A stretch of DNA of 64,000 nucleotides from Allobosea sp. CRIB-10. Its GTDB lineage: Bacteria > Pseudomonadota > Alphaproteobacteria > Rhizobiales > Beijerinckiaceae. Under the pieces are notes generated by a model. It saw only the letters and a program-made list of their open reading frames with translations. It searched no databases and was not told the DNA's origin. Position 1 is the stretch's first letter; each line of letters starts with the position of its first letter. Shown here piece after piece: positions 1 to 64,000 of the stretch. The stretch spans positions 186,001-250,000 of the forward strand of contig NZ_FOKP01000002.1 of NCBI RefSeq assembly GCF_900112185.1. Reading direction: 5' to 3'. The translations under genes were made by a program, and so were the position numbers.

Positions 1-1
1 T

Positions 2-412
2 CTCTCGCCGCGGATGATCGCCAAGGCGCGCGACAAGCTGCGCGGCGATGGCGGCCCGCTCTACGACAAGCTCGCCACCGCCGGTCTCACTGCTTTCCTT
101 TCGAGCCGGCCCGACGCCTCGGCCGATCTTGTCATCGCCGCCGACGTCTTCGTCTATCTCGGCGACCTTGCCCCCTCCTTCCATCAGAGCGCGCGCGTGC
201 TCAAAGCGGGCGGGCTCCTCGCATTCACCGTGCAAAGCCATGGTGGCGAAGGCATCACCGTCGGCCAGGACCGGCGCTTCGCCCATGCCGAAGCCTGGGT
301 CAGGGAGGCGCTCGTCGAGACGGGGCTGAACCCCGCACTGGTCGAACCGCAGAGCACGCGGATCGATCGTGGTCAGCCGGTGCCGGGGTTGATCGTGGTA
401 GCGGAGCACTGA
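2..412 (+). CDS. class I SAM-dependent methyltransferase, C-terminal part (5' end outside window)
   Basis: The reading frame is open from base 2, and the residues before the first ATG (LSPRMIAKAR) read as the interior of a methyltransferase, so the ATG at 14 is not taken as the start. The 136 visible residues cover the second half of a Rossmann-type SAM methyltransferase: an acidic strand with DLVIAADVFVYLGDL, then a helix and the LKAGGLLAFTV strand typical of class I enzymes. In related genomes such domains are often fused to N-terminal TPR repeats, but that part lies outside the window. The substrate cannot be told. Confidence 0.75.
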   Translation, partial: LSPRMIAKARDKLRGDGGPLYDKLATAGLTAFLSSRPDASADLVIAADVFVYLGDLAPSFHQSARVLKAGGLLAFTVQSHGGEGITVGQDRRFAHAEAWVREALVETGLNPALVEPQSTRIDRGQPVPGLIVVAEH

Positions 413-443
413 GGCGCAAGCGCAGGAACCACGACGCAGAACC

Positions 444-462
444 CCTCTCCTTCCAGGGGAGG
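444..462. other. small GC-rich inverted repeat
   Basis: CCTCTCC and GGGGAGG pair around a TTCCA loop in the gap between the methyltransferase and the helicase gene. No T-run follows, so it is not called a terminator. Such short palindromes recur in intergenic DNA of this group. Confidence 0.35.
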
Positions 463-540
463 GTTCCCCGAGCCCTTGCTTCTATTGTGCGGTCGACGCC
501 CGTTCCCTTTTCGTTCGACAAGGCCTATCTCTGTCGCTCG

Positions 541-3027
541 ATGGATGCGCCCTCGCCTCTCCCACCGGCCTTCTCCGCCTGGTTCGCCAGCCGCGGCTGG
601 AGCGTGCGGGCGCATCAGCTTGCCTTGCTGGAAGAGGCCCGGGCCGGGCGCTCTACCCTGCTGGTCGCGCCGACCGGGGCCGGCAAGACGCTCGCCGGCT
701 TCCTGCCTTCGCTGCTCGAACTGACCCAGCGCGGCGGCGAACGCGACGGCCTGCACACGCTCTATGTCTCGCCGCTGAAGGCGCTCGCGGTCGACATCGC
801 CCGCAATCTGGAAACGCCGATACGGGAAATGGGGCTCGCCGTGAAGGTCGAGACCCGCACCGGCGATACCTCGCCGGCCAAGCGCGCCCGCCAGATCGAG
901 CGCCCGCCCGACATCCTGCTCACCACGCCGGAACAGCTCGCTCTCCTGGTCTCGCACCGCGACGCCAAGCCGTTCTTCGCGAACCTGCGCCGCGTCGTGC
1001 TCGACGAGTTGCACGCGCTCGTCACCTCCAAGCGCGGCGACCTGCTCTCGCTCGATCTCGCCCGTTTGCGCACGCTGGCGCCTGAAATGAGCGCGGTCGG
1101 CCTCTCGGCGACGGTGCGCGAACCGGCCGACCTCCAAGCCTATCTCGGCGGCGCGGGCACGCCATCCGGCCTCGTCACCGTCAAGGGCGGGGCGCAGGCA
1201 CAGATCGGGATCATGCACACCAAGCGGCGGCTGCCACTGGCGGGGCATGTCACCGCTCATGCCGTCGACGACATCTACGCCGCGATCCAAGCCCACAAGC
1301 TGACGCTGGTCTTCGTCAACACCCGCATGCAGGCCGAGTTCATGTTCCAGGCGCTGTGGAGCGTGAACGAGGAGACGCTGCCGATCGCGCTGCATCACGG
1401 CTCGCTCGATGTCGGCCAGCGCCGCAAGGTCGAGGCGGCGATGGCGGCGGGCAAGCTCAAGGCCGTCGTCTGCACCGCGACGCTTGATCTCGGGATCGAC
1501 TGGGGCGATGTCGACCTCGTCATCAATGTCGGCGCGCCCAAGGGCGCGAGCCGCCTGATGCAGCGCATCGGCCGCTCCAACCACCGCATGGACGAGCCCT
1601 CGCAGGCGTTACTGGTGCCATCGAACCGGTTCGAGCTGCTCGAATGCCGCGCCGCACTCGATGCGGTGGCAGAGGCAGCGCAGGACACCCCGCCGCCGCG
1701 GACCGGGGCGCTCGACGTGCTCGCCCAGCATGTCCTTGGGGTCGCCTGCTCCGACGGTTTCGAGCCCAATGCGCTCTATGAGGAGGTCCTGACCGCCTCG
1801 CCCTATGCCGACCTCGATCGCGCCGATTTCGACGCCGTAGTCGATTTCGTCGCGACCGGCGGCTATGCGCTGAAGAGCTATGAACGCTTCGCCAAGCTCC
1901 GGCGCAGCAAGGACGACATCTACCGCGCCAGTAATGCCCGCGTAATCCAGCAATACCGGATGAATGTCGGCACCATCGTCGAATCGACCATGCTCAAGGT
2001 CCGGCTCGGCCGCTCCAGGCCGGCGCGACCCGGCGGCCAGCAGATGCTCAGCCGCGGCGGACGCATACTCGGCGAGCTGGAGGAGTACTTCGCCGAGACG
2101 ATGACGCCGGGCGACACATTCGTCTTCGCCGGCGAGGTGCTGCGCTTCGAGGGCATCGTCGAGAACGAGGTGGTCTGCTCGCGCACCGCCGCCGGCACCG
2201 ACCCGAAGATCCCGTCCTATAACGGTGGCAAGTTCCCGCTCTCGACCTTCCTCGCCGCTCGCGTGCGCGCCATCCTGGCTTCGCCGAAGGAATGGACGAA
2301 GCTGCCGGACGAGGTCTCGTCCTGGCTGCATGCTCAAAGGCTGAAATCGCGCCTGCCCAAGCCGGGCGAGCTGCTGGTCGAGACCTTTCCGCGTGCGGGG
2401 CGCTTCTTCCTCGTCGCCTACCCGTTCGAGGGCCGCCTCGCCCACCAGACGCTCGGCATGCTGCTGACGCGCCGGCTGGAGCGGGCGCGCCTGAAACCGC
2501 TCGGCTTCGTCTGCAACGACTATGGCATCGCGGTCTGGACGCTCGGCGACATGGGCGCGGCGATCGCCCGTGGCGCACTGTCGCTCGACGAGCTCTTCGC
2601 GCAGGACATGCTCGGCGACGATCTCGAGGACTGGCTGGCCGAATCGGCACTGATGAAGCGCACCTTCCGCTCCTGCGCCGTGATCGGCGGCCTGATCGAG
2701 CGCCGCTTCCCCGGCCAGGAGAAGAGCGGCCGGCAGGTGACGATCTCGACCGACCTCGTCTACGACGTGCTGCGCCGGCACCAACCCGACCATGTGCTCT
2801 TACGCGCCGCGCGCGCCGATGCGGCGACGGGCTTGCTCGACATCGGCCGACTGGGTCAGATGCTGACACGGATCAGCGGGCGAATCGTGCATCAGCCGCT
2901 CGATCACGTCTCGCCGCTTTCGGTCTCGGTCATGCTGGAGATCGGGCGCGAGGCGGTCAGTGGGGAAGCGGCCGACGAGATCCTGGCCGAGGCGGAAGCG
3001 CAGATGCTCGAAGAGGCGATGGCGTGA
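541..3027 (+). CDS. ligase-associated DNA damage response DEXH-box helicase (Lhr family)
   Basis: A superfamily 2 helicase of 828 residues from the ATG at 541; an in-frame GTG at 487 exists, but the extra 18 residues look unlike the family. Walker A (APTGAGKT) is at residues 43-50, the DELH box follows near residue 165, and the SF2 motifs SATVRE, TATLDLGIDWG and QRIGRSNHR are all present, with the long Lhr-type C-terminal region after them. This subfamily is normally encoded next to an ATP-dependent DNA ligase, an exonuclease and PdeM and is linked to interstrand-crosslink repair. Here only PdeM is next to it, overlapping its stop codon. The ligase and exonuclease are not in the window. Confidence 0.93.
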   Translation: MDAPSPLPPAFSAWFASRGWSVRAHQLALLEEARAGRSTLLVAPTGAGKTLAGFLPSLLELTQRGGERDGLHTLYVSPLKALAVDIARNLETPIREMGLAVKVETRTGDTSPAKRARQIERPPDILLTTPEQLALLVSHRDAKPFFANLRRVVLDELHALVTSKRGDLLSLDLARLRTLAPEMSAVGLSATVREPADLQAYLGGAGTPSGLVTVKGGAQAQIGIMHTKRRLPLAGHVTAHAVDDIYAAIQAHKLTLVFVNTRMQAEFMFQALWSVNEETLPIALHHGSLDVGQRRKVEAAMAAGKLKAVVCTATLDLGIDWGDVDLVINVGAPKGASRLMQRIGRSNHRMDEPSQALLVPSNRFELLECRAALDAVAEAAQDTPPPRTGALDVLAQHVLGVACSDGFEPNALYEEVLTASPYADLDRADFDAVVDFVATGGYALKSYERFAKLRRSKDDIYRASNARVIQQYRMNVGTIVESTMLKVRLGRSRPARPGGQQMLSRGGRILGELEEYFAETMTPGDTFVFAGEVLRFEGIVENEVVCSRTAAGTDPKIPSYNGGKFPLSTFLAARVRAILASPKEWTKLPDEVSSWLHAQRLKSRLPKPGELLVETFPRAGRFFLVAYPFEGRLAHQTLGMLLTRRLERARLKPLGFVCNDYGIAVWTLGDMGAAIARGALSLDELFAQDMLGDDLEDWLAESALMKRTFRSCAVIGGLIERRFPGQEKSGRQVTISTDLVYDVLRRHQPDHVLLRAARADAATGLLDIGRLGQMLTRISGRIVHQPLDHVSPLSVSVMLEIGREAVSGEAADEILAEAEAQMLEEAMA

Positions 3028-3734
3028 ACCTGGCGGCGAAGGAAGCGGGAGAGGTGGCGGCCGAGGCGTTCATGCTCGGCCGGCTCGCGCTCGTGCCCGA
3101 TCTCTCCGGCGCGCTCTATCTGCCGGATGAGCGCACGCTCGTCGTCGCCGACCTGCATCTGGAGAAGGGTTCGGCCTATGCGGCGCGCGGCATCCTGCTG
3201 CCGCCCTATGATTCCGCGGCGACGCTGCGGCTGCTCGGCGCCGCGATCCTGCGCTACCAGCCGGCGCGCGTGATCGCGCTCGGCGATTCCTTCCATGATC
3301 GCGGCGCCGAGGCGCGGATCGACGAGAGCTGCCTTGCCACCTTGCGCGCCTGTCAGGCCGGCCGCGACTGGCTCTGGGTCAGCGGCAACCACGACCCTTC
3401 GATCTCGGCGGCAATGGGCGGCACTGTCGCTGACGAGCTCGAGCTGCGCGGCGTCAGGCTGCGGCACGAGCCGAGCCCCGCCGGGGCGCTCCCTGAGATC
3501 GCCGGCCACCTGCATCCCGCCGCCAAGGTCCGCATGCGCGGCCGGGCGCTGCGCCGGCGCTGCTTCGCGCTCTCGCCGAGCCGCTGCGTCATGCCGGCGA
3601 TGGGCGCCTATGCCGGCGGGCTCAATGTCCGCGACGCCGCCTTCCGGCCGCTGTTCGGCCTGGGTTTCTTCGCCCATCTCCTCGGCGACGGCAGGCTCTT
3701 TCGCATCGACCACCGCCTGCTGCTGCCGGACTGA
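3024..3734 (+). CDS. pdeM: ligase-associated DNA damage response endonuclease PdeM
   Basis: Calcineurin-like metallophosphoesterase of 236 residues. All metal-binding motifs are visible in order: VVADLHLEKG, ALGDSFHDRG, WVSGNHD and AGHLHP. The start is the GTG at 3024, whose last two bases form part of the helicase stop codon (GTGA overlap), so the pair is translationally coupled. The family is a companion of the Lhr-like helicase in a DNA repair cluster. The repair substrate is inferred from the family, not from the sequence. Confidence 0.9.
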   Translation: MNLAAKEAGEVAAEAFMLGRLALVPDLSGALYLPDERTLVVADLHLEKGSAYAARGILLPPYDSAATLRLLGAAILRYQPARVIALGDSFHDRGAEARIDESCLATLRACQAGRDWLWVSGNHDPSISAAMGGTVADELELRGVRLRHEPSPAGALPEIAGHLHPAAKVRMRGRALRRRCFALSPSRCVMPAMGAYAGGLNVRDAAFRPLFGLGFFAHLLGDGRLFRIDHRLLLPD

Positions 3735-3756
3735 GACGGAGGGCCGCAGCAAGGTC

Positions 3757-3786
3757 GAGCACTCCATTGGTCATGGAGAGGTCGAG
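3757..3786 (+). repeat. tRNA-Thr anticodon-arm fragment (near-copy of 3948-3977)
   Basis: Thirty bases match the intact tRNA-Thr gene 191 bp downstream at 29 positions. They cover the end of the D arm, the whole anticodon stem and loop, the variable loop and the start of the T stem. The only difference is A to C at loop position 37. Neither flank can be folded into a tRNA, so this is a fragment and not a second gene. It looks like the duplicated core of an integration site or the scar of a partial duplication. Confidence 0.75.
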
Positions 3787-3927
3787 CGCCCTTCATTTTC
3801 ATGTGCAGGGATATGTGCGGAACAGGTTGCGTCGGGGCGGGGCTTGTGGCATCAGGACGCCGCTTCGGAACGGCGCGGCGCCTTCCCGGTCCTCAAGTGA
3901 CCTGAAACGCCAGCATATCCCGGTCCT

Positions 3928-4002
3928 GCTGCGGTAGCTCAGTGGTAGAGCACTCCATTGGTAATGGAGAGGTCGAGAGTTCAATCCTCTCTCGCAGCAC
4001 CA
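3928..4002 (+). tRNA. tRNA-Thr (anticodon GGT)
   Basis: A full cloverleaf can be drawn. The acceptor stem pairs GCTGCGG with the bases before the discriminator A (3999), and CCA is encoded at 4000-4002. The D loop contains AGTGGTAGAG. The anticodon stem is CTCCA/TGGAG with loop TTGGTAA, giving anticodon GGT. The T arm holds GTTCAATC. It reads the threonine codons ACC and ACU. Confidence 0.97.
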
Positions 4003-4059
4003 GCCCTTCCCGTTGACATCGTTGGGGCCTTGACGATGCGGGGCTTGCGCCCGTTCTGA

Positions 4060-4078
4060 TGTTACAAAGCCCGTAACA
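4060..4078. promoter_or_regulatory. inverted repeat TGTTAC-N7-GTAACA, candidate operator
   Basis: A perfect 6-bp dyad with a 7-bp spacer lies 29 bp before the ATG of the aconitase-X gene. Position and form suit a repressor site for that gene. A TTGACA at 4013-4018 could be a -35 element upstream of it. The cognate regulator is unknown, and the site differs from the palindrome in front of the nearby gntR gene. Confidence 0.45.
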
Positions 4079-4107
4079 GATCAGATCGCGCCGCGTTGAT
4101 CAACGAC

Positions 4108-5814
4108 ATGAATACAGCCGCACCACAGGACGACGGGATCGCGATCCTTCCCGGCAGCGCAGCCGGGCCGATCATCGTGATGACGGAGCCGTTGAGCTTC
4201 TGGGGCGGTGTCGATCCCGCGACGAGCACGGTCATCGATATCCACCACCCCTCGCACGGCGCCGCGCTCGCCGGCGCGGTTGTGATGATGCCGACCAGCC
4301 GGGGCTCCTGTTCGGGCTCAGGCGTGCTGCTGGAGCTCGCGCTCTCAGGCAAAAACCCCGCGGCCTTGGTCTTCGCCGGCCCGGAGGACACGCTGACGCT
4401 TGGCGCGATCGTCGCTGCGGAGATGTTCGGACGCCGTATCCCGGTCATTCGCCTCTCACGGGAAGCTTTTGCCGCTCTGTCCTCCGCGAAAGAGGCAAGG
4501 ATCACGCCGGAGGCCATACGGGCGGAGGACGGACATTTGTCGATCCAGCTCTCTGCCGCAGTCCGCGATGATATGAGGTTGTCAGCCGCCGATCGCCGCA
4601 TGCTCGACGGGAACGAGGGGATCGCTGCCCAGCAGGCCATGCGCATCCTCTGTGCCATGGCCCGGCAGCAAGGCGCGAGCGAGCTCGTCGACGTGACGCG
4701 CGCCCATGTCGACGGCTGCATCTATGCCGGCCCGGCCAACCTTGTCTTCGCCGAAAAAATGGAGGCGCTGGGAGCACGCGTCCGCATCCCGACGACGATG
4801 AACGCGATCTCGGTCGATCACGCGAACTGGCGCCGCCAAGGCGTCGCGCCGGAATTCGGCGAGCCTGCGGCGCGCCTCGCCGATGCCTATGTGCGCATGG
4901 GCTGCCGGGCGAGTTTCACCTGTGCGCCCTATGCGCTGCCGGACCCGCCGGAGTTCGGCGAGATGATCGGCTGGTCTGAATCGAATGCAGTGATCTTCGC
5001 CAATTCGGTGCTCGGAGCCCGGACCGCGAAGCACCCCGACTTCCTGGATTTCTGCATTGCCGTCACCGGCCGCGCGCCGCGCGCCGGAGCCTTTCTCGAC
5101 GAGGGCCGGTGTGCTCGTCGTGCGGTCCGGATCGAGCTGTCGGAAGGAGCCGATTCCTCGGCCTGGCCCCTGATCGGCTATCTTGCGGGCCTGGCCTCCC
5201 CTGACCGAATCCCGCTGATCACGGGCCTCGAAAAGGCGCAGCCGACGCAAGACGAGCTCAAGGCGCTCTGCGCCGCCTTCGGTACGACGTCCGCCGCCGC
5301 CATGCTGCATATCGCGGGCGTTACCCCGGAAGCCGGCAGCCTCGGCGGCAGCCCCGAGGACGTGATCGTCATCACGCGCGAGGACCTCGCAGCCGGCTGG
5401 AGGAAGCTCAACGCCGGACCATCGCAGATCGATCTCGTCGCCATCGGCAGCCCGCATGCCTCGCTCGACGAATGCCGGGCCGTCGCCGAACGGCTCGGCG
5501 GCCGCCCGCTTGCCAAGGGTCTCTCCGTCATCATCACCACCGCGCGGAACGCGGCAGAAGCGGCGCAAGCCGACGGAACGGCGGAGCAGCTCCGGCGGAG
5601 CGGCGTCGAGATCGTGTCGGATCTGTGCTGGTGCTCGATCACCCGCCCGGTATTCCCGGAGACGGCCAAGATCATCCTGACCGACTCCGGCAAATACGCC
5701 CATTACGGCCCCGGGCTCTCCGGCTGCACCGTGCGGCTGGGCACGCTCGGCGATTGCATCGAGGCCGCGCTGACAGGCTCCGCGCCGCCGCGGCTGCCCG
5801 GCTGGCTGGCCTGA
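4108..5814 (+). CDS. aconitase X, fused small and large domains (cis-3-hydroxy-L-proline dehydratase type)
   Basis: A 568-residue protein joins the DUF126 swivel domain (about residues 1-135, with TSRGSCSGSGVLLEL) to the DUF521 catalytic domain (the remainder, with DGCIYAG, SFTCAPY and DLCWCSIT, whose cysteines are candidates for Fe-S ligands). Characterised bacterial aconitase X enzymes dehydrate cis-3-hydroxy-L-proline, so a role in hydroxyproline or related imino-acid catabolism is the best guess. The ATG at 4108 is preferred over an in-frame TTG at 4096. The gene faces a TRAP and enolase-superfamily operon on the other strand, which suggests a shared pathway but does not prove it. Confidence 0.8.
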   Translation: MNTAAPQDDGIAILPGSAAGPIIVMTEPLSFWGGVDPATSTVIDIHHPSHGAALAGAVVMMPTSRGSCSGSGVLLELALSGKNPAALVFAGPEDTLTLGAIVAAEMFGRRIPVIRLSREAFAALSSAKEARITPEAIRAEDGHLSIQLSAAVRDDMRLSAADRRMLDGNEGIAAQQAMRILCAMARQQGASELVDVTRAHVDGCIYAGPANLVFAEKMEALGARVRIPTTMNAISVDHANWRRQGVAPEFGEPAARLADAYVRMGCRASFTCAPYALPDPPEFGEMIGWSESNAVIFANSVLGARTAKHPDFLDFCIAVTGRAPRAGAFLDEGRCARRAVRIELSEGADSSAWPLIGYLAGLASPDRIPLITGLEKAQPTQDELKALCAAFGTTSAAAMLHIAGVTPEAGSLGGSPEDVIVITREDLAAGWRKLNAGPSQIDLVAIGSPHASLDECRAVAERLGGRPLAKGLSVIITTARNAAEAAQADGTAEQLRRSGVEIVSDLCWCSITRPVFPETAKIILTDSGKYAHYGPGLSGCTVRLGTLGDCIEAALTGSAPPRLPGWLA

Positions 5815-5860
5815 GCAGCCTCGACGCCACCGCCCGAATGCACAGTCGCTCTGCGGTGAC

Positions 5861-7042
5861 CTACAGCCTGAACACCTCCCGCGCCGTCTCATGGGCGCGA
5901 ATGTAGTCCCAGTCATAGGTGACGCCGAGCCCGGGGCCGGTCGGGACCGGGAAGCAGCCATCCCTGTCGACGCCATCGAGCTGGTCGCTGTAGCCGCAGG
6001 CATAGACCGGCGGCACCGCGTTCGGGCAATCGGGCCCGACCAGCGCGAGCTCATAGAAATTGGTATTGCGGGTCGCCGCCATGCAGTGGCGGTGGGCCGG
6101 GCCGCAGGCATGGATCTCGACATCGACGCCGAAGGCCTCGGCGAGATGGGCGATCTTCATCGCGCCGGTGATGCCGAGATCGTATTCCGGATCGGAGCGC
6201 AGCGCGTCGGTGCCACCATTGATCAGGAAATCGGCCTTGGGCTCGAAGCCGCGCAGATATTCGGTCTGGAGGATCGGCGTCTTCAGCATCTCGCGCAGCT
6301 TCTTGTGGGCGAAGGCCGAGACGCCGCAATCGCGCATCGGGTCCTCGTACCAGAAGTAATTGCCCTCGTCGCAGGCGCGCCCGACATAGAGCGCGTCGGC
6401 GAAGGTCCTGAGTTCGTTGGCCGGGTCGAGCATCAGGGTCATGCGGTCGCCGACCGCCTTGGCGACATGCAGGACGTTAGCGGCTTCCTCGCGCGCATCG
6501 CCATCATGCCAGCCATGGACCTTGAAGGCGCGGTAGCCGAGATCGTAGCAGGCCTCGGCGAAATCGACGAAGGCCTCCTTGCTGTCGAGCCCGCCATTGC
6601 GGTCGCCGTGATAGGTCGAGGCATAGGTCTTGAGCTTCGACCTGAAGCCGCCGAGCAGCTGCGAGACCGAGGCGCCGAAGCGCTTGCCGGCGAGGTCCCA
6701 GAGCGCGATGTCGATCGGCCCGATGCCCATGCCGTCATGCTGGCGCAGCTCCCGCTTCATGTCGTTCCAGATCTCCTCGCGGTGATCCGGATTGCGGCCG
6801 AGGATGTTGGGCGCGAGCAAGAGCGTCTGCGCCATGGTGGCGCGGGTGCCGCCCCAATGCATGACATATTGCCCTTCGGCGCCGTCCTCGCTGCGGATGA
6901 CGACGGCGAACTTGGTCAGTTGCAGCTCTGAATTCGGCTTGTAGCCGATATTGTAGACGGCGCGCGCGTTATCGGCGGACGGCCCGAGATTCCTGGCCTT
7001 GAACGAGAACTCGACGATCTCGACTTCGGTAATTTTGGTCAT
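5861..7042 (-). CDS. mandelate racemase/muconate lactonizing enzyme-type enolase superfamily protein
   Basis: A 393-residue enolase-superfamily enzyme. A lysine/histidine pair (FKVHGW, K174 and H176) stands where the family has its catalytic K-x-K. Metal ligands are placed at D206 (LDPANE), E233 (WYEDP) and E261 (QTEYLRG), and H311 (VEIHACG) is a candidate second acid/base. The K-x-H variant fits a sugar-acid dehydratase or epimerase better than muconate cycloisomerase, but the substrate is not clear. The ATG at 7042 has a GAGGAA ribosome site and begins 10 bp after the dctM stop, making it the last gene of the gntR-dctPQM operon. Confidence 0.85.
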   Translation of the reverse strand: MTKITEVEIVEFSFKARNLGPSADNARAVYNIGYKPNSELQLTKFAVVIRSEDGAEGQYVMHWGGTRATMAQTLLLAPNILGRNPDHREEIWNDMKRELRQHDGMGIGPIDIALWDLAGKRFGASVSQLLGGFRSKLKTYASTYHGDRNGGLDSKEAFVDFAEACYDLGYRAFKVHGWHDGDAREEAANVLHVAKAVGDRMTLMLDPANELRTFADALYVGRACDEGNYFWYEDPMRDCGVSAFAHKKLREMLKTPILQTEYLRGFEPKADFLINGGTDALRSDPEYDLGITGAMKIAHLAEAFGVDVEIHACGPAHRHCMAATRNTNFYELALVGPDCPNAVPPVYACGYSDQLDGVDRDGCFPVPTGPGLGVTYDWDYIRAHETAREVFRL

Positions 7043-7052
7043 GAGCAATTCC

Positions 7053-8327
7053 TCAGAAGCCTGCGACACGGGGCAGCCACAGGCTGAGCGCGGGCACATA
7101 GGTGATGATGGCGAGGGCGACGATCAGCGCGATCAGGAAGGGCCAGAGCTCGCGGAACAGCGGCCCAAGCTTCTCGCGGGTGATCGCCATGGCGACGAAG
7201 CAGAGCACCCCGACCGGCGGCGTGACCTGGCCGATGACGAGGTTGACCAAGAGCACGATGCCGAAATGCACGAGGTCGATCTGCAACGAGCTCAGCAGCG
7301 GCAAGAGGATCGGCACCAGGATGATCATGATGGCGATCGTCTCCATGAACATGCCGGCGATCAGCAGGGCGATGTTAAGGATCAGCAGCACGACCAGCGG
7401 GTCGGTCGAGATCGACTTCATGAAGTCGGTGACGAGCTGGGGCGCCTGGTCGACGGCGAGGATCCAGCTGAAGGGCGAGGCCGCCGCGACGATGGCGAGG
7501 ATGACCGCCGTCTCGCGTGCCGTGCCGACCAGGATCGCCGGCAGATCGGCGAGACGGATCGTGCGATAGATCAGCATGCCGACGACCAGCGAATAGGCGG
7601 CGGCGACGCCGGCGATCTCGGTCGCGGTGAAGAGCCCGGCGCGGAAGCCGACGATGATCAGCACCGGCATCAGCAGCGCGAGCGAAGCGTATCTGAACTC
7701 CGTCCAGAGATTGGCCAGCGAGAAGGCTCCGGCCGGGCGGAAGTCGCGCTTCAGCGCCATGATGGCGATGGTCGCCATGATGCAGCCGGCCATGACGAGG
7801 CCGGGAATGATGCCGGCGACGAACAGGCTGCCCAGCGAGATGTTGGCCTGCCAGGCATAGACCACCATCAGGATCGAGGGTGGGATGATCGGCCCGAGCG
7901 TGCCGGCGACCGCCGCGAGCGCCGCGCCGAAGGCGCGCGGATAACCCAGCTTCTCGAGCTGCGGCACGAAGACCCGCGCCGCCGCGGCGGTGTCGGCGAC
8001 GGAGGAACCGGAGATGCCGGAGAGGAAGACCTCGCCGACGACGAGGGTATGCGCCGGGCCGCCGCGGATATGGCCGACCAGCGCCTTGGTGAAGCTGAAC
8101 AGCCGCTCGGAGATGCCCGACGCGTTCATCAGCGATCCCGCGAGCGTGAAGAGCGGGATCGCCAGCAGCGGGAAAGACTGCACGCCAGCGACGATGCGCT
8201 GCGCCGCCACGGTGAGCGGGATGCCCTCCATGAAGATCACCAGCAGGGCCGAGCCTGCCATGGCGATCCAGATCGGCGTGCCGACGACGATGAGCAGGGC
8301 GAAGGCGCCGAGGAGCAAGGTCACCAT
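7053..8327 (-). CDS. dctM: TRAP transporter large permease (DctM family)
   Basis: A 424-residue, very hydrophobic protein of the size expected for DctM, with many predicted membrane segments and the family stretches SGISGSSVADTAA, LGPIIPPS and GQVTPPVG. It is the sodium-coupled membrane component of a TRAP importer for organic acids or related solutes. It starts 5 bp after the dctQ stop and ends 10 bp before the enolase-superfamily gene. Confidence 0.95.
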   Translation of the reverse strand: MVTLLLGAFALLIVVGTPIWIAMAGSALLVIFMEGIPLTVAAQRIVAGVQSFPLLAIPLFTLAGSLMNASGISERLFSFTKALVGHIRGGPAHTLVVGEVFLSGISGSSVADTAAAARVFVPQLEKLGYPRAFGAALAAVAGTLGPIIPPSILMVVYAWQANISLGSLFVAGIIPGLVMAGCIMATIAIMALKRDFRPAGAFSLANLWTEFRYASLALLMPVLIIVGFRAGLFTATEIAGVAAAYSLVVGMLIYRTIRLADLPAILVGTARETAVILAIVAAASPFSWILAVDQAPQLVTDFMKSISTDPLVVLLILNIALLIAGMFMETIAIMIILVPILLPLLSSLQIDLVHFGIVLLVNLVIGQVTPPVGVLCFVAMAITREKLGPLFRELWPFLIALIVALAIITYVPALSLWLPRVAGF

Positions 8328-8332
8328 GGCCG

Positions 8333-8845
8333 CTACTCGCGCGTCGTGATGTCGGACCAGAGCGCCCCGGCGGGCCCCTCATCCAGCAGGTTGCGCAGGA
8401 GGTGCAGCAGCGAAAGCACGCTGCCCACGAAAAGCGGCGCGATCATCCAGCCGGCGGAGATGCCGAGCATCGGCGTCAGGTTCGGCATTTCGCGCTGGAG
8501 ATAGCGCCAGGAGAAGACGGTCAGCGTGCCCAGCACCACTGCCGTCGCCAGGAAGGCGAGCAGGCCGAAAGCGCGGGCGAGCCAGCGCGGCGCGAACATC
8601 ACGATCACGTCGATGATGATGTGGGTGCGGGCGTGGAAGGCATTGGCGATGCCGAGGAAGACCATCCAGGCGAAGAGCAGCAGGATGAGCTCCTCCGACC
8701 AGGTCAGCGGATCGCTCAGCACATAGCGGAAGACGACGGCCGCGCAGACCAGCGTCGCGATGGCGGCGTGGAGGAGCGCCAGGGCGACGTCCTCCACACG
8801 GCTCGACCAATCGTCGAGCCGCCGGATCAGGGTGAGGCCGGTCAT
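8333..8845 (-). CDS. dctQ: TRAP transporter small permease (DctQ family)
   Basis: A 170-residue protein with four predicted membrane helices, including FRYVLSDPLTWSEEL, the family hallmark around the W-x-E-E pair. It forms the membrane complex with DctM. It begins 9 bp after the dctP stop. The reading frame is intact, unlike that of dctP. Confidence 0.93.
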   Translation of the reverse strand: MTGLTLIRRLDDWSSRVEDVALALLHAAIATLVCAAVVFRYVLSDPLTWSEELILLLFAWMVFLGIANAFHARTHIIIDVIVMFAPRWLARAFGLLAFLATAVVLGTLTVFSWRYLQREMPNLTPMLGISAGWMIAPLFVGSVLSLLHLLRNLLDEGPAGALWSDITTRE

Positions 8846-8854
8846 CGCTGCGGA

Positions 8855-9853
8855 CTAGCGCTGGCGCTGCTTGTCGATCGAGGCGAGCACACGGTCGAGA
8901 TGGGCCTTGCCCCAGCGCCCTTCCATCGCGGTGGCGACGACCTTGGACTTGGCGGCGAAGGCATCGCGATCGACATCCTCGACGATCTTGGAGCGACCGG
9001 ACTTGCGGATGTCCTCCAGCATCGAGGCCTCGCGCTTCTGCTGGAGATAGGTGTTCATCGCCGAGGCGCGGGCGGCTTCGGCGAACAGCACCTCGCGATG
9101 CTCGGGCTTCAGCCTGGCGAGGCTGTCCTTGTTGATGACGATCATATTGTTCTGGAGCATGTGCTTGGTCATCGCGACGAAGCCCTACACCTCGTAGAAC
9201 TTGCGCGAGAAGATCGTCGGGATCGGGTTCTCCTGGCCGTCGACCGTCTTCTGCTGGAGCGCGGTGTAGACTTCGCCGAAGGGCACCGGCGTCGGCGCCG
9301 CGCCATAGGCCTTGATCATCTCGACCCAGACCGGGCTCTCCGGCACGCGGATCTTGAGGCCCTGCAGGTCTTCCGGCTTCTTCACGGCGCGGTCGAGCGT
9401 CGTCATGTTGCGCCAGCCCCAGTACCAGATGCGGGTCACAGGCACGATGTTGTGCTTGTCGCGCAGCTCGTCGAAGATCGGATCGAAGGCGTCGGAGCGG
9501 ATGACGGCTTCAGCCTCGGTCCAGTCCTTCCAGAGGAAAGGCGCGCTCGGGATCTCCAGCGCCGGAACCAGCGAGGACGCCGCCGCCATCGAGGGCGCTG
9601 AGAGGTCGAGCGCGCCTTCCTTGACCTGCTTGAAGAGATCGACCTCCTTGCCGAGCTGCTCGGCCGGGAAGACGCGGATGGTGACGGCGCCGCCGGTACC
9701 CTTGTTCACCCGCTCGGCAAACTCCTGGAAGAGCTCGCCGGCGATCTCGGCGGTGGTGTTGGCGTGGCCGAAGCGCAGTGTCTGGGCCTGCGCCGCGCTG
9801 GCGATGAGGCTGCCGGCGAGCAAGGCCGCGGCGGCGATACGTCTCAAGATCAT
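8855..9853 (-). pseudogene. dctP: TRAP substrate-binding protein DctP, interrupted by an in-frame amber codon
   Basis: Two open frames, 9853-9185 and 9172-8855, are in the same phase and together make a DctP protein of 332 codons split by one TAG at 9185-9187 (codon 223). The first part has a signal peptide (residues 1-23, cleavage near AQAQ), the TLRFGHANTT strand and the SPVWVEM and PFGEVYTAL motifs. The stop falls in KFYEV-stop-GFVAMTKH, where DctP proteins usually have Gln (EVQ), so one CAG to TAG change explains it. The remaining 109 residues are intact. Without readthrough the binding protein lacks its last third and the importer should not work. A sequencing error is the main alternative. 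Confidence 0.88.
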
Positions 9854-9907
9854 GCTTGTCCTCCCTGATGGTGAACCGGGCCGTTTTCGGCCTCGGGGCT
9901 GTTGCGG

Positions 9908-10567
9908 CTATTTGATCAGCCGCTCGTAGGAACCTTCGAGATGCAGGCGCATCGCCTGGCTTGCGGCATCCGGATCGCCCGCTTCGAGCGCATCGACGAT
10001 GCGGAAATGCTCCTGATGGGTCAGGCCGACATCCTGCTCGCGCGTCAGGTAGAGCCGCGAGATGTGCAGGTGGAAGCGCAGGTCATCATAGCTCTTGAGC
10101 GCGACCTGGTTGCCGGCAGCCTGCAGGATGATGCGGTGGAAGCGGTCGTCACCCTCGGTGAAGCCGCGATGGCTGCGGTATTCGCGCGCGGGCTCGCCCG
10201 CCATCATGACCGCAACCGCATCGCGCAGTGCCTGGATGACATCCGGGCCGGGCTGGCGCCTGGCCGCCTCGGCCGCCGCCCAGGGCTCGATCACGCCGCG
10301 GAAGCTGTAGACGTCCTCGTAATAGCGCTGGTCCGGTAGCGGCGCCGTGGCGAAGCCGATGAAGGGCTCGGCCCTGACCAGCCCCTCGGCGACGAGCCGC
10401 GCCAGCGCCTCGCGGATCGGCGTCGAGGAGACCTGAAGCTCGCGCGCCAGGGCATCGACATTGAGCTTCTCGCCCGGCGCATAGGCCTGGTCGAGGATGC
10501 GCTCCTTGATCGCCTCATAGACCTGGTCGCCGAGCACGACCCGCTCGATCCTGCGCGCTCCGTTCAA
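9908..10567 (-). CDS. GntR family regulator, FCD subgroup
   Basis: A 219-residue regulator. The N-terminal winged helix (about residues 14-75) contains ELQVSSTPIREALARLVAEGLV, a standard GntR recognition helix, and the C-terminal FCD ligand domain carries acidic and histidine residues for metal or carboxylate binding (DDRFHRIIL, HEEHFR-like THQEHFR). It lies 54 bp upstream of dctP on the same strand and probably governs the TRAP operon in response to its substrate or an intermediate. A palindrome overlaps its own promoter. Confidence 0.92.
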   Translation of the reverse strand: MNGARRIERVVLGDQVYEAIKERILDQAYAPGEKLNVDALARELQVSSTPIREALARLVAEGLVRAEPFIGFATAPLPDQRYYEDVYSFRGVIEPWAAAEAARRQPGPDVIQALRDAVAVMMAGEPAREYRSHRGFTEGDDRFHRIILQAAGNQVALKSYDDLRFHLHISRLYLTREQDVGLTHQEHFRIVDALEAGDPDAASQAMRLHLEGSYERLIK

Positions 10568-10587
10568 CGTCCTGCATCCTATATCTT

Positions 10588-10628
10588 GGATCGTGCATGA
10601 TCCTAGAGCGAGCGCTCATTGGAGTCAA
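10588..10628 (-). promoter_or_regulatory. gntR-dctPQM promoter with overlapping palindromic operator
   Basis: On the minus strand TTGACT (10628-10623) and TAGGAT (10605-10600) are separated by 17 bp, a good sigma-70 promoter. The palindrome GGATCATGCACGATCC (10603-10588, 14 of 16 bases symmetric) overlaps the -10 and the expected start of transcription. This is where a GntR/FCD repressor would block transcription of its own operon. Confidence 0.65.
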
Positions 10629-10689
10629 TCCATTCGGCGGCGGACAGCCACGCTTCGAATCGAGCGCTCGCCCGAACAGCTGAGCTGAT

Positions 10690-10705
10690 CGAATCGCACG
10701 ATTCG
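10690..10705. repeat. inverted repeat CGAATCG-CA-CGATTCG
   Basis: Perfect 7-bp arms with a 2-bp spacer in the divergent intergenic region between gntR and minC. It could be a protein-binding site. No function is assigned. Confidence 0.4.
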
Positions 10706-10805
10706 GTTCGGTGCGCGGCCTCAGGATCCATCGTCCGGCATAGCCGAGCGCCGGACAAAATTTAGCATTAACAAAGACCATCCGCCCTTTGAGCGAATGC
10801 GAGCC

Positions 10806-10857
10806 GCAGTTGCGCGTGCATTTGCGCTCAGGCGCCCGCACGCGCTTCCGCAACTGC
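10806..10857. other. large imperfect hairpin between gntR and minC
   Basis: GCAGTTGCG (10806-10814) pairs with CGCAACTGC (10849-10857), and the next bases CGTGC (10815-10819) pair with GCACG (10838-10842), with a six-base bulge on the right arm. The result is a 14-bp interrupted stem. It lies 179 bp or more before minC in the 468-bp gap 10568-11035, which otherwise holds only the gntR promoter and an AT-rich stretch near 10890-10925 that may carry the minC promoter. Confidence 0.4.
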
Positions 10858-11035
10858 ACGCCCCGCCGCTCACAACTTCACCTCCAGCGCGGCTAATATT
10901 GTATCGCATTGATAATAAATGATTTTGCAGTCACCCTCGGCATCTGGTCGAGCATTGTTCCCAGCAGGCAGCCTTGGGATTTACCGCTCGTTAACCATTC
11001 GATTCCTACATCTGGGGAACCGAAAATTTACCAAG

Positions 11036-11788
11036 ATGACCGCCGTGTTAACCCAACCCCGGCCGATCCGCCTCAAGGGGCGTTCCTATCTCGCGTTGAC
11101 GCTGACGCCCGAGCTGCCCTTCGAGGACTGGCTGGTGCGGCTCGACGATCTCGCCGGCCGCTCGGCCGGCTTCTTCCTGCGGCGGCCGGTCGTGCTGGAC
11201 GTCGAAGGGCTGGAGATCGACCGCGCCCAGTTGCGCGACCTCGTCGGCAAGCTCGGCACGCGCAATGTCCGGATCATGGGCATCGAGGGCGCTCGACCCT
11301 CCATGCTGGGGGCCGACCTGCCGCCGGCCATGTCGGGCGGCAAGGCGACCGGGGACATCGAGGAGCCGGCGGCGGCGGCTCCGGTCAATGAGACCCCTGC
11401 TCCCGCCCCGGTCGAGAGCGCGGCAGAGATACCGGCGGCACCGCTGCCCACCGCCGGCGTCCCGGCCTCGCTGGTCGTCACCCAGCCGGTGCGCTCCGGG
11501 CAGTCCATCTTCACCGAGGGCGACATCACCATTCTCGGCTCGGTCGCCTCCGGTGCCGAGGTCATCGCCGGCGGCTCGATCCATATCTACGGCACGCTGC
11601 GCGGCCGGGCGATGGCCGGCACGCTCGGCAATGCCGCAGCGCGCATCTTCTGCCGCAAGCTGGAGGCCGAAATGGTCGCCATCGACGGCTTCTACAAGAC
11701 GGCCGAGGAGCTCGAACCCGGCCTGCGCGGCAAGCCCGCCCAATTCTGGCTCGACGGCGAGACCTTCACCGCCGGATCAATGGCTTAA
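11036..11788 (+). CDS. minC: septum site-determining protein MinC
   Basis: A 250-residue FtsZ assembly inhibitor. The N-terminal domain (about residues 1-95) is followed by an Ala/Pro-rich linker (about 100-145) and the C-terminal beta-helical domain, recognised by VRSGQSIFTEGDITILG and AGGSIHIYGTLRGRAMAG. The ATG at 11036 was chosen because earlier in-frame residues are unlike MinC. minD follows after 39 bp. MinC and MinD block division away from midcell. Confidence 0.95.
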   Translation: MTAVLTQPRPIRLKGRSYLALTLTPELPFEDWLVRLDDLAGRSAGFFLRRPVVLDVEGLEIDRAQLRDLVGKLGTRNVRIMGIEGARPSMLGADLPPAMSGGKATGDIEEPAAAAPVNETPAPAPVESAAEIPAAPLPTAGVPASLVVTQPVRSGQSIFTEGDITILGSVASGAEVIAGGSIHIYGTLRGRAMAGTLGNAAARIFCRKLEAEMVAIDGFYKTAEELEPGLRGKPAQFWLDGETFTAGSMA

Positions 11789-11827
11789 ATCGACAGACGG
11801 CGCGTCCCCAGGAACTAGGAGAGGTCA

Positions 11828-12643
11828 ATGGGCAAGGTCATCGTGGTCACATCGGGCAAGGGCGGCGTCGGCAAGACGACCTCCTCGGCCGCCCTCGGCG
11901 CAGCCCTGGCGCAGAACGGCGACAAGGTCGTGGTCGTCGACTTCGACGTCGGCCTGCGCAATCTCGACCTCGTCATGGGCGCCGAGCGCCGCGTGGTCTA
12001 CGACCTCGTCAACGTGATCCAGGGCGAGGCCAAGCTGACGCAGGCGCTGATCCGCGACAAACGGCTGGAATCGCTCTATCTGCTGCCGGCCTCGCAGACG
12101 CGCGACAAGGACAACCTTACCGCCGAGGGCGTCGAGAAGGTCGTCGGCGCGCTCCGGACGCATTTCGACTGGGTGATCTGCGACAGCCCGGCCGGCATCG
12201 AGCGCGGCGCCACCCTCGCCATGCGCCATGCCGACGTCGCGATCGTGGTGACCAATCCGGAAGTCTCCTCGGTGCGCGATTCCGACCGGATCATCGGCCT
12301 GCTCGATTCCAAGACGGCGAAGGCCGAGGCCGGCGAGCGCATCGAGAAGCACCTGCTCCTCACCCGCTACGACCCCGCCCGGGCCGAGCGCGGCGACATG
12401 CTCAAGGTCGACGACGTCCTCGAAATCCTGTCGATCCCGCTGCTCGGCATCATCCCCGAGAGCATGGACGTGCTGCGCGCCTCCAATATCGGCTCGCCCG
12501 TCACCCTGGCGGATGAGCGCAGCGCCCCGGCGCTGGCCTATTTCGACGCGGTGCGGCGCCTGCGGGGCGAGAGCCTCCCCGTCACCATCCCCGGCGAGAA
12601 GCGCGGCTTCTTCGGCAAGTTCTTCGGGAGGAAAGCGGCATGA
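11828..12643 (+). CDS. minD: septum site-determining ATPase MinD
   Basis: A 271-residue ParA/MinD ATPase with the deviant Walker [11 protein letters not shown] at residues 9-18, [16 protein letters not shown] and the Walker B region ICDSPAGIE. The C-terminus ([15 protein letters not shown]) is the amphipathic helix that anchors ATP-bound MinD to the membrane. An AGGAG ribosome site stands before the ATG. It overlaps minE by four bases. Confidence 0.98.
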
Positions 12644-12903
12644 ACCTGCGTCGTCTCTTCTTCCGGCCGCAGTCGGCCCCGGCCGCGCGCGAGCGCCTGC
12701 AGGTCCTGCTCGCCCATGAGCGCCTGTCCTCGGAGGGCTCCGACCTCGTCACCAAATTGCGCGACGAGATCCTGCAGGTGATCGCTCGGCACGTGCAGGT
12801 CGACAACGAGAAGGTCAACGTCCGCATGGAGCGCGGCGCCCAGGTCTCGACGCTGGCCGTCGACATCGAGATCCCGTTCGAGGCGGGCAAGAAGGCGGCC
12901 TGA
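12640..12903 (+). CDS. minE: cell division topological specificity factor MinE
   Basis: An 87-residue MinE with the N-terminal membrane-binding and anti-MinCD segment ([22 protein letters not shown]) and the C-terminal dimer domain. Its ATG overlaps the minD stop (ATGA), as usual in min operons. MinE stimulates MinD ATPase and drives pole-to-pole oscillation. Confidence 0.97.
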
Positions 12904-12916
12904 GGGCCGCCTTTTC
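12892..12916 (+). terminator. rho-independent terminator of minCDE
   Basis: GGCGGCC (12894-12900) pairs with GGCCGCC (12905-12911) around TGAG, followed by TTTTCC. The left arm encodes the last codons of minE, and the loop contains its TGA stop codon. Confidence 0.8.
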
Positions 12917-12943
12917 CTTTCATATTCAAGGCCCTTGCCGGCC

Positions 12944-13357
12944 TCACATCACCGCCGGGCCGCGGCCGTCATATTCGGCGTCGGTGACCTTCTCGAGCCA
13001 ATCGACGACCTTGCCGTCCTTGGCTTCCTGCACGGCGATATGCGTCATCGCCGTCTGCGGCCCGGCGCCGTGCCAGTGCTTCTCACCCGGCGGGAACCAG
13101 ACGACGTCGCCCGGCCTGATCTCCTCGACCGGCCCGCCCCAGCGCTGCACCCGGCCGAAACCGGCCGTGACGACCAGCGTCTGGCCGAGCGGATGAGTGT
13201 GCCAGGCCGTGCGCGCGCCGGGCTCGAAGGTGACGCTGGCGCCCTGCACGCGCTCGGGTGCATGCGGATTGAACAGCGGATCGATGCGGACGGTACCGCT
13301 GAACCAGTCGCCCGGACCTTTCGTCGACGGGCGGGTTCCGGCGCGGATGATGTCCAT
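12944..13357 (-). CDS. single-domain cupin protein
   Basis: A 137-residue cupin with the two conserved motifs: [17 protein letters not shown] (the HxH and following residues) and [16 protein letters not shown]. The family includes small metal-dependent cupins annotated as (R)-mandelonitrile lyase-like or quercetin 2,3-dioxygenase-like, but sequence alone does not fix a reaction. It stands alone between minE and an intergenic repeat. Confidence 0.85.
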
Positions 13358-13415
13358 GGGCTGTCTCCTTGGGCCTGCAGTGCGATGCCCGGATTCTATG
13401 ATGCTTTTCGTGCAC

Positions 13416-13504
13416 CGTCATTGCGAGCGCAGCGAAGCAATCCAGTATCGTAGTGCTCTACGCCTTCCTGGATTGCTTCGTCGCTTGCGCTCCTCGCAAT
13501 GACG
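13416..13504. repeat. dispersed palindromic repeat (CGTCATTGCGAGCG type)
   Basis: The element opens with CGTCATTGCGAGCGCAGCGA and closes with the near-complement ending CTCCTCGCAATGACG. GCAATCCAG and CTGGATTGC form the inner arms. This 89-bp hairpin-forming layout is typical of intergenic repeats in rhizobial genomes. It sits between the cupin gene and the end of dnaE2. Confidence 0.85.
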
Positions 13505-13518
13505 ACAACGCCTTCACC

Positions 13519-16500
13519 TCAATGGAAGTCACGCGATTTCGGCAGGATCCGGACATTACGGGGATGACGGGCCCGCGGAGCCTGCGGGTGCTTGAACTCG
13601 TCGGCGCGCGTCAGCACGATCTCGGCGCGGTGCGTGTCGGAGAGGCCGAGCAGCTCGGCCGAGCGGTCGACGACGCGCTTGGCCATCAGATGGATCACGC
13701 CCTCCGGGCTCTTCTGCACCCTGCCCTCGACCAGCAGCAGCCGGGCCGCCATGACCTCGCGGCGGAAGCGCTCGAAATCGCGGGCCCAGAGCACGACATT
13801 GGTGATGCCGGTCTCGTCCTCCAGCGTGATGAAGATGGCATTGCCCTTGCCCGGGCGCTGGCGCACCAGCACGACGCCGGCGACGCTGGCCCAAGCGCCA
13901 TCCCGCATTCCTGACATCTGCTCGCAGCTGGCGACGCGCTCGCGGGCGAAGCGGGCGCGCAGCAGGCCCATGGGGTGACCCTTCAAAGAGAGCCGCGCCG
14001 TCTGGTAGTCGGCGACGATGTGCTCGGCGAGCGGCATCAGCGGCAGCGCCATGGTGCGTTCCGCCCCGAGCTCGCGCGCCTGCGCCGCCTCGAACAGCGG
14101 CAGGGCGTCGTCGTCCGGCAGGCGGCGCACCGCCCAGAGCGCCTCGCGCCGGTCGAGCCCGAGCGAGCGGAAGGCATCGGCATCGGCGAGCAGGCGCATG
14201 GCGCGCGCCGGCAGGCGGGCACGGCGAGCGAGTTCCTCGACATCGCGATAGGGCTCGGTCCGGGCTTCGACGAGACGCTCCGCCCAATCCTCCCTGAAGC
14301 CGTCGAGCTGGCGCAGGCCGAGGCGCAGCGCCCAGGGACTTTTCCAGCCCGGCCCTCCTGGCTCCAGCAGATTGTCCCAGGCGCTGGAGTTCACATCGAT
14401 CGGGCGCGGCTCGACGCCGCCATTCTCCTGCGCTTCCCGGACGATCTGGGCCGGTGCGTAGAAGCCCATGGGCTGCGAGTTCAGCAGCGCCGCGGCGAAG
14501 ATCGCCGGGTGATGACATTTCAGCCAGGAGGAGACATAGACCAGCTTGGCGAAGGAGGCGGCGTGGCTTTCGGGGAAGCCATAGCTGCCGAAACCCTTGA
14601 TCTGCTCGAAGCAACGCTGGGCGAAATCGCGCTCATAGCCGCGCTCGACCATGCGCTCGACCATCATCGCCTCGTATTGGCCGATGGTGCCGACATTCCG
14701 GAAAGTCGCCATGGCGCGGCGCAAGCCGTTGGCCTCGGGGTCGGTGAACTTCGCCGCGGTCATGGCGAGCTGCATCGCCTGCTCCTGGAAGAGCGGCACG
14801 CCGAGGGTACGTTTCAGGACATTGCGGAGTTCGTTCGGATCATGCGGCGACGCCGGTGAAGGATAGTCGACCGGCTCGATGCCCGCCCGCCGCTTCAGAT
14901 AGGGATGCACCATGTTTCCCTGGATCGGGCCGGGCCGGACGATCGCGACCTGGATGACGAGATCGTAGAGCTTTCGCGGCTTCAGGCGCGGCAGCATGTT
15001 CATCTGCGCCCGGCTCTCGACCTGGAAGACGCCGAGCGACTTGCCCTCGCAGAGCATGTCGTATGTGGCCTCATCGCCGTCCTTGATATCGGCCAACGCG
15101 TAGCTTTGTCCCTCCCTGTGCGCGATCAACTCAAAAGCCTTGCGGATGCAGGTCAGCATGCCCAAGGCGAGCACGTCGACCTTCATCAAACCAAGCGCGT
15201 CGATGTCGTCACGGTCCCATTCGATGAAGGTGCGGTCGTCCATCGCGGCATTGCCGATCGGCACGGTTTCGTCGAGGCGGCCGCGCATCAGCACAAAGCC
15301 GCCGACATGCTGCGAGAGATGGCGCGGGAAGCCGAGCAGGCGCACCGCAAAGCGCACGGCCCGAGCGATCACCGGATTGTCGGGGTCAAGCCCGGCCTGG
15401 CGGATCTGGGTGCGGGTTATGTCGGAACCCCAGCTGCCCCATTGCGTCGAGGCGAGGCGGGCGGTGACGTCCTCGGTCAGCCCCAGCGCCTTGCCGGCCT
15501 CGCGCATGGCGCTGCGCGGCCGATAATGGATCACCGTCGCGGCGATGCCGGCGCGCTCGCGGCCGTATTTCTCGTAGATCCACTGGATCACCTCCTCGCG
15601 GCGCTCATGTTCGAAATCGACGTCGATATCGGGCGGCTCGCTTCTTTGCTCGGAGATGAAGCGGGCAAAGAGCAACTGGTATTCGTTCGGATCAACGGAG
15701 GTGATGCCGAGCGCGTAGCAGACAGCGGAGTTGGCGGCCGAACCCCGGCCCTGACAGAGAATGCCCCGGCTTTCGGCGAATTCGACGATCTGGCGGATGG
15801 TCAGGAAGTAGCGGGCGTAGTCGAGCTTGCCGATCAGGACGAGCTCGTCATCGACCTGGCTTTGCACCTTCTCCGGAATGCCGGCTGGATAGCGCATCGG
15901 CAGGCGCCGACGCACCAGTTCCTCCAGCCAACCCTGCGGCGTCCAGCCCGGCGGGACCGGCTCGTCCGGATACTCGTATTTCAGCTCCTCGAGATCGAAG
16001 TCGATGCGGCCGAAGAGATGCTGCGTCTCTGCGATCGCCTCCGGCGCCTCGCGGAAGAGCCTCATCATCTCCTGCGGCGGCTTGAGATGGCGCTCGGCAT
16101 TGGCCTCGAGCAGGCGGCCGGCCCTGTCGATCGTCGTGCCCTCACGGATGCAGGTCAGCAAATCCTGCAGGTCGCGCTGCTCGGGTGCGTCGTAGAGCAC
16201 GTCATTGGTCGCGATCAGCGGGGTGCGGGTCGGCGCCGCGATGCTGCGGAGACGGGCGAGGCGGCGGCCGTCGTCGCCGCGGCGCGACATGGTCGCAGCG
16301 AGCCAGACCGCGCCGGGCGCGGCGGCATCGAGCCGGGCAAGGATGTCGGAGAGACCGTCAAGACGGCGCTCGGGCATGACGATCAGCAGCAGGTCGCGGG
16401 CATCGTGCAGCAGGTCGTCGAGAGAAAGGATGCACTCACCCTTCGTTTTCGTCTTCAGATTGCCTGTCGTCAGCAGGCGGCAGAGCCGGCCCCAGCCCGC

Positions 16501-16881
16501 ACGGTTGGCGGGATAGACGACGATGTCGGGCGTGCCGTCGGCGAAGACAAGGCGGCTGCCGGTGGCAAGCTTGAAGGCCTTCGCCATCGCCTGGAGCTGC
16601 GACAAGGTGAAAGGCAGATCGTCGAAGGCCGGGTTCTCGACCCAGATATATTCGCCCGGGCTGCCGCCCTCGCGGATCTTCTCGGGGGCGAGCACGCCGT
16701 CCTCGCGCAGGTCGCGCAGCGCGGCCCAGGCCCGCACCACGCCGGCGACGGTGTTGCGGTCGGCGATGCCGAGACCGGCCTGGCCGAGCAGCAGCGCGGT
16801 CATCACCAGGTTCGGCCCGGGCGAGGCGCCGCGCAGGAAGGAGAAGTTCGTCGCGGCGACGGGTTCGGCATAGGCGGTCAT
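13519..16881 (-). CDS. dnaE2: error-prone DNA polymerase DnaE2 (ImuC)
   Basis: A 1120-residue C-family polymerase. The N-terminal PHP region starts with TNFSFLRGASPG. The catalytic acidic cluster is in PPDIDVDFEHERREEV (about residue 412). The finger and palm stretch FQEQAMQLAM, a helix-hairpin-helix and a C-terminal OB fold (VAGVVLVRQRPGKG) follow. With ImuA and ImuB it carries out SOS-induced translesion synthesis and damage-induced mutagenesis. The ATG at 16881 overlaps the imuB stop (ATGA). Confidence 0.96.
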   Translation of the reverse strand: MTAYAEPVAATNFSFLRGASPGPNLVMTALLLGQAGLGIADRNTVAGVVRAWAALRDLREDGVLAPEKIREGGSPGEYIWVENPAFDDLPFTLSQLQAMAKAFKLATGSRLVFADGTPDIVVYPANRAGWGRLCRLLTTGNLKTKTKGECILSLDDLLHDARDLLLIVMPERRLDGLSDILARLDAAAPGAVWLAATMSRRGDDGRRLARLRSIAAPTRTPLIATNDVLYDAPEQRDLQDLLTCIREGTTIDRAGRLLEANAERHLKPPQEMMRLFREAPEAIAETQHLFGRIDFDLEELKYEYPDEPVPPGWTPQGWLEELVRRRLPMRYPAGIPEKVQSQVDDELVLIGKLDYARYFLTIRQIVEFAESRGILCQGRGSAANSAVCYALGITSVDPNEYQLLFARFISEQRSEPPDIDVDFEHERREEVIQWIYEKYGRERAGIAATVIHYRPRSAMREAGKALGLTEDVTARLASTQWGSWGSDITRTQIRQAGLDPDNPVIARAVRFAVRLLGFPRHLSQHVGGFVLMRGRLDETVPIGNAAMDDRTFIEWDRDDIDALGLMKVDVLALGMLTCIRKAFELIAHREGQSYALADIKDGDEATYDMLCEGKSLGVFQVESRAQMNMLPRLKPRKLYDLVIQVAIVRPGPIQGNMVHPYLKRRAGIEPVDYPSPASPHDPNELRNVLKRTLGVPLFQEQAMQLAMTAAKFTDPEANGLRRAMATFRNVGTIGQYEAMMVERMVERGYERDFAQRCFEQIKGFGSYGFPESHAASFAKLVYVSSWLKCHHPAIFAAALLNSQPMGFYAPAQIVREAQENGGVEPRPIDVNSSAWDNLLEPGGPGWKSPWALRLGLRQLDGFREDWAERLVEARTEPYRDVEELARRARLPARAMRLLADADAFRSLGLDRREALWAVRRLPDDDALPLFEAAQARELGAERTMALPLMPLAEHIVADYQTARLSLKGHPMGLLRARFARERVASCEQMSGMRDGAWASVAGVVLVRQRPGKGNAIFITLEDETGITNVVLWARDFERFRREVMAARLLLVEGRVQKSPEGVIHLMAKRVVDRSAELLGLSDTHRAEIVLTRADEFKHPQAPRARHPRNVRILPKSRDFH

Positions 16882-18413
16882 GCGAACAGCCCGTGCAGAT
16901 ACCAGCGCGGCGCCGTCGTCTCGCGGCCATAGAGGCCGGCGCGGAAGAGCCAGAAGCGGCGCCCCTGCGCATCCTCCACCCGATAATAATCGCGCGTATG
17001 TTCTCCCGGTCCGTCGCGCCACCAGTCCGGCGCGATCCGCTCCGGCCCCTCGGCGCGGGCGATCTCGTGCAGCACGCGGCGCCAGCGGAAACGCAAAGGC
17101 GGGCCATCGGGCACCTCGGCCAGGGTCTCGACCGGCTGCGGTGGCTCGAAGAGCTGGAGCGGACGAGCCGGCGGCTCGTCTGGCTGGGCAACGGGCCAGG
17201 GCAGCGCCTCGTTCGACCTAGCTGCGGCTGGGACAAGCGCAGCCTCCTGCTCGGGCTGATGGCTGTCCCGCGCGACGAAGCGCAAGACGCGCTCGCGGCC
17301 GAAGCGAGTAACAAGACGATCGACGAGATCGGCGACCGCCTCCTCCTCGACTGCGCGCCCGTCGAGGCTCGCCTGCGGCGTGCCGAGCGGCTCGCAGACG
17401 GGCACGGAAAGCCTGATCGCGTCATAGCCGAAGCCCGGATCGAGCGGATCGGCCAGGCTGTCGATCCGCTCGCGATAGAGCCGCAGGATCGCGGCAACGT
17501 CGCGCGACGGCCGGCCGGTCTCCAGCTGAAGCCGGCGCACGGCGCCATCGCTGCGGAAGAAACTGACCTCGAAGGCACGCCCGCCCTCGCCGCGCGCCTC
17601 GAGCAGGCGACCGGCCTCGCCGAGCAGGCGGGCGACGATCTCCTCAAGCCCGTCAGTATCCTGCAAAGGATCGGGGAAATGCCGCTCGACCACGCAATCG
17701 GGCGGCGGACGCAGGGGCGTGATCCGGGCATCCTCATGGCCGAGAACGCGGCGCAGCTTCGTGACGAGCGCCTCGCCGAAGCGAGCGGCGAGCGTGTGCG
17801 AGGGGCGGCCGGCGAGATCGCCCAGCGTCTTCAGCCCGGCGCGCGACAAGGCGATCACCGTCTCGGACGAAGCTTCCAACGCGGAGACCGCTAGCGGCAA
17901 CGTCCGCTTCTCATCCTCGCCCGGCAGCGAGATGGCACAGCGGCCGAAACGGGAGAGGGCGCGCGCCGCCTGCGGCGTGCCGGCGATGCTCGCAAAGACG
18001 GTGAGGCCGAGCCAATCCATGCTGCGGCCGACGCGCTGGCGCAGCGCCGCCTCGCCGCCGAAGAGATGGGCGCAGCCGGTGATGTCGAGCACGAGCCCAT
18101 GCGGCGGATCGAGCGCGACGAGCGGGGTGAAGCGGTCGCAGAGCGCGGCGAGCCATTCGATCAGGCGCTGGTCGGCGGCAGGATCGGTCTCGACAACGGT
18201 CAGCTCGGGGATACGGGCCCGGGCATCGGCCAGGGTCAGGCCGCGGGTCAGGCCGAGCTTGAAGGCGCGCTGGTCGCAATCGGCGAGACGCAGCGCACCG
18301 CGATCCTTCTCGACCAGGACGAGTGGGCGCTCATCCGGCCCGGCGGAGCCCCGCCGGCGAAGGCGTTCGCTCGCCAGATAGGGAAACCAGAGGGCGAGAT
18401 AGCGGCGCGGCAT
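16878..18413 (-). CDS. imuB: ImuB, inactive Y-family polymerase-like subunit
   Basis: A 511-residue DinB-fold protein that begins MPRRYLALWFPYLASER. The catalytic acidic residues of true Y-family polymerases are absent (LALWFPYL replaces the first Asp motif, and LVLDITGCAHLFGG lacks the DE pair), as in all ImuB proteins, which act as a hub for DnaE2, ImuA and the sliding clamp. The ATG at 18413 has GGAG six bases upstream; ATG 18425 is an alternative. The start lies 83 bp inside imuA. Confidence 0.92.
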   Translation of the reverse strand: MPRRYLALWFPYLASERLRRRGSAGPDERPLVLVEKDRGALRLADCDQRAFKLGLTRGLTLADARARIPELTVVETDPAADQRLIEWLAALCDRFTPLVALDPPHGLVLDITGCAHLFGGEAALRQRVGRSMDWLGLTVFASIAGTPQAARALSRFGRCAISLPGEDEKRTLPLAVSALEASSETVIALSRAGLKTLGDLAGRPSHTLAARFGEALVTKLRRVLGHEDARITPLRPPPDCVVERHFPDPLQDTDGLEEIVARLLGEAGRLLEARGEGGRAFEVSFFRSDGAVRRLQLETGRPSRDVAAILRLYRERIDSLADPLDPGFGYDAIRLSVPVCEPLGTPQASLDGRAVEEEAVADLVDRLVTRFGRERVLRFVARDSHQPEQEAALVPAAARSNEALPWPVAQPDEPPARPLQLFEPPQPVETLAEVPDGPPLRFRWRRVLHEIARAEGPERIAPDWWRDGPGEHTRDYYRVEDAQGRRFWLFRAGLYGRETTAPRWYLHGLFA

Positions 18414-19161
18414 ATCCCGCTCCATTCTTGCTGCCTCCCTCGCTCCCGATCCTGTCCCGGAAACATCGTTCGTCACGGTTCCACTCCACACGCCACTCAC
18501 GCTCACCAAGGCCGCCGCGATGGCGCAGCAGCCGCAATCCGAAGGCGGGATTGCCCGGCGCCTGCGCCTCCCGCGCCCGCGACGGCAAGGCACGCACCTG
18601 CCAGCGCGTGCTGGCGGCGCTAGGCTGTGGCTGCGCCGCCACCCGCAACAGCAGGGTCAGGACGCCGGAGGTCTCCGCCGCCAAGGCGAGGCGGCGGCTG
18701 GCGGTGAGGTCGAACTGGCGCGGTGCGCCCCAAGGCTCGATCAGGGTCGCCCCGAGCGCGGCGCAGCGGGCCGCCTCTGCGCCGGCCCGCAGCGCCCCCT
18801 CGCCGTCGCGGACCCGCACCAGCACGATCTGCGCGGGATCGAGCCCGAGCTCGGCCAGGCCCGGCGGATGCAGCCGCCCGGCCTCGGCGTCGAGGAAATC
18901 CTGCCGGACCCAGAGCACCGGCCGCGCTCCGGCAGCGCGCAAAGCCAAGGCCGCGGCGCAGCCTGTGGCGGCGGGCAGATCGGCCCCGGCCGCGGCATAG
19001 ACCTCATGCAGAGCCGCGCGCGCCAGGCCACCACCCAGCGGTTCGTCCAGCGAAGGTACGCCGAACGCGACACGCTCCACTGGCGACAGCTGGCGCGCCA
19101 GCCCCGCCAGAGCGAGGCTCTGCCGCAGGGCGGCGAGGGAACGGGTGGAGGCTTCGGTCAT
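18331..19161 (-). CDS. imuA: ImuA, RecA-like SOS mutagenesis protein
   Basis: A 276-residue protein with the ImuA pattern: SPVERVAFGVPSLDEPLGGG near the N-terminus, a RecA-like core, and REWRVEWNRDERCF near the C-terminus. ImuA modulates the ImuB-DnaE2 polymerase. It is the first gene of the operon, with a LexA box immediately upstream. Its last 83 bp overlap imuB in another frame. Confidence 0.88.
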   Translation of the reverse strand: MTEASTRSLAALRQSLALAGLARQLSPVERVAFGVPSLDEPLGGGLARAALHEVYAAAGADLPAATGCAAALALRAAGARPVLWVRQDFLDAEAGRLHPPGLAELGLDPAQIVLVRVRDGEGALRAGAEAARCAALGATLIEPWGAPRQFDLTASRRLALAAETSGVLTLLLRVAAQPQPSAASTRWQVRALPSRAREAQAPGNPAFGLRLLRHRGGLGEREWRVEWNRDERCFRDRIGSEGGSKNGAGYAAPLSRPLVSLSGERTPSPAGLRRAG

Positions 19162-19171
19162 CAGGATAAAT

Positions 19172-19186
19172 GTTCACTTTTTGTTC
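19172..19186 (-). promoter_or_regulatory. LexA box (GTTC-N7-GTTC)
   Basis: GTTC at 19172-19175 and GTTC at 19183-19186 are separated by exactly seven bases. This is the alphaproteobacterial LexA operator (GAAC-N7-GAAC when read toward imuA). It lies 10 bp before the imuA ATG, so LexA would block the SOS mutagenesis operon. Confidence 0.9.
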
Positions 19187-19335
19187 CTAGCATAAAACGA
19201 CTCCAAACGGCTCCAGAGTCAAGCCCGCATCCGCTTCCGCTTGCCTGCGGGCGCCTCGCTGCTGTCATATCAGGGCAAACCGGATCGCCTATCAGCTCAG
19301 CGCCGCCCGCTCCGCGGCCTCGCCTGGAGACCGCC

Positions 19336-20340
19336 ATGAGTTCGGGACTCTTCGCCCTTCTCGACGATGTCGCAGCCCTGGCCAAGGTCGCTGCGGCCAC
19401 GCTCGACGACGCCGCCGCACAGGCGACCAAGGCCGGCGCCAAGGCGGCCGGCATCGTCATCGACGACGCGGCAGTGACGCCGCGTTACGCCGTCGGCTTC
19501 GCGGCGGAACGCGAATTGCCGATCATCTGGAAGATCGCGCTCGGCTCGCTCAAGAACAAGTTGCTCTTCCTCTTGCCGGCGGCGCTGGTGCTGACGCTCG
19601 TCGCGCCCTGGGCTATCACGCCGCTGCTGATGATCGGCGGCGCCTATCTCTGCTTCGAGGGCTTCGAGAAGGTCTACGAGCTCGCGGTGCCGCATGCGCA
19701 TCACGACGAAATTGCCGGCGAGGGCGGCACCGACATCCTCGACGCCAAGCAGCTCGAGGAGCAGAAGATCGCCGGCGCGATCAAGACCGACTTCATCCTC
19801 TCGGCCGAAATCATGGCGATCACGCTCTCCACCATCACCGCCTCCTCCTTCTGGATGCAGGCGCTGGTGCTGGCAGTGGTCGGCCTCGGCATGACGGTCC
19901 TGGTCTATGGCGTCGTCGCCCTGATCGTGAAGGCCGACGATGCCGGCGTCGCCCTGTCGCGCAGCGGCATCCTGCCGATCCGGCTGCTGGGGCGCGGCCT
20001 CGTCGCCGGCATGCCGCCCTTCCTCAAAGTGCTGAGTGCGGTTGGCACCGCGGCGATGCTCTGGGTCGGCGGCGGCATCATCATCCACGGCCTCGCCGGC
20101 TACGGGCTCGCCGGGATCGAGCATGTCATCCATGATGTCGCGGTCGTGGTCGGGAAGGCCTGGCCGGCGCTGACCGGCGTGCTCGAATGGCTGACGACAG
20201 CGGCTGCCTCGGCCGTGTTCGGGCTCATTGTCGGCGGGCTTTGCCTCGTCGGCATGCACTTCATCGTCGAACCGGTGCTGAAGGCCTGGCGCGGTAGTGG
20301 CGTGAAGCCGGCAGCCCTGCCGGAAAAGCAGGGCCACTAG
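19336..20340 (+). CDS. DUF808 family inner membrane protein (YedI-like)
   Basis: A 334-residue membrane protein that opens with SSGLFALLDDVAALAKVAAATLDD, the signature start of the DUF808/YedI family, and has about six to eight hydrophobic segments after residue 70. The Ala-rich N-terminus is cytosolic and likely amphipathic. The function of the family is unknown. It is divergent from imuA across 174 bp. Confidence 0.9.
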   Translation: MSSGLFALLDDVAALAKVAAATLDDAAAQATKAGAKAAGIVIDDAAVTPRYAVGFAAERELPIIWKIALGSLKNKLLFLLPAALVLTLVAPWAITPLLMIGGAYLCFEGFEKVYELAVPHAHHDEIAGEGGTDILDAKQLEEQKIAGAIKTDFILSAEIMAITLSTITASSFWMQALVLAVVGLGMTVLVYGVVALIVKADDAGVALSRSGILPIRLLGRGLVAGMPPFLKVLSAVGTAAMLWVGGGIIIHGLAGYGLAGIEHVIHDVAVVVGKAWPALTGVLEWLTTAAASAVFGLIVGGLCLVGMHFIVEPVLKAWRGSGVKPAALPEKQGH

Positions 20341-20417
20341 GCAGCAACGGGACCACACGGCGGCCCGAAATCTGCTAGCGCTGGCAACCGGTCCGGCTCG
20401 CGGGCCGCGGTGCCCTC

Positions 20418-21356
20418 ATGCTGCAATTCCTCGCCACCAGCACGCCCTTCTTCGCGGTGATCGCGCTCGGCGCCTTCACCGCCTGGCGCGGAATGTTCAG
20501 CGCCGATGCGGTCAGGGTGTTCAACACCTTCGCCTTCATGGTGGCGACGCCGGCGATGGTGTTGCGGGTGATGTCGCGCCAGCCGATCGCTGAACTCTGG
20601 AACGGCATCTTCTTCGCGGCGCTCGCCCTGATCGGGGTCGGGGTACTCGGACTCGCCATCCTGCTGCAGCGTCGCCTGCTCGGCCTGCCCTTCCCCAACG
20701 CCGTGTCTCGGGCGCAGGCCCTGGTCGGCGGCAATTTCGCCTTCCTCGGCCTCCCGCTGATGCTCGCCTTCCTCGGCGACAGCGCCGCAGCGCCGCTCGC
20801 GATCGGCCTGATCTGCGACACCGCCCTGATCGTGCCGCTCTCGATCGGGCTGATCGAGGCCGGGCGTGGACGCGGCTCGCCCCTTGCGATCGCGTTCAGG
20901 CTCGTCCGGGGCACGATCGTCAACCCGTTCATGCTCTCGATCATGGCCGGCATCGCTTTGTCGCTGAGCGGGATTGCGTTGCCTGAGCCAGTCGACCGTT
21001 TCCTGCTCTTCCTCGGCGCCTCGGCGGCGCCGGTCGGCGTCTTCGCGCTGGGGATCGCCGCCTTCCAATGGAGTCGCGAAGGCAAGCTGCCTTTGCGCGG
21101 GGTCCTGCCGCTGGTTGCCGGCAAGCTCGTCCTGCATCCCCTGCTGACCTGGGCGGTGCTGGCGCTGGTGCTGAAGCTCGACCCGTTCTGGGTCCAGGCC
21201 GGCGTGCTCTATGCGGCGCTGCCGATCGCGGCCAATGTCTTCGTCATTTCCGAACGCTTCGACACCGGCAGCCGCCCGATCGCGGCGGCGATCGTGATCT
21301 CGACCGCCGCAGCCGCCCTCACCTTCCCGCTAGCGATCTGGCTGATCTCGCCCTGA
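20418..21356 (+). CDS. AEC family transporter
   Basis: A 312-residue membrane protein of the auxin efflux carrier family, with ten hydrophobic segments in two halves. ALVGGNFAFLGLPL and the Ala-Pro stretch AALPIAANVFVIS, where the two halves cross, match the family. Bacterial members export or exchange small organic acids such as malate or malonate. The substrate is not clear here. Confidence 0.9.
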   Translation: MLQFLATSTPFFAVIALGAFTAWRGMFSADAVRVFNTFAFMVATPAMVLRVMSRQPIAELWNGIFFAALALIGVGVLGLAILLQRRLLGLPFPNAVSRAQALVGGNFAFLGLPLMLAFLGDSAAAPLAIGLICDTALIVPLSIGLIEAGRGRGSPLAIAFRLVRGTIVNPFMLSIMAGIALSLSGIALPEPVDRFLLFLGASAAPVGVFALGIAAFQWSREGKLPLRGVLPLVAGKLVLHPLLTWAVLALVLKLDPFWVQAGVLYAALPIAANVFVISERFDTGSRPIAAAIVISTAAAALTFPLAIWLISP

Positions 21357-21399
21357 GCCGCCATCATACGGGTCCAAAACCGCCCGTCCGGAGACGTCC

Positions 21400-22497
21400 A
21401 TGCCAAGCCAGCTCTTCCAGCCCTTCGATCTCGGCGGCCTTCATCTGACGAACCGGGTCGTGATCGCGCCGATGTGCCAGTATTCGGCTGAAGACGGCTC
21501 GGCCACCGATTGGCATCTCATCCATCTCGGCAACCTCTCCTTGTCGGGCGCCGGACTCCTGATCATCGAAGCGACGGCGGTCGAGCCGGAAGGGCGGATC
21601 AGCCCGGACGATCTCGGCCTGTGGAGCGACGCCAACGAAGCGGCGCTCGGGCGCGTGCTCGAAGCCATCCGGCGCCATTCGGACATGCCGGTCGGCATCC
21701 AGCTCGGCCATGCCGGCCGCAAGGCCTCGGTCCATTCGCCCTGGACCGGTGGCGGACAGCGCCCGCTCGAGGATCGCGGCTGGCAGACGCTCGCTCCCTC
21801 CGCCCTGCCGATGCAGGCCAAGGACCGGCCGCCGCTGCCGCTCGACGCCGCCGGTTTGAAGCGGATCCGCGAAGCCTTCGTCGCGACGGCGCGCCGGGCG
21901 GTGCGGCTCGGCCTGCAGGCGATCGAGCTGCACTGCGCCCATGGCTATCTGCTGCACCAATTCCTGTCGCCGCTGGCGAACCAGCGCGACGACGCCTATG
22001 GCGGCTCGCTGGAGAACCGCATGCGCTTCCCGCTCGAGGTGTTCGGTGCGGTGCGCGAGGCGGTCCCGGCCACGATCCCGGTCGGCGTACGCGTCTCCGG
22101 GACCGACTGGGTCGAGGGCGGCTGGGACATCGGCCAGACCGTCGCCTTCTCCGAGGTGCTGAAGGCGCGCGGCGTCAGCTTCATCCATGTCTCCAGCGGC
22201 GGGGTCTCGGCTGCGCAAAAGATCGCGCTATCGCCGGGCTACCAGGTGCCGCTGGCCCGGGCGGTCAAGGCGGCGACGGGCGTGCCGACCATCGCCGTCG
22301 GGCTGATCACCGATTACGAGCATGCCGAGGCGGTCGTCGCCGGCGGCGATGCCGACATGGTCGCGCTGGCGCGTGGCATTCTCTACGAGCCGCGCTGGCC
22401 CTGGCACGCCGCCGCCCATCTCGGCGCCAGCGTCAAGCCGCCGAAGCAGTATCTGCGCTCGCAGCCGAGCCGGTTCCGGACACTGTTCGAGAACTGA
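21400..22497 (+). CDS. NADH:flavin oxidoreductase/old yellow enzyme (YqjM type)
   Basis: A 365-residue FMN-dependent ene-reductase. Motifs include APMCQYSAEDG, QLGHAGRKAS, the substrate-binding ELHCAHGYLLHQFLSP and the FMN-phosphate region ALARGILYEP. The cysteine in MCQYS and the His pair in HCAHGYLLH are typical of the thermophilic-like YqjM subgroup. It likely reduces activated C=C bonds of electrophiles using NAD(P)H. Confidence 0.94.
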   Translation: MPSQLFQPFDLGGLHLTNRVVIAPMCQYSAEDGSATDWHLIHLGNLSLSGAGLLIIEATAVEPEGRISPDDLGLWSDANEAALGRVLEAIRRHSDMPVGIQLGHAGRKASVHSPWTGGGQRPLEDRGWQTLAPSALPMQAKDRPPLPLDAAGLKRIREAFVATARRAVRLGLQAIELHCAHGYLLHQFLSPLANQRDDAYGGSLENRMRFPLEVFGAVREAVPATIPVGVRVSGTDWVEGGWDIGQTVAFSEVLKARGVSFIHVSSGGVSAAQKIALSPGYQVPLARAVKAATGVPTIAVGLITDYEHAEAVVAGGDADMVALARGILYEPRWPWHAAAHLGASVKPPKQYLRSQPSRFRTLFEN

Positions 22498-22508
22498 GGA
22501 AGCCGGAC

Positions 22509-22817
22509 TCAATCGCCCGGCTGCGCGCCCTCGTAACCCTCGATGATGACGAGGTCGACCGGGCCGACCTTGGCGAGGTGCTGCACGGCCGCCTGGTATT
22601 CCGGCGAGTCGTAGCAGGCGCGCGCCGTCTCGATGTCCTGGAACTCGATGACGACATTGTGCTTGCGGCCCTCACCGCGGGCGAGTTTGTACTCGCCACC
22701 GCGCACGAGGAACTTCGCACCGTATTTGGCGAAGGCGATGGCGTTGAGCGAGCGGTAGGTGGCGTATTCCGACTCGCTCTGCACGTCGAGCCGGGCGATC
22801 CAGTAGCCTTTCGCCAT
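22509..22817 (-). CDS. DUF1330 domain protein (copy 2)
   Basis: A 102-residue protein with the DUF1330 ferredoxin-like alpha/beta pattern: MAKGYWIARLDV, then FLVRGGEYKLARGEG and VVIEFQDIETARACYDSPEYQ. It begins 2 bp after its upstream paralogue ends, and the two probably form a homo- or heterodimeric barrel. The function of the family is unknown. Confidence 0.88.
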   Translation of the reverse strand: MAKGYWIARLDVQSESEYATYRSLNAIAFAKYGAKFLVRGGEYKLARGEGRKHNVVIEFQDIETARACYDSPEYQAAVQHLAKVGPVDLVIIEGYEGAQPGD

Positions 22818-22819
22818 GC

Positions 22820-23107
22820 TCACGCCCCCTCGACCGCGATCAGGTCGATCTCGCCGGCGCCCTCGCGCAGCTTGCGCGCCTCGGCATATTCGGCAGAGAA
22901 CAGATAGGCCTTGGCCGTCGCGTAATCGGGGAATTCGAGGACGACGTTGCGGGCCACGCCCACGCCCTCGCCGACCGTCATCTGGCCGCCGCGCACCAGC
23001 GGCGTGCCGCCATATTGCTTGATCGCCTCGGAAGCCTTCGCGGCGTAGACCGCCCATTGCGTCGCATTGGTCACCTTGGCGCGACCGATCACATATCCCT
23101 TGGGCAT
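22820..23107 (-). CDS. DUF1330 domain protein (copy 1)
   Basis: A 95-residue paralogue of the next gene. It shares the layout MPKGYVIGRAKV, LVRGGQMTVGEG and VVLEFPDYATAKAYLFSAEY but has diverged clearly, so the duplication is old. The start is the ATG at 23107. Ahead of it is a palindromic repeat region. Confidence 0.88.
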   Translation of the reverse strand: MPKGYVIGRAKVTNATQWAVYAAKASEAIKQYGGTPLVRGGQMTVGEGVGVARNVVLEFPDYATAKAYLFSAEYAEARKLREGAGEIDLIAVEGA

Positions 23108-23139
23108 TGCCGTATCCGTATCCGGTGGAAAGGAGCGGC

Positions 23140-23200
23140 AGACTATCGCATCGGACCGAAAAGTGGACCCCACTTTTCGGAAGACTCCGATGCGACAATA
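23140..23200. repeat. palindromic intergenic repeat with CGAAAAGTGG/CCACTTTTCG core
   Basis: TCGCATCGGA and TCCGATGCGA form the outer arms, and CCGAAAAGTGG and CCACTTTTCGG the inner arms. It is probably related to the repeats near 46760 and 57590, which share the GCGAAGTGG-type core. Confidence 0.7.
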
Positions 23201-23203
23201 CTA

Positions 23204-23247
23204 TGATAGATCATCGTGATCGCGTCCGTTCGGACGCGCGATGATCT
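23204..23247. other. hairpin between pyrF and the DUF1330 pair
   Basis: AGATCATCG...CGCGTCC and GGACGCG...CGATGATCT form a long stem around GTTC. It abuts the pyrF stop codon and may act as a terminator structure for pyrF, although no T-run is evident. Confidence 0.5.
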
Positions 23248-23953
23248 AGGCGGCCCCGGCGATCTCGTCCATGACCGCAGCCGCCGCTGCACGCGGGTCA
23301 GCCGCGCGGATGATGGGACGTCCGACGACGAGGTGATCGGCGCCGGCGCGGATCGCTTCGGCCGGGGTGAGGGTGCGCTTCTGGTCGCCGGCGGCGCTGC
23401 CGGCCGGGCGGATGCCGGGGGTGACGATCGCCATGTCCGGCCCGATCACCTCGCGGACGATCTCGGTCTCGGCGGCAGAGCAGACGATGCCGTCGACGCC
23501 GGCGCTGCGGGCCTGCTGAGCGCGCATGCGCACGAGGTCGCGCACGGCGAGGCCGTAGCCGGCATCCTTGAGGTCGCCGTCGTCATAGGAGGTCAAAGCG
23601 GTGACGGCGAGCAGCTTCAGCGCCGCCTCGCCGCGCCCCTCGACAGCGCCGCGCATGGTCTGCGGATAGGCGTGCACGGTCAGGAAAGTGACGCCGAGCT
23701 TGGTCAGTGATTCCACACCCTCGGTGACGGTGTTGCCGATGTCGTGCAGCTTGAGATCGAGGAAGACCTTCTTGCCCTCGGTCACGAGCTGGCGGGCAAG
23801 GTCGAGCCCGCCGGCGAAGGCGAGCCGATAGCCGATCTTGTAGAAGCTCGCCCCGTCGCCTAGCGTCGAGACGATGCGGTAGGCGTCCCAGACCGTCGGC
23901 ACGTCGAGTGCGACGATCATGCGGTCCCGGAGATCGTTGATCTTCTGCGTCAT
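23246..23953 (-). CDS. pyrF: orotidine-5'-phosphate decarboxylase
   Basis: A 235-residue TIM-barrel enzyme that converts OMP to UMP in pyrimidine synthesis. Residues IVALDVPT, the catalytic [15 protein letters not shown] tetrad region (D-x-K-x-x-D) and TPGIRPAG are present. The ATG at 23953 gives [12 protein letters not shown], the usual start. Confidence 0.97.
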
Positions 23954-24068
23954 CGCCTTCCCTCCACCTGCTCCCGAGGTGAAAGGCACGATTCGAATCG
24001 CCGCGCAAGGATTATCTCATTTCTGAGACAAGTCCTTTTTTCGATCCGCCGCGAATGCACAGAATGCC

Positions 24069-24728
24069 TCACTCATCCTCGTCACGAGGCTTCGCCGCCA
24101 TTACCTGCGCAAAAACCTGCGTCCAGACCTCCGGCGGCTGGGCGCCCGAGACCGCGAGCTTGCCGTCGACGATGAAGAAGGGCACGCCGGTGACCCCGAC
24201 CTTCTGGGCATGCGCCTCCAATCCGACGATGGTCTCGCGCAGCTCGTCATTGGCGAGCTCGTCGCGAGCCGCCTGCTCGTCGAAGCCCTGCTCGACGGCG
24301 ATCGCGACCAGCGTCTCCAAGTCGCCGATATCGCGCCCCTCCTGCCAATAGGCCTTGAACAGCGCCGCGGTCATCTCGCCGCCGCGCTGCACGGTCGCGG
24401 CGGCGGCGACGAGCATATGCGCCATGCGGGTGTTGACGCTCTTCGTCACCTTCGCCCAGTTGAAGGTGACGCCGCTCTCCAGCGCCGCCTCCGACAGACG
24501 CAATTCGATCTCGCGCCGCTTGCCGGGGCCGAACTTGCCGTCGAGATAGGCGGTGCGGTCCATGCCCTCGGCCGGCATCTCCGGATTGAGCTCATAGGGC
24601 AGCCAGGTGATGGCGACGCGCTCGGTGAGATTATGGTTGGCGAGCGCGGTCTCGAGCCGGGTCTTGCCGATGAAGCACCAGGGGCAGGCGATGTCCGAGA
24701 CGATCGCGAGCGGCAGCTTGTCCTGCAT
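24069..24728 (-). CDS. DsbA family oxidoreductase, FrnE-like
   Basis: A 219-residue thioredoxin-fold protein with an inserted helical domain. The active site is CPWC at residues 15-18 (SDIACPWCFIGK), and the cis-proline loop is GVTGVPFFIVDGK. There is no signal peptide, so it acts in the cytoplasm. Relatives include FrnE and 2-hydroxychromene-2-carboxylate isomerase. The CxxC favours disulfide exchange. Confidence 0.92.
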   Translation of the reverse strand: MQDKLPLAIVSDIACPWCFIGKTRLETALANHNLTERVAITWLPYELNPEMPAEGMDRTAYLDGKFGPGKRREIELRLSEAALESGVTFNWAKVTKSVNTRMAHMLVAAAATVQRGGEMTAALFKAYWQEGRDIGDLETLVAIAVEQGFDEQAARDELANDELRETIVGLEAHAQKVGVTGVPFFIVDGKLAVSGAQPPEVWTQVFAQVMAAKPRDEDE

Positions 24729-24741
24729 TGATGATCTCCGC

Positions 24742-25127
24742 TCAAACTGTTTGGACCGGGTCGCCGTAATGGGCGAGCAACGCGTCCGAAGTCAAAAGTG
24801 TCAGGCTCTCGGCCCGGCCTGCGCGACCAGCATCCGGTCGAACGGGTCCTTGTGATGGCTCGGCAGCCTATCCAATACGAGGGCGTGCTCCCCGAGCACC
24901 GGCATCTCGCAATAACCGTTGTCGAGCAGGCCACGCCGCAGAACCTGCAAACTGACCGAGAAATCCGCCCTTCCGAGGGCATTCTTGATCGCGATCTCCC
25001 AGAGGCTGACGACACTGAAGAGCAGTTCGTTGTCGGGATCCTGCAGCAGGTGCAGAGCTTTCGCGGACAGCCGGTGTGGTTGTCCCGCACTCCATAACAG
25101 CAAATGCGTATCCAGCAGCAGCTTCAC
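24742..25127 (-). pseudogene. vapC: PIN-domain toxin VapC, frameshifted near the 3' end
   Basis: From the GTG at 25127 the frame gives a PIN domain (LLLDTHLLLW, SLWEIAIKNAL, DPFDRMLVAQA) that stops after 108 residues at 24801. In the next frame the sequence continues as AESLTLLTSDALLAHYGD and ends at 24742. Restoring one base near 24812-24818 gives a 128-residue protein of normal length. The lost tail holds the TSD aspartate, the fourth PIN acidic residue, so the toxin is probably inactive. The GTG overlaps the antitoxin stop. Confidence 0.82.
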
Positions 25128-25369
25128 GAACGGCTTTCGAACAGGCCAACGATCTCCTCGGCTCCCATTCGGTCGAAATCGTCAGGCACGCTGATCTCTC
25201 CATCCATGAAGCCTATGCGCCGAACCAACCGGAGCTCCCCCTCATCGAGCGGCACGAGCTTGACCATCGGCTTTCCGGCCTTGGCAATAACGACGCTCTC
25301 GCCCTTCGACACCCGCTCGACCAACCGCGAGAGATTGGTCTTGGCTTCGTGGATGTTGACTGTCTTCAT
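25124..25369 (-). CDS. Phd/YefM-type antitoxin paired with the PIN toxin
   Basis: An 81-residue antitoxin. The N-terminal DNA-binding domain opens MKTVNIHEAKTNLSRLVERV and continues through VVIAKAGKPMVKLVPL, typical of prevent-host-death antitoxins. The acidic C-terminus (DDFDRMGAEEIVGLFE) is the toxin-binding part. It overlaps the toxin start by four bases. It is intact although its toxin is damaged. Confidence 0.92.
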   Translation of the reverse strand: MKTVNIHEAKTNLSRLVERVSKGESVVIAKAGKPMVKLVPLDEGELRLVRRIGFMDGEISVPDDFDRMGAEEIVGLFESRS

Positions 25370-25380
25370 GTCCGCTCTCG

Positions 25381-25403
25381 AACTTAGTTCATCGGACTTA
25401 GTC
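25381..25403 (-). promoter_or_regulatory. candidate autoregulatory site of the antitoxin gene
   Basis: AACTTAGTT (25381-25389) and GACTTAGTC (25395-25403) are two near-palindromic 9-mers sharing ACTTAGT, 14 bp apart and 12-34 bp before the antitoxin ATG. Paired sites at this place suit a Phd-type repressor. Confidence 0.45.
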
Positions 25404-25435
25404 TAGCACCTAGCCTTTGGGATCGATACCGCCGC

Positions 25436-26500
25436 CTATATCGGCGGATAGGCGTGGAGGTCGCCATGGCGATCCTCCGCGAAACCTTGCGCGCCGGGCG
25501 TCTCGCAGCCCGAAAGGAAGGCGGGCCCGACCGGAATCTTGCCGGCCCCGCCGGGGATGTCGAGGATATAGGTCGGCTGGCACAGGCCGGAAAGGTGGCC
25601 GCGCAGGCTTTTGACCAGCGCGTGCCCCTCGGCCAGCGAGAGCCGGAAGTGAGATGTGCCCGGCGCGAGGTCGGGATGGTGCAGGTAGTACGGCTTGACC
25701 CGGTTCTCGACGAAGGCGCGCATCAGTGCCGACAGCGTCTCGACATCGGCGTTGACGCCCTTGAGCAGCACGCTCTGGCTGACGAGGACATGGCCGGCAT
25801 CGGCGAGGCGCGCCAGCGCGGCCTTCGAGTCCGTCGTGAACTCGCGCGGATGATTGGCGTGGACGGCGATGTAGCTCGCCTTGCCGGGGATGCGCAGCGC
25901 ACGGGCATAATCCTCGGTGATGCGCTCGGGCTGGACCATCGGCACGCGCGTATGCCAGCGCGCCACCTTGATCTGCGGGATCGCGGCAAGGCGCCTGGCC
26001 ACCTCGCGCACCCGCCTGCCTGAGAGGATCAACGGGTCGCCGCCGGTCATGATCACCTCCCAGATCTCAGGGCGGGAAGCGAGATAAGCGAGCGCGGCCT
26101 CTAACTTGTCGCCGGTCAAGGCGTCGCCGCCGGGTCCGACCATCTCGCGACGGAAGCAGAAACGGCAATAGACCGGGCAGGCATGGACGAGCTTGAGCAA
26201 GGCCCGATCCGGATAGCGATGGACGATACCCTCGACCGGCGAATGCGCCTCGTCGCCGATCGGGTCGGCGAGCTCCTCCGGCAGGGTCGTCAGCTCGGCC
26301 GCGGCGGGAATGAACTGGCGAGCGATCGGATCGGCTTCGTCGGCCGGATCAATCAGGGCCGCGATCGCCGGCGTCACCGAGACGGCATAGCGCTTCGCCA
26401 CTTCGCCCAGCGCCTGCCGCTTTTCAGGCGCGACGAGACCACGCTCGACGAGAGCGTCGAGCGTCCTGAGCGGCTGACCGGGCGGCTGGTGGATCGTCAT
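25436..26500 (-). CDS. epmB: EF-P beta-lysylation protein EpmB (lysine 2,3-aminomutase family)
   Basis: A 354-residue radical-SAM, PLP-dependent enzyme. The Fe-S cluster motif C-x3-C-x2-C is at C108, C112 and C115 (HACPVYCRFCFRR), followed by TGGDPL for SAM binding and GGAGKIPVGP for the PLP lysine. It converts alpha-lysine to beta-lysine for attachment to EF-P. The ATG at 26500 overlaps the epmA stop (ATGA). With epmA and efp close by, EpmB is preferred over a catabolic KamA. Confidence 0.95.
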   Translation of the reverse strand: MTIHQPPGQPLRTLDALVERGLVAPEKRQALGEVAKRYAVSVTPAIAALIDPADEADPIARQFIPAAAELTTLPEELADPIGDEAHSPVEGIVHRYPDRALLKLVHACPVYCRFCFRREMVGPGGDALTGDKLEAALAYLASRPEIWEVIMTGGDPLILSGRRVREVARRLAAIPQIKVARWHTRVPMVQPERITEDYARALRIPGKASYIAVHANHPREFTTDSKAALARLADAGHVLVSQSVLLKGVNADVETLSALMRAFVENRVKPYYLHHPDLAPGTSHFRLSLAEGHALVKSLRGHLSGLCQPTYILDIPGGAGKIPVGPAFLSGCETPGAQGFAEDRHGDLHAYPPI

Positions 26501-27561
26501 CGCCCTCCCCTGCCCGGTTCCGCGACCGGCGTCCAGAGCACATCCTCGATCCGGCGCGCGCCCGTGGCGAGCATGACGAGGCGATCGAAGCCGAGCGCGA
26601 TGCCAGAGGATTGCGGCATCACGGCGAGCGCGGCGAGGAAATCCTCGTCGACCGGATAGCGCTCGCCATAGATGCGCTGCTTCTCGTCCATGTCGGCCTC
26701 GAAACGCCGCCGCTGCTCGGCCGGATCGGTCAGTTCGCCGAAGGCGTTGGCGAGCTCGACCCTGCAGGCATAGAGCTCGAAACGCTCGGCGACGCGCGCA
26801 TCGCCGGGCTTGGGCCGGGCCAGCGCCGCCTCCGAGATCGGGTATTCGCACAGGATGGTGGCGCGGCCGCGGCCGAGCTCAGGCTCGACCTTCTCGGAGA
26901 GGACGCGGCTGAAGACGTCGGACCAGCTGTCGTCCTCGGCGAGACGGATGCCGGCGCCCCGCGCCTGCGCGGCCAGCGCTTCGCGATCGGTCGCTCCGTC
27001 GTCGGCGATCGTCGCCAGCAGATCGATGCCCGCATGGCGGGCGAAAGCCTCGTGCAAGGTCACGCGCTCAGGCTCGGCGAAGGGATCGACCTCGCCGCCG
27101 CGCCAGCGCAGGACGGTCGTGCCGGCAGCACGGGCAGCCTCGGCGAGCAGTGCCGCGCAGTCCCGCATCAGCGCCTCGTAATCCTCCCCGGCGCGATACC
27201 ATTCCAGCATGGTGAATTCGGGATGGTGCAGCGCGGTGCGCTCGCGATTGCGGAAGACGCGGGCGAAATCGAAGATCCGCGGCTCACCCGCCGCCAGCAG
27301 CTTCTTGGCGGCGAATTCCGGCGAGGTGTGCAGATAATAGGGGTGGCCAGCGCCGGCGTCGTCGATCAGCGTCGTCGAAAAGCCGTGCAGATGCGTCTCG
27401 TTGCCGGGCGAGAGCTGCAGGATCGCGGCCTCGACCTCGATGAAATCGCGCGCCTCGAACCAGCGCCGCAGCGCCGTCTTGATCCGACTACGGGCAAGAA
27501 GCATGGGGCGCCGGTCGGCATGGATGTCCGGCCGCCAGAAGGGCGGGAGCGTGTCGCTCAT
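26497..27561 (-). CDS. epmA: EF-P lysine lysyltransferase EpmA (GenX/PoxA)
   Basis: A 354-residue class II lysyl-tRNA synthetase paralogue with no anticodon-binding OB domain. Motif 2 (FRNRERTALHHPEFTMLEWY) and motif 3 (GIALGFDRLVML) are clear. It activates beta-lysine and ligates it to Lys34 of EF-P. The toxin-antitoxin pair brnTA lies between it and efp. Confidence 0.95.
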   Translation of the reverse strand: MSDTLPPFWRPDIHADRRPMLLARSRIKTALRRWFEARDFIEVEAAILQLSPGNETHLHGFSTTLIDDAGAGHPYYLHTSPEFAAKKLLAAGEPRIFDFARVFRNRERTALHHPEFTMLEWYRAGEDYEALMRDCAALLAEAARAAGTTVLRWRGGEVDPFAEPERVTLHEAFARHAGIDLLATIADDGATDREALAAQARGAGIRLAEDDSWSDVFSRVLSEKVEPELGRGRATILCEYPISEAALARPKPGDARVAERFELYACRVELANAFGELTDPAEQRRRFEADMDEKQRIYGERYPVDEDFLAALAVMPQSSGIALGFDRLVMLATGARRIEDVLWTPVAEPGRGGR

Positions 27562-27572
27562 GATGCCAGCAC

Positions 27573-27890
27573 TCAGCCTGCCTTCTTGAGCAGGGCTTCG
27601 CGCAGGATATCGTTGATGCGCGTCTGCCAGCCGGGGCCATCGGCCTTGGCGCGCTCCAGCACGTCCTGATCCAGCCGGATGCTGACCAGCTTCTTGGTCG
27701 GCGCCTTCTGCGGGCCGCGCTCGCCCTGCCGCCGCCGGTGCTCGCGCATCAGCGCGACCAACTCGGGCGGAAGTACCTCATAGGCGGGTCGCATCTCAGC
27801 AAAGTCGGCCGCGGTCAGCTCGCGCACCTCGCCATCCTCGTCGGTCAGCGGTTCGAGGTTGGGATCGATATCAATCGGCTTTCTGCTCAC
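27573..27890 (-). CDS. brnA: BrnA-type antitoxin
   Basis: A 105-residue antitoxin with the CopG/BrnA C-terminal ribbon-helix-helix region: KKLVSIRLDQDVLERAKADGPGWQTRINDILREALL, shown here only as a family pattern of K-x-x-S-I-R-L-D and G-W-Q-T-R-I-N. It overlaps the toxin gene by 20 bp. It would neutralise BrnT and repress the operon. Confidence 0.9.
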   Translation of the reverse strand: MSRKPIDIDPNLEPLTDEDGEVRELTAADFAEMRPAYEVLPPELVALMREHRRRQGERGPQKAPTKKLVSIRLDQDVLERAKADGPGWQTRINDILREALLKKAG

Positions 27891-28143
27891 AGCGCTTCAC
27901 CTCCCGCGCATTCGCCTTGCGAAAGCTGATCACGCGAATACCGCCCGGTATCGGCGTGAAGCAGACGACGAAGAGGCGATCTCCAATCAATCCCAGCGAA
28001 ACGAAGCGACGCTCGGGATACGGAAAACGGCGATCCTCATGCGTTTGCGCCGTTTCCCACGCGAATTCGTCAACCAGCATGAACGGCAGCCCGCGCTCGC
28101 GGATATTCCGCTCGTTCTTGCTGGGATCGAATTCGATCTTCAC
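27871..28143 (-). CDS. brnT: BrnT family ribonuclease toxin
   Basis: A 90-residue BrnT toxin. It opens KIEFDPSKNERNIRERGLPF, the family signature (F-D-P-x-K), followed by ERRFVSLGLIGDRLFVV and GGIRVISFRKANAREV. BrnT is a RelE-fold ribonuclease. It is first in the operon, as in characterised BrnTA systems, and both frames are intact. Confidence 0.93.
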   Translation of the reverse strand: MKIEFDPSKNERNIRERGLPFMLVDEFAWETAQTHEDRRFPYPERRFVSLGLIGDRLFVVCFTPIPGGIRVISFRKANAREVKRCEQKAD

Positions 28144-28150
28144 AGCTTTA

Positions 28151-28177
28151 ATTGTATCTACATCACCCGATTGTCAA
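28151..28177 (-). promoter_or_regulatory. probable brnTA promoter
   Basis: On the minus strand TTGACA (28177-28172) is followed by TACAAT (28156-28151) with a short 15-bp spacer, 8 bp before the brnT ATG. The AT-rich patch stands out. A short spacer would suit a regulated promoter. An alternative -10 two bases on cannot be excluded. Confidence 0.45.
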
Positions 28178-28296
28178 GGGATTGAGCCGCGTTTCCGGAC
28201 ACTACGCTTCCGTTTCAGGCCTCGATGCGGTAGTGGCGCGGCACAGGATTTCGCATAGCGCGCGGATCGAGCCCGCGCCAGCCAAGGAAACATCAC

Positions 28297-28866
28297 GTGG
28301 TCAAGGTCATCGCCTCTTCCGTCCGCAAGGGCAACGTCCTCGAAGTCGACGGGCACCTCTGCTCGGTGCTCTCGGCCGAGAGCTTCTTCCCGGGCAAGGG
28401 CACGCCGACGACGCAGATCGACATGCGCCGCATCGCCGACGGCGTGAAGGTCACGCAGCGCTACAAGACGACCGAGCAGGTCGAGCGCGCCTATGTCGAG
28501 GATCGCGACTTCACCTATCTCTACCAGGACGGCGAGCAGTACGTCTTCATGAACCCCGAGACCTACGACCAGCTCCCGGTCGACGGCGACGTGGTCGGCG
28601 ACATGGCGCCCTATCTCCAGGAAGGCATGAAGGTCACGCTCTCGGTCTTCGAGGACCGGGCCGTCGCGATCGAGCTGCCGCAGCGCGTCACCCTCGAAGT
28701 CACCGAGACCGAGCCGGTGACCAAGGGCCAGACGGCCTCCTCCTCCTACAAGCCGGCGATCCTCTCCAACGGCGTGCGCAGCGCCGTGCCGCCGCATATC
28801 GGCGTCGGCACCCGCATCGTGGTGATGACCGCCGACGGCTCCTATGTCGAGCGCGCCAAGGACTGA
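28297..28866 (+). CDS. efp: translation elongation factor P
   Basis: A 189-residue EF-P with three domains (KOW-like N-terminal, central OB and C-terminal OB folds). The modification loop FFPGKGTPT places lysine at residue 34, the site beta-lysylated by EpmA and EpmB, both encoded just upstream on the other strand. The start is a GTG at 28297 after AAGGAAA. EF-P rescues ribosomes stalled at polyproline. Confidence 0.98.
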
Positions 28867-28916
28867 TCGCGGCGCCCGCTGACATCGGCGGCAAAAGGCT
28901 TATATCGACGAACGCA

Positions 28917-28941
28917 GCGGGCCCTTTCCGGGCCCGTTTTC
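28917..28941 (+). terminator. rho-independent terminator of efp
   Basis: CGGGCCC (28918-28924) and GGGCCCG (28930-28936) form a perfect 7-bp stem followed by TTTT, 51 bp after the efp stop. Confidence 0.85.
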
Positions 28942-28958
28942 GTTGGTGAGGTCTTCCG

Positions 28959-29477
28959 ATGCCGCTTTCCGCCTATGACGCCGTCTTCCCCGGTTTCATC
29001 CAGACCCTGAAGGCGCTCGACGCCATCCTCGACAAGGCAACGGCGGAGGCTTCTCAACGCAAGATCCAGGCGGAGGTGCTGCTGTCGAGCCGGCTCGCGC
29101 CGGACATGCTGTCCTTCACCCGGCAGATCCAGTTGATGTCGGATTTCGCCAAGAACGCCGCGGCGCGGGTGAGCGGGGCGGAGAACCCGCGCTTCGCGGA
29201 CGAGGAAAAGAGCTTCGAGGAGCTGAAGGGGCGGATCGCCAGGACGCTCGACTTCATCGCCTCGGTCGACAAGGGCGCGCTCGATGCCGGGCTAGACAAG
29301 GACGTCACTTTCCCGCGTGGCCCCTCGGCGACCGTGACGATGAAGGGCGCCGACTACCTCACGCGTTTTGCCGTGCCGAACTTCTATTTCCACGCCACGA
29401 CCGCCTACGACATCCTGCGCGAGAACGGCTTCCAGATCGGCAAGCAGGACTTTTTGAAGGGCGTGTTTGACGGCTGA
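28959..29477 (+). CDS. DUF1993 domain protein
   Basis: A 172-residue protein of the DUF1993 family, a four-helix DinB-like bundle: SAYDAVFPGFIQTLKALDAIL, RLAPDMLSFTRQIQL and the C-terminal NFYFHATTAYDILRENG, with a conserved His. The function is unknown. DinB-like proteins often bind a metal or handle thiols. The gene stands alone downstream of efp. Confidence 0.88.
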   Translation: MPLSAYDAVFPGFIQTLKALDAILDKATAEASQRKIQAEVLLSSRLAPDMLSFTRQIQLMSDFAKNAAARVSGAENPRFADEEKSFEELKGRIARTLDFIASVDKGALDAGLDKDVTFPRGPSATVTMKGADYLTRFAVPNFYFHATTAYDILRENGFQIGKQDFLKGVFDG

Positions 29478-29487
29478 GGCTTTGTGC

Positions 29488-29580
29488 CGTCATGCTCGCC
29501 CTTGTGGCGAGCATCCAAGTCTTGAACACCACCTTCGATAAAGGAAGACGTGGATGGTCGGGACAAGCCCGACCAAGACG
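29488..29580 (-). repeat. dispersed repeat, copy 1 (inverted relative to 31309-31407)
   Basis: It contains two palindromes, TGCTCGCC-CTTGT-GGCGAGCA and GGTCGGG-ACAAG-CCCGACC. The reverse complement of this copy matches the copy on the far side of the cardiolipin synthase gene over most of its length. Confidence 0.85.
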
Positions 29581-29600
29581 GTAATTGGCTACCCACGACC

Positions 29601-31058
29601 TCACAGATAAGGCGAGCAGAGCCAGAGCATCCGGTCGAGCAGGCGCAAGGGGAAGGGCCGTGCCCGCAGCTCCTTCAGCGTGACCGGGCGCGACCTTGCG
29701 ATCGCGGCGTCGATGCGCTCCTCGATGCCGCGGGTGAAGCTTTCGTCGAGCACTTCGAGATCGATCTCGAAATTCAGCCTGAGCGAGCGCGCATCGAGAT
29801 TGGACGAGCCGACATAGGCCCAGCTCCCATCGATCGCGAGCAGCTTGGAGTGGTCGAAAGAGCCGGTGGCGCGCCAGATCCGGCAGCCGTCCTTCAGCAC
29901 CTGGTCGAACTGCGCCCGCATCGCGCGATCGACCAGGACGAGATTGTTGACATCAGGCACGACGATATCGACGGCGACACCACGACGGGCCGCCGTGACC
30001 AGCGCGCTGATCAGCTCGCGGTCCGGCAGGAAATAGGGTGACATGATCCGGATCGAGGTTCGCGCCACCGAGAAGGCGCCGATAAGCAGCTTGTGATTGG
30101 TCTCCAGGCTGGCATCGGGCCCAGACGCCACGGCACGCATCAGCACGGTCGGGCCTTGAGTCGCAACCTGAGGCGTGACCGCCCAGGCATCGCCGGCGAG
30201 TTCCTCGCCCGAGGCGAAGCGCCAATCCTCGGCCGCGACGCCGAACAGATCCTCGACGACCGGGCCCTCGACGCGGAAATGCGTGTCGTGCCCCGCGGCC
30301 TCGCCGGCGAATTCGGTGGTGAAGCCCTGGCGGATGTTCATGCCGCCGGCGAAGGCGACAAGCCCGTCGACGATCAGCAGCTTGCGGTGCGTGCGCAGGT
30401 TCGCATAGGGCAATCTCAGGCCGACGATGATATTGCCGTTGAAGACATCGACCGGCACGCCGCCCTTCTGCAGGTGGCCAACGATGCTCGGCACCGAATA
30501 GCGCGCGCCGACGGCATCGATCAGCACGCGTACCGTGACACCGCGCCCGTGAGCCGCGATCAGCGCGTCGGCGATGCGCAGGCCGAGCGGGTCGCGATCA
30601 AAAATGTAGGTCTCGAGGATGATCGAGCGCTGCGCCGCCGCAATCGCCGCGATCATCGCGGCATAGGCCTCGTCGCCGGTCCTGAGCACCGCGATGGCAT
30701 TGCCGGTCTTGAGATGGCGGCGCGTCGCCTTGTCGCCCAGGGTCTTCAGCGCGGCGAACCGACGCCCGACATCGCCGGCGACCTCGGCATCCGAGACCTC
30801 GAATGTCTGCGCCTTCGACAAGGCGCCGAATCCGTGCCGGCGCTGCGAGACGATCGAAGCGCGGCGGATGCGGTTGATGCCGCCGACCGCATAGACCAGC
30901 GGCCCGATGATCGGGGAGAGCACGATGACGCCGACCCAGCCGATGGCGGCGCGGACCTCGTCCTTGGTCATCGCGGCATGGCTGGCGGCGACCACGGTCA
31001 GCACCAGCGAGGCGAAACCGAGGATATGTGGCCAATAGGCTGAGAGAATCTCCCACAT
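29601..31058 (-). CDS. cls: cardiolipin synthase (phospholipase D superfamily)
   Basis: A 485-residue membrane protein. Two N-terminal hydrophobic segments (about residues 5-28 and 38-62) are followed by two HKD domains: HRKLLIVDGLVAFAGG and HSKLLAIDGSWAYVGSSNLD. It joins two phosphatidylglycerols, or transfers a phosphatidyl group, to make cardiolipin. Inverted copies of a repeat flank it. Confidence 0.95.
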   Translation of the reverse strand: MWEILSAYWPHILGFASLVLTVVAASHAAMTKDEVRAAIGWVGVIVLSPIIGPLVYAVGGINRIRRASIVSQRRHGFGALSKAQTFEVSDAEVAGDVGRRFAALKTLGDKATRRHLKTGNAIAVLRTGDEAYAAMIAAIAAAQRSIILETYIFDRDPLGLRIADALIAAHGRGVTVRVLIDAVGARYSVPSIVGHLQKGGVPVDVFNGNIIVGLRLPYANLRTHRKLLIVDGLVAFAGGMNIRQGFTTEFAGEAAGHDTHFRVEGPVVEDLFGVAAEDWRFASGEELAGDAWAVTPQVATQGPTVLMRAVASGPDASLETNHKLLIGAFSVARTSIRIMSPYFLPDRELISALVTAARRGVAVDIVVPDVNNLVLVDRAMRAQFDQVLKDGCRIWRATGSFDHSKLLAIDGSWAYVGSSNLDARSLRLNFEIDLEVLDESFTRGIEERIDAAIARSRPVTLKELRARPFPLRLLDRMLWLCSPYL

Positions 31059-31308
31059 ATCGGCGACTATCGCATGGGAAACGAAACCGGCAATGCGATC
31101 AGCCGCTTATCGAGACGCGCCGACTTTCATGGCGAAACCCTCTTGCAAAGGCAGGACCACATTCCCATATTCGGGTCACGCGGATGTCGAGAGCGTTCCA
31201 CAGCCCTCCGTCCCGTTGAAGACGGCCATGAGCCCGAAGGCAGCGACGCCGGATGTACGCGCGCCCTTCCGGACATGGCCGTTAGCGTTTCTGCGTCATC
31301 ACCTTTAC
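31059..31308. other. gene-free stretch upstream of cls
   Basis: The 356-bp gap between cls and the MBL gene has no convincing gene. Overlapping frames of 93 and 103 codons run through the repeat at its right end and do not look like protein. It should contain the cls promoter, but no clear -35/-10 pair was found. Confidence 0.4.
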
Positions 31309-31407
31309 CGTCATGGTCGGGCTTGTCCCGACCACCCACGTCTTCGCATCAATGATCGCGCGCAGTGTTCAAGACGTGGATGCTCGCCACAAGGGCGAGC
31401 CTGACGG
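31309..31407 (+). repeat. dispersed repeat, copy 2
   Basis: Read on the plus strand it begins CGTCATGGTCGGGCTTGTCC and ends AAGGGCGAGCCTGACGG. It is the inverted partner of 29488-29580. The central 20-25 bp differ between the two copies, while the palindromic ends are conserved. Confidence 0.85.
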
Positions 31408-31414
31408 CGGTGGC

Positions 31415-32080
31415 CTACTGCGAATTCCCCTGCAGGAACGGATTGGTCCGGCGCTCCTCGCCGAGCGTGCTGGCCGGACCGTGGCCGGGCAGGAACTGGA
31501 CGTCGTCGCCGAGCGGCAGCAGCTTGCCCTTGATCCCGCCGATCAGGTCCTTGTGGTTGCCATAGGGGAAATCGGTGCGGCCGACCGAGCCGGCGAAGAT
31601 CGTGTCGCCGGCAAGCAGGAAGCGCAGATCCTTCTGGAACAGCGTGACATGGCCGGGCGTATGCCCCGGCACATGCTGGACGGTGAATTCGAGATCGCCG
31701 ACCGAGACGGTGTCGCCTTCGGCAAGCCAGCGCGTCGGCGTAACCGCCTGCACGCCGCGCATCTCGAACATCAGCCCCTGCTGCGGCAGGGCGTCGAGCA
31801 GGAACCTGTCGGCCTCATGCGGGCCGATGATCGGCAGGTTCAGCACCCCGGCGAGCTCGGTCGCGCCGCCGGCATGGTCAATATGGCCATGGGTCAGCCA
31901 GATCGCAGCCGGCGTGACGCCGAGCTCCGTCAGCGCGCCGCGGATGCGTTCGACATCGCCGCCAGGATCGACGACCGCGGCCTCCTTGGTGCGCGTGCAC
32001 CAGACGACAGAACAGTTCTGCTGAAAGGGCGTCACCGGCACGACGGCGATGCCGAGCGGGCTTTCAGTCTGGTCGGTCAT
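31415..32080 (-). CDS. MBL fold metallo-hydrolase (glyoxalase II-like)
   Basis: A 221-residue metallo-beta-lactamase fold enzyme. The zinc motif THGHIDHAGG, the later HVPGHTPGHV, the GDTIFAGSVGRTD aspartate and FLPGHGPAS give a complete metal site. Relatives act as YcbL-type hydroxyacylglutathione hydrolases. The substrate is not certain. The ATG at 32080 was chosen from MTDQTESPLG. Confidence 0.9.
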   Translation of the reverse strand: MTDQTESPLGIAVVPVTPFQQNCSVVWCTRTKEAAVVDPGGDVERIRGALTELGVTPAAIWLTHGHIDHAGGATELAGVLNLPIIGPHEADRFLLDALPQQGLMFEMRGVQAVTPTRWLAEGDTVSVGDLEFTVQHVPGHTPGHVTLFQKDLRFLLAGDTIFAGSVGRTDFPYGNHKDLIGGIKGKLLPLGDDVQFLPGHGPASTLGEERRTNPFLQGNSQ

Positions 32081-32112
32081 CGCATGCCTTTCCTTGGGAG
32101 AGCCGAAGCTGT

Positions 32113-32445
32113 CTATCGGCCGCCGCAGCGATTGGCGAGCAGCACGCGGTAATCGGCCAGGGACTGGTCCATCTGGGCGACGTTCTCCTCGCGTTGCCGG
32201 CCGGTCTGGCAGGTCGCGAAAACCGAGCGCGCCTTCTGCATGAAGGCGACATGGTCGCGCCAGGCGGCGCATTGCGTCGCCTGGTCGGCCGTGGCGACCT
32301 GCTGCATCTTGTACTGCCGCTGGCGCATCGCCGCCTCGTTCTGGAACAGGTCGCGCGTGCACGTCGCTGGAACGGGGCGCGGCTGTGCCAATGCGAGAGC
32401 AGGAGCCAGGGTCAGCAGGACAGCGATGGCAGCACGAACGATCAT
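32113..32445 (-). CDS. small secreted protein of unknown function, coupled to fumarase
   Basis: 110 residues with a clear signal peptide ([20 protein letters not shown], cleavage after ALA near residue 20), leaving a mature helical protein of about 90 residues with three cysteines (CTRD, QCAAW and TCQTG) plus one near the C-terminus (RCGGR). I do not recognise the family. The ATG overlaps the fumarase stop (ATGA), so translation is coupled even though one product is cytosolic and the other periplasmic. The Gln/Arg-rich helices may be amphipathic. Confidence 0.7.
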
Positions 32446-34058
32446 CCGAGATTCAGCTCCTTGAAGAAGTCGTTGCCCTTGTCGTCGATCACGATGAAGG
32501 CCGGGAAATCCTCGACCTCGATGCGCCAGACCGCCTCCATGCCGAGCTCGGGATATTCGAGCAGCTCGACCTTGCGGATGCAGTCCTGGGCAAGGCGCGC
32601 CGCCGGGCCGCCGATCGAGCCGAGATAGAAGCCGCCATGGGCCTTGCAGGCCTCGCGAACCTGGGCCGAGCGGTTGCCCTTGGCCAGCATCACCATCGAG
32701 CCGCCGAAGGACTGGAACTGGTCGACGAAGGAATCCATCCGGCCTGCCGTGGTCGGGCCGAACGAGCCGGAGGCGAACCCCTCCGGCGTCTTGGCCGGGC
32801 CGGCGTAATAGACCGGGTGGTTCTTCAGATAGTCCGGCATGCTCTGGCCATTTTCCAGCCGCTCGCGGATCTTGGCATGGGCCGAGTCGCGCGCGACGAT
32901 GATCGTTCCGGTCAGCGAGAGCCGGGTCTTCACCGGGTATTTCGTCAATGTGGCGAGAATCTCGCTCATCGGCCGGTTGAGGTCGATCTTGACGACGTCG
33001 CCGCCCAGCTTGGCCTCGTCGATCTCCGGCAGGTACTTCGACGGATCAGTCTCAAGCGCCTCGAGGAAGATGCCGTCCTTGGTGATCTTGCCCTTGGCCT
33101 GGCGATCGGCCGAGCAGGAGACGCCGAGGCCGATCGGCAGCGAGGCGCCGTGGCGCGGCAGGCGGATGACGCGCACGTCATGGCAGAAATACTTGCCGCC
33201 GAACTGCGCCCCGACGCCGAGCGCCTGCGTCAACTTGTGGACCTCCTCCTCCATGTCGAGATCGCGGAAGGCATGGCCGCTGGCTGAGCCCGTGGTCGGC
33301 AGCGCGTCGAGATATTTGGTCGAGGCCAGCTTGACCGTCTTGAGGTTCTGCTCGGCCGAGGTGCCGCCGATGACGATGGCGAGGTGATAGGGCGGGCAGG
33401 CTGCGGTGCCGAGCGTCAGAATCTTCTCCTTCAGGAATGCCATCATCCGCTCCTTGGTCAGGAGCGAGGGCGTCGCCTGGAAGAGGAAGGTCTTGTTGGC
33501 CGAGCCGCCGCCCTTGGCGACGAAGAGGAATTTGTAGGCGTCCTCACCCTCGGCATAGATGTCGATCTGCGCCGGCAGGTTGGTCGCGGTGTTCTTCTCC
33601 TCGAACATGGAGAGCGGAGCGACCTGCGAATAGCGCAGATTGCGTTTCAGATAGGCATCGTAGACGCCCTCGCCGAGCGCTGCCTCGTCGTCGCCCTCGG
33701 TCCAGACCTTGCGGCCCTTCTTGCCCATGATGATCGCCGTGCCGGTGTCCTGGCACATCGGCAGCACGCCGCCGGCGGCGATATTGGCGTTCTTGAGCAG
33801 GTCATAGGCGACGAAGCGGTCGTTCCCGGTCGCCTCGGGATCGTCGAGGATCCTGGCGAGCTGGGCGAGATGGCCCGGGCGCAGCAGGTGGTTGATGTCG
33901 ATGAAGGCCTGCTCGGAGAGCCGCTTGATCGCCTCGCGCGAGACGCTCAGGACCTCGCGACCGCCGACCGTCTCGACGCTGACGCCGTCGCTGCCGAGCG
34001 AGCGATAGGGCGTATTGTCCTCTCCGAGGGGGAAGAGATCGACATGGGTATAGGCCAT
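32442..34058 (-). CDS. fumarate hydratase, class I (4Fe-4S)
   Basis: A 538-residue FumA/FumB-type enzyme that interconverts fumarate and malate. [16 protein letters not shown] and [18 protein letters not shown] carry cluster cysteines, and [15 protein letters not shown] and the C-terminal [11 protein letters not shown] also match the family. Alpha and beta domains are fused in one chain. The ATG at 34058 was preferred over a GTG at 34067. Confidence 0.95.
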
Positions 34059-34186
34059 CGGCGGCACTCCGTGGTTCGGCGGCGCCGTGTGGGGCGCCTC
34101 TTTTGCCGCGTCATAGCCCCTCGGGGCATGGCCTCCAAGCCCAGACTGAAATCATTCCAAGTCGAGCACGGCGGCCCGTTGCCGCG

Positions 34187-34648
34187 TCAGGCCGCCTTGG
34201 CGGCGGTCTCCGCCAGGATGGCGTAGATGGCGGCCGGGTCATGCGCGTGGCGTACCTGCTCCAGCACCGCCTGGTTGCGCAGCACGCGGGCGACGCGGGC
34301 CAGCGCCTTGAGATGGTCGGCCCCGGCCCCTTCCGGCGCGATCAGCACGAAGATGATGTCGACCGGCTGGCCGTCCAGCGCCTCGAAATCGATCGCCTTC
34401 TCGGCGCGGGCGAACAGGCCGACGAGCCGATCGATGCCGGCCATGCGGCCGTGCGGGATCGCGATGCCGTCGCCGATCCCGGTCGAGCCCAAGCGCTCGC
34501 GCTGGAGCAGGGATTCGAAGAGCTCGCGCTCGGGCAGGCCGGTGAGCAAGGCGGCGTGCTGCGCCAGCTCCTGCAGGGCCTGCTTCTTGCTGTTGGCGCG
34601 CAGCGGCGAGATCACCGCGTCGGGCCGGAGAAGATCGGTCAGCGTCAT
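34187..34648 (-). CDS. ptsN: PTS IIA-like nitrogen regulatory protein PtsN
   Basis: A 153-residue EIIA-Ntr protein. The phosphoacceptor histidine is in GIGDGIAIPHGRM, with VDIIFVLIAPEG downstream. It is phosphorylated by the PtsP/NPr relay and regulates K+ transport and other functions. It sits next to hpf and rpoN, the classical arrangement. Confidence 0.96.
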   Translation of the reverse strand: MTLTDLLRPDAVISPLRANSKKQALQELAQHAALLTGLPERELFESLLQRERLGSTGIGDGIAIPHGRMAGIDRLVGLFARAEKAIDFEALDGQPVDIIFVLIAPEGAGADHLKALARVARVLRNQAVLEQVRHAHDPAAIYAILAETAAKAA

Positions 34649-34732
34649 AACCCAATCCATGCATGTCCCGTGCCGGAACGCGGGCGCCACCGGCATCCCG
34701 GCCGGCACCCGAATTCCATCAGCGGCGGGACT

Positions 34733-35320
34733 TCAAGAAAGAGAAGCCGGCGGATCGATCCAGCCGATATTGCCGTCGCGGCGGCGGTATACGACGTTCA
34801 TGCGGCCATTGCCAGCATGGCGGAAGATAACCACAGGCGCGCCGGTCAGATCGAGCTCGGCGACCGCGTCGACGACCGTCATCTGGTGCAGGGATTTGGT
34901 CGATTCGGCCACGATCACCGGGTTCTCGCCGCTGTGATCGACCTCCTGCTCCTCGACGTCGTCATCGGGAGCGGCGATCACATAGCTGGGGATTTCCATC
35001 AGCGGCTCGCGCCCGTTCGCCGCGGCGGAGCGATCTTTCAGCCGGCGCTTGTAGCGGCGCAGCCGCTTCTCGATGCGCTCGGCCATCTTGTCGAGGCTGG
35101 CATAGGGATCATGCGCCGTGGCAGAGGCTTCCAGCGTGATGCCCGAGGACAGGTGCAGGACGCCGTCGGTCTTGAAGGCGGTGCCGTCCTTGCCGACGGT
35201 GATGTGGCCCTGGTATCCACCCTCGTAGTACTTGCCCAACGCTGCGGCGACCCTGGTCTCGGCCTGTCCCCGCAGGGCCGCGCCCACATCGAGGTTTTTG
35301 CCGGAGATTCGCAAGCTCAT
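34733..35320 (-). CDS. hpf: ribosome hibernation promoting factor, long form
   Basis: 195 residues. The N-terminal S30AE domain (MSLRISGKNLDVGAALR through RIEKRLRRYKRRLKD) is followed by an acidic linker and the C-terminal dimerisation domain (SLHQMTVVDAVAELDLTGAPVVIFRHA), as in long HPF proteins that form 100S ribosome dimers. The ATG at 35320 gives the family N-terminus. Confidence 0.95.
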   Translation of the reverse strand: MSLRISGKNLDVGAALRGQAETRVAAALGKYYEGGYQGHITVGKDGTAFKTDGVLHLSSGITLEASATAHDPYASLDKMAERIEKRLRRYKRRLKDRSAAANGREPLMEIPSYVIAAPDDDVEEQEVDHSGENPVIVAESTKSLHQMTVVDAVAELDLTGAPVVIFRHAGNGRMNVVYRRRDGNIGWIDPPASLS

Positions 35321-35508
35321 GGAGTGCTTCCCCTTCTTGTCGCCATGGTCCGTAGCCGACCATCCCAAGGAGGTAAGAACGCCCTCATGGGGTTGTCAAT
35401 GTGCGGAACGGCGCAGTTGCAGGGGTAGCAGGGCGAGGCTGCAAACAGCTCATGATCTGACGCGCATGTCGCGCTGCAGTGCAAAACAGACCTGACACGG
35501 CCCGCCCG

Positions 35509-37041
35509 TCAGCGCCCGGCGAGTGCCATCGCCGCCTTCTCGCGACGCCGTTCCATCGAGGAGGGAATGCGCAGCGATTCCCGGTACTTCGCCACGGTGC
35601 GGCGGGCGATGTCGATGCCGCTGTCCTTCAGCCTGGCGACGATGGCATCATCCGAGAGCACGTCCTTCGGCGGCTCGTCGTCGATCATCTGTTTGATGCG
35701 GTGCCGTACGGCTTCGGCGGAGTGCGCCTCGCCATAGCCGGTCGCCGCGATCGCGGCGGAAAAGAAGTATTTCATCTCGAAGACCCCGCGTGAGCAGGCG
35801 AGGTACTTGTTCGATGTGACGCGCGAAACCGTCGATTCGTGCATGCTGATCGCATCGGCGACCGTCTTGAGGTTGAGCGGGCGCAAATGCTCGACACCAT
35901 GGGCGAAGAAGCCGTCCTGCTGGCGCACGATCTCGCTGGCGACCTTGAGGATGGTGCGGGCGCGCTGCTCGAGCGAGCGCGTCAGCCAGTTCGCCGTCTG
36001 CAGGCATTCGGCGATGAAGGCCTTCTCGGTGTCGCTGCGCGCCGCCCTGGAGACGCGGGCATGATAGGTCTGGTTGACCAGCACGCGCGGCAAGGTGTCA
36101 GGGTTGAGGTCGACCAGCCAGGAGCCGTCCGGCGCGGTGCGGATGAAGACGTCAGGCACCACCGTCTCGGCTGCCGAGCCACCAAAGGCGCGCCCGGGCT
36201 TGGGATCGAGCCGCCGGATTTCGGCGACCATGTCGGCGATATCCTCGTCGTCGACGCCGCAGATGCGCTTGAGCGCGGCGAAGTCACGCCTGGCGAGGAG
36301 CGGCAGGTTGGCGACGAGGGCCTGCATGGCCGGGTCAAAACGGTTGCGGTCGCGCAGCTGGATCGCCAGGCACTCGCCGACATCGCGGGCAGCGACGCCG
36401 CTGGGATCGAAGCCTTGGACGATGGCGAGGACCTGCTCGACGCGCTTGAGGTCGACGCCGAGACGCTCGGCGATATCGACCAGCGGCTCGGTCAGATAGC
36501 CGGAATCGTCGACGCCATCGATGATGTGGCTACCGATCAGGCGGTCGGCCGGCGCAGTCACGGCGAGGTCGAGCTGGGCGCCGAGATGCTCGTGCAGCGA
36601 GAGCTCGCTGGTCAGGCCGTTCTCGAAGCTGTCGGGCCCCTCCTCGAAGGAGCCGCCGGAGCCGCCATAGGCACCGCCGATGATCGGCAGGCTGTCGGCC
36701 CCTTGCGTCTCCAGCCGGGCTGCCTTGGGCTGCTCGTTCTGGAAGACGTTGTCGAGCCCGGTGCCGAGTCTGCCCTCGATGCCTTCCTGGGTGTTCAGGC
36801 TCTCGGCACGAGCGTAGGTCTCCGCATCGGCCGCATGCGCGCTTTCGCCGGCGCCATTGGCGATGGCCGGCTCCGCAGCCTCGTCGCCGCGCTCGAGCAA
36901 TGGATTGCGCTCCAGCTCGCCCTCGACGAAGCTCTGCAATTCAAGATGGGAGAGCTGGAGCAGCTTGATCGCCTGCAGCAATTGCGGCGTCATCACCAGG
37001 GACTGGCCCTGGCGTAGCTCCATGCGTGGCATCATCGCCAT
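35509..37041 (-). CDS. rpoN: RNA polymerase sigma-54 factor RpoN
   Basis: A 510-residue sigma-54. The Gln- and Leu-rich region I (RQGQSLVMTPQLLQAIKLLQLS), core-binding region, helix-turn-helix and the C-terminal RpoN box (ARRTVAKYRESL) are complete. It directs transcription from -24/-12 promoters for nitrogen and other functions. ATG codons at 37041, 37035, 37032 and 37023 are possible. The first has GAGGGAG upstream and was used. Confidence 0.97.
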   Translation of the reverse strand: MAMMPRMELRQGQSLVMTPQLLQAIKLLQLSHLELQSFVEGELERNPLLERGDEAAEPAIANGAGESAHAADAETYARAESLNTQEGIEGRLGTGLDNVFQNEQPKAARLETQGADSLPIIGGAYGGSGGSFEEGPDSFENGLTSELSLHEHLGAQLDLAVTAPADRLIGSHIIDGVDDSGYLTEPLVDIAERLGVDLKRVEQVLAIVQGFDPSGVAARDVGECLAIQLRDRNRFDPAMQALVANLPLLARRDFAALKRICGVDDEDIADMVAEIRRLDPKPGRAFGGSAAETVVPDVFIRTAPDGSWLVDLNPDTLPRVLVNQTYHARVSRAARSDTEKAFIAECLQTANWLTRSLEQRARTILKVASEIVRQQDGFFAHGVEHLRPLNLKTVADAISMHESTVSRVTSNKYLACSRGVFEMKYFFSAAIAATGYGEAHSAEAVRHRIKQMIDDEPPKDVLSDDAIVARLKDSGIDIARRTVAKYRESLRIPSSMERRREKAAMALAGR

Positions 37042-37083
37042 CGCGATCCCGACTCCCTCAAGCCCGTTTGGACATTCACCGAG

Positions 37084-37201
37084 CCCTCATTCTGAGGAGC
37101 CATTCCGTCAGGAATGGCGTCTCGAAGGATGCTCCAGATGCTTCCGGAGCTCGCTTGAGCATCCTTCGAGACGCGCCTGAAGGCGCTCCTCAGGATGAGG
37201 G
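37084..37201. repeat. dispersed palindromic repeat (CCTCATTCTGAGGAGC type)
   Basis: The outer arms CCCTCATTCTGAGGAGC (37084-37100) and GCTCCTCAGGATGAGGG (37185-37201) are near-complementary. The inner arms GCGTCTCGAAGGATGCTC (37118-37135) and GAGCATCCTTCGAGACGC (37157-37174) are perfect. It could form a long cruciform. It occupies the centre of the 328-bp gap between rpoN and lptB, which must also hold the rpoN promoter. Confidence 0.88.
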
Positions 37202-37237
37202 CTGGAGTGTCCAAACGATCGCTTAGCCCATATCAAT

Positions 37238-37254
37238 TCGGCACGGTTCTTGCC
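37238..37254 (+). promoter_or_regulatory. sigma-54-like -24/-12 element, antisense to lptB
   Basis: CGGCACGGTTCTTGCC has GG (37240-37241) and GC (37252-37253) separated by 10 bases, the spacing of sigma-54 promoters. It points toward lptB in antisense direction, and no plus-strand gene follows, so it may be chance. Confidence 0.25.
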
Positions 37255-37369
37255 TGTGGAACAGACTAACCGCCGACTGCGACCGCGTCAAAGCCTTGGG
37301 CGGGCTTTTGCGCCGGGAAGTTAATGCACTGCAATATCGTCGGGCGAGGTGGTCGGAACGCCAGCCGCG

Positions 37370-38275
37370 TCAGAGGCGGAAATCCTCGCCGAGATAGACG
37401 CGCCGGACATCGGCATTGGCGATGATCTCGGCCGGCGAGCCTTCGGTCAGCACCCGGCCGGAATGGATGATGTAGGCGCGATCGACCAGGCCGAGCGTCT
37501 CGCGGACATTGTGGTCGGTGATGAGCACGCCAATGCCGCGATCGGTCAATTGCCGGACCAACTCCTGGATGTCGCCGACCGCGATCGGGTCAATGCCGGC
37601 GAAGGGCTCGTCGAGCAGAATGAAGGAGGGCCGCCCGGCGAGCGCCCGGGCGATCTCGCAACGACGACGCTCGCCGCCCGAAAGCGCGATCGACGGAGCC
37701 TTGCGCAGTCGGGTGATCTTGAACTCGTCGAGCAGCTTGTCGAGCTCGCGCTCGCGCTTCTTGCGGTTCGGCTCGACGACTTCCAGCACAGCCCGGATAT
37801 TGTCCTCGACCGAAAGGCCGCGGAAGATCGAGGCCTCCTGCGGCAGGTAGCCGATGCCGAGCCGGGCGCGCTGGTACATTGGCAGATTGGTGATGTCGTT
37901 GCCTTCGAGCGAGATCACGCCCATGTCGGCGCTGACCAGGCCGGTGATCATGTAGAAGATCGTGGTCTTGCCGGCGCCGTTCGGGCCGAGCAGGCCGACC
38001 GCCTCGCCGTTGCGGACGTAAAGCGAGGCCTCGCTCACGACGTTGCGGGCGCCATAGGTCTTGCGCAGGCCGCTGACGGCGAGGATGCCGGCCCCGCCGA
38101 CCGCGCTGGCGATGCGGCCGGGCTGCACATCGTCCTCCGCCGCCGGCCCGTCCTTGGCCCGACCGAAGAGCCTGGCGAACAGGCCGGGACGCGCCGCCGG
38201 CGCCTTGGCCGGCCGCGCCGGTTGGGGCTGCGCCTGCTGGGCAGCCTCGGGGGGAGGAGAGATGGATATGGTCAC
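37370..38275 (-). CDS. lptB: LPS export ABC transporter ATP-binding protein LptB
   Basis: 301 residues. A Pro/Ala-rich extension of about 60 residues precedes a normal LptB of about 240 residues, with Walker A GPNGAGKTT, signature LSGGERRRCEIAR, Walker B FILLDEPFAGIDP and switch ITDHNVRE. It powers LPS transport to the outer membrane with LptA, LptC, LptF and LptG. The extension is not part of the catalytic core. Confidence 0.96.
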   Translation of the reverse strand: MTISISPPPEAAQQAQPQPARPAKAPAARPGLFARLFGRAKDGPAAEDDVQPGRIASAVGGAGILAVSGLRKTYGARNVVSEASLYVRNGEAVGLLGPNGAGKTTIFYMITGLVSADMGVISLEGNDITNLPMYQRARLGIGYLPQEASIFRGLSVEDNIRAVLEVVEPNRKKRERELDKLLDEFKITRLRKAPSIALSGGERRRCEIARALAGRPSFILLDEPFAGIDPIAVGDIQELVRQLTDRGIGVLITDHNVRETLGLVDRAYIIHSGRVLTEGSPAEIIANADVRRVYLGEDFRL

Positions 38276-38382
38276 AGGAGAAAGCGCGAGCTGCTGGCGT
38301 TCGACATCGGTCCGCTCTGGTATGCGAGGCGTGCCGGGCTGGCAACGCCTTCTTGCAGCCGCCCCTGCCGCTAGGGAAAAGA

Positions 38383-39039
38383 TCAGTTGGTCGGCGCGGC
38401 AGCCGGCCTGGCGCCTGCCTTGTTGTCCTTCTTGTCTTTGCCTTCATCGCCCGAGTTGGGCACGAAGTAACCCTGGACGCGTCCCTTCGAGGTCACGTTG
38501 GCGACGCCGGTCTGCGTATCATAGACGAGCTGGTCACCGCGCGTGATGTTCGGGCCGTCGTTCAGCGCGACATTGCCGGTCATGATCACCTTGTTGTTGG
38601 CACGGTCGAAGACCGCGTTGTCCGAGGTCGCAGCCTGGGTCTTGGAGACCACGGTGACCGGGCCGGAGCATTCGATCCGCTTGATCGCGCCGTCATTGCC
38701 CTGGCCCTGGCTCTGCGCAGCAGGCTGCGCCGGCCTCGGCGCGCCGCCCTGGCCACGGCCTTCATAGAACACCGTCATCACCGAGCAGCGCACGGTCGTC
38801 TCGCCCTGCACGGCGACGACATTACCGGAGAAGACCGCCTTATTGTCCTTGTCGAGCACGTCGAGCTTGTTGGCGTCGATCTTGATCGGCTCCTTGCTGT
38901 CGCCGCCCATGCCGCCGAAGGGCGAGCCAGGCGCGCCACCGCGGGCCTTTGCCGGCTTGGCCGCAGGCTGCTGAGCCAACGCCGCGGTCGAGAGGGCCGG
39001 CGCCATCAGGACCGTAAGAGCGAGAACAAAGAGTTTCAT
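38383..39039 (-). CDS. lptA: LptA family periplasmic LPS transport protein
   Basis: 218 residues with a signal peptide (MKLFVLALTVLMAPALSTAALA) and an OstA/LptA beta-jellyroll: KIDANKLDVLDKDNKAVFSGNV, then NVALNDGPNITRGDQLVYD. A Gln/Gly/Pro insertion occurs in the middle, and a Lys/Asp-rich tail ends the protein. It bridges LptC and LptD for LPS. It lies between lptC and lptB on one strand. Confidence 0.93.
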   Translation of the reverse strand: MKLFVLALTVLMAPALSTAALAQQPAAKPAKARGGAPGSPFGGMGGDSKEPIKIDANKLDVLDKDNKAVFSGNVVAVQGETTVRCSVMTVFYEGRGQGGAPRPAQPAAQSQGQGNDGAIKRIECSGPVTVVSKTQAATSDNAVFDRANNKVIMTGNVALNDGPNITRGDQLVYDTQTGVANVTSKGRVQGYFVPNSGDEGKDKKDNKAGARPAAAPTN

Positions 39040-39080
39040 CGGTGACCTGTGGTTGACCTGCATGGTTCGATACGATGATC

Positions 39081-39818
39081 TCACGGCTTCGCTCCCGGAC
39101 GAAGAGCGTCGAGGTTAGGCGTGCTGCCCTCGCGCTCGGGCCCAGCCAGGCTGCGCGTCGGCGCGTTCTCGATCACGACGTGGACACGCCCCTCGAAAGT
39201 GACGAGCGCGCCATTGTCCTTCACGTCGAGCGTGTCCGCGTCAACCGTGGTCGTGCCGAGATTGACCTTCACCGGCTCGCGCGACGTGACGGTTCCGGCC
39301 TTGAAGTCGACATCGGCGGTTCGCATGCTGACATCATAACCCGACTCGGTCCGAATCTTCACATCGTCGACCAGCTTCAGCTTCTCCTTGCTCTGGTCGA
39401 ACAAGCCGCTACGGGCGTTGATGTTGATCCAGCCCTCGGACTTCATCTGCACCCGGGCCACCATCTTCACGAGCTCGATCTGCGTCGGATTGCGCACATC
39501 CTGCAGGGCCGACTCGGCCGTCACCTCGTAGGGGCTTTTGTCCTTGCGATAGCCTGCGAGCTTCGGCGCTTCCATCACGACCTTGCCACCGGACAGGCTG
39601 ATCCCGCCAAGCGAGAAATCGCCGGCCTGACGGAAGGGATTGAGGAAGGGAACGACGATCAGGCCGACAACCGCGACCGAGGCCCCGATCGGAATCAGCA
39701 GCCGCAGCAGGCGCACGAGCGCGGAATGCCGGCGCGCCGCCTGGAAGGCCTTCTGCCGCATATCTGCCCGAATTGCCGACGGGCTGCGCGTCTCAGGAGA
39801 TGTGATCGCCAAGGTCAT
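39081..39818 (-). CDS. lptC: LPS export system protein LptC
   Basis: 245 residues. One membrane segment (ALVRLLRLLIPIGASVAVVG, about residues 32-60) is followed by a periplasmic beta-jellyroll domain with YEVTAESALQD and LFDQSKEKLKLVDDVKI. LptC receives LPS from LptB2FG. The ATG at 39818 gives MTLAITSPE. lptA begins 41 bp after its stop. Confidence 0.92.
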   Translation of the reverse strand: MTLAITSPETRSPSAIRADMRQKAFQAARRHSALVRLLRLLIPIGASVAVVGLIVVPFLNPFRQAGDFSLGGISLSGGKVVMEAPKLAGYRKDKSPYEVTAESALQDVRNPTQIELVKMVARVQMKSEGWININARSGLFDQSKEKLKLVDDVKIRTESGYDVSMRTADVDFKAGTVTSREPVKVNLGTTTVDADTLDVKDNGALVTFEGRVHVVIENAPTRSLAGPEREGSTPNLDALRPGAKP

Positions 39819-39933
39819 GCCCGCCCATTGCCAGCCGCCGGCGGCTTTTTCATGTCGAACCGGCAAGCCGACGGGCGACCGCGACCGGTCCGGCGAACGC
39901 CAGACAGATGCCCCTAGCCCAAATACATCAACT

Positions 39934-40548
39934 TTACGTATGCGCGAAGATGTCGACTTCGGGCCAGCCGGCGAGATCGAGCTCGGCGCGGGTCGGCAGG
40001 AAGTCGAAGCAGGCCTTGGCGAGCTGCATGCGCCCCTCGCGCTCCAGCAGCACGTCGAGCCTGGCCTTCAGCGCGTGCAGATGCAGCACGTCCGAGGCGG
40101 CATAGCCGAGCTGGGCCTCGGTCAACGTGTCCGCGCCCCAGTCCGAGGATTGCTGCTGCTTCGACAACTCGACCCCGAGCAGTTCGCGGACGAGGTCCTT
40201 CAGCCCGTGCCGGTCGGTATAGGTGCGCACCAGCTTGGAGGCGATCTTGGTGCAGTAGACCGGCGTGGTGACGACGCCGAAGGCGTTTTCCAGCGCGGCG
40301 ATGTCGAAACGGGCGAAGTGGAAGAGCTTCAACACGCTCGCGTCAGTGAGGATGCGGCAGAGATTGGCCGGTGCCGCAGCGCCCTTGGGGATCTGCACGA
40401 CATCGGCGGTGCCGTCCCCGCGCGAGAGCTGCACCACGCATAGCCGGTCGCGCTGCGGGTTGAGGCCCAGCGTCTCGGTGTCGATCGCCAGGATCGGCCC
40501 CGGCTCGAAGCCATCGGGAAGATCGCCGCGGTGCAGACGAATGGTCAT
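39934..40548 (-). CDS. rnd: ribonuclease D-like 3'-5' exonuclease
   Basis: 204 residues, only the DEDDy exonuclease domain: AIDTETLGL (motif I), FHFARFDIAAL (motif II) and YAASDVLHLHAL (motif III with Tyr and Asp). HRDC domains of full-length RNase D are absent, as is common for short alphaproteobacterial paralogues. It probably trims structured RNA 3' ends. Confidence 0.9.
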   Translation of the reverse strand: MTIRLHRGDLPDGFEPGPILAIDTETLGLNPQRDRLCVVQLSRGDGTADVVQIPKGAAAPANLCRILTDASVLKLFHFARFDIAALENAFGVVTTPVYCTKIASKLVRTYTDRHGLKDLVRELLGVELSKQQQSSDWGADTLTEAQLGYAASDVLHLHALKARLDVLLEREGRMQLAKACFDFLPTRAELDLAGWPEVDIFAHT

Positions 40549-40711
40549 GCCCAAAACCTCGCTCGGCGGCGCCACGGCGCCGCTCAGTCAACTCGCCATC
40601 CGCCAGCCAGGCCGAATGGCCTCCTCGAAAATCCGGAGAACGTTTCGCAGCTAGCGGCGCGCACCGGCGCATTCAAGCTTTTTCTCTGCCAGAACAACCG
40701 GTTCGCGCGCA

Positions 40712-40726
40712 TTAACCTTTTATTCA
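40712..40726 (+). promoter_or_regulatory. imperfect CtrA-like box TTAA-N7-TTCA
   Basis: TTAACC followed by TTCACC with seven bases between the tetramers lies 58 bp before the DUF805 gene. It has one mismatch to the CtrA consensus TTAA-N7-TTAA, so this is only suggestive. Confidence 0.3.
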
Positions 40727-40783
40727 CCATAAGCTTCATTCGGGCCCTCCGGCGTGCAAGGATGCAGAATCGGAGCTTGACCC

Positions 40784-41212
40784 ATGTCCGCAATCCGCCT
40801 GTTCACCGATCTCGACGGCCGAATCGGCCTGCGCCAGTTCTGGCTGGGCAGCATCGCGCTTGCGCTCTGCCTGCTGGCGGTCCAGTGGGGGGCGTCGCAA
40901 GTCATGGACAAATACAGCGCAGCGAGAGTCGCCGCCTTCGCCAACGCCTTCGCCCTGTTCCCCTGGGCTGCGCTGGCGGCCAAGCGCGCCACCGACCGGG
41001 GCGGCTCGTCGCTGTTCGGCATCCTCCTGGTTTGCGCCATCGTGCTGCCGCGCGAGCTGCAGCCGCTGCTCGGCTATGCCTGGGCACCCTCGCTGACCGC
41101 GATCTCGACGATGGCCTGGCTGGTCGCGCTGGTCGACCTCGGACTGATGCCGGGTGTCGATCGCAATGCTCCGCTTGCGGAGCGCAAGGGCGCTGCTAAA
41201 CCGGCTCGATGA
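40784..41212 (+). CDS. DUF805-like membrane protein
   Basis: 142 residues with four predicted membrane segments. The N-terminal [15 protein letters not shown] and the central [12 protein letters not shown] match the DUF805 pattern (R-x-x-F-W and R-x-R-D). The function is unknown. Its stop overlaps the dapE start (ATGA), so it is coupled to dapE, a pairing with no obvious metabolic logic. Confidence 0.78.
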
Positions 41213-42411
41213 GCCAGACCACACCCGCCTCCCTCGACTTCGACCCCGCCGATCCGGTCACCCTCACCCAAGCGTTGATACGCTGTCCCTCGGTGACCCC
41301 GGCGGAAGGCGGCGCGCTCGCGCTGCTCGGCGTCGTGCTGAGCGCGGAAGGCTTCAGCGTCGAGCGGCCGGTGTTCTCGGAGCCCGGCATGCCCGATATC
41401 GAGAATCTCTATGCCCGCATCGGCAGCGAGGGTCCGGTCTTCGTCATCGCCGGCCACACCGACGTCGTCCCGCCCGGAGACCTCACCGCCTGGACGCGTG
41501 ATCCATTCTCAGCCGAGATCGAAGGCGGCGTGCTCTATGGCCGCGGCGCCTGCGACATGAAGGGCGGGCTCGCCGCCATGGTCTCAGCTGCGATCCGCTA
41601 TCGCCGCGCGAACCCGGATGCGCCGGGCTCGATCGCCTTCCTCGTCACCGGCGACGAGGAAGGGCCAGCGGTCAACGGTACGGTCAAGCTGCTGGATTGG
41701 GCCGACCGGCGCGGCGAGCGCTTCGATCACTGCCTGCTCGGCGAACCGACCAATCCGGCGGCGATGAGCGACATGATCAAGATCGGCCGGCGCGGCTCGC
41801 TGACCGGCAAACTCACCGTCCAGGGTATTCAGGGCCATGTCGGCTATCCGCATCTCGCCCAGAACCCGATCCGCGGCATGGTCCGGCTGCTGGCAGCACT
41901 GGACGCAGCGCCGCTCGACGCCGGCACCGAGCATTTCGACCCGAGCAATCTCGAGGTGACGACGCTCGATGTCGGCAATCCCGCGACGAACGTGATCCCG
42001 GCGCAGGCACGGGCCGTGTTCAATATCCGCTTCAACGACCTCTGGACGCCGCAGACGCTGGCCACCGAGATCGAGCGGCGCCTGCGCGAGGCCGCCGGCA
42101 ACACCGTGCGCTACGAGATCAGCTTCGAGCCGACCAATGCAGTCGCCTTCCTGACCCAGCCAGGGCCGTTCGTCGCGATGGTCGCGGACGCAGTAGAAGC
42201 CGAAACCGGCAAGCGTCCGGCGCTGTCGACCACCGGCGGCACCTCGGACGCCCGCTTCATCAAGAACTACTGCCCGGTGGTCGAATACGGCGTCGTCGGC
42301 CAGACCATGCACCAGATCGACGAACGGGTCGCCATTGCCGATCTCGTGACGCTGGAGCGGGTCACGCATCGCTTGCTGGCGACTTATTTTGCCGCCGCGC
42401 AGCACGCTTGA
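41209..42411 (+). CDS. dapE: succinyl-diaminopimelate desuccinylase
   Basis: 400 residues, an M20 family di-zinc hydrolase of the lysine/diaminopimelate pathway. Motifs include [20 protein letters not shown] (bridging Asp), [10 protein letters not shown] (catalytic Glu) and the C-terminal [10 protein letters not shown]. It begins on the overlapping ATG at 41209 and carries the dimerisation domain between the two halves of the catalytic domain. Confidence 0.96.
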
Positions 42412-42432
42412 CGGAACCAGCCCTGACGCGCA

Positions 42433-42452
42433 CATTAGACAAAAGTCTAATG
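42433..42452. other. perfect hairpin CATTAGAC-AAAA-GTCTAATG
   Basis: An 8-bp perfect inverted repeat with an AAAA loop stands between dapE and the next gene, 25 bp before its ATG. There is no T-run, so an operator or RNA hairpin is as likely as a terminator. Confidence 0.55.
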
Positions 42453-42476
42453 CCGTGACGTCCGGAGGGTTGGGCC

Positions 42477-43064
42477 ATGAGGCTTGCTGCCGACGATGTG
42501 ACGCGATCGCTCGCCGCCTCCTGGCGCCTGCTATGGGCCGACGCGAAAGCCCTGCCTGATCTCGATCTCAGCCGCGACGGGTTCTGGCGCTCCTATCTCG
42601 CGCTGGTGCTGGTCGTGCCCTCGATGATCCCGGCGCTGGCGGCGGAGCGAACGCTCGCCGGCCTCTCGAACAGCGGCAGCCTCTTCGATGCTCCCGGGCT
42701 GCTCGCCGCGGTCGTCACCACCGAGATACTGGCGGTGCTCGCAGTACCGGCGCTGTTGATCGGGATCGCCCCGAACCTCGCCCAGAATCCGCGCTTCACC
42801 GGCTTCATCATCGCCTGGAACTGGGCCGGCATCGTTTCGGCGGCGCTGATGGCGGTGCCGGCGACGGTCTTCGCGCTGGGCTGGTCGAACCCGGGCATCG
42901 CGACCTTTCAAACCCTCGCCTTCGCGACGATCGTGCTCAGGCTACGCTATTGCGTGGCGCGCGCCGCCTTCGGGACTGAGAGCGGCGTCGCCGGAGCGAT
43001 CGCCTGCGCCAGCCTGCTGGCGGACTATGCGGTGATCAGGACATTCGGCCTGGCCGGGTTTTAG
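42477..43064 (+). CDS. hypothetical inner membrane protein
   Basis: 195 residues with four to five hydrophobic segments after a 40-residue polar N-terminus (residues about 38-55, 75-100, 112-135 and 170-190). No known domain is recognised. It lies between dapE and truA, converging on truA with an 8-bp gap. A CGGAGGG ribosome site precedes the ATG. Confidence 0.8.
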   Translation: MRLAADDVTRSLAASWRLLWADAKALPDLDLSRDGFWRSYLALVLVVPSMIPALAAERTLAGLSNSGSLFDAPGLLAAVVTTEILAVLAVPALLIGIAPNLAQNPRFTGFIIAWNWAGIVSAALMAVPATVFALGWSNPGIATFQTLAFATIVLRLRYCVARAAFGTESGVAGAIACASLLADYAVIRTFGLAGF

Positions 43065-43071
43065 GCCAGGC

Positions 43072-43809
43072 TCAGTAGTCGACACCCGCGAGATAGAGCC
43101 CGCTAGGCGGCGCTAGCGCCGCGCATTGCGAGCGGTCGCGCGCCGCCAGAACCTTGCCGACCTTGTTCTCCGGCCAGCGCCCCATGCCGACCATCTTCAG
43201 GCAGCCGACCATGGAGCGGACCTGGTGATGCAGGAACGAGCGGGCATGGACATAGGCGACGATCTCGGCCCCCTCGCGCCGGCAGTCGAACCGGTCGAGC
43301 GTCCGCAGTGGGCTGTTGGCCTGGCATTCGGCGGCGCGGAAGGTGGTGAAGTCGTGATGCCCGATCAGCGCCTTGGCGGCACGGTCCATCGCCTCATGGT
43401 CGAGCTTGACCGGGACGTGCCAGACCCGGTCCGCATCGAGCGCCGGCTGCGCCCGCCGATCGAGGATGCGATAGATGTAATAGCGCCGCGTCGCCGAGAT
43501 GCGGGCATCGAAAGTATCGGGCACCGCCTCGGCGCTCAGCACCGCAACCGGCAGGCGCTTCAGCCGCGCGTTGCTGGCGTCGCGCACGACATCGGTGCGC
43601 CACTCCTTGGCCAGATCGACATGCGCGACCTGATGAGTGGCGTGGACGCCGGCATCGGTGCGTCCGGCGCAGTGCAGGCGCACGGCATGGCCGCAGAAAG
43701 CTTCGATCGCCTCCTCGACGCTCTGCTGGACCGACGGCCCGTTGAGCTGGCGCTGCCAGCCTGAGAAGGGCGTGCCGTCATATTCGATGACGAGCTTGTA
43801 GCGAGGCAT
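43072..43809 (-). CDS. truA: tRNA pseudouridine(38-40) synthase TruA
   Basis: 245 residues. The catalytic aspartate is in CAGRTDAGVHATHQ, and the N-terminal YKLVIEYDGTPFSGWQRQ and FTTFRAAECQ are typical. It modifies U38, U39 and U40 in the anticodon arm of many tRNAs. The ATG at 43809 gives the family N-terminus MPRYKL. Confidence 0.97.
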   Translation of the reverse strand: MPRYKLVIEYDGTPFSGWQRQLNGPSVQQSVEEAIEAFCGHAVRLHCAGRTDAGVHATHQVAHVDLAKEWRTDVVRDASNARLKRLPVAVLSAEAVPDTFDARISATRRYYIYRILDRRAQPALDADRVWHVPVKLDHEAMDRAAKALIGHHDFTTFRAAECQANSPLRTLDRFDCRREGAEIVAYVHARSFLHHQVRSMVGCLKMVGMGRWPENKVGKVLAARDRSQCAALAPPSGLYLAGVDY

Positions 43810-43844
43810 CAGCACAGGCTCCCGGTCCGCGCTCTCTCACGCGT

Positions 43845-43940
43845 CGTCGTCCCGGGCGACCGGAGGGAGACCCGGGACCCATGCCTGAACCGTTCCGGAA
43901 TGGAGCCCGGATCTCCGCTGCGCTCCGTCCGGGATGACGG
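43845..43940. repeat. dispersed palindromic repeat (CGTCCCGGGC type)
   Basis: The left end GTCGTCCCGGGCGACCGGAG and the right end TCCGTCCGGGATGACGG are imperfect complements, with GACCCGGGACCCATGCCTGA inside. Similar elements are found between genes in Hyphomicrobiales. It separates truA from fmt. Confidence 0.75.
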
Positions 43941-43966
43941 CGCGAAATGACAAAGCAGGAGCACGA

Positions 43967-44896
43967 CTAGAGCTTCGATCCGGCGGACAAGCGCGCGCCG
44001 CGCAGGAACTCCTGGGCGCTCATCGGCCCCTTGCCGGCGCGCTGGACCTGGAGCAGTTTCACCGCCCCGACCGCGCAGGCGACCGTGCCCTCGTCGTCGA
44101 GCAGCGTGCCCGGCTCGGCGGCGCCGCCGGCGCGGGCGGTGCGCAGCAGCTTCAGCCGCTCCGGGCCCTTGCCGAGATCGACCTCGACGAAGGCGCCTGG
44201 GAAGGGCGAGAGCCCACGCACCACGTCATGGACCTGCTGCGCCGGCCGGTTCCAGCTCAGCTTGGCCTCGTCATTGCCGATCTTGCTGGCATAGGTGACG
44301 CCCTCCTCCGCCTGCGGCGTGAAGCGAAGGCCGCCGCGGCTGAGCGCAGCGAGCGCCCGGACCATCAGGTCAGCGCCAAGGCCAGCGAGCCGGTCGTGCA
44401 TGTCGCCGGCCGTGGCGTTGCCGTCGATGGCCAATGTCTCGACCATGGCGACGGGGCCAGTATCGAGCCCCTCCTCCATCTTCATCACGCAGACGCCGGT
44501 TTCGGCATCGCCGGCCATGATGGCGCGCTGGATCGGTGCGGCGCCGCGCCAGCGCGGCAAGAGCGAAGCATGCAGGTTGAGGCAGCCGAGCTCCGGCACC
44601 TCGAGGATCGTCTTGGGCAGGATCAGGCCATAGGCGACGACGACGGCGACATCGGCGTGGTGCGAGGCCATGATCTCGGCGGCCTCGGCGTTCTTCAGCG
44701 TCTTCGGCGAGAACACCGGGATGCCGAAGCGCTCGGCCGTGACCTGGACCGGCGAAGGCCGCAGCTCCATGCCGCGCCCGGCCGGCGCCGGGGCGCGGGT
44801 ATAGACCGAGACGACCTCGTGGCCCTGGCCAATGATCTCGGTCAGGGTCGGCACGGCGAAATCCGGTGTGCCCATGAAGATGATGCGCAAGCTCAT
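43967..44896 (-). CDS. fmt: methionyl-tRNA formyltransferase
   Basis: 309 residues. It opens [16 protein letters not shown], and the formyl-folate binding loop [16 protein letters not shown] holds the catalytic Asn, His and, further on, Asp (LDTGPVA). The C-terminal OB-like domain is complete. It formylates initiator Met-tRNA. def follows upstream on the same strand, the usual pair. Confidence 0.97.
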
Positions 44897-44915
44897 GGTC
44901 TTAAGCTCCGGCCGG

Positions 44916-45449
44916 TCAGGCCGCGCTCTCCCGTTTCGCCGCCTTGGCAAAGCGCTTGTTGACCCGGTCGCGCTTCAGCCGCGACAGGTAGTCGATGAAG
45001 AGCACGCCGTTGAGATGGTCGATCTCGTGCTGCAGGCAGGTGGCGAGCAGGCCGTCGGCCTCGATCTCCCGCTCCTTGCCGTCGAGATCGCGATAGGCGA
45101 CCCTGACCCGGGCCGGCCGCTCGACCTCCTCGTAATATTCGGGGATCGAGAGGCAGCCTTCTTCATAGGAGCTGAGCTCCTCCGAGCGCCAGGTCACCTC
45201 GGGATTGATCAGGACCATCGGCTCGCGCTGCTGCTCCTCGCCTTCCTCGGCCTTCTTCGAGACATCGAGCGTGACGAGGCGAACCGGCTCGCCGATCTGG
45301 ATCGCGGCGAGGCCGATTCCCGGTGCGTCATACATCGTCTCCAGCATGTCCTCGGCGAGCTTGCGGATCTCCGGCGTGATGTCGCCGATCGGGGCGGAAA
45401 CCTTGCGGAGCATCGAATCGGGCAGGATGACGAGGGGGCGGATGGCCAT
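44916..45449 (-). CDS. def: peptide deformylase
   Basis: 177 residues. The three motifs are [19 protein letters not shown] (metal cysteine) and QHEIDHLNG (HEXXH). The enzyme removes the N-formyl group from nascent proteins. The ATG at 45449 begins [11 protein letters not shown]. The C-terminal Lys-rich helix is a ribosome-binding tail. Confidence 0.97.
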
Positions 45450-45564
45450 AGGGCGCTCTGGGACGTTTTCAGGAGTTGCCGCGACATAAAGCACTTGTGT
45501 GGAAGCGGTCAAACTGTTCCGCTTATGTTCTGGAATTGCCAGCCGAATCATGTAGGCTCGCGGG

Positions 45565-46749
45565 ATGAACCAGATCGCCTTCGTCCTGCTGGAGCGGCCC
45601 GTGAGCTGGGCCGAGGCCGCCTTCGGCTTCGCCGGACTGACGCTCGTCCTCCTGGTGCTGGCGCTGCTCTCGTCCTGGCGCGGCTCGCGCCGGCGCGAGC
45701 TGGAAGCGGCGTTGGCGGCCGAGCGTGCCCGCGAGATGGACGACAAGGTCGCCGAGATGAACCGGCAGCAGGCCGAGCTCATGGGCCGCATGCAGACCAT
45801 GGCCGAGATCCTCTCGACCCGGCAGGGCGATCTCGCCCGCATCATGGCCGAGCGGATGGACGGCTTGCGCCAGCAGGTCGGCGCCGGGCTGGAGCAGAAT
45901 GTCCGCCAGACCAATGAGAGCCTCGGCAAGCTGCAGGAGCGCCTCGCCGTCATCGACAACGCCCAGAAGAACCTGACCGAGCTCACCGGCGAGGTGGTGA
46001 CGCTGAAGGACGTGCTCGCCAACAAGCAGGCGCGCGGCGCCTATGGCCAGGGCCGAATGGAGGCGATCATCCGCGACGGTCTTCCCGCGGCATTCTTTGC
46101 ATTCCAGCCGACGCTCTCGAGCGGCAAGCGGCCGGACTGCCTGATCACCCTGCCGGGCGACGGGCGCGGCCTCGTCATCGACGCCAAGTTTCCGCTGGAG
46201 AGCTTCACCATGCTGCGCGAGGCGCGCGGCGACGAGGCCAAGAAGCAGGCCTCTGCGCGGGTGCGCGCCGATGTCGGCCAGCACGTCAAGGACATCGCCG
46301 AGCGCTATTTCCTGCCGGGCGAGACGCAGGACATGGCCCTGCTCTTCGTGCCGTCGGAGGCGATCTATGCCGACCTGCACGAGCATTTCGACGACGTGAT
46401 CCAGAAGGCGCACCGGGCGCGGGTGATGATCGTCTCGCCCTCGCTGCTGGCGCTGGCGATCCAATTGATGCAGTCGCTGGTGCGCGATGCCCGCATGCGC
46501 GAGGAGGCACGCGTCATCCAGTCGGAAGTCGGCAAGCTGCTCGACGATGTCCGCCGCCTCGGCGAGCGCGTCGACAAGCTCGACAACCATTTCCGCCAGG
46601 CGCAGGACGACGTCAGCCAGATCAAGACCTCGGCCGGCAAGGTCACCGGCCGGGCCGAGAAGATCGGCGCGCTCGAATTCGACGATGCCCGCCCGAACGA
46701 GCCGCAACTGCCCTTTGCGAAAGCAGTGAAGCTGAAGGCGGCGGAATGA
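45565..46749 (+). CDS. rmuC: DNA recombination protein RmuC
   Basis: 394 residues. An N-terminal membrane segment (about residues 15-35) is followed by a long coiled coil (about 45-140) and the RmuC nuclease-like domain, with [35 protein letters not shown] and [13 protein letters not shown]. RmuC limits rearrangements at inverted repeats. It is divergent from def. Confidence 0.93.
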
Positions 46750-46756
46750 CGCGGCG

Positions 46757-46863
46757 CCTAGAGCATTTTCGAGCGAAGTGGACACCGGTTCGCGTGAAGA
46801 AAGTGCGATAAAACAAAGGCCTAGAGTAGTCCCGCGATTCGGAGAAACGCCGAACTACTCTAG
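46757..46863. repeat. intergenic repeat: AGAGCATTTTCGAGCGAAGTGG element plus hairpin
   Basis: The first half (46759-46815) matches, in inverted orientation, the sequence at 57586-57640. The second half is a hairpin with outer arms CTAGAGTAGT (46821-46830) and ACTACTCTAG (46854-46863) and inner TTCGG/CCGAA. It lies between rmuC and the MFS gene. Confidence 0.85.
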
Positions 46864-46945
46864 CGCTTCTCCCGGCATGCCATGCCCAGATCACATTCCG
46901 GCGTTGAGTTAGGGGCTTCCCCAGACCGCGCCGGAGACCGCCGAC

Positions 46946-48187
46946 TTGCTCGTTCAGATCGGAACGCTCATCGCCGCAACGAGCCTCGTGCAGCTCGCCA
47001 ACGGCTTCTTCAACACGTTCCTGTCGCTGCGGCTGACGAGCGAAGGCTTCGGCGCGACGCTGACCGGCATCGTGCTCAGCGCCTATTTCATCGGGTTCAC
47101 CGTCGGCGCCGTCTGGTGCGGGCAGGTGATCCAGCGCATCGGCCATATCCGCGCCTATGCCGCTTTCGCCGGCATGGTCGTGGTTGGGACAGCGGCGATG
47201 CCGCTCTTCGTCTCGCCGCTCGGCTGGACCCTGTGCCGGATGGCGATCGGCATCGGCTGCGTCGGCCTGTTCATCACCACCGAGAGTTGGCTCAACGCCA
47301 AGGCCCCGCCCGAACAGCGCGGCCGCATCTTCTCGATCTACATGGTCGGCACCTTCCTGGCGCTCGCCGCCGGGCAATTGCTGATCGGCAAGCTCCCGGT
47401 CGAGACCGCCACCCCGTTCAACATCATCGTCGCGCTGTTCGCACTGGCGCTGGTGATGGTCAGCACGACCCGCGCGGAAGCGCCGACGCTGCCGGCGGAA
47501 GCCTCATTGCCCTATGGCGAGCTGACCAGGCAGGCGCCGATCTCGGTGATCGGCTGCGTGATCGCCGGCATGATCAGCAGCGCCTTCTATGCGCTGTTCC
47601 CGGCCTGGATGGCGCGCAACGCCATTCCCCAGGAGACGATCGCGCTGTTCATGCTGGTCGCGGTTCTCGGCGGCTTCGCCTTCCAGGTGCCGGTCGGCCG
47701 GCTTTCTGATCGCGGCGACCGCCGGATCGTGCTGGCGGGGCTCGCGATCGGCTTCTCGGTGGCGGCCGTCGCCCTCGACCTCGTGCCGCGCCATCTGGGC
47801 GCAGTGCTACCCGTTGCCGCGCTGCTCGGCGGCTTCATGTCGACGCTCTACCCGGTCTGCGTCGCCCATGCGCTCGACCGGATGCCGCAGGACCGCGTCG
47901 TCGCCGTCAGCGGCCGGCTCATCCTGGTCAGCGGCATCGGCTCGGCGCTCGGCCCGCTGCTCGGCGCCCAGGTGATGGCGCGGCTCGACATCAACGGGCT
48001 GCTCTATTTCATGGCCGCGATCAGCGCCCTGCTCGCCGCCCTCGCCGCGTTGCGCATCCGCCAGCGCGCCGCGCCCGAACAAATGTCCGAGCGCCCCTTC
48101 GCGATCATCGACCCAATGACGGCGCCGATCTCGCAGGAACCGGAGGCGACGGAGGCGGATGGATCGCCGCGCCCGCTGCCGGCCTGA
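46946..48187 (+). CDS. MFS transporter
   Basis: 413 residues with twelve predicted membrane helices. FFNTFLSLRLTSEGFGATLTG, ESWLNAKAPPEQRGRIFSIY and PVGRLSDRGDRR (the loop motif of the C-terminal half) match the YcaD-like/UMF subgroup of MFS. The start is a TTG at 46946. The substrate is unknown. A Pro/Glu-rich cytoplasmic tail ends the protein. Confidence 0.88.
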   Translation: MLVQIGTLIAATSLVQLANGFFNTFLSLRLTSEGFGATLTGIVLSAYFIGFTVGAVWCGQVIQRIGHIRAYAAFAGMVVVGTAAMPLFVSPLGWTLCRMAIGIGCVGLFITTESWLNAKAPPEQRGRIFSIYMVGTFLALAAGQLLIGKLPVETATPFNIIVALFALALVMVSTTRAEAPTLPAEASLPYGELTRQAPISVIGCVIAGMISSAFYALFPAWMARNAIPQETIALFMLVAVLGGFAFQVPVGRLSDRGDRRIVLAGLAIGFSVAAVALDLVPRHLGAVLPVAALLGGFMSTLYPVCVAHALDRMPQDRVVAVSGRLILVSGIGSALGPLLGAQVMARLDINGLLYFMAAISALLAALAALRIRQRAAPEQMSERPFAIIDPMTAPISQEPEATEADGSPRPLPA

Positions 48188-48697
48188 TCAGGCCCGTGCG
48201 AGGTTGGCCGAGAGTTCCGGCTTCACGTTCAGCGTCTGGAAGACGACGCAATAGCGCTCGGTCAGCTTGAGCAAGCTATCGAGCTTCTCCTGCGGCGCGT
48301 CGGTCTCGACGTCGAAGGACAGGCGGATCGCCTTGAAGCCCACTGCGGCGTCCTTGGCGACGCCGAGCGTGCCGCGGAAATCGAGATCGCCCTCGGCGCG
48401 GACCGTGCCCTTCTTCAATTCGATCTCGAGCGCAGTCGCGACGGCCTTCAAGGTGACGCCGGCGCAGGCGACGAGCGCTTCGAGCAACATGTCGCCGGAG
48501 CAGAGCTCGGCGCCCGAGCCGCCGGTGGCCGGGTGCAGGCCGGCGAGCGCGATCGCGCGGCCGGTCTCGACCTTGCAGGCGATGTGCTGGTCGTCGAGTT
48601 CACCCCTGGCTCTCAGCGTGATCACCGCCGCATCGGGCGCCTCACGATACTTGTCTTTGAGCGGGGCCTGCAGAGCGCGCAGCGCGGTGACGTCCAT
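48188..48697 (-). CDS. OsmC family protein
   Basis: 169 residues. Peroxidatic Cys is in LVACAGVTLKAVA and the resolving Cys in RYCVVFQTL, the OsmC/Ohr pair. It probably reduces hydroperoxides. It begins 46 bp after the pseudo-ATPase gene on the same strand, so it may share its promoter and SAM-II riboswitch. It converges with the MFS gene. Confidence 0.88.
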   Translation of the reverse strand: MDVTALRALQAPLKDKYREAPDAAVITLRARGELDDQHIACKVETGRAIALAGLHPATGGSGAELCSGDMLLEALVACAGVTLKAVATALEIELKKGTVRAEGDLDFRGTLGVAKDAAVGFKAIRLSFDVETDAPQEKLDSLLKLTERYCVVFQTLNVKPELSANLARA

Positions 48698-48743
48698 GGC
48701 GTTGATCCCTAGCGGAAACTGTTCGCGGCCCTGTCTAACCGGT

Positions 48744-49454
48744 TCAGGCCGCCGCCTCCACCTCCGGCAGGGCATGCCGGACTTCCTTGTCGAGCGCCCG
48801 ACGCAGTTCGCGGCGGAGCGCAACGAAACCGACTGAACCTTCCTCGCGCGGACGTGCCAGCAGATTGTCGAGGCTGAAGGCGACCGGCCCCGGCTGCTGC
48901 GGCAGGACGAGGATGCGGTCGGCCAGGCGCAAGGCGTCCTCGACCGAGCCGGTGGCGATGACGACAGCGGGGCGCCCCTGCGTACAGAGCTCCGGCAGGA
49001 AGGCGGCGAGCCGCTCGCGCGCCCCGGCATCCAGCGCCGCAAAGGGTTCGTCGATCAGCAGCAGGCGCGGCCTGGCCAGCAGCAGGCGGGCGATTGCGAG
49101 CCGCAGCTGCTCTTCCGGCGAGAGCGTCCCCGGCCGCTGCGTCGCCTGCGCGGCGAGGCCGACGCGGACCAGCACATTGGCGATCAGGCCCTCACGCTCG
49201 AACGGGCTCGCCTTCGGCAAGGTGAAGGCGAGGTTCTCGGTGAGATCGAGCCAGGGAAAGAAGCGCGGGCGGGCGCAGAGCAGGCCGAGCTCGGCCGTGG
49301 GTACCGCGCTCTCATCAGCCCGCAGGCCAGCGAACCCGCGCAGAGCCGCCGCCCGCACCTTGGGAGTGCCGAGCAGAGCGACGACCTCGCCGGCAGCCGG
49401 ACGCGGCATATCGCTTTCGGGAGAGCGGGAGAGCGTGTGAAGATCAGCCGACAT
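48744..49454 (-). CDS. degenerate ABC transporter ATPase-like protein
   Basis: 236 residues, similar along its length to the SsuB/TauB ATPase of the preceding gene, but most working motifs are lost. Walker A is replaced by GTPKVRAAALR (no G-K-S/T), Q-loop FQEPRLLPW by CARPRFFPW, signature LSGGQ by LSPEEQ, and switch THD by TGS. Walker B (LLLIDEPFAALD) is kept. The reading frame is clean and has its own promoter and SAM-II riboswitch, so it is likely functional as a non-hydrolysing partner or regulator. Slow decay is the alternative. Confidence 0.85.
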   Translation of the reverse strand: MSADLHTLSRSPESDMPRPAAGEVVALLGTPKVRAAALRGFAGLRADESAVPTAELGLLCARPRFFPWLDLTENLAFTLPKASPFEREGLIANVLVRVGLAAQATQRPGTLSPEEQLRLAIARLLLARPRLLLIDEPFAALDAGARERLAAFLPELCTQGRPAVVIATGSVEDALRLADRILVLPQQPGPVAFSLDNLLARPREEGSVGFVALRRELRRALDKEVRHALPEVEAAA

Positions 49455-49515
49455 AACTGGCTCCATCCATAGATAAGGCGGAAGGAGCGCCAACGGCCTC
49501 AAGGCCGCCCGTCGT

Positions 49516-49572
49516 CCCGCGCTTTAGCTGCATTTGTTTCGCGCCCGCAAGCTGAGGCTCAAATCGGCGCGT
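49516..49572 (-). promoter_or_regulatory. SAM-II riboswitch (copy B)
   Basis: On the minus strand the order is CGCGCCGATTTGAG, then CTTGCGGGCGCG, AAACAAATGCAGCTAAAG and GGG. P1 pairs CGCGCC with GGCGCG, and the GCTAAA and GAUUU segments are the SAM-II conserved nucleotides that form the pseudoknot and SAM pocket. It stands 62 bp before the pseudo-ATPase ATG and probably controls its translation. Confidence 0.85.
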
Positions 49573-49578
49573 GTCCTT

Positions 49579-49607
49579 TCATAAGGTCTAAGCGTCCGTT
49601 TTGTCAA
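49579..49607 (-). promoter_or_regulatory. promoter for the pseudo-ATPase gene
   Basis: TTGACA (49607-49602) and TTATGA (49584-49579) with a 17-bp spacer lie just before the SAM-II element. The -35 is 8 bp from the stop codon of the canonical ATPase gene. Transcription would start near 49572, at the first base of the riboswitch. Confidence 0.75.
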
Positions 49608-49614
49608 ACGCCGC

Positions 49615-50397
49615 CTACCACCACATCCCGGCGCTCTCGGCCGTCTTGTGCTGGCGCGGCTCGCTGTCGGTGAGCGAGCGGTCGAGCGTGCGCAGCGCCT
49701 CGCGCTTGGTCGCCTCGAAGGCCGGCGAAAGCCGGTCGCGCGGGCGTGTCAGCGGATTGTCGAGCTCGTCGAAGATGCGGCCTGGCCTGGGCTGCATCAC
49801 CACGATGCGGTCGGCCAGCGTCACCGCTTCCTCAACATCATGGGTGACCATCACCACGGTCGGCCGGCTCTCCTCCCAGAGGGCGAGGAGATGGCCATGC
49901 AGGCTGGCGCGGGTGGTCGCGTCGAGGGCCGAGAAAGGCTCGTCCATCAAAAGGAGCTTCGGCCGGGTGACGAGCGCCCGGGCGATGGCAACGCGCTGCT
50001 GCTGGCCGCCGGAAAGCTCGCGCGGCCAGCGCGCCTCATAGCCGGCGAGGCCGACGCGAGCGAGCGCCCCGGTGACGAGGCGGTTGCGCTCCGCCGCGGG
50101 CAGATGGCTGAGGCCGAAGCCGGCATTGTCGGCAACCGAGAGCCAAGGCAGCAAACGCGGCTCCTGGAAGATCACGCCGACATCGGCGCGCGGCTCGGTG
50201 ATGGCGGCGTCGTCGAGGAGGATGCGGCCCTCGCTCGGCCGGTCGAGCCCGGCGACGAGGCGCAGCAAAGTGGTCTTGCCGCAGCCGGAACCGCCGACCA
50301 GCGCCAGGATCTCGCCGGCGGCGACGGAGATGTCGATACCGGAGAGCGCGCGGGTGCCGTCGGCGTAGGTCTTGGAGAGGTGGTGGAAGGTCAGCAT
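49615..50397 (-). CDS. ssuB: sulfonate-type ABC transporter ATP-binding protein
   Basis: 260 residues of the SsuB/TauB group. Walker A GGSGCGKTT, Q-loop FQEPRLLPWL, signature LSGGQQQRVAIAR, Walker B LLLMDEPFSALD and switch VTHDVEEA are intact. It energises import with the permease 9 bp upstream. It ends just before a second promoter and SAM-II element. Confidence 0.92.
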   Translation of the reverse strand: MLTFHHLSKTYADGTRALSGIDISVAAGEILALVGGSGCGKTTLLRLVAGLDRPSEGRILLDDAAITEPRADVGVIFQEPRLLPWLSVADNAGFGLSHLPAAERNRLVTGALARVGLAGYEARWPRELSGGQQQRVAIARALVTRPKLLLMDEPFSALDATTRASLHGHLLALWEESRPTVVMVTHDVEEAVTLADRIVVMQPRPGRIFDELDNPLTRPRDRLSPAFEATKREALRTLDRSLTDSEPRQHKTAESAGMWW

Positions 50398-50406
50398 CGC
50401 GCGCCC

Positions 50407-51240
50407 TCAGAGCCTGTCCCGGGCGGTGTCCTGCCAGGCGAGGAAGGGGCGGGTCAGCGCGAGCAGGAGACCGTCGGCCAGCTTGCCGAGCACGGCGAAG
50501 GCGATGATCGCGGCGATGATGGTGTCAGGCCGGCCGAGCTGCTGGCCATCGACCAGGAGGTAGCCCAGGCCCTCGCTCGCTCCCATGATCTCGGCAGCGA
50601 CGACGAACATGAAGCCGAGCCCGAGCCCACCACGCAATGCCGTGAACCAGTCGGGCAGGATCGCCGGCAGCAGCACGCGCCGGACCATGGCGAGCTTGCC
50701 GAGGCGGAAGACGCGGCCGACCTCGACGATCTTGCGGTCGATCGAGAGGATCGCGGCGGCGACGCCGAGATAGACCGGGAAGAAGACGCCGACCGCGATC
50801 AGCGCCACTTTCGAGGCCTCGAAGATGCCGAACCAGAGGATGAAGAGCGGCACCCAGGCGATCGAGGGGATGGCGCGCAGCGCCTGTAGCGTCGGGTCGA
50901 GCAGGCCGCGCGCCAGTGGCAGGGCACCAGTAAGGGCGCCCAATGCCGTGCCGACGGCGGCGCCGATGCCGAAGCCGGCTGCAACGCGCCAGAGCGTCGC
51001 TGCGGCATGGGTCCAGAGCTCGCCGCTGACCGCGAGCTGCCAGAGCGTCTTGCCGACCACGCTGGGCGGCGGCATCAGCCGGCCATTGGCGAGACCGGCC
51101 CGGACGAGGATTTCCCAGATGATCGCGAGAACGACCGGCAGCAGGAAGCCGGCAAGGCGCAGGCCCGTGCGCGAAGCCGGTCGCGCTTGCGGTGCGACCG
51201 GCTTCTCGGCAACGGCTTCTGCGATCTCGATCGTGCTCAT
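50407..51240 (-). CDS. ssuC: sulfonate-type ABC transporter permease
   Basis: 277 residues with six hydrophobic segments. The EAA loop (SAGLGYLLVDGQQL region: EIMGASEGLGYLLVDGQ) and ALRAIPSIAWVPLFILWFG are typical of SsuC/TauC permeases. It lies between the binding protein and the ATPase and forms the membrane channel. Confidence 0.92.
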   Translation of the reverse strand: MSTIEIAEAVAEKPVAPQARPASRTGLRLAGFLLPVVLAIIWEILVRAGLANGRLMPPPSVVGKTLWQLAVSGELWTHAAATLWRVAAGFGIGAAVGTALGALTGALPLARGLLDPTLQALRAIPSIAWVPLFILWFGIFEASKVALIAVGVFFPVYLGVAAAILSIDRKIVEVGRVFRLGKLAMVRRVLLPAILPDWFTALRGGLGLGFMFVVAAEIMGASEGLGYLLVDGQQLGRPDTIIAAIIAFAVLGKLADGLLLALTRPFLAWQDTARDRL

Positions 51241-51260
51241 CGGCCCGCAATCATGACCGC

Positions 51261-52241
51261 TCAGTTGGTCGCGGCAAAGCGCTTGTCAATCAGCGCGTCG
51301 ACTGAGGCCCTGACGTCGGCATTGGCGGGCAGGACGCCGGCCTGCTGCAAGGCCAGGCCCGCGGCCAGGATCGTCTCGGCCTGGGCCGGGCCGATCGCGC
51401 TGTGGGTCAGCTCGGTACGGGTGAGCTGGCGCTCGATCACCGCGTCGGAGAGCTTGGTCGCCTCGACCAGCGCCTTCCTGACCTCGGCCGGGTTGGCGAG
51501 CGCGATGGCGCGCGCTTCCTCATAGGCCTTGAGCACCTTGCGGACGAGCTCGGCGTTCTTCTCGGAGAACTCCTCGCGGACATTGAGCACGCCCCAGGTG
51601 TTGTCGGCGGCCTTGCGATGGAAGAGCTTGGCGCCGGCCTCGACCTCGGCGGCGGCCATCATCGGATCGAGGCCGGCCCAGGCCTCGACATCGCCGCGCT
51701 CCAAGGCAAGACGGCCATCGGCATGCTGCAGCAGCACGAGCTTGACGTCCTTCTCGGTCAGGCCGGCCTCGGCGAGCGAGCGCACCAGGAAAATGTGCGG
51801 GTCGGTGCCGCGGGTGACGGCGACGCGCTTGCCCTTGAGGTCGGCGACCTTGGTCACCTCGCTCTTGGCGCCGGTGACGAGCGCGGTCCATTCCGGCCGC
51901 GAATAGACATAGATCGACTTGATCGGATTGCCGTTGATCCTGGCGATCAGCGCGGCGGCGCCGGCAGTCGAGCCGAAATCGAGCGAGCCGGCATTGAGGA
52001 ATTCGAGCGCCTTGTTCGAGCCGGCCGAGAGCACCCAGCGCACCTTGATGCCGTCGGCCTCGAGCGCCTTCTCGAGGATGCCGCGATCCTTGAGCAGCAG
52101 GCTGACCGGATTGTAGGTGGCGTAGTCGACCCGGATCTCCTTCGGCGCCTGCGCCTGCGCCTGCGCACTGCCGAAGGGGAGCGAGGCTGCGGCGAGACCG
52201 GCGAGCACGGCGCGGCGGGTCGAGGCTGAGATGATCGACAT
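51261..52241 (-). CDS. ssuA: sulfonate-type ABC transporter substrate-binding protein
   Basis: 326 residues with a Tat-like signal (STRRAVLAGLAAASLPFG, cleavage near AQA). The fold follows the SsuA/NMT1 pattern: IRVDYATYNPVSLLLKDRGIL, DFGSTAGAAALIA, and GKRVAVTRGTDPHIFLV. SAM-II control marks it as a sulfur-source importer. Aliphatic sulfonate is the likely but unproven ligand. Confidence 0.9.
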   Translation of the reverse strand: MSIISASTRRAVLAGLAAASLPFGSAQAQAQAPKEIRVDYATYNPVSLLLKDRGILEKALEADGIKVRWVLSAGSNKALEFLNAGSLDFGSTAGAAALIARINGNPIKSIYVYSRPEWTALVTGAKSEVTKVADLKGKRVAVTRGTDPHIFLVRSLAEAGLTEKDVKLVLLQHADGRLALERGDVEAWAGLDPMMAAAEVEAGAKLFHRKAADNTWGVLNVREEFSEKNAELVRKVLKAYEEARAIALANPAEVRKALVEATKLSDAVIERQLTRTELTHSAIGPAQAETILAAGLALQQAGVLPANADVRASVDALIDKRFAATN

Positions 52242-52247
52242 GGCGTT

Positions 52248-52274
52248 CCCCTTCGAAGACTTTGCGCGAAGGGG
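52248..52274 (-). promoter_or_regulatory. hairpin sequestering the ssuA ribosome-binding site
   Basis: CCCCTTCG and CGAAGGGG form a perfect 8-bp stem, and the right arm (read toward ssuA) holds the AAGGGG ribosome site 6 bases before the ATG. It lies 23 bp after the SAM-II riboswitch and may be part of its translational output. Confidence 0.6.
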
Positions 52275-52297
52275 TGGAGGCTGATGACCTCCGGCGC

Positions 52298-52353
52298 CCC
52301 CGCTTTAGCTGCACTTGTTTCGCGCCCGCAAGCTGCTGGCTCAAATCGGCGCG
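52298..52353 (-). promoter_or_regulatory. SAM-II riboswitch (copy A)
   Basis: On the minus strand CGCGCCGATTTGAGCC is followed by CTTGCGGGCGCG, AAACAAGTGCAGCTAAAG and GGG, the layout of SAM-II: P1 CGCGCC/GGCGCG, a pseudoknot and the GCTAAA signature. It matches copy B at nearly every position. It lies 57 bp upstream of ssuA. High SAM should turn the importer down. Confidence 0.9.
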
Positions 52354-52360
52354 TGTCCGA

Positions 52361-52389
52361 TTGATAGGTTCGATCGTTCTCTTTGTCAA
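52361..52389 (-). promoter_or_regulatory. ssuA promoter
   Basis: TTGACA (52389-52384) and TATCAA (52366-52361) are separated by 17 bp. The expected start is near 52354, at the first base of the SAM-II element. Spacing and layout match the promoter of copy B, so the whole promoter and riboswitch unit is duplicated. Confidence 0.8.
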
Positions 52390-52524
52390 ACAAGACGCAG
52401 GATTGCGTGAGATCTATAGTTTCACACCATTTCTCTGTTTAATTATGTTTCCGCGCCTGGCCTCGTTCGTGCTAGGGATCGGGATATCGCCGCGTCTGCC
52501 GAAAGCCTCGAAGAGCCTCGTTCA

Positions 52525-55335
52525 GTGCCGCCCTCCCCCGACAAGCCAGCCCCACGTCTCGCCGAGTTCATCGACAATCCCACGGCTGCGGTCGGCAAGC
52601 TGGCGCGGCAGTTCGAGCAGGGCGATCGCGACGCCCTACGCACCGCGCTCATCAATGCGCTGCGCGACAATCTCGAAGAGGGTCGCCAGTCGGCACGGGA
52701 GATCCTGGCCAAGACGCGCAACGGCCTCTCCTGCGCCAAGCGCCTCTCGACCGTGATGGACAGCGTCGTCGGAAGCCTGCACGCGGCTGCGACGCGGCAC
52801 TTCTACCCGGTGGAGAACCCCTCGGCCGGCGAGCGTATCGCCGTCGTCGCGGTCGGCGGCTATGGCCGCGGCACATTGGCGCCTGGCTCCGACGTCGATC
52901 TGCTCTTTCTCTTCCCCGACAAGCAGACCGCCTGGGGCGAGAGCGTGGTCGAGGCCATGCTCTACCCGCTCTGGGACCTGAAGCTGAAGGTCGGCCATTC
53001 CGTGCGCTCGGTCGACGACTGCATCCGCGAGGGCCGGGCGGACATGACGATCCGCACCGCACTGCTGGAAGCGCGGTTGATCTGCGGCGATGCAGCCCTG
53101 TTCGCCGATCTGCAGCGGCGCTACGGCACCGAGATCGCCGATGGCACCGCCGCAATCTTCACTGAGGCCAAGCTCGCCGAGCGCGAGAACCGCGTCGCCC
53201 GCGCCGGCTCGTCGCGTTATCTGGTCGAGCCCAACGTCAAGGACGGCAAGGGCGGCCTGCGCGACCTCAACACGCTGTTCTGGATCGCCAAATATTCCTA
53301 CCGCGTCGACGATCCGGCCGAGCTGGTCGAGGCCGGGCTGTTCGATGCGCGCGAATTCGCGATGTTCCAGCGCTCGGAGGAATTCCTCTGGCGGGTGCGC
53401 TGCTGGATGCATTTCATCACCGGGCGGGCCGAGGAGCGGCTTTCCTTCGACCTGCAGCGCCAGGTTGCAGCCGCGATCGGCTATGCCGGCCGTAGCGGCC
53501 AGGCCCCGGTCGAACGCTTCATGAAGGCCTATTTCCTCGTTGCCAAGGATGTCGGCGACCTCACGGCGATCGTCTGCGCCGCGCTGGAGGCGCGCCAACA
53601 GAAGCCGCGCGCCAGCCTGACCAGCCTGATCGGCTCCTTCACCAAGCGCCGGCGCGTGCGCGCGCTCGGCCATCCCGACTTCACCCTGCAGGGCCAGCGC
53701 CTCGCCGTCATCGACGACGAGGCCTTCAAGCGCGACCCGGTCAACCTGCTGCGGCTTTACGAGATCGCCAGCCGCGACGATCTCGCCATCCACCCCGACA
53801 CCAGCCGGCTTGTGACGCAGTCGCTCAGGCTGGTCACCCCGCAATTGCGTGTTGACCGCGAGGCCAACCGCATTTTCCTGGAGATCCTGACGGCACGGCG
53901 CTCGCCGGAAGCGGTGCTCAGGCGCATGAACGAATCCGGGCTGCTCGGCCGCTTCGTCCCGGATTTCGGCCGCATCGTCGCGATGATGCAGTTCAACATG
54001 TATCATCACTACACCGTCGACGAGCATCTGATCCGCTCGATCGGCATCCTGGCCGAGATCGACGCCGGCAAGCTCGAAGCCGAGCACCCCCTGGCGAATT
54101 CGATCTTCGCGACGATCACCAACCGGCGCGCGCTCTATGTCGCGCTGTTCCTGCACGACATCGCCAAAGGCCGGCCGGAGGACCATTCGGTCGCCGGCGC
54201 CCGCATCGCCCGCAAGCTCTGCCCGCGGCTCGGCCTGACCGAGGCACAGACCGAGACGGTGGTCTGGCTGATCGAGAACCATCTGGTGATGTCGACCATC
54301 GCCCAGAGCCGCGATCTCGGCGACCCCAAGACGATCGAGAGCTTCGCGGCGATCGTGCAGACGCTGGAGCGGCTGAAGCTGCTGCTGGTGCTGACCGTCG
54401 CCGACATCAAGGCAGTCGGCCCCGGCGTCTGGAACGGCTGGAAGGGGCAATTGCTGCGCACGCTCTATTACGAGACCGAGGTCGTGCTCGCCGGTGGCCA
54501 TTCCGGGATCGAGCGCAAGGCCAGGGTCGAGCGCAAGCAGCAGGCGCTGGAGACACGGCTCGCAGACTGGACCGAGGGTGAGCGCGCCGCCTATCTCGCC
54601 CGGCACTATCCCGCCTATTGGCTCAAGGTCGAACCCGAACGGCAGGAGCAGCATGCCCGCTTCCTGCGCGAGGCGGAGATCGCAGGCCGCACCACCGCCA
54701 CGAAGGTCGAGACCGACCAGTTCCGCGGCGTGACCGAGCTGACCGTGCTGGCACCCGACCATCCGCGCCTGCTCGCCATCGTCACCGGCGCCTGCGCCGC
54801 GGCCGGCGGCAACATCGTCGACGCGCAGATCTTCACCACCACCGACGGGCTGGTGCTCGACACGATCTTCGTCTCGCGCGCCTTCGAGCGCGACGACGAC
54901 GAGTTGCGCCGGGCCGAGCGGATCGCGGCGGCGATCGAGCGCGCGCTCAAGGGCGAGATCAGGATCGCCGACCTCGTCGCCCAGCGCCGCGCCCCGCCGC
55001 CGCGCGGCGGGACATTCCAGGTCGCACCCGAGGTCATCATCGACAACGTCCTGTCGTCGCGGCACACGGTGCTGGAGGTCTCGGGCCTCGACCGGCCCGG
55101 CCTGCTCTACGATCTCACCACCGCCATCGGGAAGCTGAACCTCAACATCGCCTCGGCGCATATCGCGACCTTCGGCGAGAAGGCGGTCGACGTCTTCTAC
55201 GTCACCGATCTCACCGGGGCGAAGATCACCTCGACCGGCCGGCAGCTGGTGATCCGCCAGGCGCTGCTCGCCGTGTTCAACCTGGAACTCGACAAGCCGG
55301 CTTCCAGCAAGGCCAAGGCCGTGGCCCGCGCTTGA
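52525..55335 (+). CDS. glnD: bifunctional [protein-PII] uridylyltransferase GlnD
   Basis: 936 residues. The nucleotidyltransferase site GGYGRGTLAPGSDVDLLFL is at about residues 111-130, the HD domain (HDIAKGRPEDHS) near 545, and two ACT domains start near 738 (ELTVLAPDHPRLL) and 848 (LEVSGLDRPGLLYD). It uridylylates and deuridylylates PII proteins in response to glutamine. The start is a GTG at 52525. Confidence 0.97.
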   Translation: MPPSPDKPAPRLAEFIDNPTAAVGKLARQFEQGDRDALRTALINALRDNLEEGRQSAREILAKTRNGLSCAKRLSTVMDSVVGSLHAAATRHFYPVENPSAGERIAVVAVGGYGRGTLAPGSDVDLLFLFPDKQTAWGESVVEAMLYPLWDLKLKVGHSVRSVDDCIREGRADMTIRTALLEARLICGDAALFADLQRRYGTEIADGTAAIFTEAKLAERENRVARAGSSRYLVEPNVKDGKGGLRDLNTLFWIAKYSYRVDDPAELVEAGLFDAREFAMFQRSEEFLWRVRCWMHFITGRAEERLSFDLQRQVAAAIGYAGRSGQAPVERFMKAYFLVAKDVGDLTAIVCAALEARQQKPRASLTSLIGSFTKRRRVRALGHPDFTLQGQRLAVIDDEAFKRDPVNLLRLYEIASRDDLAIHPDTSRLVTQSLRLVTPQLRVDREANRIFLEILTARRSPEAVLRRMNESGLLGRFVPDFGRIVAMMQFNMYHHYTVDEHLIRSIGILAEIDAGKLEAEHPLANSIFATITNRRALYVALFLHDIAKGRPEDHSVAGARIARKLCPRLGLTEAQTETVVWLIENHLVMSTIAQSRDLGDPKTIESFAAIVQTLERLKLLLVLTVADIKAVGPGVWNGWKGQLLRTLYYETEVVLAGGHSGIERKARVERKQQALETRLADWTEGERAAYLARHYPAYWLKVEPERQEQHARFLREAEIAGRTTATKVETDQFRGVTELTVLAPDHPRLLAIVTGACAAAGGNIVDAQIFTTTDGLVLDTIFVSRAFERDDDELRRAERIAAAIERALKGEIRIADLVAQRRAPPPRGGTFQVAPEVIIDNVLSSRHTVLEVSGLDRPGLLYDLTTAIGKLNLNIASAHIATFGEKAVDVFYVTDLTGAKITSTGRQLVIRQALLAVFNLELDKPASSKAKAVARA

Positions 55336-55430
55336 TTTCGCCGCGCCGAAGCCCGATATCGGCTGCGAAGCCGGTGTGCCGAAAGGCAGCGCCGCAATGA
55401 TGCACGACGATCAACGATTGGGATGATGGA

Positions 55431-56051
55431 ATGACGCAGAACCCTGCGAAGGACGATCCGAAGCCGGAAACCGAGAATCAGGACGTGGCCGAGACGACTG
55501 CGAGCGATACGCTGACGCCCAACCCTGTTGCTCTCGTCGAAGCCGAGCGCGACGACCTCAAGGACAAGCTGCTGCGCACCCTCGCCGAGATGGAGAACCT
55601 GCGCCGGCGCACCGAGCGCGAGATTTCCGACGCCAAGGCCTATGCGGTGACGAGCTTTGCCCGCGACCTGCTCGGCTCGGCCGACAACCTGCGCCGCGCA
55701 CTGGAAAGCGTGCCGGAGACGGCCCGTGCTACGGCCGACACGGCGCTGAAGGCGGTGGTCGAGGGCGTCGAACTGACCGAGCGCGAGCTGCTGAAGACGC
55801 TCGAACGCCACGGCGTGCGCAAGATCGATCCGCAAGGCGAAAAATTCGACCCGAACCTGCACCAGGCGATGTTCGAGGCGCCCGACGCCAGCATCGCCAA
55901 GGGCCTGGTCTCGAAGGTGGTGCAGACCGGCTACAAGATCGGCGAGCGCGTGCTGCGCCCGGCGCTGGTCGGCGTCTCGGCCGGCGCGCCCAAGCCCGCC
56001 AACGGCTCGGAGAGCCCGGCGGCCGATGCCGGCGACAAGCCGGCGAACTGA
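55431..56051 (+). CDS. grpE: nucleotide exchange factor GrpE
   Basis: 206 residues. An acidic disordered N-terminus (about 1-40) is followed by a long helix (DKLLRTLAEMENLRRRTERE) and the C-terminal beta domain with FDPNLHQAMFEAPD and GYKIGERVLRPALVGVS. It exchanges ADP for ATP on DnaK. dnaK is not in the window. Confidence 0.97.
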   Translation: MTQNPAKDDPKPETENQDVAETTASDTLTPNPVALVEAERDDLKDKLLRTLAEMENLRRRTEREISDAKAYAVTSFARDLLGSADNLRRALESVPETARATADTALKAVVEGVELTERELLKTLERHGVRKIDPQGEKFDPNLHQAMFEAPDASIAKGLVSKVVQTGYKIGERVLRPALVGVSAGAPKPANGSESPAADAGDKPAN

Positions 56052-56085
56052 CAGGTGCTTGACGCGGCGGATGGACCCGCTTGGT

Positions 56086-56715
56086 TCATCCGCCTGCTGA
56101 CGGCTTCGTCACCCGCCGCATGGTCAGGTTGATCCGCCCTGCCTGTGGCAGCAGGCTCGACGAGCCCGCGAGGATGCGGTCGATGCCGTGATAGGCCAGC
56201 CGCGCCTCGCCGCCGAAGGCGAGCGCATCGCCGGACGCCAGCTTCAGTGAGAGCGTCTTGCCGCCGCGGCTCGTGCCGCCGATGCGGAAGACGGCGGTGT
56301 CGCCGAGCGAAAGCGACAGCACCGGCGCGTCGAAATCCTGCTCGTCGCGATCCTGATGCAGGCCCAACTTCGCTGATGGCTCGTAGAAGTTGACCAGGCA
56401 AGCCTCGGGCGGGTGCGGATAGCCCGCCAGTTCTTCCCAGGCGCGCAAGAGCCGCGCCGGGATCTTTGGCCAGGGCGCGCCGGTCTCGGGATGCAGCGGC
56501 TGATAGCGATAGCCACGCTCGTCCGAGACCCAACCGAGCGAGCCGCAATTGGTCATTCTGACCGAGAACGGTTTTCCGGTCTTCGGCATCCGCGGCACAT
56601 AGAACGGCGCCTGCCGTGCCGCCTCGCGCAGTTCCGCGACCAGCGCCGCCTGCTCGGCCGGATCGAGATAACCCGGCCAGTGCGCCACGCCGGGCGCGAC
56701 GGCGAGCGCAGCCAT
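56086..56715 (-). CDS. alkB: alpha-ketoglutarate-dependent DNA repair dioxygenase AlkB
   Basis: 209 residues. The Fe(II) ligands are His and Asp in LGLHQDRDE and His in LAYHGIDRI, and the 2-oxoglutarate arginines are in GRINLTMRRV. It also has PRMPKTGKPFSVRMTNCG, the nucleotide lid. It removes 1-methyladenine and 3-methylcytosine lesions. It overlaps the dapB stop by one base. Confidence 0.94.
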   Translation of the reverse strand: MAALAVAPGVAHWPGYLDPAEQAALVAELREAARQAPFYVPRMPKTGKPFSVRMTNCGSLGWVSDERGYRYQPLHPETGAPWPKIPARLLRAWEELAGYPHPPEACLVNFYEPSAKLGLHQDRDEQDFDAPVLSLSLGDTAVFRIGGTSRGGKTLSLKLASGDALAFGGEARLAYHGIDRILAGSSSLLPQAGRINLTMRRVTKPSAGG

Positions 56716-57530
56716 CAGAACTTGTCGAGGCCGAGCACGTCGGCCATCGAATAGAGCCCCGGCTTGCGACCGCGGCCCCAGAGCGCCGCCTTGACCGCGC
56801 CTTGCGCGAACAGACTGCGATCCTCGGCGACATGGGCGAGTTCCAGCCGCTCGCCGGCGCCGGCGAAGATCACCTTGTGGTCGCCGATCACGGTGCCGCC
56901 GCGCAGCGCGGCGAAGCCGATCGTGCCAGGCTGGCGGGCGCCGACCTGGCCGTCGCGCACCGCGACGCGGGCCTCGGCCAATTCAACGGCGCGGCCCTGC
57001 GCCGCCGCCTCGCCAAGCAGGACGGCGGTGCCCGAAGGCGCATCGACCTTCATCCGGTGATGCATCTCGACGATCTCGATGTCCCAGTCGGTGCCGAGCG
57101 TCGCTGCGACCTTGCGCACCATGGCCGCCAACAGGTTGACGCCGAGGCTCATATTGCCGGAGCGGATGATCGCGGCATGGCGCGAGGCCGCTTCGAGCTT
57201 GGCGAGGTGCTGCGGCTCCATGCCGGTGGTGCCGGCGACATGGACGATGCGGGCCTGGGCCGCGAGCCCGGCGAAGGCGACGGTGGCCTCCGGCGTGGTG
57301 AAGTCGAGCACACCCTCGGCCTCGACGAAGGCGGCGAGCGCATCGTCGCTGACGAGGACGCCGCTGGCAGGCAAGCCGGCGAGCACGGCGGCATCCTGGC
57401 CGAGCGCGGGCGAGCCCGGCCGCTCGATCGCGGCGGAGAGGACGCAGCCCGGCGCGTCATGGATCGCTTTGACCAGCGTACGGCCCATCCGGCCGGCGGC
57501 GCCGACGACGACGAGACGCATGTCGCTCAT
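56715..57530 (-). CDS. dapB: 4-hydroxy-tetrahydrodipicolinate reductase
   Basis: 271 residues. NAD(P)-binding [12 protein letters not shown], the central [10 protein letters not shown] and the catalytic [15 protein letters not shown] are present. It is in the lysine and diaminopimelate pathway, as is dapE elsewhere in the window. It is cotranscribed with alkB, a pairing of unrelated functions. Confidence 0.97.
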
Positions 57531-57585
57531 GGTGAAACGCTCCAGATAGCCAAGGCACGCCGACTATCGGCGCCAGCTTTCGTTT

Positions 57586-57640
57586 ATCGCATTTTCGTCA
57601 CGCGAACCGGTATCCACTTCGCTCGAAAAATGCTCCAGAC
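57586..57640. repeat. inverted copy of the 46757 repeat
   Basis: Read on the minus strand it gives GGAGCATTTTTCGAGCGAAG, then GGATACCGGTTCGCGTGACG and AAAATGCGATAAACG, which matches 46759-46815 with few changes. It lies upstream of dapB. Confidence 0.85.
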
Positions 57641-57673
57641 ATGCCTATAGGGCGCTTCGCCGGTCGCCGAAAC

Positions 57674-57701
57674 GAAAAACGGCCGGGCAAAGCCCGGCCG
57701 T
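57674..57701 (-). terminator. rho-independent terminator of the Tim44-domain gene
   Basis: On the minus strand ACGGCCGGGC and GCCCGGCCGT form a perfect 10-bp stem around TTT, followed by TTTTTCG. It begins 26 bp after the stop of the gene. Confidence 0.9.
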
Positions 57702-57726
57702 CTAGATATCGGGTGCCGTGACCGGC

Positions 57727-58698
57727 CTACTCGACCGGCTGGATCGCCGCGACCTTCCACTCGCCGCCGCGCGAGCGGACGAAGGTCCAGTGCTCGATGA
57801 CCTCGCGCGGGATGGTGGCGTGGCCCTCGACGACCTTGCCGCCATTGCGCTCGACCATGGCGGTGAGCAGGCTGAAGCGCATCGCGACCGTGGCGTACTC
57901 GTAGCCGTCCTCGCGCCAGGATTCGGCAAGGTCGCCCTGCAGCAGCTTGACCTCGGCAGCCTTCTCGATGAGGCCTTTGCGCGCGTTTTCGGCGAACTCG
58001 TCCTCAAGCGCTCCGGAGATCTCCGGCGTGGTGATCTGGCGCAGGCGGGCGATGTTCTCGTCGGAGATCGCGGCCTGGACCTCGGTGAGCAGGCGCTCGA
58101 AGCTGCCGTAGTCGGCGCCCTGCAGCTCGAACTCGACTGGCTTGACGGCAGCAGCCGCGGCAGCGCCGCCGCCAAGACCGCCCATGGCCGGAGCCGCCGG
58201 CTGCGGCTGATAGGCCTGACGGCCGAGCGGGCCACCGGCGCTGGCGAGCTGCGGCTCGCTGCGGCGGCGAAACAGGCGCAGCGCCAGCCAGATCAGGCCG
58301 CCGATCAGCGCCACCTGGAAGAGCAGGCCGAGCATTCCGGCGAGACCGCCGAAACCGGCACCCGAGAGCAGACCGAACAGGCCAGCGCCGAGCAAGCCGC
58401 CGGCGACGCCCATCATCAGGCTGCGTGCCATGGACGGGCGGGCGGCCTGTGCGGCGGCACCGGCCGCTGCTCCGGCAGCCGGCGTGGCGGCCGAAGTGCC
58501 GGGGGTCTGAGCCTGGTTGCGCTGGAACGAAGAGCCGGGCGCAGTCGGCGTCGGCGCGACCTGCGACTGGCTGCGCGAGCCGCGGCTGCCCATGCTGCGG
58601 CCGCCCGGAGCGGCCTCGGCGATGATCGGCACCAGCAGCAGCGCGCCGGCGATGAGGGCGATTGCACGTCCACGACGGGCGAGCGAAATCAGTGACAT
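57727..58698 (-). CDS. Tim44-domain secreted or membrane-anchored protein
   Basis: 323 residues. A signal or anchor (residues about 10-30, LIAGALLLVPIIAEAA) is followed by a Ser/Pro/Ala-rich stretch, a Gly-rich hydrophobic hairpin (MMGVAGGLLGAGLFGLLSGAG and LLFQVALIGGLIWLALRLF) and a C-terminal Tim44/TimA-like domain (SFERLLTEVQAAISDEN and EHWTFVRSRGGEWKVAAIQ). The alphaproteobacterial family has no firmly known function. A strong terminator follows. Confidence 0.88.
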   Translation of the reverse strand: MSLISLARRGRAIALIAGALLLVPIIAEAAPGGRSMGSRGSRSQSQVAPTPTAPGSSFQRNQAQTPGTSAATPAAGAAAGAAAQAARPSMARSLMMGVAGGLLGAGLFGLLSGAGFGGLAGMLGLLFQVALIGGLIWLALRLFRRRSEPQLASAGGPLGRQAYQPQPAAPAMGGLGGGAAAAAAVKPVEFELQGADYGSFERLLTEVQAAISDENIARLRQITTPEISGALEDEFAENARKGLIEKAAEVKLLQGDLAESWREDGYEYATVAMRFSLLTAMVERNGGKVVEGHATIPREVIEHWTFVRSRGGEWKVAAIQPVE

Positions 58699-58882
58699 GG
58701 TTCCTCCCGGAGCCGGGATCGGCTCACTGGACCCGAAATATGGTCGGGTCGTACGACTTTCGCAAGGTGGGAGCGGCCTGCAACCTTCGGCGAACGAGCC
58801 CTGACAATGTTGGGTTGCCGGCTTCATTATGCTATCGTTTCCGTCTCGTTACGCTTCCCGAGGCGAACGACAGGAGCGAGCC

Positions 58883-59191
58883 ATGGTCCGATCCCCTCGG
58901 AGGCTACCGTGCTCCGGCGCCGCTGCGCTGCTGTTGTCGGCAATCTTCATGACAATGTCGTTGCTGCTCGGGCTGCCCGCGACGGCTCAGGAACGAGCCG
59001 TCGCCCTCGACAAGCCGCGCCTGGCGCAGGCGCCTGAGCCTTACTGCTATTGCTGGAGTGACGGTAAGAAGATCGCGGAAGGCAGCATGGCCTGTATCCG
59101 CACCACCATGGGCCGCCGCCTCGCCACCTGCGGCCGGGTCACCAACCTGATGTCCTGGGAAGTGACCGAGAACCCCTGCCCGGAAAGCTGA
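58883..59191 (+). CDS. small secreted protein with a Cys motif, unknown function
   Basis: 102 residues from the ATG at 58883 (CAGGAG ribosome site). A basic N-terminus and hydrophobic segment (AALLLSAIFMTMSLLLGLPATA) form a signal peptide, leaving about 65 mature residues with YCYCWSDGKKIAEGSMAC, a second Cys (ATCGRV) and a C-terminal NPCPES. The five cysteines suggest disulfides or metal binding. I do not recognise the family. Confidence 0.7.
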   Translation: MVRSPRRLPCSGAAALLLSAIFMTMSLLLGLPATAQERAVALDKPRLAQAPEPYCYCWSDGKKIAEGSMACIRTTMGRRLATCGRVTNLMSWEVTENPCPES

Positions 59192-59228
59192 GCGGCCGGC
59201 CGGCTCACCGCCCGTCCGACGAGCCCAA

Positions 59229-59264
59229 AGGAAAAGCGCCGCAGGGCCTCTCCCGCGACGCTTC
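59229..59264 (-). terminator. rho-independent terminator after the 27-residue gene
   Basis: On the minus strand GCGTCGCGGG and CCCTGCGGCGC pair around AGAGG and are followed by TTTTCC. It lies 43 bp after the stop of the small gene at 59307. Confidence 0.7.
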
Positions 59265-59306
59265 CCAATTGGCTTGTGGTCTTTCGACTTGAGACTGACT
59301 TCCCCG

Positions 59307-59390
59307 TCAGAACGCTCCGATCACGATCGCCAGAACCAGCGCAAATGCCGCACCCATGGCCAACCGGTCGAGACTTAGCGCGAGGTTCAT
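59307..59390 (-). CDS. 27-residue single-span membrane peptide
   Basis: An ORF of 27 codons with a near-ideal ribosome site (AGGAGG, six bases before ATG). The peptide begins MNLALSLDRLAMGAAFALVL and ends AIVIGAF: a short amphipathic N-terminus and one hydrophobic helix (about residues 11-26). A terminator follows and a CtrA-type box precedes it, so it has the parts of a standalone gene. Function unknown; similar short peptides are easily missed in annotation. Confidence 0.65.
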   Translation of the reverse strand: MNLALSLDRLAMGAAFALVLAIVIGAF

Positions 59391-59493
59391 GTGAACCCTC
59401 CTGTGTCATTGACCTGACATGGAAGCTAGCAGAAACCACGGCCGCCGCAAGTGGCTGCAGCGCCGCAGCCGGCGCCGCAGCAGAGAAGCGTTC

Positions 59494-59508
59494 TTAATCA
59501 GTGGTTAA
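59494..59508 (-). promoter_or_regulatory. CtrA-type box TTAACCACTGATTAA
   Basis: TTAA-N7-TTAA, an exact match to the CtrA consensus half-site spacing, lies 104 bp upstream of the 27-residue gene. CtrA controls cell-cycle and envelope genes in alphaproteobacteria. The site is also compatible with the plus strand. Confidence 0.55.
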
Positions 59509-59672
59509 AACATTGAACTGCTTTGTGGATAGTCCCGAATAAGACCTTCCTTTCGGAAGCTTTTAGTATTTCCAAGTGCAGCATAAATCCTTGCGGTCAC
59601 AATCGCGCCGAAGTTGTTGCAGCGCAATATTGTCCCATGCGGAACGAGCGCCCAGATCTCGCCGAGAAATCG

Positions 59673-60917
59673 TCATGCCGGCAGCAGGATCAGGCGCTCG
59701 AGCGCGCGCGCCACGGCGACGACACGGGCATCATCGCCGAAGCGGCCGACGAGCTGGAAGGAGACCGGCAGGCCGCGCGGGCCGCGCATCAATGGCACGG
59801 TCAGGCAGGGCGTGCCGAGCAGGGTCCAGAGCCGGTTGAACTTGGAATCGCCGGTCGAGGCGAGGGTCTCGGGCGCTTCGCCCGGTGCAGCATAGGTCAG
59901 GACCAAATCGACCTCGCCGAACCAACGCTCGGCCGCATGCCGGCCGCGTCGAGCGGCGGCGCGCGCCGCGTCATATTCTTCAGGCGTGGTGGCTCGGGCT
60001 TCGTCGAGATAAGCGCGCAGCTTCGGCGGCAGGTCTTCCCGGTGCGTGGCGTATTCCCAGGCGAGCGCCTGCGTCGCCTCCCAGTTCTGGAGCGGGCCAT
60101 GGGCATGGAAGGTGGCTGCGAGCTCTGTCGGTGTCGCAATGTCGAGGACGGTCGCACCGCCCTTGCGGGCGAAGTCGGCGATGCGCTGCAAGGCGCCCTC
60201 ACAGGACGGCTCGGGCCTGTCGGTGAACTCCTGCCGGCAGAGGCCGAGCCTCAGCCCGTCCAATGACGCCTCCGGCGCATCGAGATCGGGCCGGCCGGTC
60301 AGCGCCGCCAGGGCGAAGCCGAGATCGCCGGCGCTGGCCGCCATCAGGCCGAGCGTATCGAGCGACCAGGAAAAGGGCTTCACCCCGACGCTCGGCAGCA
60401 GCCCGTAGGACGGCTTGATCGCCGCCACGCCGCAATAGGCGGCCGGACGGATCACCGAGCCGCCGGTCTGGGTGCCGATGGCGAGCGGGACGAGACTGGC
60501 CGCCACAGCCGCGGCCGAACCGGCCGAAGAGCCGCCGGGACTGGCCGAAGGATCGTGCGGATTGCGGGTGGGAGCCGGGTCGAGAAAGGCGAAGGCGGTG
60601 GTCTGGGTCTTGCCGGCGACGGTCGCGCCGGCCGCCTTCAGCGCCATCACGATCGGTGCATCGGCCTTGGGCTGATGGCCGTCATAGATCGAAGAGCCCA
60701 TGCCTGTCGGCAGGTCGGCGGTGTCGATGATGTCCTTGACGCCGACGGCTATGCCGGACAACGGCCCTTCGCCAACCGACAGGCTCTCGGGCCGGGCGGC
60801 GAAAGCCCGTAGGTCGCCGTCGCGCTCATCGATTCGGCGCTCGCTGTCGGCGAGAGCAGCCTGGGCGGAAACCTCGCCATTGGCGACGCGGCGAGCGATA
60901 TCGCGAACCGAAAGCAT
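59673..60917 (-). CDS. amidase signature family hydrolase
   Basis: 414 residues. The Ser-cisSer-Lys triad is visible: VGVKDIIDTADLPT (Lys), SPGGSSAGSAAAVAA (cis-Ser) and GTQTGGSVIRPAAYCG (nucleophile Ser). It hydrolyses an amide, substrate unknown. Downstream genes on the same strand (an SDR and an EthD-like protein) and an IclR regulator suggest a catabolic locus. The ATG at 60917 gives MLSVRDIA. Confidence 0.92.
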   Translation of the reverse strand: MLSVRDIARRVANGEVSAQAALADSERRIDERDGDLRAFAARPESLSVGEGPLSGIAVGVKDIIDTADLPTGMGSSIYDGHQPKADAPIVMALKAAGATVAGKTQTTAFAFLDPAPTRNPHDPSASPGGSSAGSAAAVAASLVPLAIGTQTGGSVIRPAAYCGVAAIKPSYGLLPSVGVKPFSWSLDTLGLMAASAGDLGFALAALTGRPDLDAPEASLDGLRLGLCRQEFTDRPEPSCEGALQRIADFARKGGATVLDIATPTELAATFHAHGPLQNWEATQALAWEYATHREDLPPKLRAYLDEARATTPEEYDAARAAARRGRHAAERWFGEVDLVLTYAAPGEAPETLASTGDSKFNRLWTLLGTPCLTVPLMRGPRGLPVSFQLVGRFGDDARVVAVARALERLILLPA

Positions 60918-61048
60918 GAAACTGTTCCTGGAATTTACGCGGCCGGACCACCGTTGCGCCATGCTGGCACAAGCCCGGCGCCGGAAGGAAGCCGGGAACG
61001 AGACCTTGCAGGCTTGATATGCAGCTGGCGCGTCGCGGATCGCGCGGC

Positions 61049-61828
61049 TCAGTAGGTCGCGCGGCCACCCGAAAGGTCGAATATGCCGCCGGTGGAGAAG
61101 GAGCAGTCGTCGCTGGAGAGCCAGAGCACCAGCCGTGCCACCTCCTCCACCTCGACGAAACGCCCCATCGGAATGCGCGACAGGATGTCGGCGCGCCGCT
61201 CGGCCGAAATCTCCCTGGCCATGGCGGTCTCCGCGGCAGCAGGCGTCACCGCGGTGACGATGATGCCGTCCTTCGCCGTCTCCTTGGCGACGCTCTTGGT
61301 CAGCGCGATCAGTCCCGCCTTCGAGGCGGAATAGGCGGCGGCCATGGCCATGCCCTCCTTGCCCTGGATCGAGGCGATGTTGACGACATGGCCCCGCAGG
61401 GAATGGCCGTCCGGCGAGCGCCGCGGTTCCTGGCGCAGCATCCGGCCGACGACGGCGCGCGTGACCAGATAGGCGCCGAACAGGTTGACCTGCAGCACGC
61501 GCTGGAAATTCTCCGGCGTCGTCTCCCAGATCGGCCTGACTTCGCCGAGCACGCCGGCATTGTTGATCAGGATGTCGATGCGCCCATGGGCGGAGATCGC
61601 GGCATCGGCGGCGGCCTCGACCGCATTGACGTCGCGGATGTCGAGCTGGCGCTGGCTCGCCCGGCGGCCAAGCTCGCTCACCGCCTGCGCCAGGCCGATC
61701 GCATCCTGGTCCCAGAGCTCGACGCCAGCGCCGGCCTCGATCAGCGCCCGGGCGATGCCGCGGCCTAGGCCGCCTGCGCCGCCAGTGACGACCGCACGCC
61801 GGCCGGAGAGATCATAGCGCGCGCCCAT
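61049..61828 (-). CDS. SDR family NAD(P)-dependent oxidoreductase
   Basis: 259 residues. The cofactor motif TGGAGGLGRG, NNAG (LINNAGVLG), the catalytic Ser (NIASIQG) and Y-x-x-x-K (AYSASKAG) are all in place. It oxidises or reduces an alcohol/ketone. Its ATG overlaps the stop of the next gene by one base (TGATG). Confidence 0.95.
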   Translation of the reverse strand: MGARYDLSGRRAVVTGGAGGLGRGIARALIEAGAGVELWDQDAIGLAQAVSELGRRASQRQLDIRDVNAVEAAADAAISAHGRIDILINNAGVLGEVRPIWETTPENFQRVLQVNLFGAYLVTRAVVGRMLRQEPRRSPDGHSLRGHVVNIASIQGKEGMAMAAAYSASKAGLIALTKSVAKETAKDGIIVTAVTPAAAETAMAREISAERRADILSRIPMGRFVEVEEVARLVLWLSSDDCSFSTGGIFDLSGGRATY

Positions 61829-62526
61829 CAGCCGGCGCTCCAGGCGGTCTTGGTCCGGGTGATCTGATGGCGGTAGAGGCCGAGCGAGAACGGCCCCTCG
61901 CCGCCAAGAGCCTTGAGCTCTTCGGCGTCGAGCTCCGCCTTGGCCAAGGCGACGAACTCGGCCTCGTCGCCCCACCCTTCGACCAGCAGCACCCAGCGCG
62001 GCACGGCATTGGCGACGCCGCGTGCCGCCTGCTCGGCAGTGGCGAGGCCGCTTGCCTGCGCATCCGCGGTGAGCAAATGAACCCCGGCGACGCCACGCGT
62101 CGCCAGCAGGTCCGGCACCAGCCCGCGCAGCAGCGCCGCCCTGTGGGCCGAGGCGATGTTGTCGGGCACCTCGTAGCGCAAAGTCGCGATCAACCCGCCC
62201 TGGGCCGGCCCGCTGGTGTGGGCGACGCGGCAGATCGCCCGCGCCACCGAGCGAAAATGCTTGACGGCCGAGAACGTCCAGGGCGTCGGCGCATTGACCC
62301 TGGCGGCATAGTCCTGCCCCTTCAGCACCTCGAGGCTCTGCGCCTCGTACAGGTTGAAGAATTCGCGGTCGGCATCGATCGCGACATAGCGGCGCCCACG
62401 CAGGAAGCCGGGAATGCCGACCCGCTCCGGCATGTGCTCCTCGCCATGCCAGGCATAGAACTCCGCCCTGCCTTCCGGCGCGATGTCGTGCCAGATCGCG
62501 ACCGCCCCCTCACCCGCCAGGCTCAT
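61828..62526 (-). CDS. EthD/DUF4286-like alpha-beta barrel protein
   Basis: 232 residues. IWHDIAPEGRAEFYAWHGEEHMPERVGIPGF carries the His-rich W-H-x-x-E-H-M-x-E-R pattern of dimeric alpha-beta barrel proteins, and a second barrel-like half begins at LIATLRYEVPDN. It is first in the minus-strand operon, divergent from the IclR regulator. The reaction is unknown; a barrel-type isomerase or binding protein of the same pathway is a guess. Confidence 0.7.
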   Translation of the reverse strand: MSLAGEGAVAIWHDIAPEGRAEFYAWHGEEHMPERVGIPGFLRGRRYVAIDADREFFNLYEAQSLEVLKGQDYAARVNAPTPWTFSAVKHFRSVARAICRVAHTSGPAQGGLIATLRYEVPDNIASAHRAALLRGLVPDLLATRGVAGVHLLTADAQASGLATAEQAARGVANAVPRWVLLVEGWGDEAEFVALAKAELDAEELKALGGEGPFSLGLYRHQITRTKTAWSAG

Positions 62527-62602
62527 CGTCCCCTCCACCGGGCTCACGCTGCGGGTCGCGTTGACTCGACCTCGCCCCCTCTCTATACGGAAATGAAATC
62601 TA

Positions 62603-62623
62603 AATTGGAAATAATTTCCAATT
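62603..62623. promoter_or_regulatory. IclR-type operator, perfect 21-bp palindrome
   Basis: AATTGGAAAT and ATTTCCAATT flank a single A. The core TGGAAATNATTTCCA (62606-62620) equals the published IclR consensus. It sits between the divergent barrel-protein gene and the iclR gene, 26 bp before the iclR start, so it can control both. Confidence 0.88.
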
Positions 62624-62648
62624 ATAAACACGACAAGGGCGGGAACGG

Positions 62649-63497
62649 GTGACGATCGCGGCGGTCGAGCGTGCATTCAAACTGCTGGAGGCGCTGGCCG
62701 GCGAGGCCGATGGCGCCGATCTCACCGTGCTCGCAGAGCGGCTCGACCTGCCGGTCAGCGCCACCCACCGGCTGCTTGCAAGCCTCACCGGGCGCGGCTT
62801 CGTCACGCAGGACCCGCAATCGGGCGCCTATGGGCTGACGCTGAAGCTGTCGCAGCTCGCCTTCCGCAATCTCGACCTGCGTGGTCTGCCCGATGCCGGC
62901 CAGATCGTGCTCGACGCCCTCGCCCGCGCCACCCGCGAATACTGCCGCCTCGCCGTGGCCGAGGGCGAGAGCCTGACCTGGATCGCCCGCGCCCAGGGCG
63001 CGACCGCCGGCCTGCGCTACGAGCCTCCAATGGGGATGGGCGTCGTCCTGCACGCCACCGCGACCGGCAAGGCCTGGCTCGCCTCGCTGCCGGAGCAGGA
63101 GGCGCTGCGCATCGTCTGCGCCCGCGGCTTCGAAAGCGAAGGGCGCACCGGCCCGAACGTACTCGGCGATGTCGACACCCTTCGCCGGCATCTCAACGAG
63201 ACCCGCAGCCGCGGCTATGCGCTCTCGGTCGAGGAGGGCGAGATCGGCACCGTCGCCATGGCCACGACCTTCCGCGCCGGACCTGATGCAAGCGCCCCCA
63301 TCGCTGGCACACTCAGCGTCGCCGGGCCATTGCCACGCATGCACGAGGCGCGCCGGGGCGAGATCGCGACGGCGCTCGCCACAGCCGCGCGGGACATGGC
63401 GGCGATCTGGCCGCTCAGGCGGAGGCAGATCGGCACCCTCCCCACCGTTTCGAGCGAGGCGGCTCTAAGCCGGCTGCCGATAGAGACATCGACATGA
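62649..63497 (+). CDS. IclR family transcriptional regulator
   Basis: 282 residues. A winged-helix domain (VERAFKLLEALAG through SATHRLLASLTGRGFV) and an IclR effector domain with HATATGKAWLASLP and RSRGYALSVEEGEIGTVAMA. The GTG at 62649 was used; a longer start is not obvious. It probably senses an intermediate of the adjacent pathway. The stop overlaps the permease ATG. Confidence 0.93.
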   Translation: MTIAAVERAFKLLEALAGEADGADLTVLAERLDLPVSATHRLLASLTGRGFVTQDPQSGAYGLTLKLSQLAFRNLDLRGLPDAGQIVLDALARATREYCRLAVAEGESLTWIARAQGATAGLRYEPPMGMGVVLHATATGKAWLASLPEQEALRIVCARGFESEGRTGPNVLGDVDTLRRHLNETRSRGYALSVEEGEIGTVAMATTFRAGPDASAPIAGTLSVAGPLPRMHEARRGEIATALATAARDMAAIWPLRRRQIGTLPTVSSEAALSRLPIETST

Positions 63498-64000
63498 GCA
63501 GCGACACCGCCACCACCGCGACCACGCCACAGGCTCCGGGCAAGGCCGCCGCCTGGGCCTCGGCGATCGCCTGGCCGCTGGCGAGCTTTGCCGTGCTGCT
63601 CGTCGCCTGGCAGCTGCTGGTGCCGATGGCCGGCATCCCCGAATATATCCTGCCGGTGCCGAGCGCCTTCTTCGAGCGGCTCTGGATCGATCGCGCCGAC
63701 ATCTTCAAGCACACGCTGGTGACGGCGAACGAGATCGTGCTCGGCTTCCTGATGGCGGCGGTGATCTCGATCCCGCTCGGCTACGTCATCGTCTCGGTGA
63801 AGCTGCTGGAGAAGGCGATCTATCCGGTGATCGTCTTCTTCCAGCTCGTGCCGAAGATCGCGATCGCGCCGCTCTTCGTCGTCTGGTTCGGCTTCGGCCT
63901 GTTCCCGAAGGTGCTGCTGACCTTTCTGCTCTGCTTCTTCCCGACGCTGGTCGCGAGCATGACGGGTTTCCGCGCGCTGGACGAGCGCGTGCTCTATCTG
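63494..64000 (+). CDS. ABC transporter permease (3' end outside window)
   Basis: 169 residues are visible, from the ATG at 63494 that overlaps the iclR stop (ATGA). Hydrophobic segments (SFAVLLVAWQLLVP, EIVLGFLMAAVISIPLGYVI and FQLVPKIAIAPLFVVWFGFG) match SsuC/TauC-type permeases, with the IPEYILPVPSAFF stretch typical of the group. It is cotranscribed with iclR. Substrate unknown. Confidence 0.88.
   Translation, partial: MSSDTATTATTPQAPGKAAAWASAIAWPLASFAVLLVAWQLLVPMAGIPEYILPVPSAFFERLWIDRADIFKHTLVTANEIVLGFLMAAVISIPLGYVIVSVKLLEKAIYPVIVFFQLVPKIAIAPLFVVWFGFGLFPKVLLTFLLCFFPTLVASMTGFRALDERVLYL

Follow-up and report, generated by a model that had tools for sequence, protein, structure and literature searches.

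Two predicted SAM-II riboswitch units in an ssuACB-osmC sulfur-import locus of Bosea

Introduction

Why should a locus that is already led by a riboswitch carry a second one inside it? A conserved tandem promoter-aptamer unit poses this question in the 64,000-nucleotide stretch of DNA that we analyzed (the window), where two elements, copies A and B, lie among putative sulfur-import genes. SAM-II appears to have been described so far mainly on methionine-making genes. Leyn 2014 names metY, metA, metX, metW, metC, and hom as its targets, and by term count neither "ssu" nor "sulfonate" occurs in the main text of that paper (PMC4239095). Our literature search turned up no published case of an alphaproteobacterial ssu gene with a SAM-II leader, and ssu and osmC appear to be new targets as far as we searched. 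Judged from sequence, A and B are probably SAM-II riboswitches in sulfur-gene leaders, with A governing ssuACB and B governing a degenerate SsuB paralogue and osmC.

Results

The two elements are nearly identical: the 21-mer GGACACGCGCCGATTTGAGCC occurs in exactly two copies in the window, with 0.01 expected when up to 3 mismatches are allowed. Both copies match Rfam RF00521 (SAM_alpha) by E value (Table 1), and all 13 listed SAM-II pocket nucleotides are present in each; those given as completely conserved are U10-12, U20-U21-G22-C23, and G42-C43-U44-A45-A46-A47 (PMC3764141). Pocket bases and E values thus agree with the first-pass annotation, which had seen two SAM-II-pattern elements on the minus strand. 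The outcome that it had named as refuting, a covariance-model score below threshold, was nevertheless obtained for both: A scores 32.4 and B 28.8 bits against a gathering score of 36 bits, which is a curated score limit and not a structural feature. Because both fall below it, neither aptamer was listed in a gathering-threshold scan of the window. We do not read this miss as a refutation, since the E-value scan, the scores from our own model, and a genus survey concur. With both copies missing the cut-off, it is genus-wide conservation that carries the case for SAM-II.

Table 1. Features of the locus, in the order of transcription
Feature	Position	Strand	Details
Promoter A (predicted)	52361..52389	-	TTGACA 52389-52384, 17 nt, TATCAA 52366-52361; read from sequence
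SAM-II aptamer A	52292..52355	-	RF00521 match 52284-52362, 32.4 bits, E 8.6e-5; own model 82.9 bits; pair counts; P1 52353-52348 with 52326-52321; L1 GAUUU 52347-52343; P2 strand UUGC 52331-52328; GCUAAA 52309-52304; P2 3' strand GCGGGGG 52303-52297
Leader A spacer hairpin	52276..52292	-	GGAGGU/GCCUCC; from folds and relatives with other stem letters
Leader A anti-SD/SD	52248..52274	-	anti-SD CCCCUUCG 52274-52267; SD CGAAGGGG 52255-52248; before ssuA start 52241
ssuA-like substrate-binding protein	51261..52241	-	TIGR01728 220.2 bits, cut-off 163.5
ssuC-like permease	50407..51240	-	PF00528; best NCBIfam SsuC 186.7 bits, equivalog cut-off 347
ssuB-like ATPase	49615..50397	-	PF00005; Walker A intact; 217.3 bits, equivalog cut-off 395
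Promoter B (predicted)	49579..49607	-	TTGACA 49607-49602, 17 nt, TTATGA 49584-49579; read from sequence
SAM-II aptamer B	49511..49573	-	RF00521 match 49505-49580, 28.8 bits, E 8.6e-4; own model 77.8 bits; P1 49571-49566 with 49545-49540; UUGC 49550-49547; GCUAAA 49528-49523; P2 3' strand GCGCGGGA 49522-49515
Leader B	49460..49509	-	spacer hairpin 49509-49492; anti-SD GCGCUCCUUCCGCC 49490-49477; SD GGAUGGAGC 49468-49460
Degenerate SsuB paralogue	48744..49454	-	Walker A, signature, H-loop lost; DEPFAALD retained
osmC-like gene, last of the unit	48188..48703	-	PF02566, E 5e-18; ATG at 48703 inferred

Our own model was built from 24 aptamers, the window's two among them, and gave no further match across the window at E <0.1. 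In these 24 sequences, 97.2% of pair cells are standard, compared with 21 to 55% in slid controls. Three P1 pairs show changes on both sides, and a P1 hairpin and an H-type pseudoknot P2 are present; four of the six P2 pairs are invariant and therefore uninformative on pairing. A search of 49400-52600 for SAM-V (RF01826) returned no row up to E 10; one weaker overlapping match to another same-clan family was excluded from its listing. Elements A and B belong to the SAM-II class, with SAM as the predicted ligand.

SsuA clears its family cut-off. SsuC and SsuB do not reach their equivalog cut-offs and are therefore named at subfamily level only. The three appear to form a putative sulfur-compound (sulfonate-type) importer, and osmC resembles a peroxide-defence-type gene. 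Upstream of each aptamer, TTGACA followed after 17 nt by TATCAA or TTATGA can be read as the first-pass annotation had it. A consensus promoter scan listed neither site because the -10 hexamers are poor, and we argued for these predicted promoters from conservation instead: a TTTGAC block lies 42 to 43 nt upstream of the GATTT core in 58/58 A-type loci and 43 to 45 nt upstream in 25/25 B-type loci. Of the 58 A leaders, only 6 have an exact palindrome over the -35 (CTGTTTGACAAACAG), and we do not claim it as an operator. Promoter B begins 7 nt past the ssuB stop codon. A terminator scan found none between ssuB and copy B, so that copy B probably acts inside a read-through mRNA as well.

An aptamer of this type stands at ssu/osmC genes in 64 of 67 Bosea genomes, most commonly in the plan SAM-II-ssuA-ssuC-ssuB-osmC, and osmC is present in 60 of the 62 ssu-type loci laid out. 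Within the family sample, four genomes from outside Bosea have the element too, as does one genome of another family, with osmC following. Position and genus layout both bear out the first-pass assignment of copy A to ssuA-ssuC-ssuB. The same annotation correctly placed copy B, with its own promoter, between ssuB and a pseudo-ATPase gene, whose product is indeed ABC-ATPase-like without a Walker A motif, but did not name osmC, the gene that would be kept under SAM control. It called the duplicated promoter-riboswitch unit unusual, which stands for the target genes as far as we searched; the unit itself is not unique, since a second promoter-aptamer with the degenerate SsuB paralogue lies between ssuB and osmC in 18 of 67 Bosea genomes. 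Seven more genomes of the 67 carry the copy-B unit alone, with no copy-A unit. The best 80 of 582 loci related to the degenerate ATPase include one Bosea locus at 44%, the others standing at 28 to 43%. In the order survey, 285 of 397 genomes matched and the 30 loci listed were read. Among the 30 best loci of the family, 26 escaped our aptamer pattern, and most of them did so again in the order survey, so the metX/metY-type class is under-sampled.

How might these aptamers act on translation? The SAM-II arrangement of a Shine-Dalgarno sequence (SD) sequestered in P2a, or of a SAM-dependent terminator, is seen in neither A nor B. The SD begins 41 nt (A) or 46 nt (B) past the P2 3' strand, within a hairpin of its own, and the scan found no terminator-like site from either aptamer to its start codon. 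Among A leaders this hairpin recurs with differing stem letters (CCCCUUCG/CGAAGGGG, GAUCCCUC/GAGGGAUC, GGUCCCUU/AAGGGACC, and UCCCAUG/CAUGGGA). When SAM is scarce, the pseudoknot 3' strand (GCGGGGG in A, GCGCGGGA in B) would be free to pair with the anti-SD arm, which starts 22 to 24 nt downstream, and the ribosome site would be left open. With SAM bound, the strand would be locked in the P2 pseudoknot, the anti-SD would fold onto the SD, and translation would stop. A downstream partner for the P2 strand, CCC-N(1,2)-[C/G]GC, is found by pattern in 46 of 58 A leaders (39 of 50 distinct), and with the SD opened, the best fold pairs strand with partner in the nine leaders inspected.

Folding gives this coupling mixed support. 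The first folds covered all but seven of the 58 A leaders (L068, L071, L079, L096, L112, L114, L125) and all but three of the 25 B leaders (L082, L083, L088), most of these being dropped because the reading frame used had no ATG; SD-opening cost and SD accessibility were later repeated on 58 A and 25 B leaders. In 56 distinct A leaders, the median cost of opening the SD rises from 3.7 kcal/mol when the P2 strand is free to 11.3 when it is blocked, and in 25 B leaders from 2.9 to 8.0 kcal/mol; opening is at least 2 kcal/mol cheaper with the strand free in 48/56 A and 22/25 B leaders. Shuffled P2 strands also cut the cost (medians 6.6 for A and 4.4 for B) and opened the SD at no greater cost than the real strand in a median of 24% (A) and 38% (B) of trials; only 17 of 56 A and 5 of 25 B leaders had 10% or fewer shuffles as cheap. 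By partition function, median SD accessibility in A leaders is 0.17 vs 0.17 between states on longer stretches (up by >0.05 in 7/51, down in 1) and 0.18 vs 0.17 on shorter ones (up in 17/56). For B leaders it is 0.17 vs 0.17 on longer stretches (up in 4/22) and 0.36 with the strand free vs 0.17 on shorter ones (up in 15/25, down in 1), so the outcome varies with the ends chosen for the folded RNA. The SD helix was better than shuffles in 0 of 22 B leaders, and neither of the window's two leaders folds more stably than its shuffles (z -0.13 and -0.08). A MAFFT alignment, which covered 31 of 50 distinct A leaders and left out the divergent L100, L106-L110, L132, and L134, shifts the anti-SD by one base; helices called per sequence were used instead. 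Simple thermodynamic switching is thus not generally seen: A leaders show no general change in accessibility, and B leaders change only on shorter stretches. We keep competition between the P2 strand and the anti-SD, possibly co-transcriptional, as the proposed coupling.

These same folds leave the local SD of A leaders hidden in both states, which speaks for another mechanism, the one proposed for S. meliloti metA: the G-rich stretch of P2 would be a distant ribosome-landing site hidden by SAM, and the downstream SD hairpin would be constitutive. According to PMC9373788, S. meliloti metA needs a riboswitch-internal SD, with the start 74 nt downstream. The distances here are similar in kind, the start codon lying 62 nt (A) or 68 nt (B) after GCUAAA in the window and 49 to 82 nt (A) or 61 to 72 nt (B) across leaders. 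However, GCGnGGGG, the sequence of the P2 strand, makes a poor SD, and a landing site needs neither the CCC-type partner nor its pairing with P2. We regard this mechanism as rather unlikely, and continue with the anti-SD/SD switch.

Since copy B lies between ssuB and osmC, its main role would be to keep osmC under SAM control. The ancestral layout was probably a single operon, SAM-II-ssuACB-osmC, in which a second SAM-II unit with an ssuB-related gene would later have come to stand between ssuB and osmC, taking over osmC. How copy B arose we can only infer. In seven genomes, additional DNA separates ssuB from copy B. We considered whether it holds remnants of a second ssuA/ssuC, and rejected this because its translations read as a GNAT-like protein, joined by a VOC-like protein in L077 and L087. 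Tandem duplication is therefore only a possible origin of copy B. In a tree of 21 of 25 B genes (frame-shifted, cut, or run-on L088, L095, L121, and L127 omitted) together with 21 SsuB sequences picked by hand from 62, the window's paralogue clusters with 20 relatives.

Copy B could instead be a decaying relic of duplication with no regulatory function, as its degenerate first gene might suggest: a frame shift breaks this gene in L121 and apparently also in L088, whose ATG behind the SD stands in another frame. This is improbable: aptamer and promoter block are retained in 25 genomes, even in L121 with its broken first gene, and median dN/dS is 0.25 for the paralogue (18 of 25 copies, intact only) and 0.10 for osmC. 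The paralogue value is biased towards a low ratio by the omission of seven genes (L088, L095, L121, L127, and the divergent L082, L083, and L099), and it used the 139 of 153 pairs within dS range. That the aptamers descend from SAM-II with a changed ligand, as sub-threshold scores and importer targets in place of methionine synthesis genes might hint, is very improbable, given that each listed pocket nucleotide is unaltered and that the best RF00521 hit exceeds the cut-off in 5 of 67 Bosea genomes, all five of the ssu/osmC type.

Discussion

The two elements of the window share with RF00521 SAM-II the P1 hairpin, H-type pseudoknot, listed pocket nucleotides, A-rich L3, and position in an alphaproteobacterial 5' leader. 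They differ in their target, the ssuACB-osmC unit, in the distant start codons with a separate SD hairpin, and in scoring below the cut-off. A distant start codon is itself not new, having been reported by Scheuer 2022 for SAM-II leaders of S. meliloti metA and metZ (PMC9373788). In the account given there, a riboswitch-internal SD is required and terminators are involved, whereas in the two leaders of the window the scan detected no terminator on the way from aptamer to start codon, and the SD adjoins the start. An osmC gene also lies in a SAM-riboswitch sulfur locus of another alphaproteobacterium, bhmT-osmC-ordL of Pelagibacter, and is reported to rise strongly on sulfur limitation in exponential phase; that locus, as described, has SAM-V and SAM-II before bhmT and no ssu importer (PMC5069961). 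In Bacillota, SAM riboswitches precede SsuABC-type transporter genes, but they are tandem SAM riboswitches, and the authors read the ssuA/B/C-annotated genes as a hydroxymethylpyrimidine transporter (PMC12452182).

Bosea has another class of SAM-II, found on metN-type importers; genome G029 has one on an ssuA-ssuD-ssuC-ssuB-flavin reductase operon. In 26 of 26 Bosea loci read, a leader peptide with terminal cysteines comes after this aptamer, and the genome of the window has such a leader on contig C29 near 115201. Its sequence suggests a joint sensor of SAM and cysteine: SAM-II would control translation of a leader peptide ending in cysteine codons, and one mRNA leader would read SAM and charged Cys-tRNA jointly. 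We propose, tentatively, that in Bosea and a number of its relatives SAM-II has come to regulate sulfur import generally, in two designs. One would be the distant anti-SD/SD switch of ssuACB-osmC, whose duplication would have left osmC, next to an SsuB paralogue with a dead ATPase, with a promoter and a SAM sensor of its own; the other would be the leader peptide with Cys codons.

If A and B act as predicted, the SAM-II regulon would reach beyond methionine synthesis and take in sulfonate-type import and OsmC. The finding would also explain why annotation at the Rfam threshold overlooks ssu/osmC-type aptamers. Should the cysteine leader function as its sequence suggests, it would link a metabolite riboswitch with a leader peptide that senses an amino acid.

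Two SAM-II leaders in the ssu locus

One leader design is present twice on the minus strand of the window. It runs in the order TTGACA-N17-(-10), 7 nt, P1 CGCGCC, GAUUUGAGCC..CAGCUUGC, GGGCGCG, AAACAA(G/A)UGCA, GCUAAA, GC, and a 21-mer taken from it occurs within the window only at copies A and B. Scanning 3.2 kb with the Rfam SAM_alpha model (RF00521) gave full-length matches to both, at 32.4 bits for copy A (E 8.6e-5) and 28.8 bits for copy B (E 8.6e-4). Because these scores lie below the curated limit of 36 bits, a standard Rfam scan of the window at that limit reported neither copy. The genome holds three SAM_alpha matches with E < 0.001: copies A and B and one on contig C29. All the nucleotides listed as completely conserved in SAM-II in the excerpted text of PMC3764141 are there in both copies. 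Across 24 related aptamers, pairing in P1 and P2 is kept in 97.2% of cells, as against 21-55% in slid controls, and P1 pairs have changed on both sides; four of the six P2 pairs are invariant in this set and therefore uninformative on pairing.

The conserved -35 block is extended, reading TGTTTGACAaAcaGAACg in A and cGTTTGACAaAacGgACg in B (capitals, 90% or more), and the metN-type promoter of the same genome carries TTGACATGCAGAACG. The block is possibly a regulator's site. For S. meliloti, the excerpts of PMC9373788 describe promoter control of metA and metZ as unexplained.

Coordinates of the features (window positions unless a contig or locus is named)
Feature	Position	Strand	Basis or remark
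SAM-II aptamer copy A	52355-52292	minus	sequence, aptamer model match
SAM-II aptamer copy B	49573-49511	minus	sequence, aptamer model match
Extended -35 block A	52371-52391	minus	conservation
Extended -35 block B	49592-49611	minus	conservation
Degenerate SsuB paralogue	48744-49454	minus	without Walker A
Second-class SAM-II leader frame, own genome (G000)	contig C29 near 115201-115261 (L002:1508-1690)		frame reading
Second-class leader frames, Bosea relatives	L091, L128-L131, L258-L277		frame reading
SAM-II, MTSHYCCP and ssu operon of genome G029	L257 (G029:C2:134000-143500)		

The first gene behind copy A encodes a binding protein of the SsuA family (TIGR01728, 220.2 bits against a cut-off of 163.5); genes for an SsuC-like permease and then an SsuB-like ATPase follow. 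Promoter B begins 7 nt downstream of the ssuB stop codon. In the ATPase-like product behind copy B, Walker A, the LSGGQ signature and the histidine of the H-loop are missing and DEPFAALD is retained; an OsmC-family gene (PF02566) comes next. In the open literature, with several matches judged from their listings, we found no paper that places SAM-II on alphaproteobacterial ssu genes. The part of Leyn 2014 available gives metY, metA, metX, metW, metC and hom, and in Bacillota, SAM riboswitches are listed ahead of genes annotated as ssuA/B/C (PMC12452182, in part).

Distribution in Bosea and relatives

Every one of the 67 Bosea genomes gave one or more SAM_alpha matches at E <= 0.1, a limit that also yields matches in 3 of 14 control genomes. 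An aptamer of the ssu/osmC type is present in 64 of the 67, and the other three yielded only the other SAM-II class. SAM-II lies ahead of ssuA-ssuC-ssuB in 37 genomes, with osmC visible in 36 and cut off by a contig end in one; in two further genomes (G133 and G139) it lies ahead of ssuA at contig ends. The layout of the window, with both copies, is found in 18/67, and seven of these 18 have one or two genes inserted between ssuB and copy B. Reading of translations gave a GNAT-like gene at this place in L077, L087, L092, L104, L119, L126 and L127, a VOC-like gene as well in L077 and L087, and other small genes between ssuB and osmC in L074, a locus of the single-copy ssuA-ssuC-ssuB layout. In another seven genomes of the 67, the sole SAM-II of this type precedes the degenerate SsuB paralogue (osmC visible in six). 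Outside Bosea, ssuA-associated SAM-II was found in four of the 99 genomes of the family sample (G025, G028, G070 and G032). Of the order sample, 30 loci were read; one of them, in G450 of another family, has such an element too, with osmC behind (product 79% identical).

Folding of the leaders

The distance from GCUAAA to the start codon is 49-82 nt in 58 leaders of the copy-A type (before ssuA) and 61-72 nt in 25 of the copy-B type (before the degenerate paralogue); in the window it is 62 and 68 nt, respectively. In A leaders the Shine-Dalgarno sequence (SD) is covered by a hairpin. Their median fold z is -2.49 (50 distinct leaders; z < -1 in 45). In 26/50 the SD helix is better than at least 95% of shuffles, with stem letters that vary widely. 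B leaders have a median z of -1.79 (z < -1 in 18/22), and their SD helix was better than shuffles in 0/22. The folds of the two window leaders were not better than shuffles.

When free, the P2 3' strand may pair with the anti-SD arm, which would leave the SD open. With the SD forced open and the strand free, the best fold pairs the two in the nine examples printed; GCGnGGGG, the strand in most A leaders, and anti-SD UCCCnCGC then enclose a spacer hairpin. In 56 distinct A leaders, opening the SD takes a median 3.7 kcal/mol when the strand is free and 11.3 when it is blocked; in 25 B leaders the figures are 2.9 and 8.0 (3.4/11.3 and 2.9/7.9 on smaller sets). The G and C of anti-SD CGC are invariant in 31 aligned A leaders and, in most of these, lie outside the SD helix. 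Several results speak against such a coupling, among them the unremarkable folds of the two window leaders. Random P2 strands lower the cost too, to 6.6 (A) and 4.4 (B), and often match the real strand. In A leaders, SD accessibility was nearly equal in the two states, and in B leaders the difference varies with the stretch folded. Coupling of the P2 strand to the anti-SD arm is likely but unproven, the main rival being a landing-site mechanism as proposed for S. meliloti metA in the excerpted part of PMC9373788.

A terminator scan found nothing from ssuB to copy B or from either aptamer to its start codon; its one weak match, on the minus strand, is inside ssuC. Transcripts from promoter A are thus expected to run on past ssuB, which would have copy B acting inside a long mRNA from that promoter.

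A second SAM-II class with a cysteine leader frame

The third match of the genome belongs, with aptamers of Bosea relatives, to a second class with P1 CCGCG and, in most, L3 UCACCAAAC. One or two small genes and then a metN-like ABC gene lie behind it, the latter within 1.6 kb in 25/26 loci; one of these proteins carries both an ABC and a NIL domain. The 26 Bosea loci that were read come from 26 of the 67 genomes; each has a frame of 20-26 codons that starts at an ATG no more than 75 nt from the aptamer and has cysteine in its last eight codons. Since the frame was picked for cysteine near its end, shuffling and not 26/26 is the test: 24/26 frames have CC or C-x-C among these last codons, where shuffling of the same frames expects 0.4. 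Thirteen end in CCCRR. The cysteines are kept although their codon is now TGC, now TGT, which favours translation. Poly-cysteine leader peptides occur in mycobacteria. In four loci (L091, L128, L266 and L272) the frame begins 12 nt past GCUAAA, with GGAG within the P2 strand. As this is the classical SAM-II position, the peptide should there be translated under the control of SAM.

A short frame with cysteine lies within 90 nt in 16/21 second-class loci outside Bosea and in 1/16 loci of other SAM-II types (L006, 44 codons, two scattered cysteines), both counts including close relatives. In genome G029, SAM-II is followed by the peptide MTSHYCCP and then by an operon that runs ssuA, luciferase-like monooxygenase gene (ssuD-like), ssuC, ssuB, flavin reductase gene; this is an independent-looking second joining of SAM-II to sulfonate genes.

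Persistence of copy B and osmC

In a tree that came with a long-branch warning, the genes behind copy B fell on one side of a branch (21/21 rows used, 98% of bootstrap trees). One of them, in L083, retains GRDGSGKS; the others read lack Walker A. Median dN/dS, for intact copies only, is 0.25 for this gene (18 copies), 0.20 for SsuB and SsuC, 0.19 for SsuA and 0.10 for OsmC. The value of 0.25 suggests that the gene, though enzymatically dead by motif, is mostly under selection. L121 has a frame-shifted copy, as L088 apparently does too. The copy-B aptamer is still there ahead of osmC in L121, where upstream the promoter half resembles copy A and the aptamer half copy B, as if recombination between the two units had deleted ssuACB.

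A precedent for osmC under SAM control is found in Pelagibacter, where, in the excerpts of PMC5069961, osmC sits in a locus marked downstream of a SAM-V riboswitch. In sulfur-limited exponential cells its mRNA was up 50-fold and its protein 4.5-fold, and in stationary cells it was lower under sulfur limitation than in the control (same excerpts). The plainest reading of the persistence of copy B is that osmC would have to remain SAM-controlled, via copy A in the simple layout and via copy B in the split one.
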